Origin: a virus
Length of the DNA: 48,438 nt
Virus record (IMG/VR): IMGVR_UViG_3300044641_006397
Location: 1-48,438 of that record
Reading direction: 5' to 3' (one strand)
The notes below the pieces were generated by a model. It searched no databases. It saw nothing but the letters and a program-made list of their open reading frames with translations, and was not told where the DNA came from. The translations under genes and the position numbers were made by a program. Below are positions 1-48,438 of the stretch, one piece after another (positions within the stretch are counted from its first letter, which is position 1; each line of letters opens with the position of its first letter).

Positions 1-1235
1 GTTTCCACATGGATAGTGGGGCCACTGTGGTAACAATCGCAGCAGGATTTAACACTTCTGGTGAAACGGCATTCGAAGTAGGTGTCGGGTCATTTAATTC
101 TGAACCAACCGATGTAGACAACCCATACTATCGTTTGAATACTCGTAAGTTTACATTGTATCCTGCGGGTGGTTTTGACGGATGGGACATCTATAGAGAA
201 TACAGAACAAACGCCGATACATACGCACTTGGTCAAACAGGTTATAAATTTGGTGCAGCTCCATCCACAACTTATCCAACAGCAACTGGATGGGGAGCTT
301 TCAAACAAATTTCAGGACCTAACCAAGAGGTTTGGGCAAACACTGACTACTACGCTTACAAATGGGGTCAAACAACCTTCAATAATCCTGAAGCGGTAAA
401 CATCAATATATTTACAACACCGGGTATCGATTATGTGAACAACTCTAACTTGGTTGAAGACGCAATTGATTTAATTGAATCAGATAGAGCAGACTCAATT
501 TACATTTGTACTACTCCTGATTTTAACATGTTCTTACCAACATGGAATGATGTGTCAGAAGGTTTAATATACCCACAAGAAGCTGTGGACAACTTAGAGG
601 AGACAGGAATTGACTCTAACTACACGGCTACTTACTACCCATGGGTATTAACAAGAGATACTGTGAACAATACACAAATCTATTTACCACCAACGGCTGA
701 AGTTGTAAGAAACTTAGCTTTGACTGATAATATTGCTTTCCCTTGGTTCGCATCTGCAGGATATACAAGAGGTTTGGTAAATTCAATCAAAGCAAGAAGA
801 AAACTTACACAAGAAGATAGAGACACACTTTACAAAGGTAGAATTAACCCAATTGCAACTTTCTCAGATGTGGGTACAGTAATTTGGGGTAATAAAACTT
901 TACAAATTAAAGAGTCTGCGCTTGACAGAATTAATGTTAGAAGACTATTACTTCAAGCTCGTAAATTGATTTCGGCAGTGGCAATCAGATTGTTGTTCGA
1001 ACAAAATGATGATAAAGTTAGACAAGATTTCTTGGATTCAGTAAACCCAATTTTGGATCAAATTAGAAGAGACCGAGGTTTGATTGACTTTAGAGTTACA
1101 GTTTCTAACACACCTGAAGATTTGGATTCCAATACTTTAACGGGTAAAATATTCTTGAAACCTACAAGAGCATTAGAATACATCGACATCGAGTTTGTTA
1201 TTACACCAACAGGAGCATCTTTTGATGATGTATAA
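1..1235 (+). CDS. 18: Tail sheath protein, 3' part (5' end cut by window)
   Basis: Contractile tail sheath subunit, which polymerises around the tail tube and contracts to drive it through the host envelope. The reading frame is open from the first bases (codons for F-H precede the first Met at 9), so the start lies upstream; about 410 residues are visible against about 660 in T4 gp18. The C-terminal half carries the conserved core of the sheath family: a PWFASAGYTRG segment, a KLTQEDRDTLY segment, GRINPIATF, a WGNKTLQ strand and SALDRINVRRLLL followed by FEQND. This order is diagnostic of the sheath C-terminal domain. It is followed by a hairpin terminator, so the sheath probably ends a transcript. 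The first Met in the window should not be taken as the real start. Confidence 0.95.
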   Translation, partial: FHMDSGATVVTIAAGFNTSGETAFEVGVGSFNSEPTDVDNPYYRLNTRKFTLYPAGGFDGWDIYREYRTNADTYALGQTGYKFGAAPSTTYPTATGWGAFKQISGPNQEVWANTDYYAYKWGQTTFNNPEAVNINIFTTPGIDYVNNSNLVEDAIDLIESDRADSIYICTTPDFNMFLPTWNDVSEGLIYPQEAVDNLEETGIDSNYTATYYPWVLTRDTVNNTQIYLPPTAEVVRNLALTDNIAFPWFASAGYTRGLVNSIKARRKLTQEDRDTLYKGRINPIATFSDVGTVIWGNKTLQIKESALDRINVRRLLLQARKLISAVAIRLLFEQNDDKVRQDFLDSVNPILDQIRRDRGLIDFRVTVSNTPEDLDSNTLTGKIFLKPTRALEYIDIEFVITPTGASFDDV

Positions 1236-1249
1236 TAGAAAATAAAAAT

Positions 1250-1275
1250 GGGGGATAGAAATATCCCCCTTATTA
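1250..1275 (+). terminator. Rho-independent terminator after tail sheath
   Basis: An 8-bp perfect stem, GGGGGATA (1250-1257) with TATCCCCC (1262-1269), is closed by a GAAA tetraloop of the stable GNRA type and followed by a T-rich run. It sits 15 nt past the sheath stop codon. Confidence 0.88.
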
Positions 1276-1283
1276 TATTTATA
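1274..1283 (+). promoter_or_regulatory. TATTTAT element (candidate late promoter) before 45-aa gene
   Basis: TATATTTATA lies just after the sheath terminator and 11 nt before the ATG at 1294. It is one of about ten similar elements before structural genes in this window. Its role as a phage late promoter is inferred from recurrence and spacing. Confidence 0.4.
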
Positions 1284-1293
1284 TTAAAAGACT

Positions 1294-1431
1294 ATGAAAA
1301 TAGAGAAAAAAATTATCAAAGAAAGTATAGGGGACAAGAAAATGAGTCCTGAAACTTTTTCTACACAAAAACAAAACATTATTTTAACTGAATCTCAGTT
1401 GGACACATTATTGAAGAAAATTAGAAAATAA
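1294..1431 (+). CDS. Small 45-aa protein of unknown function, coupled to HAD gene
   Basis: A 45-residue lysine-rich reading frame starting with MKIEKKIIKES and ending LLKKIRK. It contains an ILTESQLDTLL segment. Supporting evidence that it is real: it lies directly between a terminator plus TATTTAT element and the next gene, and its stop overlaps the next start as TAATG (stop 1429-1431, ATG 1431), which suggests translational coupling. I recall similar short ESQL-type segments in other T4-like phage proteins, but cannot assign a function. It could also be a leader peptide whose translation sets expression of the downstream gene. Confidence 0.6.
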   Translation: MKIEKKIIKESIGDKKMSPETFSTQKQNIILTESQLDTLLKKIRK

Positions 1432-2315
1432 TGAATGTAAAAAAACATGTTTACAACTATTTGAACAGAATAGTGTCGGAGGGTATTGATGAAACAGGCA
1501 CACCTGACACTAAATATTATGCATTCGATTGGGATGATAATATTGTTTATATGCCAACGCAAATTATAGTATTGACCGAAAATGATGATGAAATCGGTAT
1601 GTCTACCGAAGATTTTGCAGAACACAGACACAAAATTGGAGTTGAACCCTTTTATTATAAGGGAACTACTGTTGTTGGGTTTGCAAAGGACTCATTTAAA
1701 TTTTTCAAAGAAATGGGTGACAAAAGGTTTGTTATTGACTCAATGCTTGCTAAACCAGGACCATCATGGAATGACTTTGTTGAATGTATAAACGGTGGAT
1801 CAATATTTGCGATTATCACGGCCAGAGGGCATAACCCTTCGGCTTTAAGAGAAGGTGTGTATAACTTTATTGTTAGTAACCACAACGGTATCAATAGTAA
1901 GTTACTAGTTGAAAACTTAAAAAAGTACCGAAATTTTTTCTCAGAAGATGAAATGGTGACCGAACAAATAGATGTCAATTTTTCTGACAAAGAGTTAATT
2001 GACGAATATTTGGACCTTTGTGTTTATGAACCCGTAACTTTTGGACAAGGAAGTGCTGCCAATCCTGAGAAATTAAAAATTATAGCAATGAGAAAGTTCA
2101 TAAGTTACTGTCAAGGATTAGCTGATGAGATCGGGAAAAAAGCTTATTTCAAAAACGGTGTCGCTAATAATGAGATTATATTACAGATCGGTTTTTCAGA
2201 TGACGATGAAGGTAATGTAAAATCAATAGATAATTTAGTGTCTCAAGAATATCCAGATGTTCCTATATCCGTATATCTAACAAAAGGAGATGAAAAAGTT
2301 AAATATAATAAGTAA
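1431..2315 (+). CDS. HAD-superfamily hydrolase-like protein
   Basis: A 294-aa protein with the signature blocks of the haloacid dehalogenase fold. Motif I is FDWDDN, giving the Asp nucleophile pair D33 and D35 (the usual Thr/Val position is D36/N37). Motif II is AIITARG with T130. An acidic GFSDDDEGN stretch near residue 255 fits motif IV, which binds Mg2+. HAD enzymes are mostly phosphatases, so a phosphatase acting on a nucleotide, nucleic acid end or small phosphate ester is plausible; the substrate cannot be read from the sequence. The gene sits between sheath and tail tube, an odd place for an enzyme. The start overlaps the stop of the preceding 45-aa gene. Fold assignment is fairly secure, function is not. 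Confidence 0.7.
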   Translation: MNVKKHVYNYLNRIVSEGIDETGTPDTKYYAFDWDDNIVYMPTQIIVLTENDDEIGMSTEDFAEHRHKIGVEPFYYKGTTVVGFAKDSFKFFKEMGDKRFVIDSMLAKPGPSWNDFVECINGGSIFAIITARGHNPSALREGVYNFIVSNHNGINSKLLVENLKKYRNFFSEDEMVTEQIDVNFSDKELIDEYLDLCVYEPVTFGQGSAANPEKLKIIAMRKFISYCQGLADEIGKKAYFKNGVANNEIILQIGFSDDDEGNVKSIDNLVSQEYPDVPISVYLTKGDEKVKYNK

Positions 2316-2384
2316 TTAAGTAACTTTCTAGTTAAAGAATATTTTAAAAATACTTGGAAGTAAATAGAAAAATTTGAAACAAGG

Positions 2385-2394
2385 TATATTTATA
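2385..2394 (+). promoter_or_regulatory. TATTTAT element before tail tube gene
   Basis: TATATTTATA lies in the 112-nt gap between the HAD-like gene and the tail tube gene, with 34 nt from the end of TATTTAT to the ATG. The leader is long compared with most other copies, and no Shine-Dalgarno sequence is present. Candidate late promoter, by recurrence. Confidence 0.4.
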
Positions 2395-2427
2395 ATAAAA
2401 ATAAAAGAAAAAACAAAAATTTAAACA

Positions 2428-2916
2428 ATGGCTGATTTGTTAATGAAAATGCCCTTTCAGTATGAACCTAAAAGAGCTAACCGATTTATATTGACTTTCC
2501 CAACATCTTTGGGAATCAATTCTTGGTATGTAGAAAGCACATCAAGACCAAGCATAAAAATAGAATCAAAAGATATCGCCTTTTTAAATACTAAAACATA
2601 TGTGGCTGGTAACTTCGAGTGGGAACCTATTAGTGTTAAGTTTAGAGACCCTATTGGACCATCAGCTGCACAAGCACTAATGGAGTGGGTTCGTTTACAC
2701 GCTGAGTCCGTAACAGGTCGTATGGGTTACGCTGCGGGGTATAAAAAAGACATCGATTTAGAAATGTTAGACCCAACAGGAGTTGCGGTTGAAAAGTGGA
2801 TATTACAAGGTTGTTTCCTAACCGATGTTAAATTTGGTGACTTAGGTTATGATAAGACTGACATCATGACTATTGATGCGACATTAAGACCTGATCGTTG
2901 TATATTAGTTTACTAA
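2428..2916 (+). CDS. 19: Tail tube protein (gp19-like)
   Basis: Subunit of the inner tail tube through which DNA passes. At 162 aa it matches the size of T4 gp19 (about 163 aa). Family features are an N-terminal PFQYEPKRANRFILTFP strand typical of T4 gp19-type tube proteins, a central WEPISVKFRDPIGPSAAQAL region, and a C-terminal GDLGYDKTDIMTIDATLRPDR block. It has its own TATTTAT element upstream and a strong terminator immediately downstream, so it can be made as a monocistronic transcript, fitting a protein needed in high copy. The A-rich leader lacks a ribosome-binding motif, as usual for Bacteroidota. Confidence 0.93.
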   Translation: MADLLMKMPFQYEPKRANRFILTFPTSLGINSWYVESTSRPSIKIESKDIAFLNTKTYVAGNFEWEPISVKFRDPIGPSAAQALMEWVRLHAESVTGRMGYAAGYKKDIDLEMLDPTGVAVEKWILQGCFLTDVKFGDLGYDKTDIMTIDATLRPDRCILVY

Positions 2917-2939
2917 AATAAAAAATATTATTATGTTCG

Positions 2940-2966
2940 AAACCCACTCACAAGGTGGGTTTTTTG
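2940..2966 (+). terminator. Terminator after tail tube gene
   Basis: The stem AAACCCAC (2940-2947) with GTGGGTTT (2955-2962) is closed by a 7-nt loop and followed by a T run. It lies 23 nt past the tail tube stop. Confidence 0.88.
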
Positions 2967-2988
2967 TTTACATATAATAGATGTAAAG

Positions 2989-2998
2989 TATATTTAAA
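2989..2998 (+). promoter_or_regulatory. TATTTAA variant of the upstream element
   Basis: TATATTTAAA lies 11 nt before the ATG at 3009, directly after the tail tube terminator. It differs from the consensus only in the last base of TATTTAT, and matches in context and spacing. Confidence 0.35.
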
Positions 2999-3008
2999 AT
3001 AAAAAACT

Positions 3009-3767
3009 ATGAATACAGTCGAATCATATGGACAAATGGACTTCAACTTACCACACGATGTGGTGAAGTTACCAACTAAAGGAATATTTTATAAACCTAA
3101 AAGGGAAGCATTGAAAGTCGGGTATTTAACGGCTAGTGATGAAAACATGTTGTTGTCACCCAATTTATCGAGTGATGGGGTAATCCCCCTTTTGATGAAA
3201 ACTAAAATTTATGAACCTGGATTTGACATTAATCAGCTACTAAATGTAGATGTGCAGGCAATCCTAATTTTTTTAAGAAATACTTCATTTGGGTCTGAGT
3301 ATAAATTAAAAGTAACTGATCCAGCTACAAACAAACCATTTGATATTTCTTTATTATTAGAAGAAATAAATATTATTGATCCCATTCACAAACCTGATAA
3401 TGATGGACTTTTTAGTTTCACATTACCAAAAACAAATCAAAATGTAAAAGTTAAATTGTTAACTTTAGGTGATGAGAAAGAATTAGACAAATTATCAGAA
3501 TCATACCCACAAGGAATGGTTGCTCCTGTGGTAACTAGAAGGTTAGAAAAAAGTATTGTTGAGTTGAATGGTGATACGGACAGAAATAAAATATCATCTT
3601 TTATAACACAAATGCCAATTGGCGATTCTAAATTCCTTAGAAAGTTCCTCACAGAGTGCGAACCTAAATTAGATCTTAAAAGAAGTGTAATGGCCCCATC
3701 AGGAGAAAAGGTAACAGTTAATCTGTCCTTCGGGCTTGAGTTTTTTCGCCCTTTCTTCGAATCATAA
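3009..3767 (+). CDS. 26: Baseplate hub/tail assembly chaperone-like protein (gp26-like)
   Basis: A 252-aa protein resembling the T4 gp26 baseplate family. Features are an early KLPTKGIFY motif (residues 20-28), a DENMLLSPNL segment, and a central LLTLGDEKELDKL block. It lies between tail tube and tape measure, exactly where tail assembly chaperones sit in most long-tailed phages. It is therefore likely to bind the tape measure or hub during assembly and may be absent from the finished virion. Its stop (3765-3767) precedes a small gp51-like frame in another phase. The family call is moderately strong; the chaperone role is inferred from position. Confidence 0.7.
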   Translation: MNTVESYGQMDFNLPHDVVKLPTKGIFYKPKREALKVGYLTASDENMLLSPNLSSDGVIPLLMKTKIYEPGFDINQLLNVDVQAILIFLRNTSFGSEYKLKVTDPATNKPFDISLLLEEINIIDPIHKPDNDGLFSFTLPKTNQNVKVKLLTLGDEKELDKLSESYPQGMVAPVVTRRLEKSIVELNGDTDRNKISSFITQMPIGDSKFLRKFLTECEPKLDLKRSVMAPSGEKVTVNLSFGLEFFRPFFES

Positions 3768-3777
3768 ATTAAATTTA

Positions 3778-3900
3778 ATGGATGAGATTTTCTATCTCGC
3801 AAAGTATGTCAACTTCACTTATAGTGATATAATGAGCATGCCAACATTCGAGAGAAGATATTTTGTTGACAAGTTGATCGAGTCGTTCAATAAAAATTAA
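3778..3900 (+). CDS. 51: Small gp51-like tail/baseplate assembly protein
   Basis: A 40-aa frame starting MDEIFYLAKYVNFTYSDI and continuing with MSMPTFERRYFVDKL. The pattern (short helix, YSDIMSMP, then ERRYF) resembles the small second assembly protein that follows gp26-like genes in T4-like phages. It starts 10 nt after the gp26-like stop. The same frame is open upstream from 3715, overlapping the end of the gp26-like gene, so it could be made alone from the ATG at 3778 or as a frameshift extension of the upstream protein. It is too short for standard ORF cut-offs and easily missed. The assignment is from motif memory and position. Confidence 0.62.
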   Translation: MDEIFYLAKYVNFTYSDIMSMPTFERRYFVDKLIESFNKN

Positions 3901-3905
3901 CTTTT

Positions 3906-3914
3906 AATATTTAT
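3906..3914 (+). promoter_or_regulatory. TATTTAT element before tape measure gene
   Basis: AATATTTAT ends 15 nt before the ATG at 3930, in the 29-nt gap after the gp51-like stop. Candidate late promoter, by recurrence and spacing. Confidence 0.38.
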
Positions 3915-3929
3915 TATAAAAAGTAAAAT

Positions 3930-5861
3930 ATGTTATTATTTTTTGACGATACTACAACACTTAGTGAATTTGATCAGTTAGGTACTTCCTATGGTGAAAT
4001 AGTTAGTAACCTTACAAGTGCGTTCAAAAAGGGAATTACACAAGGTTTTGAGAATGGTATATCAACCTTGACTGCTATGAACGATAGTGCTTTGAAACTA
4101 CAAAAGACTATTGGTAGTGGTGTTGTAATGAGTACCGATCAGTTTAGAAATCGATTGATTGATTCATATTTAGATGTTGTAAAAATGGGCGGTAGTGTTA
4201 CCGATGTAACAGATGCGATGTCCGAATTGGCTACAGAATCAGGAAAAATAGTACAACCAAGTTTTGAAGTGGCAAAACAAATGGTTGCCCTTTCTAAAAC
4301 AACAGGATTGGCAACCAAGGAGTTAGGTAAGATGGAAGGTGCTTTTCTGAGGTTGACAAAGTCACAAACTAAAAGTGCTGAAAAAATGGCCGAGATTGCA
4401 AAAATTGCAAGACAATCAGGATTGGATGCCTCACAACTTTTGCAAAATGTAAACAAGAACTTACAGTTAGTAGACTCATACGCATTTAAAGGTGGAGTTG
4501 ATGGTCTAACACAAATGACAGCAAAGGCTCAGTCTTTGAATGTTGAATTGGGGGATATAGTTAGTGAACAAACTATGGAAAATTTGTTGGACCCTGAAAA
4601 GGCTATCGAAATGGCACAAACACTTAGTATGATTGGCGGATTTGGTTCTGACTTAACAAATTTCACACAACTTTTAAATGCAGGAAGAAACGATGTAGGG
4701 AAACTACAAGATTCATTTATTAATCTTGCAGAATCAGCATTTAAGGTAAATGACGCAACAGGTGAAATAACGATAGATGCTCTACAAAGAGATAGGTTAA
4801 AGGCATCTGTTGAAGCGATAAATGGGGACTACAAAAAGTTCATTCAAATTGGTAGAGAGGCTGCAAAACAAACTGCAATATCGAACAAACTTATTACTGC
4901 TGGCTTTGATTCTAAAATTTCACCAGAATCAATGAACTTGGTTAAATCCCTTACTGAAATAGGAAAAGGAGGTAAATTAGAACTTAAAATACCTGGATTC
5001 GAAACTAATGATTTAGTCAAAACCCTTCAAAATAATCCTGCGGCTCTTGAACAGGCGTTAAAAGATTATAAAGATAAAGCTGACCTTTCAGATAGGCAAC
5101 TTGCTGAACAAACATTAGGTGTTCAAGAATCAACGCAAAGGGATGCTAGAATAATTAGGGATGTTGTGTTAAAAAGTTTGTCTGAAACTGAGAGAAATAA
5201 TGTATTGACTACAATAAAGGAAGGACAACAATCGTTATTTGAAGGAACACAAAATGTTGCGAACGGTCTTAAAGACATACCAAAAGGACTTTTAACAAAT
5301 ACTGCCGAATTAAGAACTATGATTTCAAATACTAAAGGCGAAATTGATAGACAAAAACCCTCAAGGTCAGATACTGAGGGTGCTAATTTACCTAAAGCGG
5401 TTGAAGCTATAGACCTCCTACAGGAGGATGCTTTTTTTGGGGAAGGAAAAAAAATGTTATCTTTAGGTAAGGGTGAAATGTTTGATTTTATTAAAGACGA
5501 CCAAGCAATTTTTGCACCCGATTTAGATAAGAAAATAGGTCTTTTAACTGAAACATATATGAATGCAAGTTCATTTTCAGATACACTTTCTAAAAATGTA
5601 AGTTTGAAAGGACCTGAAGAAAAAACACTTCCCCTACAACAAATTGTTACAAAACAAGAAACTTCACAAAACATTACACAAACGGTAGATAATAATTTCA
5701 ATATAAGCGTTGATTTGAATGTTAAAGGGTTGACATCCGGACCTTTAGCCGAAATACTAACAAGAGACGCAGAATTCCAAAGAAGCCTTAAAAATAAGGT
5801 GATGGAAATATTCAGTCAAAAAAATCTATTGTCCAAGTCTAAAACAAGATTTGAATCATAA
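3930..5861 (+). CDS. 29: Tail tape measure protein (gp29-like)
   Basis: A 643-aa protein, mostly predicted alpha-helical, rich in Lys, Glu, Ala and Gln, and nearly free of Cys and Trp. It lies directly after the two assembly chaperone-like genes and before the baseplate hub cluster. This position and composition are those of the tape measure (T4 gp29, about 590 aa), which sets tail length and occupies the tube lumen. A helical core at about residues 95-330 is followed by a more polar region and a C-terminal segment with ITQTVDNNFNISVDLNV, then LTRDAEFQRSL near the end. By the usual rule of about 0.15 nm per residue, the tail would be roughly 95-100 nm long. No enzymatic domain is seen. Confidence 0.82.
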   Translation: MLLFFDDTTTLSEFDQLGTSYGEIVSNLTSAFKKGITQGFENGISTLTAMNDSALKLQKTIGSGVVMSTDQFRNRLIDSYLDVVKMGGSVTDVTDAMSELATESGKIVQPSFEVAKQMVALSKTTGLATKELGKMEGAFLRLTKSQTKSAEKMAEIAKIARQSGLDASQLLQNVNKNLQLVDSYAFKGGVDGLTQMTAKAQSLNVELGDIVSEQTMENLLDPEKAIEMAQTLSMIGGFGSDLTNFTQLLNAGRNDVGKLQDSFINLAESAFKVNDATGEITIDALQRDRLKASVEAINGDYKKFIQIGREAAKQTAISNKLITAGFDSKISPESMNLVKSLTEIGKGGKLELKIPGFETNDLVKTLQNNPAALEQALKDYKDKADLSDRQLAEQTLGVQESTQRDARIIRDVVLKSLSETERNNVLTTIKEGQQSLFEGTQNVANGLKDIPKGLLTNTAELRTMISNTKGEIDRQKPSRSDTEGANLPKAVEAIDLLQEDAFFGEGKKMLSLGKGEMFDFIKDDQAIFAPDLDKKIGLLTETYMNASSFSDTLSKNVSLKGPEEKTLPLQQIVTKQETSQNITQTVDNNFNISVDLNVKGLTSGPLAEILTRDAEFQRSLKNKVMEIFSQKNLLSKSKTRFES

Positions 5862-5875
5862 AATTAGTATTCAAT

Positions 5876-5883
5876 CTATTTAT
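5876..5883 (+). promoter_or_regulatory. TATTTAT element before giant baseplate gene
   Basis: CTATTTAT ends 14 nt before the ATG at 5898, in the short gap after the tape measure stop. Candidate late promoter, by recurrence and spacing. Confidence 0.38.
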
Positions 5884-5897
5884 TTAAAAAACAATAG

Positions 5898-8800
5898 ATG
5901 AATAGCCCACTATCATTTAATTCGACTGAAAACTTCAGAAAAAAATTACAAGTTCGTAATCTTGAACCATACAAGGTAGACGGATCTTTTTCATTTGACA
6001 TATTAAATGTTGCCTCAGAAATTGTTCTTGTTGATTACTCGGTAAGTAACTTACCTGATGTGACAGTTGAACAAAAAATTCAGGAAGAAAGATTAATTAA
6101 ACAAAATAAATTTAATCCAGTTGGCGGATTTGGAGATACTATTCAAATCAACATCAACAAAAACAATCAAAGTAATTTAGGTAATTACGGATACAAAAAC
6201 ACTATAGGTTCACAATTAGAAACTATTGGGGATACTACAGAAAAATTACTTTATGTTCAAAACATATATGGACCTGTAGACTTTTCAAATTCATTTGGAA
6301 ATACAATTGATATAAATAAAAATCTTAATACAACATCTAACAAAGGTGTTTATGGGTATATTAATACTGAAGGAAGTTTACTTGAAACTTTTGGGGTACA
6401 GAAAGAAACTGAACTTATTGTTATAAATCAATATGGTCCTGACCAAAATGACAGTAGAAATACTGTAGTACCTAATATTAACAAACAATCCAAACCAAAT
6501 GAAGGTCACTATGACTTTTCAGATACATTAGGAAGTGATTTAGAAAAAAAGGGTAGAACATCAAAAGAAGAACAAATTGTTATTAACCAATATGGTCCTG
6601 AGGGTCAACAGAGTACTCAAACCATAAACCCTAATGTCAACAAACAAACTAAATCTAACGAGGGAAATTATGGACCTTCTGATGCGATTTTTAGTCCGTT
6701 AGAGTTAGAAGGGGATAAAATGGAAGGACTATTAAGGGTCTTGAACAAATACTCACCAACTAATATACAAAATGGTTATGGTAACTCAGTGTTGTTCCCG
6801 ACATTGGTAATCGGATCCAACCAAGGAGACTATGATTATGTTTCAGATGGACCAAATATAACTGCTGACCAATCAAGAGCAAATGCATATGTGACTAACT
6901 TTTTTGGACCTGACGGAGGGTTCAATGGTCAAGTAAACCCAAACACAAACAACCAAACACGACCAAATTCAGGCCCATATAGTTATGGAGGTTCGTCTCC
7001 GAACCTTACTACTGAACAATCACAATTGATATCCTATTTGGCAAATGTCTTCGGGCCTGAGGATCAACCGAATGGTTTTGGACCCATGATCAATCCTAAT
7101 TTGAATTTTCAAACACAGGCGAATCAGGGTGAGTATGACTTTACGGCATCTGCACCAAATAAGACAACCGAACAATCTATTCAATACAACTATATTAAAA
7201 ATCTATATAATACAGGAGAAGGGACCTATGAACCGTTAGTTATTGATGAATTGTTCCCTGACACTTTGAATAGACCATATGCTAATAGTGATACAACATT
7301 TTCATTTGTTGCCTCGTCTTATAGTCCTTTTGCAATTCTTACAAGTGATAATCCTAACGGTAGTGAGGGTTCTTTGAGTAACGACTCAAACTTGGCAAAA
7401 ATTGCCGCAAAAAAACTTCAACAAGAGTTTAAATCAAGAGTTGCTGCTGAATTATACCAACAAACGGTAGGTAGGTCTATTTTAACAAGTTCTACTGTAG
7501 GACCTCCGTCTGGTGGAATAGGAAATACGCCATCATTAGATCCGTTTGATATTTTAGGAGTTGCCACCAATAATGTTCCTTTAATACAAAAAAACTTTTC
7601 TATTACTGAACCCGCAACAATTGTTGGTGACATTTTAAACTTTACATCAAGAATCGCTGGACTTTACTCACCATACTCGATTATACCTGGTGAATACTTT
7701 GATTTTCCTGAAAGAAACTTTTTGAGTCAGGCATTGGCAAACCCAATTGGGGGTATTGGAAGTTTAGTTAGTAACTTCTCAAATAAAATATTATCGGCCA
7801 ATATTGATTCAGGATCAGAAAGATTCTTAGCCAACACATCAAGAGCAACAAGATCATTATTGTTTGATCAATTATTTTTTAATGCTTACAGACCCGATTA
7901 TAATTTTGAATCATTATTGAACCCAAACTTGTCGGCACCAAAACCAAATTTTTATATTGGAAACACTAAAAATTTTGTTAGAGATGTAGTAAGTCCTAAA
8001 AATGAGTTACCCTTAGGTAAGGGTGATCAACCAAGTATAGGTCCTGTTTTTGACTATGGAGAACTCGGTAAAGAATACGAAGGTAACCAAGTTAATAACC
8101 GATTTTTTGGAATCAACTCAAGAAACTTCTTTGATGGTGCATCAGACACAAAGGGCGTTATTGGGGGTGGATCTTTAATTGGGAACTTTACATGGACCAC
8201 ATCAAATAATACATATATAAAACCAGGACAACCTGTTGGATTTAATAACCAAGCGGTTAACTCCACAAACAGTGGATTAGATGAATTATTAAAAAATACA
8301 TTCGATAAATCTAAATCATCTGGTTTAAATTTAACAGACGGTTCAATATTAGACATTACACAAAAGTTAGTTGATGCAGGAAGCAGGTCATCAAACAAAA
8401 AACAACATGTCGGAAATGCAATCAACCAAGTATCCAAAGTCTTTAACGATGGTTATATGGAAATGACAAAAGGGTCAAGAGTTTTTAGATATGTCACCCC
8501 AACATCAGTTCAACCTAATCCTGACAATCCTGTGACGGATGTTCAAGGATATGAATATTGTAGATTGTTTACAAAAGATAGACCTTACTACACATATAGA
8601 AATCTTCAGAAAGGAAAATTAAGAAACAATAAAGGTAATATCAGAGGTGCGTCTTATTCAGTTTTAGATTCTACATATAACTTGAATATTGCTCCGATGA
8701 CAGGACCTGATTCGACAAATATACAAAATGGTAGAGTAAAAAAATATATGTTCTCTATTGAAAATTTGGCTTGGAGAACATCTAATAAACCGGGTTATAC

Positions 8801-11800
8801 TGTGGACGATTTACCTGGATGTGAAATAGGTCCAGGTGGTGGTAGAATCATGTGGTTTCCACCATATGATTTAGTTTTTGATGAAAATACAAGAACAGAT
8901 TGGGAGGGTAATACATTTTTAGGTAGACCTGAACCTATATACACATATAAAAGTACGGAAAGAAGTGGGTCACTAAAGTGGAAGATTGTAGTTGACCACC
9001 CGTCGATCATGAATATTTTAGTTAAAAGAGAATTAGAGTCACAAAATACTTCTGTTGCTACAAAAGTAATTGACTCATTTATTGCCGGTTGTACTGAGTA
9101 TGATATTTATGACCTTTTGAAAAAGTATGGGTCTTTCAGTTTGAACGACATTTATCAAGTAGTCTCAACCCTATCTACTGAATCACTTCAAGAAGTAGCT
9201 AAAGAACTTCCAAATGAAACCATACAGTCTGAAGTAACTATTGAAACTAGTGTCAATGTAGAACAACAAAGTTCTGGACAAACTGATACAACAATAGCCG
9301 AAGACTTACAAACCGAGATATACCAAGACATACAATTATTGTTTCAAGAAGCAAAACCTGGATCGACAGACACTAGTGGTTCATATGAAGAATATTATAC
9401 TGAATTGATAAACGCTGAGTCAGATTATAGTACTGCCGGTATAAACGGAGGGGGGAATAACTTCGCAGATAAACTATATTTTTATGGTGGAAATGCGGTT
9501 ACAAATGCCCCTGCAAACTTTTCGTTGGCAGAATACATAGACACTAGAAAAACTTCAATATCGGGGGTGTTCAGCTTCCTTAAACAAGAATACGATACTT
9601 TCAAAGAACTTCTTTCAAAAATATTAACACTATGTGATTCAGGAAATAAAATAGTATTAGATGTTATTGGATCTGCTAACTCAAACAACAATAGCTCAGT
9701 TAACTATAATAATTCATTATCACAGAGAAGAACTAACTCTGTAATCAAAACGATTACGGACTTTACTGAAGGTGATTTAAATATGAAAGACATGATTGAT
9801 AAAAAGTTACTTGAATTTTCTACTTCAAGTAATGGTGACAATCAAAAAATTAATGAAACGGATTACCGTGATATTGACTGTTCCAAACCATTTAGTAACT
9901 CAACAATACTTAAATACTCGGTTCAGGGTATGATGTGTAGAAGAGTTAGAGTCGGTGTAAAATCACAAACACCACCACCAACAGAACCGGTGGTTGGTAC
10001 AAATACAGATGTTACAGAACAACCAGACAGTGAAATTCCAAATCCATTAGCTGCTGACATTAATACATTAACAGACTCACAACCACAGTCAGAAAGTTCA
10101 CCAGTAGTACGACAAGTAAAAAAACAAACTTTAACTAATAAGTTAAGAGAAGGAATTACCAAAAAATTATTGAGAAAACTTTTGAGTGAGTGTGATTATT
10201 TTGAAATGATTCGTGAACAAGATCCTATGATTTATGATGGAATCAAAAGTAGAATCAAAAACTTTAATCCTATATTCCACTCAATAACACCCGAAGGGTT
10301 GAACGCAAGATTGACATTTTTACAACAATGTATGAGACCAGGAGATACCATACCAACTGCAGTTGAAACAGGACAAGGTGGTACATCTTTAGTCTATAAT
10401 GATGTAACAAATAGTGCTTTTGGTTCTCCACCTATTTGTATTTTGAGAATAGGTGACTTTTATCATACAAAAGTTGTTTTTGAGAGTCTTGACATTAGTT
10501 ACGAAAATGCGGTTTACGATTTGAACCCTGAAGGTATTGGAGTTCAACCAATGATTGCGAGTATTTCAATGAATGTTAAATTTATTGGAGGACATGGGCT
10601 AAAAGAACCCGTAGCACAACTTCAAAATGCTCTATCCTTCAACTATTATGCTAATACAGAAGTTTATGATGAAAGAGCTACAGAAACAGAAGAACTAAAT
10701 CCTGAATTCGAAAAACAATTAATTGAAGATATAAAAAATGAAGCCGGAGTGCCTCCTCTTACAAGACCTGCGGTAAATGACGGTGGGGTAACAATTGGTA
10801 CTATTACCAATTCTTCTTTTGATGTTAATACATCACAGGTTATCGGGGACATCAATTACAAAGATAACATGAATAACATGATTTCTGCAACCGAAAACTA
10901 TATCAGTAATATTAATACTACTTTAACCGATCTTAAAAACGATCTTTTATGGGGTGGATTAATTTTTTACACGGCAGAAAGAAAATATAGTGAAGGTCAA
11001 TTTGATTGGTTATTGGGAGCACAACCACAAGTAGTAAAAATATTTGGTAAACCCGTGAACTACCAAAGTAAAGTTGATTTACTTTTCGACCAAGCTAAAT
11101 TAGATATTGAAAACGATTTATGTCCGTTGATAGCACAACTCACTAACCAATCCTTTGCGTCAAATAACTCAACAAGAAAAGTTAAAAGAAGATTAACGGA
11201 AATGGTCGATTCAAGAAAAAGTATTTTCTTACAATCTCTTGAAAAAAATACATCTAAACTAATACAAGAAGAAATTAATTTCATCAAAAATTCGGATCAG
11301 ATCAATTTTGTTTTAAGTCAGGTTGACGGTTATAAAAATAAAAGGGGTGGTGCAGTAATATATGACATATCAGGAACAACTGAGGTTGACCCGACTAGTG
11401 CTGGCGCCGCTAATACATATGATGAATTAAAAGACGATCTTTTAAAAATCGGAAGTGATCTTAATGAATTGAATGACAAGTATGGTACATATCAAATGAT
11501 TCCAAGCGGATCTACTAAAATATACAATGACAGTTTCAACTTTGATGTTTATATCGATTCTGTGGTTCCGCAAGATGTTAGATTCTTCTTAATATTTGGA
11601 AAAGAAATTTTACAAGACAGAAATAAGTTTATGGACGATGTTGTATCAACAATAACTCAAGATCTTAGTGTTAGTAATTATAGATCATTTATGTTTGCAA
11701 ACATAGGTATTAATGCAGGGTCAGGATCTGTTCAAGTTGGAAATCAAACTACGGTAATACCTAATGGAAGATTCAGTAAGTATGAAAAATCAAAACAGAC

Positions 11801-12014
11801 ATTAGACGATAATTTTAAAAACTTCAATAATCAATATTTTATTTCTAAGTTCCCTAATAACAAATACATTACCTTTAACAAAAACAAAACTAGAAAGTTC
11901 ACTTTTGTTAAACAAGACCCGGTCAACCCTGCTAATCAGCAGAACTTATTCGACTTGTGGTCAACAGTTGACTCAACTGACAATTTATTTAACTTGAAAA
12001 AACAAATGGTTTAA
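5898..12014 (+). CDS. Giant baseplate/tube-initiator-like protein with tandem repeats and OmpA-like domain
   Basis: A 2038-aa structural protein. Residues about 60-440 hold seven imperfect repeats of 50-57 aa, each with an NxGxYxY core and ending near NQYGP. A tail-tube-like region lies at about 940-1050 (PGGGRIMWFPPYDLVFDE, then SLKWKIVVDHPSI). Residues about 1190-1330 resemble an OmpA-type peptidoglycan-binding domain (KIVLDVIGSAN, then NSLSQRRTNSVI, then a DYRDIDC segment). A second hub/tube-initiator-like block at about 1430-1595 contains DLNPEGIGVQPM and NALSFNYYANTEVYD. Lying between the tape measure and the gp53-like gene, it probably joins the tube to the hub, a job done in T4 by the much smaller gp48 and gp54. 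The OmpA-like part could hold peptidoglycan during infection. Domain calls come from motifs; the overall role is inferred. Confidence 0.62.
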   Translation: MNSPLSFNSTENFRKKLQVRNLEPYKVDGSFSFDILNVASEIVLVDYSVSNLPDVTVEQKIQEERLIKQNKFNPVGGFGDTIQININKNNQSNLGNYGYKNTIGSQLETIGDTTEKLLYVQNIYGPVDFSNSFGNTIDINKNLNTTSNKGVYGYINTEGSLLETFGVQKETELIVINQYGPDQNDSRNTVVPNINKQSKPNEGHYDFSDTLGSDLEKKGRTSKEEQIVINQYGPEGQQSTQTINPNVNKQTKSNEGNYGPSDAIFSPLELEGDKMEGLLRVLNKYSPTNIQNGYGNSVLFPTLVIGSNQGDYDYVSDGPNITADQSRANAYVTNFFGPDGGFNGQVNPNTNNQTRPNSGPYSYGGSSPNLTTEQSQLISYLANVFGPEDQPNGFGPMINPNLNFQTQANQGEYDFTASAPNKTTEQSIQYNYIKNLYNTGEGTYEPLVIDELFPDTLNRPYANSDTTFSFVASSYSPFAILTSDNPNGSEGSLSNDSNLAKIAAKKLQQEFKSRVAAELYQQTVGRSILTSSTVGPPSGGIGNTPSLDPFDILGVATNNVPLIQKNFSITEPATIVGDILNFTSRIAGLYSPYSIIPGEYFDFPERNFLSQALANPIGGIGSLVSNFSNKILSANIDSGSERFLANTSRATRSLLFDQLFFNAYRPDYNFESLLNPNLSAPKPNFYIGNTKNFVRDVVSPKNELPLGKGDQPSIGPVFDYGELGKEYEGNQVNNRFFGINSRNFFDGASDTKGVIGGGSLIGNFTWTTSNNTYIKPGQPVGFNNQAVNSTNSGLDELLKNTFDKSKSSGLNLTDGSILDITQKLVDAGSRSSNKKQHVGNAINQVSKVFNDGYMEMTKGSRVFRYVTPTSVQPNPDNPVTDVQGYEYCRLFTKDRPYYTYRNLQKGKLRNNKGNIRGASYSVLDSTYNLNIAPMTGPDSTNIQNGRVKKYMFSIENLAWRTSNKPGYTVDDLPGCEIGPGGGRIMWFPPYDLVFDENTRTDWEGNTFLGRPEPIYTYKSTERSGSLKWKIVVDHPSIMNILVKRELESQNTSVATKVIDSFIAGCTEYDIYDLLKKYGSFSLNDIYQVVSTLSTESLQEVAKELPNETIQSEVTIETSVNVEQQSSGQTDTTIAEDLQTEIYQDIQLLFQEAKPGSTDTSGSYEEYYTELINAESDYSTAGINGGGNNFADKLYFYGGNAVTNAPANFSLAEYIDTRKTSISGVFSFLKQEYDTFKELLSKILTLCDSGNKIVLDVIGSANSNNNSSVNYNNSLSQRRTNSVIKTITDFTEGDLNMKDMIDKKLLEFSTSSNGDNQKINETDYRDIDCSKPFSNSTILKYSVQGMMCRRVRVGVKSQTPPPTEPVVGTNTDVTEQPDSEIPNPLAADINTLTDSQPQSESSPVVRQVKKQTLTNKLREGITKKLLRKLLSECDYFEMIREQDPMIYDGIKSRIKNFNPIFHSITPEGLNARLTFLQQCMRPGDTIPTAVETGQGGTSLVYNDVTNSAFGSPPICILRIGDFYHTKVVFESLDISYENAVYDLNPEGIGVQPMIASISMNVKFIGGHGLKEPVAQLQNALSFNYYANTEVYDERATETEELNPEFEKQLIEDIKNEAGVPPLTRPAVNDGGVTIGTITNSSFDVNTSQVIGDINYKDNMNNMISATENYISNINTTLTDLKNDLLWGGLIFYTAERKYSEGQFDWLLGAQPQVVKIFGKPVNYQSKVDLLFDQAKLDIENDLCPLIAQLTNQSFASNNSTRKVKRRLTEMVDSRKSIFLQSLEKNTSKLIQEEINFIKNSDQINFVLSQVDGYKNKRGGAVIYDISGTTEVDPTSAGAANTYDELKDDLLKIGSDLNELNDKYGTYQMIPSGSTKIYNDSFNFDVYIDSVVPQDVRFFLIFGKEILQDRNKFMDDVVSTITQDLSVSNYRSFMFANIGINAGSGSVQVGNQTTVIPNGRFSKYEKSKQTLDDNFKNFNNQYFISKFPNNKYITFNKNKTRKFTFVKQDPVNPANQQNLFDLWSTVDSTDNLFNLKKQMV

Positions 12015-12015
12015 T

Positions 12016-12333
12016 ATGCAATACTACAATAGATATCAGAATTTTTTTGTTAATGGACAACAAACTGTTGTTCCTTATGTGACATTACCCACAAGACCAT
12101 CTGACCAAAAATACATTTATAGAACTAATAGAAGTAGGTTAGATAAGATTAGTTTTGAGAAATATGGATCACCTTATTTTGGGTGGTTAATATTGATGGC
12201 TAATCCTGAATTTGGTGGATTGGAGACAAATATACCTGATGGAACTATATTAGCTATACCATATCCATTATTAGGTGCTCTTTTGGACTACAAAAATGCG
12301 GTAGATACACATATTTTTTATTATGGCAGATAA
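12016..12333 (+). CDS. 53: Baseplate wedge protein gp53-like (LysM-type)
   Basis: A 105-aa protein. After a short N-terminal strand it has RSRLDKISFEKYGSPYFGW, then LANPEF, then IPDGTILAIPYP. This is a LysM-like layout: a YG-x-P-Y-W helix followed by a P-x-G-x-x-x-x-IP strand. It is the form seen in T4 gp53-type wedge subunits and related contractile-system baseplate proteins, which help clamp the wedges around the hub. T4 gp53 is longer (196 aa), so this is a compact version. The start is 1 nt after the previous stop, and the end overlaps the next gene by 11 nt, so the three genes form one tightly coupled unit. Confidence 0.8.
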   Translation: MQYYNRYQNFFVNGQQTVVPYVTLPTRPSDQKYIYRTNRSRLDKISFEKYGSPYFGWLILMANPEFGGLETNIPDGTILAIPYPLLGALLDYKNAVDTHIFYYGR

Positions 12334-15300
12334 CTTTTCAAAAAAACCACTTTATATTGAAACCGATTACGACAACATTATTTCAATAGACCCAAATAAA
12401 ATTGTTGATAATAATGTAATCAAAGATCGATTAGTCGATCATGAGGAGTTAGTAATTTATGCTAACCTTGAAACTAAAGTTGTGCCAAGAACAAAATTGG
12501 CGGTTGGAGAAACATTGGACATATTTAATACATCTGTTGCTAGTTTAAAATCAAGTTCTAACGACCCGAGCTTAGTCATCAATTTTTTACAACCACAAGG
12601 TAAAAAGTTTTTTGACACATCTTATACTGATCAGTTAACTGGTAAAGGTGCGAAAACTGCAGAAGGGTCAAATCAGGCCGTAAGAAATGTCAAAGGAACA
12701 AAAGACACTTCAAATTATGAAGACACTCAAATGTTAGGAATTGAAACAATCAATGTGACGGTGAATAGTATCGGTGTACCAAAAGTTTCGATGAGATTAA
12801 TTGATGTGCAAGGAAGAACTTTATTTGAACAAGGTGAAAAATCCCTTTATTCCGTGTTCTTCAACATGCCTTATCCACTATTTTATTTAACACTCAAAGG
12901 GTATTATGGTAAGGCAATAAGATACGCATTGAATTTATCGAGTTTTAATGCAACATTTGATTCAGGAACTGGAAACTATCAAATAAGTTTGGAGTTTATT
13001 GGAAAGTTAACAGGTCTTCTAGCTGATACTTTATTGGATTATGGAATCGTAGCACCAAAAATGTTTCCAACTAATATTCAAACAACCGACCAGACAAATA
13101 ACAGTGCCACGCCAAATGCTACAGTAAATACCCAAATAACACAAACATCGGTAGGTGCACAAAAATTAGATGAGGTGTACGGTATTTACGAATCCAAAGG
13201 TTTAATCCCAAAGGGTTTCCCAAGACTAACAATAGAAGAGTTTTTTTTGAGAGCGGAGAATTATGATTTATCTGTACAAGAATCAATTGAAAAGGGTGAC
13301 TTTACTGTTTTAAATGATGTTCAAACTTTTAACAATATACTTGATGAGTTAGTTGATACTGTATATAATAAAGTTCTTACAAATTATTTAGATAACGATA
13401 GTTACATCATCAAAAACAATCAAATTTATTATCCTTACAAAAGAAACATTGACTTTGATTTTAGAAACCAACTTGTCAAAGACATTGAAGCCGAAATTAA
13501 CGCGGCAGTTAAAGACCTCAATAATAACACATCTTTTGGGACTGGTGAAAACAAAGGTTCATATAAAATTGGTAATACTACTTTTGAAGGTCAATCTATT
13601 CCTGTTTCTTTGTCTGTAGATGATATTGTTAAAAAATTCTGGTACACAGACCTGACCGAAGATGATTACAGAAGTAGTCTTTCACAAAAATTAGGAAGAA
13701 ATAATTTTACCGATCAAGAGTTAAACACTTACAAAACACAAATAGCCAAAGAGTTTGAACTTTTTGGTAAAGTTAGAGATTTAAATACTGGATTAATTGT
13801 AGATGATCCAGCTCACAGCCCGACTTTTTTTACTTATGGGGAAAAAAAGATTGGTGATATTAACTATATTCAGAATAGTTTTTTTGCAAAAATTGATAAA
13901 CTAAAATCAACTTTAGAATCCAAGAAAACATCTATAGAACAAAATTTTTCTGATTTACTTGCAAATAAACTTATTAATGAGAATGACGGATTAGGGTTTG
14001 CACCAACAATAAGAAATGTATTTGCAATAATTATGGCAGGTATAGACACTTTCTATAGATTGATGGATCAAACTCACTTTGACGCTTGGCAAAAAAGAAA
14101 TGACCCAAAAAGAATTCAGACAGTTTTACCCCCAAGTAACAACTTTGGTATAGACTCAAAAAATCAAGTTAACTATGCGGGATCACAAAATACCGACAAT
14201 GTGGTTTACCCTTGGCCAACATACTTTGTTAAAGAAAAAACAACCGATGGTGTTGATAAGTATGTTATTCAGTACTTAGGCTCACCACCATATGCTCCGA
14301 CGACAAATGCATTTGACAGAACGGTTTGGCCTGAAGTATTCTTTACTGAAAAATATTTAGAAGCGGGGACACTAAAAGCTCCGGTTGGTAAAAAGTATAC
14401 ATATGTTAATCAAAAACTACTGGGTGACTATGCTTCATCTAATAGTTTAGAGTTTCCGTTCAGCACAATCCCATACGAGGATCCAAGTGAAATTTCATTT
14501 TTTTATGAATGGTGGGAAAGGACATATTTAACATCACACTACACGCAACTTTTCAGAGGTAACTACAAAAGACCGCAAATAGATAAATTTATTGCAGACC
14601 TTGAGTACAGTAACATAAGTAAAAATATAAATAACAAACCATTTTTACTTGAAAAATTAAAAAACAACCCTTTTGATTTAACTGTCTTAGAGGATTATTT
14701 GAAAACAATTTCCAATAACGGAGCATCTACAAAATATTGGAACTACGAAAGGGACAATTTTACTACGGAATACATCAATACACTAATAAGTAAAGATTAT
14801 GGTCTATTTAGTATGGACACTATTGACGGTGCAAGTTTGACATTAGACACAAGCGTACCATTAGTTGAAAATTTTAAAAACTATTTGAGTGATACGACTA
14901 CTAACGAACTGAACTTTTTTGATGTATACGGATTATATAAAACCGATGATCCTAATGTTATTTATAACACTGATGACACATTTATTTTCTTTGAGGACAA
15001 AAAAACGGTCGCTAGGCTTAAAGAGAATTCTTCAGGAAACAAATTGACATTAAACTACACATACGAAAACAACATAAATAAAAATTTTAATTCACAGGTA
15101 TTCGTAATACCTAATAGTGCAACCCCAATTAAAACTTCAATAGATCTTATCAATTACTTCACAGTTAAATATCCTGATTATTTATACAGTAATTATACTG
15201 ATCTTAATTTATTATATTCTAATTATTCAGGATTGGTAACATCTGAACAAGTTACCTCTATGGTTAACACCCCGTATTTTATAAATGCTTTATTGAAAGG

Positions 15301-18300
15301 TATTGATAATGAAAAAAATGGAGTAAGTAACCCATATGTCGCTTTAGGTTATTTATTTTTATCGTCTTTAAATGAAGAATTAACTATACAATCTTTGGAT
15401 AATACTAATGTCAAAACGGATATATTGACAAGTCTTAGTAAATTTTCAGCAATCCATCAGATGCCTTATCATTACATTTTGAAATATGGTGCTGTGTGGC
15501 ATAGGTATAAAACATGGATAGAATCAAACAAGACAGTTGATATTTTGGATGATGTATGGCAAAATTTTGATTATGAAAATTATTACGACCCGACACTCGG
15601 AAACATGTCCACCCAATATACTATTAAAAATTATACAGGGGGTACTCAAACATTCAAGGCCTTTGAAACTATTTTAACACCACCAGCAAATACACAATTT
15701 ATTGAAAAATATAATTTAGGATTTTACCCTAAGTTGATAAATGATTTTTATTGGTACTTTACCAAAGAAAACTTATTTAACACTTATTCTACCACGGAAT
15801 TTGAAGAAGCTTATGATAGAAATAAGTTAAGAATAGGTACAAACAGTAATTCTTCATTTTTTATGCCATACAGTGGAGACTCGAATAACTTAGACCGATC
15901 AATTGTAGTAAATGGTTATTATCAGTATTTTATTTTTGATAAAAATGCGATGGTTGACAAAAATAATAAAGTATACATTCCGGTACCATCTAATGGAGGG
16001 TCCCCTTTCAATCAAACCGTTTTAGAATGTTTCACGGGTACAAAAAAATTGAAAACAGACATTTCAAATAATCCCGCAATGTATAATGGTTCGGTTAGAG
16101 GTATGTGGGGACTTTCAAATTTTGGTTATTTTGACCCGATAGTTAAACCACAACCTGATGAAAGAATAACATACGGATTAGGACCTGGGTTATATCCTAA
16201 CATATCAACATTGATAGGAACCTTCAACCCTCAAATTTTAGATGAATTTGAAAAGGCGTTTTTAGGTTTTTGTGACCCGAATGCTGATGCCTCTGAAATT
16301 TTAGTATTAAGTGGTGAAAGAACAACACCTGATTATATTGATACTAACAAGATTAAAAACATAAAACAAAGGAGATTAAGAGATCAAATATTGAATTTGT
16401 TTGTTGTTAAAGAAACTGATTTAACAAACCCAATTATAAATCAAGAAAACATAGACGCGGTAAATATTGCACAAGTACAGCAAATTAACATGTCAAAAAA
16501 ACTCGAGGAGTTTATAAATTTTGATTGTATTCTCAAAATAGGTAACCCTTCCAATTTCAACAGAAAAGTATTCAATAGTTTTTCAACTGATGATACTCTA
16601 AAACCATTACAACCACTAACATACTCAGAATATGTTTTGGGGACTCTCCCTGGTGATGGAACAGGTGTTTCTCTTTTAGACAGCCAATCTTTAAATTCTG
16701 AATCTTGGATAGAACTACAAAAATATGTTGGATTCTCAGTAAACAATAATGTATTATATTCGGATAGTGGATCTACAATTACTGATTTCTTTATTGATAA
16801 TAATATTGAATTTTCATCTTCAAATGTTCAAACTTTATACCCGTTAATTAAGATTTATGCTTTTCAAAAATTCAAAACATTGTATGACGGTGGGTCTTGG
16901 GATATTGATAATTTCTTCGGTGACTACAATCAGTTTTTAGATGACTTGAATTCACTACAGAGTGATATGGTTCGAGAAATCTCTTCGAGATTAAACAAAA
17001 ATCTACCGAATACAAAAACAGAGATAGAAGGTGTAGGATCGAATGTAAGTGGTAATGTTACTAAACTAAGTACATACAACACATTCCAAGCTTTCAATGA
17101 TAAATGGATTGCGGGTGGAGATTTTAAAAGTAAAACATTATTTGAAGACTTCATTTTTGTAAATGCAGGAAATGGTGATATCGGCGGAACACTTCAAGTA
17201 AATGTTATACAAATTGCAAAATTATTGAAAGAAAGAAAAACAATGACAATATTGGACACCGTTGATACAATTATGACTGTAATTGACAATATGTTATTTT
17301 ACGCGATGCCAGCATACATTAATTTTTATGGAAACCAATCGCCAACACCAAACGCAATACCTAAACCTATTGATTTACCAAACTCACTGTTCGGTACATA
17401 TGCTGAAGTTAACTACATAGACTCTAAACCAAAGTTTGTTTTGTCGTATGTTGGTAAAACATCAGAACACCCTAAGTCAAATAATAATACGGTATTATAT
17501 AATGACGATAGTTATGATTTTAGAAACCCGTCTACTTGTCCTGTAAGAATACCTGTAACACCACCATACAATTTTTCACTTTCAAATAAAGTGGTTGCGT
17601 TTACCGTAGACTTTGGTATTCAAAACCAAAATATGTTCTCAAATTTAGAAGTTGGTATGGACGAAAAAAAACCAACAGGAGCAACATTTTTAGTGAGAGA
17701 CCAAATTGCAAATGGTGTAAATGGGGATTCAATCGCTCAACAAACATCCTCAATATATTCTTTATATTTAAGTTCTTCATATAGCTGTACAGTTTCATCC
17801 TTAGGTAATGTGATGATACAACCACTTATGTACTTCAATTTGAGACATGTTCCACTTTTTGCGGGATCATATCAAATATATAGTGTTGAACATAGAATCT
17901 CTCCTCAAGGATTTGAAACAGAATTCAAAGGTACTAGAATGCCAATATATGAATTACCACCACCCGATAGTATGGCAACATATATAAAACAGAATTATTT
18001 AGAGAAGTATAAAAGTATTGCACTTCAAAGACCTAACCCTATCTCAGCACCACAAGGAGCGACAACTAACCTTGATCAACCTGAGGCGGTTGGAACAACA
18101 TTGAAACCTGAAGATGAATGTCAGTTATTAGTTAATTCAAAATACTCCACCTTACCTTTTGTTGCCATCAGTAGAAGTAATTTGACCTTTAATGAATTTG
18201 CTAACCTCATCAAATCAATACCAAGTATTGATAAAAATATTGCTATTACACTTTTTGTTATTGCAATTACAAGATCTTCAAATGGTTTCGAGGATAATCT

Positions 18301-18712
18301 ATTACAACCTATTAACAATAACTTGTTTGAGTTGACGGGTAAAAACACATACAGCGACGACCCAAGACTTAATTCCTTGGTGTGTACTAGTGTTGATAAT
18401 GTAACCAATCCATTATTCTCATTTGCACAAGCCATCGAATCAATAGAAATTACTTACAAGTTGTATCAAAATTTAGGACCAATAGTTGAGGAAATGAAAC
18501 TTTTAAATACTGGTAACCAACAAGAAACTACAAAACAAGCAATCGCTCAATTTATTATTGCGACTTGGGATACGGGTTACGGTTTTACAGGAAAAAGTGC
18601 AAGTCAAATGAAGGATTTTGTTCTCACAAATGTACAGAATGAAACTATTTTACCAAGTGTATATAGTGCATATCAACAACTTGTTGAGCTTGCGGTAACT
18701 TATTTCCCATAA
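12323..18712 (+). CDS. Giant baseplate hub-like protein
   Basis: At 2129 aa this is the largest protein in the window. The first 250 residues contain a block with MLGIETINVTVNS, VSMRLIDVQGRTLFEQGE, NMPYPLFYLTLKGYYGK and a LEFIGKLTGLLAD strand, matching the N-terminal part of large hub proteins I know from T4-like phages of Bacteroidota. A long middle (about 300-1750), rich in Asn, Tyr and Asp, has no recognised domain. Residues about 1754-1880 look like the late-control/gp27-type hub fold (NMFSNLEVGMD, then GNVMIQPLMYFNLRHVPLF and SVEHRISPQGFETEFKGTRMP). A mainly helical region closes the protein. It probably replaces T4 gp27 and parts of the spike complex. No lysozyme catalytic motif was recognised. 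It starts inside the gp53-like gene. Confidence 0.65.
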   Translation: MADNFSKKPLYIETDYDNIISIDPNKIVDNNVIKDRLVDHEELVIYANLETKVVPRTKLAVGETLDIFNTSVASLKSSSNDPSLVINFLQPQGKKFFDTSYTDQLTGKGAKTAEGSNQAVRNVKGTKDTSNYEDTQMLGIETINVTVNSIGVPKVSMRLIDVQGRTLFEQGEKSLYSVFFNMPYPLFYLTLKGYYGKAIRYALNLSSFNATFDSGTGNYQISLEFIGKLTGLLADTLLDYGIVAPKMFPTNIQTTDQTNNSATPNATVNTQITQTSVGAQKLDEVYGIYESKGLIPKGFPRLTIEEFFLRAENYDLSVQESIEKGDFTVLNDVQTFNNILDELVDTVYNKVLTNYLDNDSYIIKNNQIYYPYKRNIDFDFRNQLVKDIEAEINAAVKDLNNNTSFGTGENKGSYKIGNTTFEGQSIPVSLSVDDIVKKFWYTDLTEDDYRSSLSQKLGRNNFTDQELNTYKTQIAKEFELFGKVRDLNTGLIVDDPAHSPTFFTYGEKKIGDINYIQNSFFAKIDKLKSTLESKKTSIEQNFSDLLANKLINENDGLGFAPTIRNVFAIIMAGIDTFYRLMDQTHFDAWQKRNDPKRIQTVLPPSNNFGIDSKNQVNYAGSQNTDNVVYPWPTYFVKEKTTDGVDKYVIQYLGSPPYAPTTNAFDRTVWPEVFFTEKYLEAGTLKAPVGKKYTYVNQKLLGDYASSNSLEFPFSTIPYEDPSEISFFYEWWERTYLTSHYTQLFRGNYKRPQIDKFIADLEYSNISKNINNKPFLLEKLKNNPFDLTVLEDYLKTISNNGASTKYWNYERDNFTTEYINTLISKDYGLFSMDTIDGASLTLDTSVPLVENFKNYLSDTTTNELNFFDVYGLYKTDDPNVIYNTDDTFIFFEDKKTVARLKENSSGNKLTLNYTYENNINKNFNSQVFVIPNSATPIKTSIDLINYFTVKYPDYLYSNYTDLNLLYSNYSGLVTSEQVTSMVNTPYFINALLKGIDNEKNGVSNPYVALGYLFLSSLNEELTIQSLDNTNVKTDILTSLSKFSAIHQMPYHYILKYGAVWHRYKTWIESNKTVDILDDVWQNFDYENYYDPTLGNMSTQYTIKNYTGGTQTFKAFETILTPPANTQFIEKYNLGFYPKLINDFYWYFTKENLFNTYSTTEFEEAYDRNKLRIGTNSNSSFFMPYSGDSNNLDRSIVVNGYYQYFIFDKNAMVDKNNKVYIPVPSNGGSPFNQTVLECFTGTKKLKTDISNNPAMYNGSVRGMWGLSNFGYFDPIVKPQPDERITYGLGPGLYPNISTLIGTFNPQILDEFEKAFLGFCDPNADASEILVLSGERTTPDYIDTNKIKNIKQRRLRDQILNLFVVKETDLTNPIINQENIDAVNIAQVQQINMSKKLEEFINFDCILKIGNPSNFNRKVFNSFSTDDTLKPLQPLTYSEYVLGTLPGDGTGVSLLDSQSLNSESWIELQKYVGFSVNNNVLYSDSGSTITDFFIDNNIEFSSSNVQTLYPLIKIYAFQKFKTLYDGGSWDIDNFFGDYNQFLDDLNSLQSDMVREISSRLNKNLPNTKTEIEGVGSNVSGNVTKLSTYNTFQAFNDKWIAGGDFKSKTLFEDFIFVNAGNGDIGGTLQVNVIQIAKLLKERKTMTILDTVDTIMTVIDNMLFYAMPAYINFYGNQSPTPNAIPKPIDLPNSLFGTYAEVNYIDSKPKFVLSYVGKTSEHPKSNNNTVLYNDDSYDFRNPSTCPVRIPVTPPYNFSLSNKVVAFTVDFGIQNQNMFSNLEVGMDEKKPTGATFLVRDQIANGVNGDSIAQQTSSIYSLYLSSSYSCTVSSLGNVMIQPLMYFNLRHVPLFAGSYQIYSVEHRISPQGFETEFKGTRMPIYELPPPDSMATYIKQNYLEKYKSIALQRPNPISAPQGATTNLDQPEAVGTTLKPEDECQLLVNSKYSTLPFVAISRSNLTFNEFANLIKSIPSIDKNIAITLFVIAITRSSNGFEDNLLQPINNNLFELTGKNTYSDDPRLNSLVCTSVDNVTNPLFSFAQAIESIEITYKLYQNLGPIVEEMKLLNTGNQQETTKQAIAQFIIATWDTGYGFTGKSASQMKDFVLTNVQNETILPSVYSAYQQLVELAVTYFP

Positions 18713-18715
18713 ACG

Positions 18716-18726
18716 ATATATTTATA
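18716..18726 (+). promoter_or_regulatory. TATTTAT element before 74-aa gene
   Basis: ATATATTTATA lies just past the hub stop; TATTTAT (18719-18725) ends 12 nt before the ATG at 18738. Candidate late promoter, by recurrence and spacing. Confidence 0.4.
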
Positions 18727-18737
18727 TAGAAATTATT

Positions 18738-18962
18738 ATGAACATGAAAGCACTTTTAGACGACTATCTAAAAAAAGATACTAGAGTTACCCAAAGAGAT
18801 AGTGGTAATGGTTATCAAGAAGTTTGTGATTTAGATACAGGTGATTGTTATACGATAAGAATGAAAGATGGTCTTATTGAAAGAGTTGACAACACTATGA
18901 AAACTAATAGAACATTAAAAGTCGAAACACCGACAGGTGTTAAGACATTACTTAACGGATAA
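18738..18962 (+). CDS. Small 74-aa protein of unknown function
   Basis: Not recognised. The 74 residues open with a short amphipathic helix (MKALLDDYLKKD), followed by beta-rich sequence with a DSGNGYQEVCDLDTGDCYTIR segment carrying two cysteines eight residues apart, and end with TPTGVKTLL. It has its own TATTTAT element and is followed 10 nt later by the next start, so the two genes are probably co-expressed as the last late unit before the replication block. A small virion or assembly protein is a guess from position only. Confidence 0.65.
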   Translation: MNMKALLDDYLKKDTRVTQRDSGNGYQEVCDLDTGDCYTIRMKDGLIERVDNTMKTNRTLKVETPTGVKTLLNG

Positions 18963-18972
18963 AAATAAGGTA

Positions 18973-19644
18973 ATGAATATTGATAAAAAAATCATCGAAG
19001 AACTAAAAAGGTTTAATCAAATTAATACCTACATACTAAAAGAACAAGGAGATGCTCCATTACCTGAGGAAGAACCTACTCCTGAGGCCGATGCCACCGC
19101 AACGACTCCGGCAGCACCTGATGCCGCAGCGGCACCTGAAGCTGCAACAGGTACAGATGCAGCAGCACCTGAAGAAGTGGCAGAACCTATTGATATACAA
19201 TCGGACCCTGATGTAGAAGAAGTGGATGCCGAAGGGACTGGTACAGAAACCGAAGATACAGAAGAAATTGATATTACCGATTTAGTAACTAACCAACAGG
19301 AAATCAAAACAAAACAAGAGGAATTTATGACTAACATGTTCTCAAAGTTAGATGATTTAGAAAGTAAGTTGAATACGATGGATCAAATCATGGATAAAAT
19401 AAATAACCTTGAAAATAAATTCGATAAGTATAGAGAAAAAACACCAGAGGAAAAACTTATGTTAAGATCGTTAGACTCATATCCTTATAATCAAAAACTT
19501 ACTGATTTTTTCCAAGACAAAGAAGTTGAAATGGATAAAACGGGAAAAAATGAATATGTTTTAACTTCAGACGATGTTGAAAACTTTTCACCAGGGGAGA
19601 TCAAAAAAACTTTCAATATCTACGATAACGAAGACCAAAACTAA
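18973..19644 (+). CDS. Ala/Pro/Glu-rich protein with coiled coil, unknown function
   Basis: Not recognised. The ATG at 18973 is preferred over a GTG at 18937 that would overlap the upstream gene by 26 nt. The 223-aa product begins with a charged helix (IDKKIIEELKRFNQ), then has a low-complexity Ala/Pro/Glu/Thr segment at about residues 30-95 rich in APEE and ATATT stretches. Next comes a heptad-like coiled coil at about 100-155 (DDLESKLNTMDQIMDKINNLE), and finally a folded tail with SYPYNQKLTDFF. A flexible acidic linker plus an oligomerising coil suggests a virion decoration, scaffold or assembly protein. A strong terminator follows. Confidence 0.7.
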   Translation: MNIDKKIIEELKRFNQINTYILKEQGDAPLPEEEPTPEADATATTPAAPDAAAAPEAATGTDAAAPEEVAEPIDIQSDPDVEEVDAEGTGTETEDTEEIDITDLVTNQQEIKTKQEEFMTNMFSKLDDLESKLNTMDQIMDKINNLENKFDKYREKTPEEKLMLRSLDSYPYNQKLTDFFQDKEVEMDKTGKNEYVLTSDDVENFSPGEIKKTFNIYDNEDQN

Positions 19645-19664
19645 AAAAAAATTAAACATAATAT

Positions 19665-19690
19665 AAAGGGACTTTACGGTCCCTTTTTTA
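19665..19690 (+). terminator. Terminator closing the late unit before the replication block
   Basis: The stem AAAGGGAC (19665-19672) with GTCCCTTT (19679-19686) has a TTTACG loop and a T tail. It lies immediately before the host-type promoter, so it insulates the replication genes from late read-through. Confidence 0.88.
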
Positions 19691-19721
19691 TTTGACAAAC
19701 TTGAATATTCACTTATATTTG
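19691..19721 (+). promoter_or_regulatory. Bacteroidota-type housekeeping promoter
   Basis: TTTG at 19691-19694, a spacer of exactly 19 nt, and TATATTTG at 19714-19721 match the Bacteroidota primary sigma factor consensus (-33 TTTG and -7 TAnnTTTG). Transcription would start near 19728, giving a leader of about 29 nt before the ATG at 19757. It lies directly after a terminator and before the replication genes, so early or middle expression by host RNA polymerase is the natural reading. Confidence 0.8.
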
Positions 19722-19756
19722 TTGTAGATAAAAGAGTAATAATTAAAAATTTATTT

Positions 19757-20611
19757 ATGGCAAATTCAGTATTAGATTCAGTACTTGCACAGTACGAAAA
19801 GAACTCAACAACATCGAGTTCACAACGATCAAACATTTCACAAGAAGACCGTTTGAAAAAGTATTTTTCAGCAATTTTACAAAAGAATGAAAAATCTGCA
19901 TCACGAAGAATTCGTATTTTACCTACTAAAGATGGATCGTCTCCGTTTGTTGAAGTATGGTATCACGAGATCCAAGTAAACGGACAATGGGTTAAGTTGT
20001 ATGACCCTGATAAAAATGACAACGAACGATCACCATTGACCGAAGTATATAACGAACTTATCTCTACAGGTAAAAAAGAAGACAAAGAATTGGCTTCACA
20101 ATATAGATCTCGATTGTTTTATATCGTTAAAGTAGTTGACCGTGATAATGAACAAGATGGTGTTAAATTTTGGAGATTTAAACACAACTACAAACAAGAA
20201 GGTGTGTTAGATAAAATTCTCCCTATTTGGAAGGCTAAAGGTGATGTTACAGACGCAGAAAAAGGTCGTGACTTAATCATCGAACTAACAAAGGCTAAAA
20301 CACCACAGGGTAAAGAATACACAGTTATTCAAACAATCATGTATGATGACCCACAACCACTTCACGAAGATAAAGAAATTATGGACGGATGGGTTCAGGA
20401 TGAACTTACATGGAACGATGTTTACTCTAAAAAACCTGTAGAGTATTTAGAAGCCGTAGCGGTTGGAGAAACACCAATTTGGTCTTCTGAACTTAAAAAA
20501 TATGTATATGGTGAAGAAGCTGAAATTTCATTAGGTGGAAACAAACAAGAAACACCAACACCTGCGGACCCACAGGCCAATGAAGAACCGGCAGAAGATT
20601 TACCGTTCTAA
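19757..20611 (+). CDS. 32: Single-stranded DNA-binding protein (gp32-like)
   Basis: A 284-aa replication and recombination protein that coats ssDNA and coordinates helicase, polymerase and recombinase. The N-terminus is polar and basic (the cooperativity region in gp32). A core with RRIRILPTKDGSSPFVEVWYHEI and then DGVKFWRFKHNYKQEG matches the gp32 OB fold; the FWRFKHNY block is typical. The end is acidic and closes with EDLPF, the partner-binding tail type also seen in bacterial SSB. Unusually, the protein has no cysteine, so the T4 zinc module (three Cys and one His) is absent. It is first in the replication block, behind a host-type promoter, with its own terminator downstream, which fits high expression. 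Confidence 0.88.
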   Translation: MANSVLDSVLAQYEKNSTTSSSQRSNISQEDRLKKYFSAILQKNEKSASRRIRILPTKDGSSPFVEVWYHEIQVNGQWVKLYDPDKNDNERSPLTEVYNELISTGKKEDKELASQYRSRLFYIVKVVDRDNEQDGVKFWRFKHNYKQEGVLDKILPIWKAKGDVTDAEKGRDLIIELTKAKTPQGKEYTVIQTIMYDDPQPLHEDKEIMDGWVQDELTWNDVYSKKPVEYLEAVAVGETPIWSSELKKYVYGEEAEISLGGNKQETPTPADPQANEEPAEDLPF

Positions 20612-20621
20612 AAAATCATCG

Positions 20622-20657
20622 AAGCATGGATACCTTGCAAGTGTTCATGCTTTTTTT
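20622..20657 (+). terminator. Terminator after ssDNA-binding protein gene
   Basis: The stem AAGCATGGA (20622-20630) with TTCATGCTT (20644-20652, one G-T pair) has a 13-nt loop that can form further pairs, and is followed by a run of Ts. It would allow more of the ssDNA-binding protein than of the genes downstream. Confidence 0.8.
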
Positions 20658-20679
20658 ATTAACTAATTAAAACAAAAAA

Positions 20680-20901
20680 ATGAAACCAATTATTGCAGAA
20701 AAATTAAAAGACGCTTTGATTAAAAAGTATGAAGCTGAGATCGCAGATGCCGAAGCTCGTTTATATATTTATTTCTCAAACTCTGTTGGTATTGGAGAAC
20801 ATCCACAACACACAGAAGAAATGGATAATTTGGTTGGACAACTTACTGACGCAAAAGATAAGTTAGAGACCATTACAGAATTTAAAGTATACGAATTGTA
20901 A
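20680..20901 (+). CDS. Small 73-aa helical protein of unknown function
   Basis: Not assigned. The 73 residues are nearly all helical: an N-terminal KLKDALIKKYEAEIADAEARL helix, a short turn containing NSVGIGEHPQHTEEMD, and a second helix ending KLETITEFKVYEL. This looks like a two-helix hairpin or small coiled coil. It lies between the ssDNA-binding protein and recombinase genes (stop 20901, next ATG 20903), so a role in replication or recombination is plausible from context. It is preceded by a poly-A leader with no Shine-Dalgarno sequence. Confidence 0.75.
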   Translation: MKPIIAEKLKDALIKKYEAEIADAEARLYIYFSNSVGIGEHPQHTEEMDNLVGQLTDAKDKLETITEFKVYEL

Positions 20902-20902
20902 T

Positions 20903-21910
20903 ATGGCTATTAAGAAAAACGATTTCGGTTCATTAAAGAAAAAATTCTCCACATCGGCGAAGTACAAACCACAAAGATTTTTTGATTTGGGTTCTGAGTT
21001 CTTAGATGCGGTTGGATTACCTGGTCCCGCTATTGGGCACCTTAATATGTTGTTAGGTCACTCTGATACAGGAAAAACCACAGCATTAGTTAAAACTGCT
21101 GTTGATGCACAAAAGAAAGGTATTTTACCTGTGTTCATCATTACAGAGCAGAAGTGGTCTTTTGAACATGCAAAACTAATGGGATTTGAATGTGAAGAAG
21201 TGGTTGATGAAGAAACGGGAGAACTTGATTGGGACGGATTCTTTATCTTCAACAATAACTTTGAATACATCGAACAAATTACAGATTACATCAATAGTTT
21301 GTTAGATGCACAAGAGAAGGGTGAGTTGGATTATTCATTATGTTTCTTATGGGATTCAGTGGGGTCTGTTCCTTGTAAGATGACATATGAAGGTAAAGGT
21401 GGTAAGCAACACAATGCAAGTGTTTTAGCAGACAAGATTGGTATGGGAATTAATCAAAGAATTTCAGGATCGCGTAAATCTGATTCTAAGTTTGAAAATA
21501 CCCTTATCATTGTGAATCAACCTTGGGTTGAATTACCTGATAACCCATTTGGTCAACCTAAAATTAAAGCAAAAGGTGGTGAAGCTATTTGGTTAAACTC
21601 ATCATTGGTGTTCTTGTTTGGAAATCAAAAAGGTGCTGGTACAACTAAGATTACGGCAACCAAAGACAAACGAACAGTAAAGTTTGCCACACGAACAAAA
21701 GTATCCGTTATGAAAAATCACATCAACGGACTTGGGTTTGAAGACGGTAGAATTATTGTAACACCACACGGGTTCTTACCGGGTAAAGACACGGCCGAGG
21801 AGAAGTCTTCCGTAGAAAAGTATAAGAAAGAATATGCTGAGTATTGGAAGGAGATTATTGGAGTTGATGGTGACTTCGATTTGAAAGCAGAAAAAGAAGA
21901 AGTAGAGTAG
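20903..21910 (+). CDS. uvsX: UvsX/RecA-like recombinase
   Basis: A 335-aa strand-exchange ATPase of the RecA/UvsX family; it forms filaments on ssDNA and drives recombination-dependent replication and repair. Walker A is GHSDTGKTT at residues 52-60. A Walker B-like LCFLWDSVGSVP strand follows at about residue 146, and NTLIIVNQPW resembles the later RecA core strand. The C-terminus is acidic and lysine-rich (KAEKEEVE), as in other filament-forming recombinases. It follows the ssDNA-binding protein and a small helical protein and precedes the 5'-3' exonuclease, the expected partners for recombination-primed replication. T4 UvsX is somewhat longer (about 390 aa). Confidence 0.92.
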   Translation: MAIKKNDFGSLKKKFSTSAKYKPQRFFDLGSEFLDAVGLPGPAIGHLNMLLGHSDTGKTTALVKTAVDAQKKGILPVFIITEQKWSFEHAKLMGFECEEVVDEETGELDWDGFFIFNNNFEYIEQITDYINSLLDAQEKGELDYSLCFLWDSVGSVPCKMTYEGKGGKQHNASVLADKIGMGINQRISGSRKSDSKFENTLIIVNQPWVELPDNPFGQPKIKAKGGEAIWLNSSLVFLFGNQKGAGTTKITATKDKRTVKFATRTKVSVMKNHINGLGFEDGRIIVTPHGFLPGKDTAEEKSSVEKYKKEYAEYWKEIIGVDGDFDLKAEKEEVE

Positions 21911-21931
21911 TAACAATTAAAAAACAAAAAA

Positions 21932-22939
21932 GTGACAAAAACCTTATTGGTTGATGGGAACAATTTAATAAAAATTGGTTTCCACGGAGTGAAAGATTAC
22001 TTTCATAACGGACAACATATCGGTGCTATTTGGCACTTTTTAAATACCTTAAGAAGATTCATAGAGGAAAACAACTATAACAAAGTTGTTGTCTTTTGGG
22101 ATAGTGAAACAAACTCGTCACAGAGAAGGTTGATATACCCAAAATACAAATTAAACCGAAAAGAAGCTTCAAATGAGTATAAGCAAGAATCTTACGAAGG
22201 TCAGAAACAACGAGTTAAACAATATCTTGAAGAGATGTTTGTAAGACAAGTTGAGGTTGAAAATTCTGAGGCTGATGATTTAATTGCATACTACTGTCAG
22301 ATTTCTGAAGATGAGGATAAAACTATATTCTCAAGTGATAGAGACCTAACACAGTTAATATCTGAAAAGGTATCTATCTATTCACCATCCGCAAAAAGAT
22401 ATTATAAGAATGGGGATACTATCAAAATGAGTGATTTTGAAGTACCCCATTATAATGTCAAAACAATCAAAATTCTTACTGGAGATAGTTCGGACAACAT
22501 TGATGGTATTTTTTACTTGGGTGAAAAAACTTTATTTAAGTTTTTCCCTGAGCTACTTGAAAAACCTGTAGATTATACCGATATTTTATCTAAAGGAGAA
22601 GAACTTCTAAAAGAAAATAAAGACAACAAATCACTACAAAATCTTTTGTCAGGTAAAACAAAAGAGGGCATCTTTGGTGATGAGTATTATGACATTAATA
22701 AAAAACTTATTGATTTGAGTACCCCCCTCATTAATCAAGAAGGTAAAGAAATGGTGGATTCATATTACTCAGAATCATTAGATCCCGATGGAAGAGGATA
22801 CAAGAACCTTATTCGAATGATGATGGAAGACGGGTTATTTAAATACCTACCAAAAAGTGATGATAGTTGGGTTTATTTTTTAAAACCATTTTTAAAGTTA
22901 ACAAGAAAAGAAAAGTCAAAATTCAAAAACAAAAAGTAA
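21932..22939 (+). CDS. rnh: 5'-3' exonuclease / RNase H (FEN family)
   Basis: A 335-aa flap-type nuclease that removes RNA primers and flaps during lagging-strand synthesis, like T4 RNase H and the Pol I 5' nuclease. The metal-binding acidic residues are in place: LLVDGNNL (D8), VVFWDSE, SEADDLIAYY, SSDRDLTQL and LTGDSSDNI. The last is the helix-hairpin-helix-type turn that binds DNA downstream of the active site. Translation starts at GTG (21932), because no ATG precedes the conserved first strand LLVDGN; the leader is poly-A. Size and spacing agree with T4 Rnh (305 aa). It lies between uvsX and the helicase region. Confidence 0.9.
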   Translation: MTKTLLVDGNNLIKIGFHGVKDYFHNGQHIGAIWHFLNTLRRFIEENNYNKVVVFWDSETNSSQRRLIYPKYKLNRKEASNEYKQESYEGQKQRVKQYLEEMFVRQVEVENSEADDLIAYYCQISEDEDKTIFSSDRDLTQLISEKVSIYSPSAKRYYKNGDTIKMSDFEVPHYNVKTIKILTGDSSDNIDGIFYLGEKTLFKFFPELLEKPVDYTDILSKGEELLKENKDNKSLQNLLSGKTKEGIFGDEYYDINKKLIDLSTPLINQEGKEMVDSYYSESLDPDGRGYKNLIRMMMEDGLFKYLPKSDDSWVYFLKPFLKLTRKEKSKFKNKK

Positions 22940-22943
22940 AATT

Positions 22944-23396
22944 ATGAAAGAACTAAATGATGTAACTAAAGTTGAGTTTCTAATTACACTTAATGACAAT
23001 TTTGTTGTTCAGCGTTTTTTTAATGTTAAGGGAATTAACCCTAACGCTAAGAAAAGTATTGATCTGTACGAATATGTTAAAGAGTTATCAAACGAACTCC
23101 ATTTAAAATTACGAAACAAGTGTGTTGTCTATATGCTTGAGAATAGATATCAAATTGAGGAAGATCCTTCAGTACTTGAAACCTCAAATACTGATGGTCC
23201 TGAGCAATTTAACATCATGGTCAAAATTGGAAATGAGACAATTTGTCATAGAACCATCGACGCCAAATTGTACCCACCGAAGGTAAGATATACCCTGGAC
23301 ATACGACCATCAATAAAAACCATATTGAAAGAGTTAACTGACATTTTATCAGGCAAAAATTTATCTTACCAATACCTAAATTATTCAATGATTTAA
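22944..23396 (+). CDS. 150-aa protein of unknown function in replication block
   Basis: Not recognised. The protein appears mixed alpha/beta, starting with KVEFLITLNDNFVVQRFFNV, then a helix KKSIDLYEYVKELSNEL, and ending with RYTLDIRPSIKTILKELTDIL. No catalytic motif, zinc site or membrane segment is visible. It lies 4 nt after the exonuclease gene and 37 nt before the replicative helicase, so it may work with one of them. A helicase-loading or accessory role (the job of gp59 in T4) is possible from position, but I see no gp59-like sequence. Confidence 0.8.
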   Translation: MKELNDVTKVEFLITLNDNFVVQRFFNVKGINPNAKKSIDLYEYVKELSNELHLKLRNKCVVYMLENRYQIEEDPSVLETSNTDGPEQFNIMVKIGNETICHRTIDAKLYPPKVRYTLDIRPSIKTILKELTDILSGKNLSYQYLNYSMI

Positions 23397-23398
23397 TC

Positions 23399-23407
23399 AT
23401 ATTTATA
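23399..23407 (+). promoter_or_regulatory. TATTTAT element before helicase gene
   Basis: ATATTTATA lies just after the 150-aa gene; TATTTAT (23400-23406) ends 27 nt before the ATG at 23434. It is the only such element inside the replication block, which weakens a strictly late role or allows a second round of helicase expression. Confidence 0.28.
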
Positions 23408-23433
23408 AAAGAATCAAAGAAAAACAATTATAT

Positions 23434-24816
23434 ATGTCAGACAAAAAAAACTTCGGATACTTGGGAAATACCTTTCAAATCCAACTATTAAATAACATTA
23501 TTTTATACAAAGATTTCTCAAATTCCATCCTTGAAGTTATTGATCCACATTACTTTGATAACCAATATTTTCGTATCATTTGTCAAATGATAAAAGAGTA
23601 TTATTCTAAGTATGAACATACACCAACATTTGACACATTAGAACAACTCACAAAGTCTGAAATTACCTCTCCTATGGCTCAAAAGAGTATATTAGATACT
23701 TTAGACCAAGTTAAAAATGTATCAGACGACGGATCAATGTTTGTACAGGAAAAGTCATTAAAATTCTGTAAACAACAAGAGTTACAGAAGGTTATGACTA
23801 AAGCTCAATCAATTATTGATAAAGGTGATTTTGAGAGTTATGACCACCTTGAAGAAATGGTAAGAGGGGCATTACAAGTAGGTGAAGTAGACAAAGGAAC
23901 AACCGATGTTTTCTTCAACCTTGACGAGGTATTAAATGATGATTACAGACACCCAATTCCAATTGGTGTACCAGGTATTGATAATCTTTTGAAAGGTGGT
24001 TTGGCAAAAGGAGAAATTGGTGTTATCTTAGCGCCTACAGGTGTTGGTAAGTCAACTTTCACTACTAAAATTGCTAACCACGCATTTAATTTAGGGTACA
24101 ATGTTGTACAGATATTTTTTGAGGATAACCCAAAAATTATTCAAAGAAAACACATTACACTTTGGACGGGAATACATCCTGACGATTTAACTGAAAACAG
24201 AGATGAGGTGTTTGAAAAAGTAAAACACATCCAAGCAACAAGGAAGAATAAATTAATAATGAAAAAACTTCCATCAGATACTGTCACTATGAATCAGATT
24301 AAAAATCAGGTTAGAAAGATGATAGCTGAAGGGAACAGAGTTGATATGATTATTTTGGATTATATTGATTGTGTTGTACCGGATAAGATGTTGGGGGATG
24401 AATGGAAAAGTGAAGGTTCAGTGATGAGAGCGTTTGAAGCTATGTGTCACGAATTGGATATCGCTGGTTGGACGGCAACACAAGGTAATCGTAATTCGAT
24501 TTCTTCTGAGGTTGTTACTACAGACCAAATGGGTGGATCAATTAAGAAGGCTCAAGTTGGACATGTGATTATTACGGTGGCAAAAAGTCTACAACAGAAA
24601 GAAATGAATTTAGCCACAATTGCGATAACAAAGTCAAGAATCGGTAAAGATGGTATTGTGTTTGAAAACTGTAAGTTTGATAATGGAATGCTTGAAATAG
24701 ATACTGAACAAAGTGTAACTTTCTTAGGTTTGGAAGAACAGAAAGAAGAAAGAAATAGAAGTAGGATCAAAGAACTTTTGGAAAAAAAGAAACAAAAGGA
24801 ACAACAAGAATCTTAA
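23434..24816 (+). CDS. 41: Replicative DNA helicase (gp41/DnaB-like)
   Basis: A 460-aa hexameric 5'-3' helicase of the DnaB/gp41 type that unwinds DNA at the replication fork and anchors primase. An N-terminal helical domain (about residues 1-150) is followed by the RecA-like motor: Walker A APTGVGKST at 200-208, a YNVVQIFFED strand, Walker B MIILDYID at about 305-312, and a GWTATQGNRNSIS segment corresponding to the sensor region. The C-terminus ends in a Lys/Glu-rich helix. T4 gp41 is 475 aa, so it is full length. No primase gene is seen in the window. Confidence 0.92.
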   Translation: MSDKKNFGYLGNTFQIQLLNNIILYKDFSNSILEVIDPHYFDNQYFRIICQMIKEYYSKYEHTPTFDTLEQLTKSEITSPMAQKSILDTLDQVKNVSDDGSMFVQEKSLKFCKQQELQKVMTKAQSIIDKGDFESYDHLEEMVRGALQVGEVDKGTTDVFFNLDEVLNDDYRHPIPIGVPGIDNLLKGGLAKGEIGVILAPTGVGKSTFTTKIANHAFNLGYNVVQIFFEDNPKIIQRKHITLWTGIHPDDLTENRDEVFEKVKHIQATRKNKLIMKKLPSDTVTMNQIKNQVRKMIAEGNRVDMIILDYIDCVVPDKMLGDEWKSEGSVMRAFEAMCHELDIAGWTATQGNRNSISSEVVTTDQMGGSIKKAQVGHVIITVAKSLQQKEMNLATIAITKSRIGKDGIVFENCKFDNGMLEIDTEQSVTFLGLEEQKEERNRSRIKELLEKKKQKEQQES

Positions 24817-24843
24817 AAACAATAATTAAATTTTATTAAAAAA

Positions 24844-25791
24844 ATGGAAAAAATATTAACAGAAAACCCTGGTCGATTTGTCATCTTCCCTATCGAACAC
24901 AATGATATATGGGAATTTTACAAACAACACCAGGCGGCGTTTTGGACGGCTGAGGAAGTTGACCTAACAAATGACATCAGAGATTGGGAATCATTAACCG
25001 AAAATGAAAAATACTTCGTTAAAAATGTACTTTCATTCTTCGCAGCTTCTGATGGTATTGTTAATGAGAACTTAGCCGAGAACTTCTACCGTGAGGTACA
25101 ATATCCTGAGGCGAAATTCTTCTATGGATTTCAGTTGGCAATGGAGAATATTCACTCGTTGATGTATTCATTGTTGATTGATACATACATTAACAACCCG
25201 AACGAGAAAGACGAATGTTTCAATGCGATTGATAGATTACCTGCGGTTCAGAAGAAAGCAAAATGGGCTTTGGAGTGGATTGAAAAGGCATCATTCGCTG
25301 AACGATTAGTAGCATTCGCGGCCGTTGAAGGTATTTTCTTTTCAGGTTCTTTTTGTTCCATATTTTGGTTGAAGTCAAGAGGCATCATGCAAGGGTTGGC
25401 TAACGCAAACTCATTGATCTTCAAAGACGAAAACCTACACTGTGACTTCGCAATCCACTTGTTAAATAACCATTTGGAAGAGAAACCATCCGAGAAACGA
25501 ATCAAAGAGATTCTATTGTCGGCTCTTGAGATTGAAAAAGAATTCATCACAGAATCATTACCGGTATCTTTGATCGGTATGAACTCTAACTTGATGAAAC
25601 AATATCTTGAGTTCGTTGTTGATGGTTTGTTAATGAAGATGGGATGTAGTAAAGAATTTAATGTAGAACAACCATTCAAGTTCATGGAACAGATAGCGGT
25701 TGAAACTAAAGGTAACTTCTTTGAATCAAGAACAATGGAATACCAAAAAGCAAAGTTAAACGAAACTATAACATTTACAGACGACTTCTAA
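24844..25791 (+). CDS. nrdB: Ribonucleotide reductase class I small subunit (NrdB)
   Basis: The 315-aa radical-generating subunit of class I ribonucleotide reductase, which with NrdA converts ribonucleotides to deoxyribonucleotides for phage DNA synthesis. All metal ligands are visible: D70 in FFAASDG, E101 and H104 in MENIHS, E162 in [10 protein letters not shown]196 and H199 in KDENLHCD. The radical tyrosine is Y108 in MYSLL, so this is a tyrosyl-radical diferric type rather than a Tyr-less form. Stretches such as [11 protein letters not shown] and [14 protein letters not shown] are very like eukaryotic R2, and the C-terminus FTDDF fits the peptide that docks into NrdA. nrdB precedes nrdA, 10 nt apart, the reverse of the usual order. 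Confidence 0.96.
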
Positions 25792-25801
25792 ATAACAAAC
25801 T

Positions 25802-28222
25802 ATGTCATTAAAAATAATAAAAAGAGGTGGAGAGATCGTAGCATTCAACCCACAAAAAATTTATAACCGAGTAAAAAGATCTTCTAAAGGGTTAAATGTC
25901 AATTCAGATGAGATTTTCATCAAAGTGATAACATCAGTACCAACTGAGGGTGAAGTAACAACGAAAGAATTGGACAAGTTAGTGTATGAAATTGCTGCAT
26001 CATACACAGGTAGCCATCACGATTATTCAAGACTAGCTTCTAGTGTTGCGATCTCATCTTACCACAAAGAAACTAATGATAGTTTTTCTCAAACTATGAT
26101 GCTACTTTATGAAGATGGTATAATAAACAAAAAGTTAATTGAAACCATAACAGAGTATGGTCCTGATACTATTGATGCTGTGATTAATCACGATAACGAT
26201 TATAATTTTGATTATTTCGCATGGAGATCTTTACAGGAAATGTATTTATTAAAAAGACCTAACGGTAAAGTAGTTGAAAGACCGCAACATATGTACATGA
26301 GAGTTGCGTTATGGGTAACAACAAATATTACTGACGCATTTGAATATTACAAATCTTTATCAGAGCAACTAATTTCAAAGGCAACTCCAATCATGATCAA
26401 CTCAGGTACAAAAGTACCTCAATTGGCGTCGTGTGTATTACATTATAATGATGCTGACTCAAGAAAAGGTTTATTAGATACTTTGACGGATATCTCTACA
26501 TTCTCTTCAGACGCTGCTGGTATCGGACTTTCAATGTCCAATATCCGTAGTAAAGAGAGTAGAATATCAAGTTCAGGTGGTTATGCTGGTGGGTTATTGA
26601 AATATCTTAAAATTGTTAATGAATCTCTTAGGTTCTTTAACCAACAAGGTCGTAGACCTGGTTCTGCGGCAATCTACCTTGAGCCTTGGCATAAAGATAT
26701 TTTCGATTTATTGGATATTAAAAAGAATACGGGAGCAGAAGAATTAAGAGCAAGAGACTTATTCACCGCTTTGTGGATTCCTGACAACTTTATGAGGGCA
26801 GTTAAAAACAATTCTGAATGGTATTTGTTTTGTCCTAATGATATTAATAAGGCAGGACTTAAACCACTTCAAGAATGTTATGGTGAGGAATATGAAGAGG
26901 TTTATAACCAAGCAGTTAACTTAGGTTTGGGTAAAAAAGTTAAGGCTCAAGATATTTGGACTAAAATTATTGAATCACAAGTAGAGACAGGAGTGCCTTA
27001 TCTATGTTCAAAGGATAGTGCAAATAGAAAAACCAATCACCAAAATATTGGAGTAATCAAGCAATCAAATCTTTGTAATGAGATTTATCAATATACAGAT
27101 GAAAACACGACGGCCATATGCACACTTTCATCAATGGTTTTAAAAAACTTTATTAAATCCGGTAAGTTTGATTTTGAACTTCTTTTTAGTGAAGTTAGAA
27201 AAGTTGTAAGATCTTTAAATAAAGTTGTGGATATTAACAATTACTCAACAGAAAAAGGTAGAAAAGGCGGTTTAGAGCAAAGAGCGATAGCTATTGGTAC
27301 TCAGGGATTAGCGGATGTATTCTATTTAATGGATTATATATTCACATCGGACGACGCTAAAAAATTAAACAGAGATATTTTTGAGACCATTTATTACGCC
27401 GCGATTTATGAAAGTAATCAGTTGTGTATTGACGGACAATATAAACCATATGACTTCTTCAAAGGGTCACCAATGTCACAAGGAAATTTTCAGTTTGATA
27501 TGTGGGATGTTGACCAATCAAATCTATCAGGTATGTGGGATTGGAAAAAATTAAAACAAAGTGTTATGGAACACGGAGTATGTAATTCATTGTTTACTGC
27601 ACAAATGCCTGTAGCATCATCTGCAAAAATTACAGGTTCTTATGAAATGACTGAACCGGCACATTCTGCGATCTTTAACAGACGAGTTGTTGGTGGAGAA
27701 ATTATGATTGTTAACAAATATCTAATTAATGATTTTGAAAAAATTGGAATTTGGAGTGAAGACCTTAAAAACGAAATAATTATTAATGAAGGATCAATTC
27801 AAAACATTAACTTCAATAATTATTTAGATCCCGAGGATAAGAATTACAATAAGAAAGTTAAACGAATTGAACACCTTATTCCAAAATATAAAACTATTTG
27901 GGAGATTTCACAAAAACAACTTATCGATATGGCTTCAGATAGAGCACCATTTATTGATCAGTCTCAATCAATGAACATTTACATGTCAAATCCAACACTT
28001 TCAAAGATTACATCGTCACATTTTCATTCTTGGGAAAGTGGATTGAAAACACTTTGTTATTATGTTAGAACAAAGGCGATTTCTACGGGAGCCAAACATT
28101 TAGCGGTAGATATTTCAAAAAAAGAAATTAAACAAAAAAATGAAGTGCCTAAAGTTGAATATGTAAACTTACCACCAAAACCTGAAAATTCTGATTTTGA
28201 ATGTTTTGGTTGTTCATCATAA
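25802..28222 (+). CDS. nrdA: Ribonucleotide reductase class I large subunit (NrdA)
   Basis: The 806-aa catalytic subunit that reduces ribonucleoside diphosphates. The N-terminus (about residues 4-90) looks like an ATP-cone (IIKRGGEIVAFNPQKI), so activity is likely controlled by ATP/dATP. Active-site residues are in place: redox cysteines C211 (ASCVLHY) and C440 (AICTLSS), thiyl-radical C425 in NLCNEI with N423 and E427, radical-transfer tyrosines Y753-Y754 (CYYVRT), and a C-terminal CFGC pair (C801, C804) for re-reduction by thioredoxin or glutaredoxin. The frame is uninterrupted, with no intein or intron, although phage nrd genes often carry them. A terminator follows and ends the replication/nucleotide block. 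Confidence 0.96.
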   Translation: MSLKIIKRGGEIVAFNPQKIYNRVKRSSKGLNVNSDEIFIKVITSVPTEGEVTTKELDKLVYEIAASYTGSHHDYSRLASSVAISSYHKETNDSFSQTMMLLYEDGIINKKLIETITEYGPDTIDAVINHDNDYNFDYFAWRSLQEMYLLKRPNGKVVERPQHMYMRVALWVTTNITDAFEYYKSLSEQLISKATPIMINSGTKVPQLASCVLHYNDADSRKGLLDTLTDISTFSSDAAGIGLSMSNIRSKESRISSSGGYAGGLLKYLKIVNESLRFFNQQGRRPGSAAIYLEPWHKDIFDLLDIKKNTGAEELRARDLFTALWIPDNFMRAVKNNSEWYLFCPNDINKAGLKPLQECYGEEYEEVYNQAVNLGLGKKVKAQDIWTKIIESQVETGVPYLCSKDSANRKTNHQNIGVIKQSNLCNEIYQYTDENTTAICTLSSMVLKNFIKSGKFDFELLFSEVRKVVRSLNKVVDINNYSTEKGRKGGLEQRAIAIGTQGLADVFYLMDYIFTSDDAKKLNRDIFETIYYAAIYESNQLCIDGQYKPYDFFKGSPMSQGNFQFDMWDVDQSNLSGMWDWKKLKQSVMEHGVCNSLFTAQMPVASSAKITGSYEMTEPAHSAIFNRRVVGGEIMIVNKYLINDFEKIGIWSEDLKNEIIINEGSIQNINFNNYLDPEDKNYNKKVKRIEHLIPKYKTIWEISQKQLIDMASDRAPFIDQSQSMNIYMSNPTLSKITSSHFHSWESGLKTLCYYVRTKAISTGAKHLAVDISKKEIKQKNEVPKVEYVNLPPKPENSDFECFGCSS

Positions 28223-28226
28223 TCTT

Positions 28227-28257
28227 AAAGTCCGAGTAATCGGACTTTTTTGTTTTT
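28227..28257 (+). terminator. Terminator after nrdA
   Basis: The 9-bp stem AAAGTCCGA (28227-28235) with TCGGACTTT (28240-28248) has a GTAA tetraloop and a T-rich tail. It starts 5 nt past the nrdA stop. Confidence 0.9.
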
Positions 28258-28261
28258 AATC

Positions 28262-28268
28262 TATTTAT
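28262..28268 (+). promoter_or_regulatory. TATTTAT element before gp25-like gene
   Basis: TATTTAT directly follows the nrdA terminator and ends 31 nt before the ATG at 28300. A second copy at 28288-28294 ends only 5 nt before the ATG and is less likely to be the promoter. This marks the return to structural genes. Confidence 0.38.
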
Positions 28269-28299
28269 TCAAAAAATAGCAACATTATATTTATTTAAT

Positions 28300-28761
28300 A
28301 TGGCAAACGGAATAACATATGGTATTAATTTTCCTTTAAGACAGAGTTTAAAAGGTCAATACCTATCTCTATCGGAAACACCAGATGAAGAAATCAGAAC
28401 TGATTTGGTCCATCTGTTACTAACAAGGAAAGGATCAAGATACTATCTACCAAATTTTGGTACAAGATTGTATGAATATATTTTTGAACCTTTAGATGGG
28501 GATACCTTTTCAACACTGAGAAGTGAAATAGAAGAATCAATATCTACATTTATTCCTAATCTTACTATTCAAAATATAAGTATAGAACCATATGTTAATT
28601 CTGAACCATCTTTAGGTGAGTTAGTTGTTCCTGAACAAGACATTCCTGTTTATGCTATTCCTGGAGCAAATACTGAAGAGTACACAGCAAAAATAAAAAT
28701 AGAATATGTTGACGAAAGCAGTGCTTTCGGAACAAGACAATTCGTTATCATCAATTTATAA
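28300..28761 (+). CDS. 25: Baseplate wedge protein gp25-like
   Basis: A 153-aa baseplate wedge subunit of the gp25 family, universal in contractile tails and related injection systems. Its conserved middle is visible: a DLVHLLLTRKGSRYYLPNFG segment (the family's LLTxxGxR-x-P-x-FG motif), then LYEYIFEPLD, and a beta strand ending TIQNISIEP. gp25 contacts the sheath and starts its polymerisation. Size is close to T4 gp25 (132 aa). It sits 3 nt before the gp6-like gene, the usual wedge partner. The name lysozyme-like sometimes given to this family does not imply enzyme activity. Confidence 0.92.
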   Translation: MANGITYGINFPLRQSLKGQYLSLSETPDEEIRTDLVHLLLTRKGSRYYLPNFGTRLYEYIFEPLDGDTFSTLRSEIEESISTFIPNLTIQNISIEPYVNSEPSLGELVVPEQDIPVYAIPGANTEEYTAKIKIEYVDESSAFGTRQFVIINL

Positions 28762-28764
28762 ACT

Positions 28765-30606
28765 ATGGCAAATAGAAGAATTGCATATACTGACAGAGAT
28801 TTTGAAGCGTTAAGACAAGACCTCATAGATTATACCCAACAGTATTATCCAGAATTAATACAAAATTTTAATGATGCGTCTGTATTTTCAGTACTGATGG
28901 ATTTGAATGCTGCGATTGGTGACAATTTGCATTTTCATATAGATAGGAGTATACAAGAAACCGTTTTACAGTTTGCACAACAAAGATCTTCTATATTTAA
29001 CATTGCTAGAACCTATGGACTAAAAGTACCTGGATTTAGACCTTCTGTTGCTTTGGTTGATATTTCGATAACTATACCTGCTTTAGGTGACTCTGAAGAT
29101 GTAAGATATTTAGGTATATTAAGAGCCGGAGCCCAATTCAACGGTGGAGGAACGACATTTGAAACCGTATATGACATTGATTTCTCAACTCAATTTAACA
29201 GAGAAGGGTTTGTGAACAGAACAAAAATACCACAATTCAGTGATGATAATTCTGCACCATCAAGCTACATAATTACAAAACGAGAAATTGTTGTCAATGG
29301 TAGTACCCAAGTATTCAAAAAGGTAATTACCCCTGCAGAAGTAATACCTTTCTTTAGTTTTTTCTTACCTGAAAAAAATGTCTTAGGTGTGACATCGATA
29401 ATACAAAAAGACGGTACTGATTACCAATCAACACCATCCTTCACTGAATTCCAAACTTCACCAAACAGATGGTATGAGGTTGATTCATTAGTAGAAAATA
29501 CAGTATTTATCGAGGACCCAACTAAACCTGTTGATGACGCTGGCGTAAAAGTAGGAAGGTATTTAAAAACAGATAATCGATTCATTACTGAATACACCCC
29601 CGAGGGATTTTTAAGAATTCAATTTGGTAATGGGACTGTAACACCTGAAGAACAACTAAATCAATTTACTAAAACAGGTGTTCCACTAAAAATACAAAAT
29701 TATCAAAATAACATAGGTTTAGGTTTAACAGTAAGACCAAATACTACTTTGTTTGTTCAATATAGGACAGGTGGTGGATTGGCTAGTAATGTTGGTGTTG
29801 GTGCGATCAATCAAGTTGCATTAGTTGATTTTGCAGTAAACGGACCCTCAGCGGTTGTCAATAACAATACCATACAATCGATTAGAGTTAATAATGTGAC
29901 TGCGGCAATCGGAGGAGCAAACCAACCTTCAGTTAACGAGGTAAGAAATATGGTTACATATAACTTTGCGGCACAAAAAAGAGCGGTAACAATAAATGAC
30001 TACAAGTCTCTAATTGATACAATGCCAGGACAATACGGTGCCCCAGCTAAAGTGTCGATATCAGAATTCAACAATAAAATTTTGGTGAAGATCCTTTCTT
30101 TCGACACACAAGGTGCTCTAACACAAACAGTCTCGAATAATCTTAAAACAAATTTGGCAACTTATCTATCGAAGTATAGAATGATTAACGATTATATTTC
30201 AATTGAAGTCGCTAAAGTTATAGATTTGGAATTTGAGTTCTTTGTTGTTTTAACCGCTGCAGGATCACAAAGTCAAGTCATCACACAAATAATTGATAAT
30301 GTAACAACTTACATGGCACCATCTACAAGGGAGTTAGGTGAAAATGTTAATGTTTCAGAAATTAGACAAATCGTTCAAGGAATAGAAGGAGTTAATACAT
30401 TATCTGAAATAAGAGTATATAATAGAGTTGGCGGTCAATACTCATCATCTGAAACATCACAAAGATATGTAGATGTTGCAACTAAACAAATTGAACTTAT
30501 TGATGACACTATTTTTGCAGAGCCCGATCAAATTTACCAAGTAAGATTCCCAAATAAAGACATAAAAGTAAGGGTTAAAAATATAACAACAGTAGATTAT
30601 AGTTAA
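28765..30606 (+). CDS. 6: Baseplate wedge protein gp6-like (baseplate J family)
   Basis: A 613-aa wedge protein. The start, RIAYTDRDFEALRQDLIDY, then NDASVFSVLMDLNAAIGDNLHFHIDR and QFAQQRSSIFNIARTYGLKVPG, is the conserved N-terminal block of T4 gp6 and the wider baseplate J family. Later it has EVRNMVTYNFAAQKRAVTINDYKSLI, the second conserved block. T4 gp6 is 660 aa, so the protein is full length. In T4 it forms the ring around the hub, together with gp25 and gp53. It follows gp25 as in most myoviruses. Confidence 0.93.
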   Translation: MANRRIAYTDRDFEALRQDLIDYTQQYYPELIQNFNDASVFSVLMDLNAAIGDNLHFHIDRSIQETVLQFAQQRSSIFNIARTYGLKVPGFRPSVALVDISITIPALGDSEDVRYLGILRAGAQFNGGGTTFETVYDIDFSTQFNREGFVNRTKIPQFSDDNSAPSSYIITKREIVVNGSTQVFKKVITPAEVIPFFSFFLPEKNVLGVTSIIQKDGTDYQSTPSFTEFQTSPNRWYEVDSLVENTVFIEDPTKPVDDAGVKVGRYLKTDNRFITEYTPEGFLRIQFGNGTVTPEEQLNQFTKTGVPLKIQNYQNNIGLGLTVRPNTTLFVQYRTGGGLASNVGVGAINQVALVDFAVNGPSAVVNNNTIQSIRVNNVTAAIGGANQPSVNEVRNMVTYNFAAQKRAVTINDYKSLIDTMPGQYGAPAKVSISEFNNKILVKILSFDTQGALTQTVSNNLKTNLATYLSKYRMINDYISIEVAKVIDLEFEFFVVLTAAGSQSQVITQIIDNVTTYMAPSTRELGENVNVSEIRQIVQGIEGVNTLSEIRVYNRVGGQYSSSETSQRYVDVATKQIELIDDTIFAEPDQIYQVRFPNKDIKVRVKNITTVDYS

Positions 30607-30641
30607 GATTGTTTATTTTAACCCAAACCGTGTTACTTTTA

Positions 30642-30668
30642 AAATAGTCAAAAAGACTATTTATTTTT
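30642..30668 (+). terminator. Hairpin between gp6-like and giant wedge genes
   Basis: The stem AAATAGTC (30642-30649) with GACTATTT (30655-30662) has an AAAAA loop and is followed by ATTTTT. It is AT-rich, so a weaker terminator than the others. Its 3' arm overlaps a TATTTAT element. Confidence 0.5.
30658..30664 (+). promoter_or_regulatory. TATTTAT element before giant wedge gene
   Basis: TATTTAT ends 14 nt before the ATG at 30679, matching the usual spacing. It overlaps the 3' arm of the hairpin at 30642-30662, so promoter and terminator functions may be combined. Confidence 0.35.
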
Positions 30669-30678
30669 AAACGATATT

Positions 30679-33600
30679 ATGTCCAAAAGTTATAGAATTA
30701 GAACAACGCCTGGAATCGATAAAAACATCCGAATTGACATCCAACAAGATTTTGACTTAATAGAAATCTTGTCGTTGAAATTAAAACAAGAAGATGTTTA
30801 TACTCGTTTTTGTGCCGATTATGGTGTTGTAGTAGGTAGGGTAATTGCAAATGGCGGTTACGGAGTACCAAATGTACCAATATCTGTTTTTGTACCACTC
30901 ACCACAGAAGATGAAACAGACCCTGTAATATCAACATTATACCCATATAAAACAATCACAGATAAAAATGACGAAGGTTATAGATATAACCTTTTACCTT
31001 ATGTACAAGAGTACGGAGGACATACACCGACAGGTACTTTTCCTGATATTGAAGAAGTTTTAACAAGAAAAGAAGTATTAGAAGTATATGAAAAATACTA
31101 CAAGTACACCGTAAGAACTAACGATAGTGGTGACTTTATGATAGTTGGAGTACCTTTAGGTATTCAGACGATCGTAATGGATTTAGACTTATCTAATATC
31201 GGATGTTTTTCCCAAAGACCTACAGATTTAGTTAGACAAGGTCTTGGTGTTAAATCACAATTTGCTGGCCCTAATTTTAGATCATCTGAAAATTTAGATT
31301 CATTACCACAAATAGTTAATCAAGCTAAAGATGTTGAAGTTGCCGCATTTTGGGGTGAAGAAAACATATGTAATGTTGGTATTACAAGAATTGACTTTGA
31401 TTTAAGGGACTCAGGTATAGAGATAGTACCTCAATCAATTTTCATGGGATCTTTGTTTTCGACTAGTGAAGATGATGTTTTAAATGTGAATTGTAAACCA
31501 AAATTCGATTCAGGTAATCTTTGTGATTTAGTTACAGGTGCTGGGAAAATTTTAGCATTAAGACAAACAGTTTTTAACGACAGTCAAGGATTACCGGTTT
31601 TAGAAGAGTATAGATTTGAAGACGGAGGAAATGTCATTGATGATAATGGAACATGGTTAATTGAAGTGCCGATGAACTTTGATTTTGTAACTACAAATGA
31701 GTTCGGAGACCAGATTATATCGAATGACCCTACAATTGGTATACCAACCAAGGGCAAGTACAGATTCAGGATCCAATACCAAAATGAAGATGGGTTAGAA
31801 AATAATGCCATGAGAGCTGACTACTTAGTACCTAATATTAAAGAATACGGTTGGTCACTTACACAATCTGAAGCACCTCTTTCAGATACCCTTCAAAAAC
31901 AATCATATGCCTTTAGTTTAGACTGGAATGATTATGGAGATACTGCAACAACTATCGGAAACCAAATGATTCAGGAGGCGATCAACTGTGAAGATAGATT
32001 CTTTGAAATGAACTTCAATCGAGTTTATACTGTTGCAAATTTTATTGATAGATGGAAATGGGGATATAATAGAGCAAGACATTTAGGAATAAAGGAAATA
32101 ACAGATAGGGCATGTTCAACAACAACAAATAGATTTCCAGTGAATGATGGAGTTAGAAATTTTGATTTTATATTTTTCTTATTTAATTTGTTAATAACAT
32201 TACTATCACCATTATTAGCTTCTATAATTGTTATTTTACATATTTTGGCGTTAATATATCCAATTATAGTAAAATTCATAAATTCTATAATAGATTTTAT
32301 CAATGATGTTGTTTTTGCAATATGTAAGGCTATAAACTGGCTAACCAATGGGAATAAACCTGAAGGTGGGTGTAACAAGGCAGTTTTAGATAAACTTGAA
32401 GAAAACAATCCATTCAAAAGAATTTCATTACCCATGATGTCATATCCTGATTGTGAAGCTTGTAACTGTGAGGATGCGTCACTTAATACTACTACTAACT
32501 TTAATCCATTTCAGAATTTCCTTATTTCACAGGGCAATTATAGTCAACTAATAAATTCAAATTCAGTGTCTTCTTTTGAAGGTTTGGTTGTAAGTACTAC
32601 CAGTACAGAAGGACAAAACAATGGATTAAGACAGGTTTTAGCTGGGTACCAATTTTTACCAGGTTCAACATTCAATAGTAATATAATGGACCAAAAGTTA
32701 ACAAAACTTCCTATTTTGGAATGGCCAAACCAAGCCTCGAGTTATAAGTACTTAGGAAATGATGTTACATTATCACAGTCTTTGAACATGGCTAATTTAA
32801 GAATAAGGTACTTTGAGGGTGAAAATATAATAAGAACTACAGTATTTAATACACCACCAAATGGTTTAATTCCTCAGCCATCAACACCATTTACAGACTC
32901 AGTTCTCATGGTAGTTTGTGATGCGGGAACACTTCAAACATTATTACCTGGAGATTTAATTTCTTTCCATGACATATCAAAAATACAAGATCCTAACTTA
33001 ACAGGGGCTACTTTGAATCAGTTCCAAACTAAAAGTATTACAGGTAGTACCAATCCCAACCAAGTGGCGCTTGTTAATAAAACTGTACAGTATGTGACAA
33101 CAGGTGGAACCATACAGACTGCAACATTGAAGTTAAAAATTACTGAAGATGGAAAACCTTATAATTTTGTTGCAGGGAATGAGTACTTCCAAGTAATAAC
33201 AGGAGGGACTGTCAGTCAATATTCTGGTCTTACAAATCAAAATAATGTCAACTCACTTTTAAACAAGTATCTTTTTGCTAAAACTCAGAGAGCCTATTAT
33301 CATTCTGTCCCACAATTACCGCAAAACTCGAACCTCCAAACATTTATTTCAACCCCACTACAGGCGTACGACTTATTTGGTGATCAGGAGATTATATTTC
33401 TTTCAAGGGGAGTTGATCCTTATACTCAAAAACAAAACATAAAATATGACCTTTCTAAATTGTTTGGGTATAATTTTACACAAGGACCTATTGTTGAAGG
33501 CAGTTATTATTTGAATATTCCAATACAGTCAAATACAAATTTAAATTTACCATGGAGAAACGACTATAAAACACCGGAAACACATGAAACAACCACAAAT

Positions 33601-36057
33601 AATAATAATAAGTTGTTTCACATACCATTCTCGTTTTCGGTACAACCTTCTGTTTTTTCGGCATTTACAAACAACATTTTAAAATATTACAATTCCACAG
33701 ATAAATCACGATTTGGGTCACCTGCGTACTTTGGTGATACCTATGCTTTAAATCAATTTACACTACCTGCTGGGGTTTATTCTGACATTGCATGTAATGG
33801 GCCCGAACTTGGAAAGAGTACTATAGGTTTTCAGTTTGGATCCATTCAATCAACAACACAACTTTATACATGGACAAGACCTGTTGCAGATGGGTACGCT
33901 TTTTATTCTAACACAGACCCTTCGAACAATTATGCATATCAGACTTCTTGTTCGGGTATACCTATTGGTATACCATGTCAATTTGGTGTTGGTGCTTGTG
34001 AAAACTTTAGTACAGGTTATGGTGTCGTAACAACATCACCATTCTTAAATGTTGGTGATATTTTCTACACACAATATGTCGGACCAAATAGTCCCGGAAA
34101 CATACCAATGGACGGTGTTTTCAACACAACTATAAATGATTTTCTGTGGGTTCCTATGAGGTACGACTATTATGATGCGACAACTGGACAATATACTTGG
34201 TTTGTACAGGCGGCAGTTAAATTAGACGCTAGTGGAATAATTTTAGATTATGAAGTTTGTTCAGGGGCATGGAACGGATCTTTAACTCCTCAACCTACAT
34301 GTGCAACATCACCACAAGGTAATATTGAGGGTGGAACTTTGTTAGCGGGTTATGAACCTCAACAAGTCTCTATGCCAACACAACAACAAAATAGACACAG
34401 TAGAGTTTTTTCCCCCACTTATCATTTAGATTATACACCTAATACTAACATGGTAAACTCAGATAGATTAATACTCAGATCAGACAGATTACCAACTTCA
34501 GATGTAGTTCAAGTTTCGGGTAACACATCATTTTCTTTACACCTAAATGATAACTTTTTAATGTATAAGTTATTGGATACAGGAGGTGTTATTACTATAC
34601 CGGTGTTTAACATGCAACCTACAGATACTACAAATAATTTACAAGATTTCGAAGATGATGGTAGTGGTGTCAGTGATGCGGTGTTAGGGTCTTTAACATG
34701 TGATCAATTAACATTATTAGAATGTTATTCAGGTAGTGGTGAAAATTTCGGAGTAAAGGCGCCATGTCCTGCGAATTTCCCTAACAATCCTGATAAAACT
34801 AGAGTTAAAGGGGGGTGTTATTATTTTGTCCAAGACGAACTTATAAAGACAATAAAAGACGACTTAAAATATTTGGCAGAATGGAAAGCAAGATTCAGAT
34901 TTGTATTTGGTGCTTGTAGAGGTGTGATTAGTCATGTATTCCAAAACAATTGGGTGAATGGTACCCTTTACGCGTTCTCGTTCAGGAAACAAACAATTTT
35001 TGATAGTGTCGGTAATGTTAAGAAATATAAGTTTTGCGGAACAAAGGACCCCGTGCTAATTCAAGTCACTACTAACCAAGGACCGATTTATTTTGATGAA
35101 GATAGATTTTCATTCTTTTATAGATCAACACCTTACGATTATGTTACGGGTCAGTTTATTGGACAATTACCTATGAAAAAGAATTTATTCAATAATGACT
35201 GGGAGCCCGTTGGACCGACATATAAAGGAATGAATAATCGCAATTTATTTTTTCCAACTACAATTATGGATTTGGGTCCTAGAGATGAATTTGCAAAAGA
35301 AATCTGTTTAAATCCTCAATTGGAGGGTTATTTAGTGGATACATTGAAGAGTACTACATACAACGAAACTGCCGATATATTACTTTTTGCTATACTATCA
35401 AGATTGTTATCCACATCATTTACCCAACAAATTTTAGGTAGTGGAGACGCATCAATTAATAGTTTATTTTCGAGAAGTGAGGATAGAATTGATGGGGACA
35501 TCGCTCAAATGTTTAGCATAAACTCTGAATATGGTATTTTACCTTTCAATGACGAATTTTATGATGATAATGATATCTACTTAGCTCCGAACACAAATGA
35601 CGGACCACTTATAGGTGTATTATATTCTGCTATTACTGAGAATAGAATAAGATTAACACCAGGTACTATAACATTTGGTAATATTACGCAGACAATTGGG
35701 TACCCTAAAACCCAAGTAGTACCTATGTATAAATGGATTAAAGACGGTCAAACCGCACCACAAACTATTTTAGGAAGCCAAGACAACGATTGGTTTACAT
35801 CATTTGATGCGAACAATGGATATTACACAGCACCTTACCAAGAGATGAGTTTTAATACTACTGATTATTTCCAAGCGACAAACGGTCCTTCTACTGGATA
35901 TATCTACAATTATAATAATAATGGAGTACCGACATTCGCACCTTCAGTTAACCAACCATCTAATAGATATGTTGTTGGTGCTCCATATCATTTTTACTTT
36001 GGGTTAAATAAAGGTAAATCATCATTAAACAGGTACATCACTAAATATCTTCTATAA
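30679..36057 (+). CDS. Giant wedge/baseplate protein with hydrophobic central segment
   Basis: A 1792-aa protein directly after gp6, the place of gp7 in T4 (1032 aa), so it may be the gp7 counterpart; I see no clear gp7 sequence signature. The N-terminus (about residues 45-190) holds a transthyretin/carboxypeptidase-regulatory-like beta domain (VVGRVIANGGYGVPNVPISV, then SGDFMIVGVPLG). Residues 495-555 are strikingly hydrophobic, with runs such as FDFIFFLFNLLITLL and SIIVILHILALIYPI, enough for two membrane-spanning helices; they are flanked by cysteine-rich polar sequence (DCEACNCED). The remaining about 1200 residues are beta-rich, with many Asn, Thr and Gly and no known domain. The final stop is separated by 2 nt from the next start. 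Confidence 0.68.
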   Translation: MSKSYRIRTTPGIDKNIRIDIQQDFDLIEILSLKLKQEDVYTRFCADYGVVVGRVIANGGYGVPNVPISVFVPLTTEDETDPVISTLYPYKTITDKNDEGYRYNLLPYVQEYGGHTPTGTFPDIEEVLTRKEVLEVYEKYYKYTVRTNDSGDFMIVGVPLGIQTIVMDLDLSNIGCFSQRPTDLVRQGLGVKSQFAGPNFRSSENLDSLPQIVNQAKDVEVAAFWGEENICNVGITRIDFDLRDSGIEIVPQSIFMGSLFSTSEDDVLNVNCKPKFDSGNLCDLVTGAGKILALRQTVFNDSQGLPVLEEYRFEDGGNVIDDNGTWLIEVPMNFDFVTTNEFGDQIISNDPTIGIPTKGKYRFRIQYQNEDGLENNAMRADYLVPNIKEYGWSLTQSEAPLSDTLQKQSYAFSLDWNDYGDTATTIGNQMIQEAINCEDRFFEMNFNRVYTVANFIDRWKWGYNRARHLGIKEITDRACSTTTNRFPVNDGVRNFDFIFFLFNLLITLLSPLLASIIVILHILALIYPIIVKFINSIIDFINDVVFAICKAINWLTNGNKPEGGCNKAVLDKLEENNPFKRISLPMMSYPDCEACNCEDASLNTTTNFNPFQNFLISQGNYSQLINSNSVSSFEGLVVSTTSTEGQNNGLRQVLAGYQFLPGSTFNSNIMDQKLTKLPILEWPNQASSYKYLGNDVTLSQSLNMANLRIRYFEGENIIRTTVFNTPPNGLIPQPSTPFTDSVLMVVCDAGTLQTLLPGDLISFHDISKIQDPNLTGATLNQFQTKSITGSTNPNQVALVNKTVQYVTTGGTIQTATLKLKITEDGKPYNFVAGNEYFQVITGGTVSQYSGLTNQNNVNSLLNKYLFAKTQRAYYHSVPQLPQNSNLQTFISTPLQAYDLFGDQEIIFLSRGVDPYTQKQNIKYDLSKLFGYNFTQGPIVEGSYYLNIPIQSNTNLNLPWRNDYKTPETHETTTNNNNKLFHIPFSFSVQPSVFSAFTNNILKYYNSTDKSRFGSPAYFGDTYALNQFTLPAGVYSDIACNGPELGKSTIGFQFGSIQSTTQLYTWTRPVADGYAFYSNTDPSNNYAYQTSCSGIPIGIPCQFGVGACENFSTGYGVVTTSPFLNVGDIFYTQYVGPNSPGNIPMDGVFNTTINDFLWVPMRYDYYDATTGQYTWFVQAAVKLDASGIILDYEVCSGAWNGSLTPQPTCATSPQGNIEGGTLLAGYEPQQVSMPTQQQNRHSRVFSPTYHLDYTPNTNMVNSDRLILRSDRLPTSDVVQVSGNTSFSLHLNDNFLMYKLLDTGGVITIPVFNMQPTDTTNNLQDFEDDGSGVSDAVLGSLTCDQLTLLECYSGSGENFGVKAPCPANFPNNPDKTRVKGGCYYFVQDELIKTIKDDLKYLAEWKARFRFVFGACRGVISHVFQNNWVNGTLYAFSFRKQTIFDSVGNVKKYKFCGTKDPVLIQVTTNQGPIYFDEDRFSFFYRSTPYDYVTGQFIGQLPMKKNLFNNDWEPVGPTYKGMNNRNLFFPTTIMDLGPRDEFAKEICLNPQLEGYLVDTLKSTTYNETADILLFAILSRLLSTSFTQQILGSGDASINSLFSRSEDRIDGDIAQMFSINSEYGILPFNDEFYDDNDIYLAPNTNDGPLIGVLYSAITENRIRLTPGTITFGNITQTIGYPKTQVVPMYKWIKDGQTAPQTILGSQDNDWFTSFDANNGYYTAPYQEMSFNTTDYFQATNGPSTGYIYNYNNNGVPTFAPSVNQPSNRYVVGAPYHFYFGLNKGKSSLNRYITKYLL

Positions 36058-36059
36058 TA

Positions 36060-37772
36060 ATGAGAAAACAGGATGACATAAGAATAGTTTTAGGATCGAA
36101 AAGATTTGCTGGTTCTGCAAATGTGGATGAGCAACTACAAGTACCATTGTTTGGTAAAAGAAGGAATATGGTTCAAGGAGATAGATCAAGAATAGTAAGT
36201 TTGAATGATATCTTTGACGAAGAAAGAACTGAATCATCCATTTTTAGACTTAATGGTAAAATCGTAAACTTGTTCAACAATTCTATTTCAGGTAGTACTA
36301 GTTATACCCCATTTAAAAATTCATTATATTATATAAATCCTGAAGTTTCGGTCAATACGAATGTTTGGAAAGGGTTTCCCCAATATGATGAATTTAGTAT
36401 GATACGGTCTAGCGGGATTACAAACCACTTCCAATTCCAAACGGTTAGTGCTTCAACATATAATTGGACATATTATGCATCATATGCGTTCAGTAGTAGT
36501 ACGGCTCAAACAATGTCCTATACTAACGAAAAATACAATGTAACTAACCAATCCTACAATGTTTCCGATGGAATACCATTTGTAATGAATACAGGTCAAA
36601 CGAATGGTAAAGATTTAATATTCTTTAATTGTCCAACTAATCATAATTTGAGTGTTGGACAGTGGGTTGAATTAAGTATTACCATAAATGGAAAAAATTT
36701 ATATCAAGTTTACTCATTAGGTAATGGATCTTATAGGTCTGAAAAAAATGTATTCACTGTCTATAATTTATCTTATTCACAAAATGATGTATATGATGGA
36801 AGATATGGTAATTTCAAAAGAATAACTGATATTACAAATAGTGCTGAAACAAAATCAAGATATTATATTAGATTACATAAAATACTTACAAATGTTGAAG
36901 ATACTTTTGTAACTAAACTTGGGTTTGAAAATAACCCATTTCCCGTCAAAAGAAAATTAGAATTTTCGGCACTTACACCAAATTCGTTTCAAAGAATATC
37001 GGTTAAGACTGGAACACAAAGTTATGGTTTTTCGGTGAATAGAGATATTGATATATCACCATTAATTGACAACAATGGTAAACCAGTTACTGAATTATTT
37101 TTTACTATGTTATTTAAAGGTTATGCTGGATGGTTCAACAAACCAAACGCGGGACAAACATCGGCTTTAGAAATTGGATGGGAGTTTAACTTTTTAAAAA
37201 ATAACATAAGTAATTGGTGGGACAAATCGTCATCGTTTAATAAAGATAACATCCCTTATGGGTCATATACCCTTCAAGGTAAAACATTTTATTTTAATCA
37301 AGATTTAAAAATAGGTGACACCATTAAAGGGGATTTTTGCGAATATAATAATATTGAACAAAGGGAATATGTTTTATCACCACTTTACCACAAATATTCG
37401 ATAAATCCAAATAATTTTATTGATGATGCGACATCTGGTACGACAAATTTACCTTCAGGATACGCCTACAAACCCCACTATAGTATTCCAATCAGAGTGT
37501 TTAGTGATTTTATTGAAACATTACCTGTAAATAGTATTGTTAATGCCCCATTCTATTCCTACTTCTCAAAAAAAACGGGGAACTTTATATGGCGTGATAT
37601 ATATAGTTATGGGTATATTGATGGAGATGGAATAGGTTTGAACATTCCATTTTTAAATGATTCACATTACCCGTTTAAAGAAGTTAGAATGATACAGTTT
37701 CCTACAAGAAGAAATGTTTCTGATTTAGAAACAGACCTGATAAATGACCCAATAACTGACGATTGTGAGTGA
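36060..37772 (+). CDS. Structural protein of unknown function, 570 aa
   Basis: Not recognised. The 570-aa protein begins with a charged segment (RKQDDIRIVLGSKRFAG, then LFGKRRNMVQGDR) and continues as Asn/Ser/Tyr-rich beta sequence without membrane segments. It lies in the wedge/fibre operon, 2 nt after the giant wedge gene, with its stop overlapping the next gene by 8 nt. By order it could correspond to one of the T4 outer-wedge proteins (gp8 to gp10), but no sequence motif supports a specific one. Confidence 0.72.
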   Translation: MRKQDDIRIVLGSKRFAGSANVDEQLQVPLFGKRRNMVQGDRSRIVSLNDIFDEERTESSIFRLNGKIVNLFNNSISGSTSYTPFKNSLYYINPEVSVNTNVWKGFPQYDEFSMIRSSGITNHFQFQTVSASTYNWTYYASYAFSSSTAQTMSYTNEKYNVTNQSYNVSDGIPFVMNTGQTNGKDLIFFNCPTNHNLSVGQWVELSITINGKNLYQVYSLGNGSYRSEKNVFTVYNLSYSQNDVYDGRYGNFKRITDITNSAETKSRYYIRLHKILTNVEDTFVTKLGFENNPFPVKRKLEFSALTPNSFQRISVKTGTQSYGFSVNRDIDISPLIDNNGKPVTELFFTMLFKGYAGWFNKPNAGQTSALEIGWEFNFLKNNISNWWDKSSSFNKDNIPYGSYTLQGKTFYFNQDLKIGDTIKGDFCEYNNIEQREYVLSPLYHKYSINPNNFIDDATSGTTNLPSGYAYKPHYSIPIRVFSDFIETLPVNSIVNAPFYSYFSKKTGNFIWRDIYSYGYIDGDGIGLNIPFLNDSHYPFKEVRMIQFPTRRNVSDLETDLINDPITDDCE

Positions 37773-38652
37773 TAAATTTTTAGGAACACTTAAAGTACAA
37801 GACGGTTATTTGAATATACCGCTAGAAGTCGATTTCGATTTGGAAGGTCGTTCACAGGCAGTTGAGGATTTTGAAAATCAAATCTTAAGACAAATTATAA
37901 ATCCCGTCACTGATTTTGAAATGACTAAGTTTGCTCATTCGGGATGGACTGTAAATTTCCAAATTGTATCACCACCATTTATACCTGGAGGTAGTAGTAT
38001 AATTTTAAATGTAACTATTATCCCCACAACTATAGATTATGAATTTTTCTTTTTTGACTATACAACAAATGTTGATATAGCAACCACATCAAATTGGGAC
38101 GATGATTATGAAAAGGCAGGATTCACGGATAATGAAATTTACTATTTCGCAAACTCATTTAAAGGTAGCTTTTTCAAGTTGGATTTCTACGATAAAAAAG
38201 ATTCTCAAACACAACAATTATTTTTAACCGTAATACTACCTACACAACAAGGTTTAAAAGAAAATGGTTCCATCGGATCACCCAATAATCCAATAAGTGT
38301 AATGGTCAACAAACCAAAATTTAAATTGGATTATATCGGAGCAAATAAAGAAGGTTTTTTTGTTTATTTCTTAAAAGATAAATCAATTTTCAATTTAGAC
38401 GCGTTTTATGTGTCATGTAAGTTCTTCAATGCAAAAAATGGACAATTTGTGAGAATGTTAACCACACCACAATCTACATTTGTAGGTCCGGGGGTTTTTA
38501 ATGTAAACAAAGATGATACATTTTATTACAAATACATTTTGGATTACAACACATTCAAATATGCTGTTTACAAAGAATCACCTAATGGTAGTTTATCAAG
38601 AGTAGGGACAACTATTAGTCCAATAAAATGGTATGAATATGTGAATCCATAA
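37765..38652 (+). CDS. Structural protein of unknown function, 295 aa
   Basis: Not recognised. Translation starts at GTG (37765) inside the end of the previous gene, and no upstream ATG fits. The protein starts DKFLGTLKVQDGYLNIPLEVDFD, and is largely beta-strand with an aromatic DYEFFFFDY patch at about residue 92. It ends in an overlap with the next start (TAATG). Membership of the tail/wedge operon suggests a virion component. Confidence 0.72.
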   Translation: MSDKFLGTLKVQDGYLNIPLEVDFDLEGRSQAVEDFENQILRQIINPVTDFEMTKFAHSGWTVNFQIVSPPFIPGGSSIILNVTIIPTTIDYEFFFFDYTTNVDIATTSNWDDDYEKAGFTDNEIYYFANSFKGSFFKLDFYDKKDSQTQQLFLTVILPTQQGLKENGSIGSPNNPISVMVNKPKFKLDYIGANKEGFFVYFLKDKSIFNLDAFYVSCKFFNAKNGQFVRMLTTPQSTFVGPGVFNVNKDDTFYYKYILDYNTFKYAVYKESPNGSLSRVGTTISPIKWYEYVNP

Positions 38653-39734
38653 TGAATCCTGAAAAAATAAATATTGTTATTTCACCCGAAGTACTCAGAG
38701 ACGATTTGTTTGCTGAGGTTTATCAAACTCAGACTTTTGATGTATACTCTGGTTTAAGTTATGTTCTTAGTGGGGGTACAAATGGATCGTCACTTCTAAC
38801 AGGATTGACCATACCAATTCTTTTAACACAAAACTTTAATGATATTGGATATTATTCTCCGTTTGAGGGATTCATAGATCAAAAAGATGTGGTTACTAAT
38901 TTTGTAATTTCAGGTGACCCTATAAATCCATATCAAGTTCATGTATTTAATAGTGCTGGATATAATTTTCAAAACTATCTTCAAGATTCTTCATACAATG
39001 TTGCTTGGGGTGATGGATCAAGTGGATCCACAATTTCAATCAATAATACCACACAATCACATGTTTACCCAAGTGTACCACAAAGTTATACAATAACACT
39101 TTCACAAACAAATATGTTTGGATTAACAACGGTCCAACAACCAGTTACAGTTCCCTTCACGGGTGTTACCATTACAAATCAATTGGGTAATATTACTTTT
39201 GCTGCACAAGGAGGAAGTTGGGCAGGGGTTCAGTTGAGTTTAGATTTTATTTTTACTGGTGACTCTAATAATAACATAAACCAACAGATTTCAAGTGCAT
39301 ACACCACAGTACCATTCCAAGTTTCGGGATACACAAATTCACAGTTAGAGTTACTAAGAAGATGGGGACCACAACCATTTACAGTTGGGTATATTACACA
39401 ACTATCAAACGGGGGTATTGGTTATGTGTCAGAAATAACAAATGAATATACCGCTTACACAATCAACAGTGTTAATTATTTCAACCTACCGAATGGTTTA
39501 ACTTATTTTGTTTTTGAATCGTCAGGATTAACCGCTAATGATATTACAGTTTCGGCTTTGACTAAAAATGAATACCTTCTTGATTTTGTGATGGATCCTG
39601 AAGTACAAACGGATATTGCGGTAGAGAGAGGAAGGTATAGTCCATTCGAACCATTACAACGACTTAACGAGGTTGATAATCTTGGTGATTTAATAAGTTA
39701 TGGTTATGGGTATTACAAAATTAACAACGATTAA
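38652..39734 (+). CDS. Structural protein with PKD-like domain, 360 aa
   Basis: At residues about 113-175 the sequence YNVAWGDGSSGSTISI, then HVYPSVPQSYTITLSQTN, follows the PKD-type immunoglobulin-like pattern (WGDG, then HxY, then YTITL). PKD domains are common in surface adhesins and phage fibres. The rest is not recognised; the C-terminal part has a LLRRWGPQPF block. The start overlaps the preceding stop. Location in the baseplate-to-fibre operon suggests a virion protein, perhaps a fibre attachment or decoration. Confidence 0.72.
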   Translation: MNPEKINIVISPEVLRDDLFAEVYQTQTFDVYSGLSYVLSGGTNGSSLLTGLTIPILLTQNFNDIGYYSPFEGFIDQKDVVTNFVISGDPINPYQVHVFNSAGYNFQNYLQDSSYNVAWGDGSSGSTISINNTTQSHVYPSVPQSYTITLSQTNMFGLTTVQQPVTVPFTGVTITNQLGNITFAAQGGSWAGVQLSLDFIFTGDSNNNINQQISSAYTTVPFQVSGYTNSQLELLRRWGPQPFTVGYITQLSNGGIGYVSEITNEYTAYTINSVNYFNLPNGLTYFVFESSGLTANDITVSALTKNEYLLDFVMDPEVQTDIAVERGRYSPFEPLQRLNEVDNLGDLISYGYGYYKINND

Positions 39735-39749
39735 AAAAGCGTCATAAAC

Positions 39750-39761
39750 TATTTATAAATA
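39750..39761 (+). promoter_or_regulatory. TATTTAT element in palindrome before 302-aa gene
   Basis: TATTTATAAATA is a perfect inverted repeat. TATTTAT ends 12 nt before the ATG at 39769. The same palindrome contains TATAAATA, the exact T4 late promoter core, on the + strand, so either reading gives a promoter here. Confidence 0.42.
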
Positions 39762-39768
39762 AAAACTA

Positions 39769-40677
39769 ATGGCATTAGGAGCATACGGTACTATCAGACC
39801 CGCAGATGTATCACCATCTGATGTTGAAATATTATTACATTACACGCCGTCGCGTGATGTAACATCTAACTTTGTATTGAAAAAATTAGATGCAACAACA
39901 ATTTTAACACCATATTACCACAACAATCAGACTGGTGGAAACAATAATATTGAAATATTGGGAGGGTTATATAATCTTAGATTACCTGCCACTGAGTTTA
40001 ATGCTGTTGGTATTTACACACTTTACATTAGACCCGCCGAAATTAGAACAAGAATAACAGATTGTGGTGTGTTATCGGCACTCCCTAATGTTAAAGGTAT
40101 TATTATAGACATCAATCAGGTCCCACAACAATTTAGAAACAAATTTGTGAACCAAGGTTTAGTTGGATTCAGAATTGAATATTTAAACAATGACGGAACA
40201 AAAATACCTAATTTTTATAGAATAGTAACATCTTCTTTTTATTGTGAGCCGGTTGTTTCAGACCAGACAAACACTACTCAAAAGTCTATAAGATATCGTT
40301 ATGTTGAGGGTGCGAGTGATTTATTATTTTGTACACTTTCACCTAGTTCATCACCAACTAACAAACCGAATGCTACACCATTTATTGGTCAACCAAATCA
40401 AAATATTATTGTTACGAATACTTTTTTCAATCCACTTAGTTTGGATGTGCAAATATCTAATTATGATATTGATACATTGGCAATTGCGTTATACGGTAAT
40501 CAAACTAAATCTATTGAAGATGGTATCTACACTCTTTATGATAGTGTTGGTAACATTTATAAACAATACAACCTATTTGAGGTTAGAGATAACTTTAATG
40601 AACTTCTTTATGAGGTTAGACAAGATAGGGGAACTAATATCGACTTTAGTAAAAACTTTACAAATATTATTAGTTAA
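39769..40677 (+). CDS. Structural protein of unknown function, 302 aa
   Basis: Not recognised. The start MALGAYGTIRPADVSPSDVEIL is followed by a beta-rich body. A GLVGFRIEYLNNDGTKIPNFYRI strand pair and a RYRYVEGASDLLFC block look like a compact jelly-roll or Ig-type fold, but this is weak. It overlaps the next gene by 1 nt (TAATG), hence is tied to the gpI-like protein and probably helps connect baseplate and fibres. Confidence 0.72.
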   Translation: MALGAYGTIRPADVSPSDVEILLHYTPSRDVTSNFVLKKLDATTILTPYYHNNQTGGNNNIEILGGLYNLRLPATEFNAVGIYTLYIRPAEIRTRITDCGVLSALPNVKGIIIDINQVPQQFRNKFVNQGLVGFRIEYLNNDGTKIPNFYRIVTSSFYCEPVVSDQTNTTQKSIRYRYVEGASDLLFCTLSPSSSPTNKPNATPFIGQPNQNIIVTNTFFNPLSLDVQISNYDIDTLAIALYGNQTKSIEDGIYTLYDSVGNIYKQYNLFEVRDNFNELLYEVRQDRGTNIDFSKNFTNIIS

Positions 40678-43600
40678 TGGCAGTTACAAAATATAAATGT
40701 CCAGCACCACCTGCAAACGGATCAGGTACCTTTTCCAATGAATTAGTTGGTTTACAATTAGTCTCGGGTGGTGGTTTAACGCAAGGAAATTTTCAGTTTA
40801 CCACTGCAATATATGAAAAAATTGACAGGACATTTGATACTGGTCTTTTTTCTGACCCATACACTCTTGAAAACCTAAATATTGAATCAGTCGAACAAGC
40901 AAAAGAAATAGTTCGCAAAAATTTTAAGGTATATCCAAATTTTGATTTAGCTCAAGTCACTAACTATACTCTTTATGGTTCATTACAGAAAAGACTTTCT
41001 TCATCTATAACCAAGATAATTAACTTTTTTCCGGCCGGAATCCAAATAGATTTTCAGAATTACAGTTTAAACACAGGTTATACTGCGTTCAATATTATAT
41101 ATGATCCTATAGGTGATGAAACATCTTTTGATGTGGATGTTCAATTTTTCAAAAATCCATTCGCAATTGATTATAGCGTTAATGCCGCACAGAACATACA
41201 AGTTCTACCATACAATGTAAGCAAATATAGAGATTTAAAAAAATTCTATGAAAGTTATTCATTATATACTACAACTTTCAATGATGAATACCCAATCATT
41301 GATTTAGTAGCGACGACAACACTCACTGCTGGTACAATTCCGATAGTAGTAAAAGGTCAACCATTTACGGGTTCTCAAATCACAGATACTATTATTATCA
41401 AACCAAACAATTTAGTAACTGAACAAGTATTTAAAAACGATTTTGATGAAATTGAGCAATACCTTCTTAATAGAAATACTTTTCCTAAGTACACCGCTAA
41501 ATTTCAATATCCTGATTATGATAGTAATGGTAATTACACTTTATTTACTAAACCTGTAACATGGAAATTAGATGGTGCTTGGAATCTTGACATTGAAACG
41601 ACTAATTTTGACACATACCTAACAACGATTCAGGAAATTGCTGAATTAATCGACCAATTCAAGACAAACCTGTTAAGTAGATTTTTAACATCTGACTCAC
41701 TTAAAGAATTTGACACACCAGACCAAAAGTTAGAAAAAGTTTTACAAATTTATGGTAGAAGTTTTGATGAGACAAAGACACTAATAGATGCTTTGGCAAA
41801 CATGAATTCGGTAAATTATATCACTAAAAATGACATACCCGATCAATTATTGTCGTATATAGTTGAAACACTAGGTTGGAAAACAAATATATCACCAATC
41901 ACAACTGATGGACTTAACGATACGATATATAACACGACAAATAATGTAATCTATCCTGGACAATCGAAAATACAAACACCAGAACAAGTAAACATACAGT
42001 ATTATAAAAATTTAATACTTAATTCTGCTTATTTGTATAAAACTAAAGGTACGAGAAAGTCAATTGAGTATATTATGAAGATGGTTGGTGTGCCCGACCA
42101 ACTTATTGAGTTTAATGAATATGTTTATCTTGCGGATCAAAAAATATCTGTTTCTGATTTTGAAACACAATTTGCTCAAATTTCAGGTGGAACCAAGTTG
42201 GATAAGATTACATCCTTAAATTCTAGTATTCAATACTCAATACAAAGCATCAATTTTACAGGGTTTGTTGCTAATTCAGTTATTACTACGGTTAACACCG
42301 GACTTGGAGACTACCCGATATCTTTAGAAACAGGATATCCTGAAAGTGCGGTTGAAACCGAAGATTATTTTTTTCAAAAAGGTGCCGGTTGGTTTGAAAC
42401 GACTCCCGAACACACATCACCCGAAGTTATTAATTTTTCAACATCAGAAATTAATCCGCAAATTGCGGTATTTTCTTCTGTACTTACACCATTCACATAT
42501 GGGCAAGAATATTTGGATCGTTACGAAAAGTTTCCATTTTTGGACTTAGGATATCGATTAACAAGAACGGTTGACAATACAAAATCATGGGTGGATACTC
42601 AGGTTGGTTTAAGAAAAAACACACAAAATTATTCGGAAACATATTACACTGTACCAAATGAAGATTTGGCAATCAATTCTAAAAACATGGAATTGTACCT
42701 TAATATGGGCCAAGGAATAACATATGACATTTGGGATATGTCTTCTAAATACGGATACCCAATTGCGAATACAGGGTTAACATCTCCATATGCAACACAA
42801 GGTGGAATTGATTGGACGGTAATTAATCCTAAACCGAATCAAAAAACCTTTTTAGAATTTGCACAAACATTCTATAATAACATGATAAATGTTAGAAATA
42901 GACAATGGATTTTTGACGGTAAAACCGGAGGTTACCCAACATTACAATATATTTTTTGGAAGTATTTGGAAACTACACAAAATACAAATTTCCCATTCAA
43001 TGATTTTACATATCAAAAAATGGTAGATTATACTCTGAATTTAGGTGACTATTGGGTTAGACTTGTTGAACAATTTGTACCCGCCACTACTTTATGGAAT
43101 ACGGGTCAAAAATTTGACAACTCAATATTTCATAGACAAAAAGTGTCATGGAAAAGACAAAGAGGATGTACTTTTGTCGGTACTGGTTCTTTTACCCCTC
43201 AAGATGAACCACCTGTACAATCTGTATATGAAGGAGGAAGTGGTGCTTACGACTGTAATGAACAAACACTGACAGCAGCATTAACTATGTTTGATCCTTT
43301 TGAAATTCTTAGTATCGAAACAAATGATGCGATTTTAAATCAAGGAATTGACTTATCCCAATGTAATAATAATACGGTTATATCTACTTGGTATGTTGAA
43401 GTAGTCTTAACAAATTTACTAACTGGTAATGAACAAATTTTATTGTTTGAACAGTTTTGGATTGGAGATGGACCTGAAGCACTTAATCAACAAACAGGTG
43501 ACCCATTATATTATGACGGGGTGTTACTAGCCATTACAAACAGTTTACAACCTTTAGAATCTGTTGGTTTAGGTTATAGTTTTGAAGGTGGAAACCTAAC

Positions 43601-43691
43601 TATTTTCAATACAACATGTCTTGATGAATTTACAAATAGCTCATTAACCATAAATGTTGTCTTAGATGTGACAGTTGAATGTATTAATTAA
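40677..43691 (+). CDS. Baseplate-to-fibre protein with P2 gpI-like region
   Basis: A 1004-aa protein. Residues about 442-485 read YYKNLILNSAYLYKTKGTRK, then EYIMKMVGVPDQLIEFNEYV. This pattern (N-x-x-x-LYK-x-KGT-x-x-SIE-x-x-x-x-x-x-GIP) is typical of the phage P2 gpI tail-protein family, which links wedges to tail fibres. Before it lies a long helical stretch (TIQEIAELIDQFKTNLLSRF) and after it several beta regions with a LVEQFVPATTLW motif; the C-terminal 170 residues look like a separate domain. It starts within the TAATG of the previous stop and precedes the SprB-repeat adhesin, matching a role as fibre adaptor. Confidence 0.72.
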   Translation: MAVTKYKCPAPPANGSGTFSNELVGLQLVSGGGLTQGNFQFTTAIYEKIDRTFDTGLFSDPYTLENLNIESVEQAKEIVRKNFKVYPNFDLAQVTNYTLYGSLQKRLSSSITKIINFFPAGIQIDFQNYSLNTGYTAFNIIYDPIGDETSFDVDVQFFKNPFAIDYSVNAAQNIQVLPYNVSKYRDLKKFYESYSLYTTTFNDEYPIIDLVATTTLTAGTIPIVVKGQPFTGSQITDTIIIKPNNLVTEQVFKNDFDEIEQYLLNRNTFPKYTAKFQYPDYDSNGNYTLFTKPVTWKLDGAWNLDIETTNFDTYLTTIQEIAELIDQFKTNLLSRFLTSDSLKEFDTPDQKLEKVLQIYGRSFDETKTLIDALANMNSVNYITKNDIPDQLLSYIVETLGWKTNISPITTDGLNDTIYNTTNNVIYPGQSKIQTPEQVNIQYYKNLILNSAYLYKTKGTRKSIEYIMKMVGVPDQLIEFNEYVYLADQKISVSDFETQFAQISGGTKLDKITSLNSSIQYSIQSINFTGFVANSVITTVNTGLGDYPISLETGYPESAVETEDYFFQKGAGWFETTPEHTSPEVINFSTSEINPQIAVFSSVLTPFTYGQEYLDRYEKFPFLDLGYRLTRTVDNTKSWVDTQVGLRKNTQNYSETYYTVPNEDLAINSKNMELYLNMGQGITYDIWDMSSKYGYPIANTGLTSPYATQGGIDWTVINPKPNQKTFLEFAQTFYNNMINVRNRQWIFDGKTGGYPTLQYIFWKYLETTQNTNFPFNDFTYQKMVDYTLNLGDYWVRLVEQFVPATTLWNTGQKFDNSIFHRQKVSWKRQRGCTFVGTGSFTPQDEPPVQSVYEGGSGAYDCNEQTLTAALTMFDPFEILSIETNDAILNQGIDLSQCNNNTVISTWYVEVVLTNLLTGNEQILLFEQFWIGDGPEALNQQTGDPLYYDGVLLAITNSLQPLESVGLGYSFEGGNLTIFNTTCLDEFTNSSLTINVVLDVTVECIN

Positions 43692-43703
43692 TAATTAAAT
43701 AAA

Positions 43704-46376
43704 ATGGCTTGTATTAGTGGATATACAAATGGAATTTATACTTATGTTGACTGTTGTGGATTGACAAGGGTCGGTGCATCATCAGGTGAAACTGTATGTT
43801 TGGACCAAAGTTACTCTGGAAGTGCCGTAAACATAGTGTATGATACTGGTAGTACTTGTACACAGGCTTGTAGTGGAACATCTGAATTATCTTATTTTTT
43901 CACGGTAACTGGTACATGTGGAATTGCAAATGGATCGGTTACTATATCCCCTAACGGAGGTTACCCACCATACACAATTGACCCAATTTTTCCTGTGGGT
44001 CATGGATTGTCCGCACAAACAGGAACAACTTCAATAACTTTTACGGGGCTTACTGATGAAACTTATGTTTTTAGACTCAACGACTCGTTAGGTGATGTTA
44101 ATTCGGAATTGTTTATAAATGTAAGTGTCGGAAACTGTTTTAGTGCAACTACAACTTTTGTTGAAGGTACTACCTGCGGTTTAGAAAACGGTTTAATAAC
44201 TGTGAGTGCATCATCAACGACACCACCATATAATATTCTTTTATATAAGGATGAAGTTCTAAATCAAATACAACAAACAAATTCAGTACCATATATATTT
44301 CCTGAATTAGGTGAGGGTATTTACTACGCATTACTTGTTGATTCAAGTAATGTTACCGCTAAAACAGAAAATGTTGTCATAAGTGCTAGTACACAGTTAG
44401 ATTTTGGTTTATGGAAGGTAGATACTTCACAGTGTGCAACTGACAAAGGAAAAATTTCTGTCACAGGACAAACTGGTGTATGTCCATACACCTATTTATG
44501 GTCTGACGGACATACAGGTCAAACTATAACAGGACTAACGGTAGGTGAATATTCAGTAACCGTAACAGACAGCCAAGGGTGTGAGTTAACAAAAAGTGTT
44601 TTTGTGGATATAGCATCACCATTGGGGGTTGGTTTGGTCACAGGAACTAACCCAACATGTTTTAGTAACAATGGAATTATAGATATTACAATAACAGGTG
44701 GAAGTGTTCCATACTATTACTCGGCATCGTCTGGTAATATAGGAGTTACACTATCTAATGAATTATCAATTACGGGGTTAACCGCAGGGGATTACCAAAT
44801 TATTATAAAAGATGCTAATCTTTGTACATTAGATTTTATAACAGAACTTAACTCAGTTAATGGATTCAGAAATGTAAGTAATACTATAACAAACTCAACC
44901 TGCTCATTTGATAATGGGTTAATACAGACAAGTATTGTTGGGTTGTATGGTTTCTACTCTTACATTCTTTCGGGTCAAAATACGAATCAGGTGTTTACTA
45001 AGTTTACACAGGACCAAAATGTGACATTTGACGGTTTGGAAACCGATACATACCTATTAACAATATCAGGAAACTCAAGTAGTTGTGTTTATACCGAAAC
45101 TTTGGAAGTTACATCCGAAAGTAAGTTTACGGTTACAGCAACAACAACACCATCGTCATGTGGATCACAAAGCGGATCTATCTCTGTAAATGTGAGTACT
45201 GGTTACACAGAACCGATTGATTATGTCTTAAGTAATGGTAACACATTACAAAATGTAAACTTTTCTTCATACACATTCAATTTCTTAACACCTGGAAGTT
45301 ATACACTACAAGTGACTGATGCTGATAACTGTACGGTAAGTTTAGATTTAACCGTACCATTAAGTGGTAATCTAACATCTACATTAACTAAAACCGACTG
45401 TACTAATAATAATGACGGTGCTGCGACCGTAACAATTTTTGATGGTGCACCACCATTTACATTTGATTGGTCAGATAATGTTCCTTCAGGGAGTACAGGG
45501 AGTACTGTGACTGGATTGTCGGGTGGAAGTTATTCGGTGACTGTTGCAGATAATAGTGGGTGTACTGAATTTTGGACATTCGACATAGTATGTAATCAAT
45601 ATTTAGTTACAGGTAGAACAAGATATAATGTCGTTAATCAAAAATTTGACACACTTACAGGAACCAAGAGATCTATTCAAAAAATGATAAATGAAGGATT
45701 TTTTGACCTAATAAATTTATCAGGGTACTCCAATTGTATATTAAATAAAGTAGAGTTAGAAGCATTAGTAACCATTAATGGGTCAACATCGGGACAAACA
45801 TTTACATATGCCGATGATTATTCTTGGCAACACGCAATCGAAGCTATTTTAGACATAATACCCGAGGTAAACGCATATACTATAAGTGTACTCAATAATA
45901 CATTGGAAATAACATGTGATTGTAGTTCTATCAGTAGTAACTACTTCAAAATTGAATTAGAAATCACATATGACATCAAATGTTCGCAATTAACAACACC
46001 AACTCCAACACCAACACCAACTCCAACACCGACACCAACTTATGTGCCGACATCAACACCTACTGCGACTCCAACACCAACCCCAACATCGTCAGGTATT
46101 GTTTGGTTTACAAACCTTGATATTTACAATATTGCTGATGAAGATGTTTGTGAGGATACAATTTGTAACAGAAGTCTCTATTCTACGGGTGCAACGATTA
46201 ATGTTGGTGATGTGATATATACGGATCCATTATTAACAACTAAATATGTTGGGACTAATTTTGGACCTACGGATGGATTTGCAAGAATTTATGTTTCAAG
46301 TGCTTGTCCGATAACTACTCGAAATGTGTTACAAGTTAACGATTTAGGTGTCGTATTATCTAAATATGTCTGTTAA
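43704..46376 (+). CDS. SprB-repeat tail adhesin
   Basis: An 890-aa probable fibre or adhesin. Residues about 65-630 contain seven SprB-type repeats of roughly 75-85 aa with the pattern C-x-x-x-NG-x-I-x-V-x-GG-x-PPY, then GLTAGDY, then V-x-D-x-x-GC. The clearest copies are near 255-320 (YLWSDGHTGQTITGL, then YSVTVTDSQGC) and 540-625 (TFDWSDN, then YSVTVADNSGC). SprB repeats are best known from flavobacterial gliding adhesins. A conserved domain follows at about 630-760 (NQYLVTGRTRYNVVNQKF), then a TP-repeat linker at about 765-795, and a C-terminal domain. No signal peptide is present, as expected for a virion protein. It probably contacts the host surface; the receptor is unknown. Confidence 0.8.
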   Translation: MACISGYTNGIYTYVDCCGLTRVGASSGETVCLDQSYSGSAVNIVYDTGSTCTQACSGTSELSYFFTVTGTCGIANGSVTISPNGGYPPYTIDPIFPVGHGLSAQTGTTSITFTGLTDETYVFRLNDSLGDVNSELFINVSVGNCFSATTTFVEGTTCGLENGLITVSASSTTPPYNILLYKDEVLNQIQQTNSVPYIFPELGEGIYYALLVDSSNVTAKTENVVISASTQLDFGLWKVDTSQCATDKGKISVTGQTGVCPYTYLWSDGHTGQTITGLTVGEYSVTVTDSQGCELTKSVFVDIASPLGVGLVTGTNPTCFSNNGIIDITITGGSVPYYYSASSGNIGVTLSNELSITGLTAGDYQIIIKDANLCTLDFITELNSVNGFRNVSNTITNSTCSFDNGLIQTSIVGLYGFYSYILSGQNTNQVFTKFTQDQNVTFDGLETDTYLLTISGNSSSCVYTETLEVTSESKFTVTATTTPSSCGSQSGSISVNVSTGYTEPIDYVLSNGNTLQNVNFSSYTFNFLTPGSYTLQVTDADNCTVSLDLTVPLSGNLTSTLTKTDCTNNNDGAATVTIFDGAPPFTFDWSDNVPSGSTGSTVTGLSGGSYSVTVADNSGCTEFWTFDIVCNQYLVTGRTRYNVVNQKFDTLTGTKRSIQKMINEGFFDLINLSGYSNCILNKVELEALVTINGSTSGQTFTYADDYSWQHAIEAILDIIPEVNAYTISVLNNTLEITCDCSSISSNYFKIELEITYDIKCSQLTTPTPTPTPTPTPTPTYVPTSTPTATPTPTPTSSGIVWFTNLDIYNIADEDVCEDTICNRSLYSTGATINVGDVIYTDPLLTTKYVGTNFGPTDGFARIYVSSACPITTRNVLQVNDLGVVLSKYVC
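45997..46092 (+). repeat. Thr-Pro repeat linker (CCAACA-type hexamers)
   Basis: About 95 nt of near-identical ACACCA/ACTCCA units encode alternating Thr-Pro with a short YVPTS interruption. It joins the SprB and C-terminal parts of the adhesin. A similar run begins at 48423 in the last gene. Confidence 0.85.
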
Positions 46377-46378
46377 TA

Positions 46379-46657
46379 ATGGCTAGTGGTTTGGTAATAT
46401 CGGGTGAAACGGGGGGTAATCCACCATACCAATTTTTTATATGTGATGAAAATGGTAATAATTGCCAATATATTGGTACAACAGGAGGAACCTTTACCCT
46501 TAATAGTTTTTTTCAAACTGCAGAAACCATAATGGTCAAACTTGTTGACAGTAATAATTTTGAAGTTTTCCAATTAATAAGTTGCCCAATAGGGTATTTA
46601 TTACAAGAGAACGGTTATTACATATTACAAGAAAACGGTTTTAAAATTATACTATAG
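46379..46657 (+). CDS. Small SprB-like single-domain protein
   Basis: A 92-aa protein that looks like one isolated SprB-type module: ISGETGGNPPYQFFICDENGN, then IMVKLVDSNNFEVF, then a terminal cysteine region. It ends with two copies of a short LLQENGYY/ILQENGFK unit. It resembles the last gene of the window (48203) in length, order of motifs and the VKLxDSN block, so the two are likely paralogues. It starts 2 nt after the adhesin stop and its stop abuts the next ATG. It may be a minor fibre subunit or cap; the role is unknown. Confidence 0.72.
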   Translation: MASGLVISGETGGNPPYQFFICDENGNNCQYIGTTGGTFTLNSFFQTAETIMVKLVDSNNFEVFQLISCPIGYLLQENGYYILQENGFKIIL

Positions 46658-48193
46658 ATGTCACAAGATTTAAGAATATCTCAACTACCATTTGTAAGTT
46701 CAGGGCAACCACAATCTATTATGGTGCTTGTAGACTACAGCACTAATGCTTCAGGAATAACAAGTGCAATATATTTTTCTTCTATTACTGCGAGTATTAG
46801 CGGCGGTACAGGTACTTCCGGATCTTCAGGAAGTAGCGGTAGCTCGGGTTCTTCAGGAAGTAGCGGCACCTCTGGTACCTCAGGTAGCGGTAGCTCGGGT
46901 TCTTCAGGGTCGAGTGGTTCTTCAGGAAGTAGCGGTACCTCTGGTACCTCAGGTAGTGGGAGCTCGGGCTCAAGTGGAACTAGCGGAATCTCAGGTTCTT
47001 CAGGGTCTTCAGGAACATATGGATCGAGTGGAAGTAGCGGCTCTTCAGGATCTAGCGGAACAAGCGGTTCTTCAGGAAGTAGTGGAAGCTCAGGGTCAAG
47101 TGGAACTTCAGGAAGTAGTGGAAGCTCGGGTTCTTCAGGGACTAGCGGAATTAGTCCTGATGGTTTATATCTACCTTTATCAGGTGGGACTGTAACAGGT
47201 AATACTTATTTTGGTATTACATCAGGTATTACTTTGGACCAAGTTAATAATAGATTGGGTATAAATACAAACAATCCACAACATACAGTTGAAGCGTTTG
47301 GGACAAAATCTAAAATCACTTATGAAAATACAGCAGGTGGTGTATTTCAAATATCAGGTGATACTTTCTTACCAAGAATTAATGTGGCAGGGGCCCCATC
47401 TGTAACCAAACCATTATTTAGTTTATCTGCAGGTGTTAGAACTTGGGACGATGTAACATATCCTGGATATGGTAAAGTTGGCGACACATTCATATACGCC
47501 TCCAACGAAGCAAACGGGCTTAATATTATCAATCGTCAAACATCAGGTTCTACAATAGAGGATTACATTAGATTTTATGCAGGTCAAGACGCTAATGGAA
47601 CAATACCTGATATTCATATCCAAGGTACTGGTACTACAAGAGGATATGTTGGATTTGGTATTACTAACCCAACAGAAATGGTTGACATATCTGGTAATAC
47701 AAAAGTTGGAGGACGAATAACTGCACCAACAATTTCGGCAACTACAATATCAGCAACGACATTTAATCTTTCGGGTTCACAAATAGAAACTGCTTGGGCA
47801 TCATATACACCAGTTTGGACAGCAAGTGTTACTAACCCTGTAATTGGTAATGGAACTATAGAAGGATACTACAAAGTAATCGGTAAAACATGTTTTGTTA
47901 GGGGTAATATTGTGATGGGTAGCTCAACAACATTTGGTTCAGGTGAATGGTATGTATCGATGCCGTTTACTGCCGCTAATGCGGATGCTATACTATTGAC
48001 AGCCACGTTATTAGATAATGGTTCCGCTTGGTATAATGCTACTATGGTTGGGGCAAGAGCTGGATTTAACACTAAAGCTCCGATACAATATCAAACTACA
48101 GGTGGAACCGCTAACGATGTTAATTCAATCCAACCGTTTACTTGGGCAAGTACTGATAGATTCATTTGGAACGGTAGTTATGAGATACAATAA
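46658..48193 (+). CDS. Collagen-like tail fibre protein
   Basis: A 511-aa tail fibre. After an N-terminal attachment region (SQDLRISQLPFVSSG, about 50 aa), residues about 50-165 are GSS/GTS triplets with Gly nearly every third residue, a collagen-like rod broken by a few GSG shifts. Next comes LYLPLSGGTVTG, a motif that often marks the start of folded fibre domains, then a beta-rich shaft with GITLDQVNNRLGINTNNP and GYVGFGITNPTEMVDISGN. The C-terminal 140 residues (WASYTPVWTASVTNPVIGNG, then YKVIGKTCFVRGNI) are of a type common in phage receptor-binding tips. It probably forms a trimer that binds the host. No chaperone or intramolecular protease is seen within the window. Confidence 0.85.
   Translation: MSQDLRISQLPFVSSGQPQSIMVLVDYSTNASGITSAIYFSSITASISGGTGTSGSSGSSGSSGSSGSSGTSGTSGSGSSGSSGSSGSSGSSGTSGTSGSGSSGSSGTSGISGSSGSSGTYGSSGSSGSSGSSGTSGSSGSSGSSGSSGTSGSSGSSGSSGTSGISPDGLYLPLSGGTVTGNTYFGITSGITLDQVNNRLGINTNNPQHTVEAFGTKSKITYENTAGGVFQISGDTFLPRINVAGAPSVTKPLFSLSAGVRTWDDVTYPGYGKVGDTFIYASNEANGLNIINRQTSGSTIEDYIRFYAGQDANGTIPDIHIQGTGTTRGYVGFGITNPTEMVDISGNTKVGGRITAPTISATTISATTFNLSGSQIETAWASYTPVWTASVTNPVIGNGTIEGYYKVIGKTCFVRGNIVMGSSTTFGSGEWYVSMPFTAANADAILLTATLLDNGSAWYNATMVGARAGFNTKAPIQYQTTGGTANDVNSIQPFTWASTDRFIWNGSYEIQ
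46809..47155 (+). repeat. Gly-Ser/Thr coding repeats with a 69-bp duplication
   Basis: The rod-coding DNA is a mosaic of 9-nt-like units. A 49-nt stretch beginning at 46851 recurs at 46920 with only three mismatches, all at third codon positions, defining a 69-bp (23-codon) in-frame tandem duplication. Such repeats change length by recombination or slippage. Confidence 0.85.
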
Positions 48194-48202
48194 TAAAAAT
48201 AG

Positions 48203-48438
48203 ATGATAATACAAATAACTGGTGTAACAAGTGGAACAAGTCCATATGATGTATTTTTATGTAATACTGGATATACGTCTTGCTTTTTAATATCAGGTAG
48301 TTGTCAAATACCACCTACAGTTGTGGTGGATACTGATTACTTTTTTCCTAATTATGATTCTATCGGTGTTAAGTTAATAGATAGTAATGGATGTATATAT
48401 ACCGAAAATAAAGTATGTATTCCTACACCTACGCCTAC
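48203..48438 (+). CDS. Small SprB-like protein with Thr-Pro tail, 3' end cut by window
   Basis: Starts at ATG 48203, 9 nt after the fibre stop, and stays open to the window edge (78 codons). The protein starts MIIQITGVTSGTSPYDVFLCN and continues with a VKLIDSNGCIYT block, then enters a Thr-Pro run (CIPTPTPT). It is a relative of the 92-aa protein at 46379, and its TP tail is like the linker in the SprB adhesin, so a larger adhesin of the same architecture may continue downstream. Total length cannot be known here. Confidence 0.75.
   Translation, partial: MIIQITGVTSGTSPYDVFLCNTGYTSCFLISGSCQIPPTVVVDTDYFFPNYDSIGVKLIDSNGCIYTENKVCIPTPTP

Follow-up and report, generated by a model that had tools for sequence, protein, structure and literature searches.

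SprB of Flavobacterium johnsoniae is described as a mobile adhesin of 669 kDa that is secreted by the T9SS (PMC9127263), and a single SprB repeat has been described in a fucoidanase (PMC7698502). Tandem repeats near phage tail genes are likewise on record: the BACON repeats of crAss-like phages are reported to lie in tandem beside tail genes and to form position-specific clades in one lineage (PMC6949934), while an accessory adhesin role has been proposed for fibritins with Ig-like domains (PMC3797505). Arrays of Ig-like domains are known on phages, and their roles have mostly been guessed. The open-licence PMC literature yielded no published study of the array family described here and no text in which "SprB" stands together with "uncultured Caudovirales phage"; SprB repeats and phages are both mentioned there in a paper on polymorphic toxins.

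The window, that is, the whole stretch of DNA analyzed, comprises 48,438 bases of one strand of the metagenomic IMG/VR virus record IMGVR_UViG_3300044641_006397. Its genes include those for a sheath, a tube, a hub, single-strand DNA binding, a helicase, ribonucleotide reductase, and two baseplate wedge proteins (gp25-like and gp6-like; 28300..30606, + strand), which bears out the tail setting that an earlier note on this DNA had assigned to the locus; the source virus is a large contractile-tailed phage, probably of Bacteroidota. An ORF of 890 residues with an ATG start (43704..46376, + strand) encodes a protein of 94.8 kDa carrying seven SprB units. We favor, with moderate confidence, the reading that this protein is a conserved tail component, namely, an arm of fixed length made of seven sandwiches, with a C-terminal domain, also present in its neighbor, as its attachment in the baseplate region.

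SprB units of the array protein

Pfam SprB (PF13573) matches the array protein at 81.2 bits (gathering score 28; E 4e-23) over six stretches; on the window DNA, six single units match, three of which exceed the cut-off alone, so Pfam by itself shows six units, not seven. All seven were found with a held-out unit profile, trained on relatives after removal of the window protein, of L008 (a copy of it), and of L018 (the relative nearest to it), at E values from 1e-10 to 4e-22 (residues 62–155, 148–231, 234–307, 309–388, 390–475, 476–556, and 554–633). The same profile found 0 domains at E 0.01 in 200 shuffled copies of the protein. The seven SprB-type repeats named in the earlier note were thus recovered by HMM search. 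As an outside check, Pfam SprB matches 35 of 35 family representatives at E ≤ 0.01, with two to five stretches per protein in ten relatives scanned singly.

All parts of the gene lie on the + strand. The protein begins with an N-terminal piece (residues 1–61; 43704..43886), followed by the units assigned by the unit profile: R1 (residues 62–147; 43887..44144), R2 (148–233; 44145..44402), R3 (234–308; 44403..44627), which is the best-conserved unit among distant relatives, R4 (309–389; 44628..44870), R5 (390–475; 44871..45128), R6 (476–555; 45129..45368), and R7 (556–630; 45369..45593). Behind them come a conserved C-terminal domain of approximately 130 residues, mixed alpha/beta in the model (631–760; 45594..45983), a Thr/Pro-rich linker (764–795; 45993..46088), and an end module of approximately 95 residues (796–890; 46089..46373), none of which figures in the earlier note. 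Among the 78 viral loci described below, the N-terminal piece and the end module occur in L007, L008, and L018 only. By eye, both had seemed common to other fiber proteins, an idea that was dropped after iterated searches returned near relatives only.

Units inside one protein share a mean identity of 25% with each other, and the divergence of the repeats that the earlier note had remarked on is therefore real. The cysteine pairs at residues 244/293 (R3), 319/374 (R4), and 400/461 (R5) are kept in 48 of the 48 complete family members, and that of R6 in 43 of 48. Conserved pairs of this kind are unusual in a protein that is synthesized in the cytoplasm.

A viral family with a fixed number of units

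Viral contigs searched with the window protein gave 11 loci, and searched with an alignment gave 78 loci (from the best 80 of 82 confirmed viral matches), those 11 included. The 78 loci represent 50 distinct proteins; L071 and L075, truncated at the contig ends, were excluded from the alignments, giving 48 complete proteins, and 35 representatives at ≤95% identity were kept for the structure model. Seven units were found in 50 of the 50 distinct proteins (with a profile trained on 48 of them) and the end domain in 49 of 50 (with a profile built from 48 of them). The core is 692–725 residues long in the 48 complete proteins, most commonly 706, with pair identity down to 32%. An extra search, started from the SprB array found in a 642-kb phage, gave six loci (L172–L177). 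Four of these (L173–L176) possess seven units, the end domain, and an ORF of approximately 1,000 residues and are further members of the family, which thus extends to at least 82 viral contigs. In L172, the 9 kb examined contain four units and neither the end domain nor the ~1000-aa ORF; the 642-kb record itself has 13 or 14 units depending on the threshold, and both the end domain and the ~1000-aa ORF are missing from the stretch examined.

Units at the same position in different proteins share a mean identity of 52%, in contrast to 25% for units at different positions, although single values overlap (as low as 19% for the same position and as high as 42% for different positions inside one protein). 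Among the 20 nearest units of each window unit, the same position is represented by 12 for R6, 15 for R1, and 18–20 for the other five. The difference between 52% and 25% marks the array as old and fixed, and, together with the unit tree discussed below, agrees with the earlier view that no recent duplication took place; judged from the unit sequences, the seven-unit array was complete before the phage family spread. The variation lies at the ends. An N-terminal extension of more than 20 residues is found in 7 of 48 members, a C-terminal one in 15, and neither in 30, and the extra modules that some members carry at either end are variable and mostly set on TP-rich linkers.

Predicted fold and structural relatives

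The core model built from the 35 representatives has a mean pLDDT of 81.7 and a pTM of 0.37; an earlier model from four sequences (pLDDT 53.7) was set aside. With a pTM of 0.37, the model does not predict how the domains are arranged, while the single sandwiches are credible, and it is credible on this model that the SprB units are Ig/FnIII-like beta-sandwiches. The earlier note had proposed structure prediction of single repeats as a check; the core model gives an Ig-like fold, with GhpA, Ig, and FnIII chains as its top PDB matches. In Foldseek, the best PDB matches are segments of GhpA, the grappling hook of Aureispira (9fly, 9flw, and 9flp), then Ig-containing and other chains, and no solved structure named SprB is among the PDB matches listed. 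The GhpA TM-scores are low (0.13–0.28), as for a flexible chain. In a second structural comparison, which mainly covers model residues 85–498, 9flp was aligned over 500 residues with an rmsd of 46.6 and a Z of 10.8, a value that FnIII chains reached as well.

Searched by sequence profile, the PDB gave the neck whisker protein gp24 as the best match (E 1.6e-4) and a phage decoration protein as the next (E 0.002), and the Hoc-like head decoration PHROG matches 21 of the 35 representatives and gives no match to the window protein itself. SprB units also occur on whiskers. Three Pseudotevenvirus whiskers (L165, L166, and L167, from Buttiauxella, Citrobacter, and Cronobacter phages), found when the relative L017 and not the window protein served as the query, carry Pfam SprB and Ig domains behind Fibritin_C, so SprB-type units are already present on structural proteins of named phages. 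These matches are what would be expected of a neck whisker or head decoration protein, fibritin-like or Hoc-like, whose Ig-like domains bind surfaces weakly and in a general manner. Such an identity is unlikely for the array protein, as Fibritin_C is absent from it (Pfam, E up to 1), its gene lies in the baseplate and fiber block, its end domain is common to a neighbor in the baseplate block, and any Ig-like array would give Hoc and whisker matches. A tail arm at the baseplate is preferred for the same reasons of location.

The upstream ORF and the shared end domain

Directly upstream of the array gene lies an ORF of 1,004 residues within the baseplate block (40677..43691, + strand), whose C-terminal domain (43335..43682, + strand) is related to the C-terminal domain of the array protein; the window thus holds the end domain in both. 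When the profile of the array's C-terminal domain was compared with the C-terminus of the ~1000-aa ORF, hhalign gave 93.5% (E 2.2e-7); three control stretches taken from elsewhere in this ORF gave 0.2%. An iterated search recovered the end domain from the array protein at 77 of the 78 viral loci (L075 is cut off before the domain) and from an upstream ORF at 78 of 78: in the ~1000-aa ORF in 74, in a split ORF in L021, and in a separate ORF of 166 residues in L061, L062, and L065. In bacterial SprB loci, the phage end domain was found in 0 of 80 (the best 80 of 120) at E 0.001.

The divergent locus L177 extends this picture. It possesses an ORF of 1,156 residues (at 1409) that matches positions 20–501 of the ~1000-aa profile (E 6.5e-108), adjoins an ORF of the 302-aa family, and carries two SprB units at 898–1039 with no match to the end domain. 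The end domain is therefore movable, to judge from the comparison of these loci, being encoded as a separate 166-aa ORF in L061, L062, and L065, while SprB units sit inside the ~1000-aa-type ORF of L177. The shared end domain and L177, both absent from the earlier note, are the strongest pointers to the baseplate among the sequence evidence, and we infer that the end domain may dock the array protein.

The ~1000-aa family itself drew few named matches. Its profile was made from 20 of the 21 listed upstream ORFs. In Pfam, only DUF5365 and DUF5601 were obtained, both below the cut-off, with no named baseplate family; in PHROGs, only phrog_15511 and phrog_15998 were obtained, each with one of the 20 members. 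NCBIfam gave no match, nor did a sequence search of the PDB (E up to 1), and a tblastn search with the ~1000-aa and 302-aa ORFs against 50,697 phage records was likewise without a match. The only named link of the family, a weak one, leads to Flavobacterium phage immuto, whose baseplate block contains a matching ORF of 1,265 residues (E 5.7e-5 in hmmsearch; 76% in hhalign).

Neighborhood of the array gene

The array gene lies inside a conserved tail block. The ~1000-aa family is present in 78 of 78 viral loci and directly precedes the array gene in 74; in L021, the ORF is split in two (431 and 500 residues), and in L061, L062, and L065, the 166-aa ORF lies between it and the array gene. Ahead of it, most of the 50 representatives have ORFs of about 570, 280, 360, and 302 residues. 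Gene by gene, the comparison covered 21 of the 50 loci (19 for the downstream genes): for the array protein and each of five upstream genes, 210 of 210 pairs were comparable, with mean identities of 46%–79%, the array protein being the least conserved of the six (46% mean identity; coverage 0.81). For the next downstream ORF, mostly a small one, 144 of 171 pairs were comparable, and for the first downstream gene of at least 150 residues 46 of 171, with a mean coverage of 0.29. The boundary with the fiber genes is therefore placed just behind the small ORF, and the array's position on the conserved side is more in keeping with a structural arm than with a receptor-binding tip.

In the window, this small ORF (92 residues; 46379..46657, + strand) has one small domain that weakly resembles the SprB unit, and its family is present in 72 of the 78 viral loci. 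The profile was made from 22 of the 24 listed small ORFs, with the window's ORF replacing that of L007, and its similarity to the SprB unit is weak (hhalign 81%; E 1.2e-5). The family of this single domain of approximately 70 residues occurs a second time in the window, at the start of a TP-linked protein (48203–48436), and is possibly a common N-terminal module of fiber proteins.

Between the two small domains of the window, a protein of 511 residues (46658–48193) has a collagen-like GSSGTSG stretch and tail fiber PHROG matches. In L007, several ORFs behind the fiber genes (15681–19865) are glycosyltransferase-like by eye only. ORFs further downstream with one or two SprB-type units were seen in L007 (21768–22670), L072 (19196–20251), and L016 (17643–18767).

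Bacterial relatives, origin, and host

A scan of bacterial genomes gave 80 loci (the best 80 of 120 confirmed matches), of which 77 have titles naming Bacteroidota taxa, two Chloroflexi, and one Verrucomicrobia (counted by eye). Bacterial SprB ORFs (n = 99) have 1–51 units with a median of nine, and exactly seven in 11 of the 99, many being cut by the locus ends. The unit tree was made from 130 units over 86 columns, taking 10 of the 48 phage proteins and 60 of 1,192 near-full host units (60 ORFs, each represented by its top-scoring unit). R1, R2, R3, R4, and R7 each form one group, R5 needs two changes, and R6 three; support is low, as 7 of the 127 inner branches are starred while 74 are open. 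The phage R3 units stand among host units with weak support.

The earlier note had suggested that the protein may have been acquired from a host adhesin. A recent acquisition is not supported by the family: all 50 distinct phage proteins have seven units in the same order, and the array predates the family. In the phylogeny of repeats against the host that the note proposed, position-specific phage groups were obtained, and the junction of phage and host units was weakly supported. With the junction weakly supported, an old transfer in either direction between phage and host may have taken place. That the array is the receptor-binding adhesin itself, derived from a host SprB-type adhesin and binding the same glycans, would suit the Bacteroidota titles of its bacterial relatives and the place of R3 in the tree. 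It is nevertheless quite improbable, because unit number, order, and length are invariant, no unit is clearly more variable than the others in 111 close pairs (0.81–0.87), the changeable genes sit downstream of the array, and the protein has no T9SS sorting domain over the cut-off. On sequence grounds, the array resembles a structural arm kept by the family rather than an adhesin of recent host origin; polysaccharide binding by it is possible.

T9SS sorting domains were found in seven of seven such bacterial genomes, compared with 2 of 14 control genomes, and none was found in the window protein (NCBIfam, E ≤ 0.1; Pfam, E ≤ 1). PF18962 (Por_Secre_tail) appears in 11 of 35 relatives at E ≤ 0.01; among 10 relatives scanned singly, 5 have such matches, which are situated within the repeats and below the cut-off. 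A further reading, very improbable, holds that the array protein is not in the virion and is made during infection to act on the cell surface, for example, in blocking re-infection. The cysteine pairs of R3, R4, and R5, kept in 48 of 48 members, would suit an oxidizing place; synteny in the tail block and the shared end domain argue against this reading, and so may the N-terminus, where a crude scan of hydropathy showed no strongly hydrophobic stretch (at most 0.71 for 15 residues within the first 50).

As for the host, Bacteroidota genes typically lack Shine-Dalgarno sites. Of 29 window genes, not one is preceded by a Shine-Dalgarno-like site, and the leaders are A-rich; at a random rate of 8.7%, approximately 2.5 sites would be expected, so zero is not beyond chance. 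Controls gave 4 of 49 genes in Flavobacterium phage immuto and five of eight in Buttiauxella phage GuL6. Among the nearest named sheath relatives are those from a Microcystis phage (40% identity) and, behind it, immuto (34%). A promoter pattern of Bacteroidota type occurs twice in the window versus 0.62 in shuffles, which is too few to use, and the ~1000-aa profile gave no match in any of 395 genomes of the phylum to which a Fluviicola genome belongs, a search that had no positive control and is uninformative on the host. From these sequence features, a Bacteroidota host is likely.

Proposed role of the array protein

In the proposed mechanism of the tail arm, the C-terminal domain, common to the ~1000-aa neighbor, would dock the array protein at the baseplate, and the seven SprB sandwiches would form a stiff rod. 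An Ig-like domain is about 4 nm long, which would give a rod of roughly 25–30 nm. Such an arm could hold the virion, or variable tips, near the cell surface, with the variable end modules as possible tips.

Several findings count against a baseplate arm: the Hoc-like PHROG matches in 21 of 35 representatives, the 30 of 48 members that carry no added module of more than 20 residues, the lack of a named baseplate family match for the upstream ORF, and the position of the array protein as the least conserved of the six block proteins, with the fiber boundary one gene further on. How the arm arose can be suggested only tentatively: the lineage may have built it by combining seven adhesin-type sandwiches with a duplicate of the docking domain present in its baseplate-block protein. 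If this is true, the arm and the baseplate protein would dock through the same kind of domain. The fixed number of units, the variable ends, and the domain shared with a neighbor make "ruler or arm" testable against "receptor binder".

Comparison with known systems

F. johnsoniae SprB and the window protein have the name of a repeat family in common; the former is a T9SS-secreted protein of 669 kDa, while the latter is of 94.8 kDa and without a sorting domain. The array family illustrates why phage proteins receive a gliding adhesin label. GhpA is a giant bacterial surface protein that, unlike in the structural comparison, gave no sequence match to the array at E up to 1. Pseudotevenvirus whiskers of the RB43 type have three to four units by the unit profile together with Fibritin_C, whereas the window family has seven units.

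The BACON arrays of crAss-like phages are a close precedent, being likewise a tandem domain of Bacteroidota type near tail genes, as described in PMC6949934. They differ in having another domain in other phages, with the BACON family absent from the Pfam matches of the window protein and the 35 representatives, whereas the window family combines seven fixed units with an end domain shared with a neighbor. The best viral structural match is UniProt A0A6J5LD72 ("SprB repeat", uncultured Caudovirales phage), a protein of 714 residues that has the size of the commonest form of the array family and matches the core over its full length (31% identity; E 3.5e-58); compared with it, the window protein adds the N-terminal piece and the TP-linked end module.
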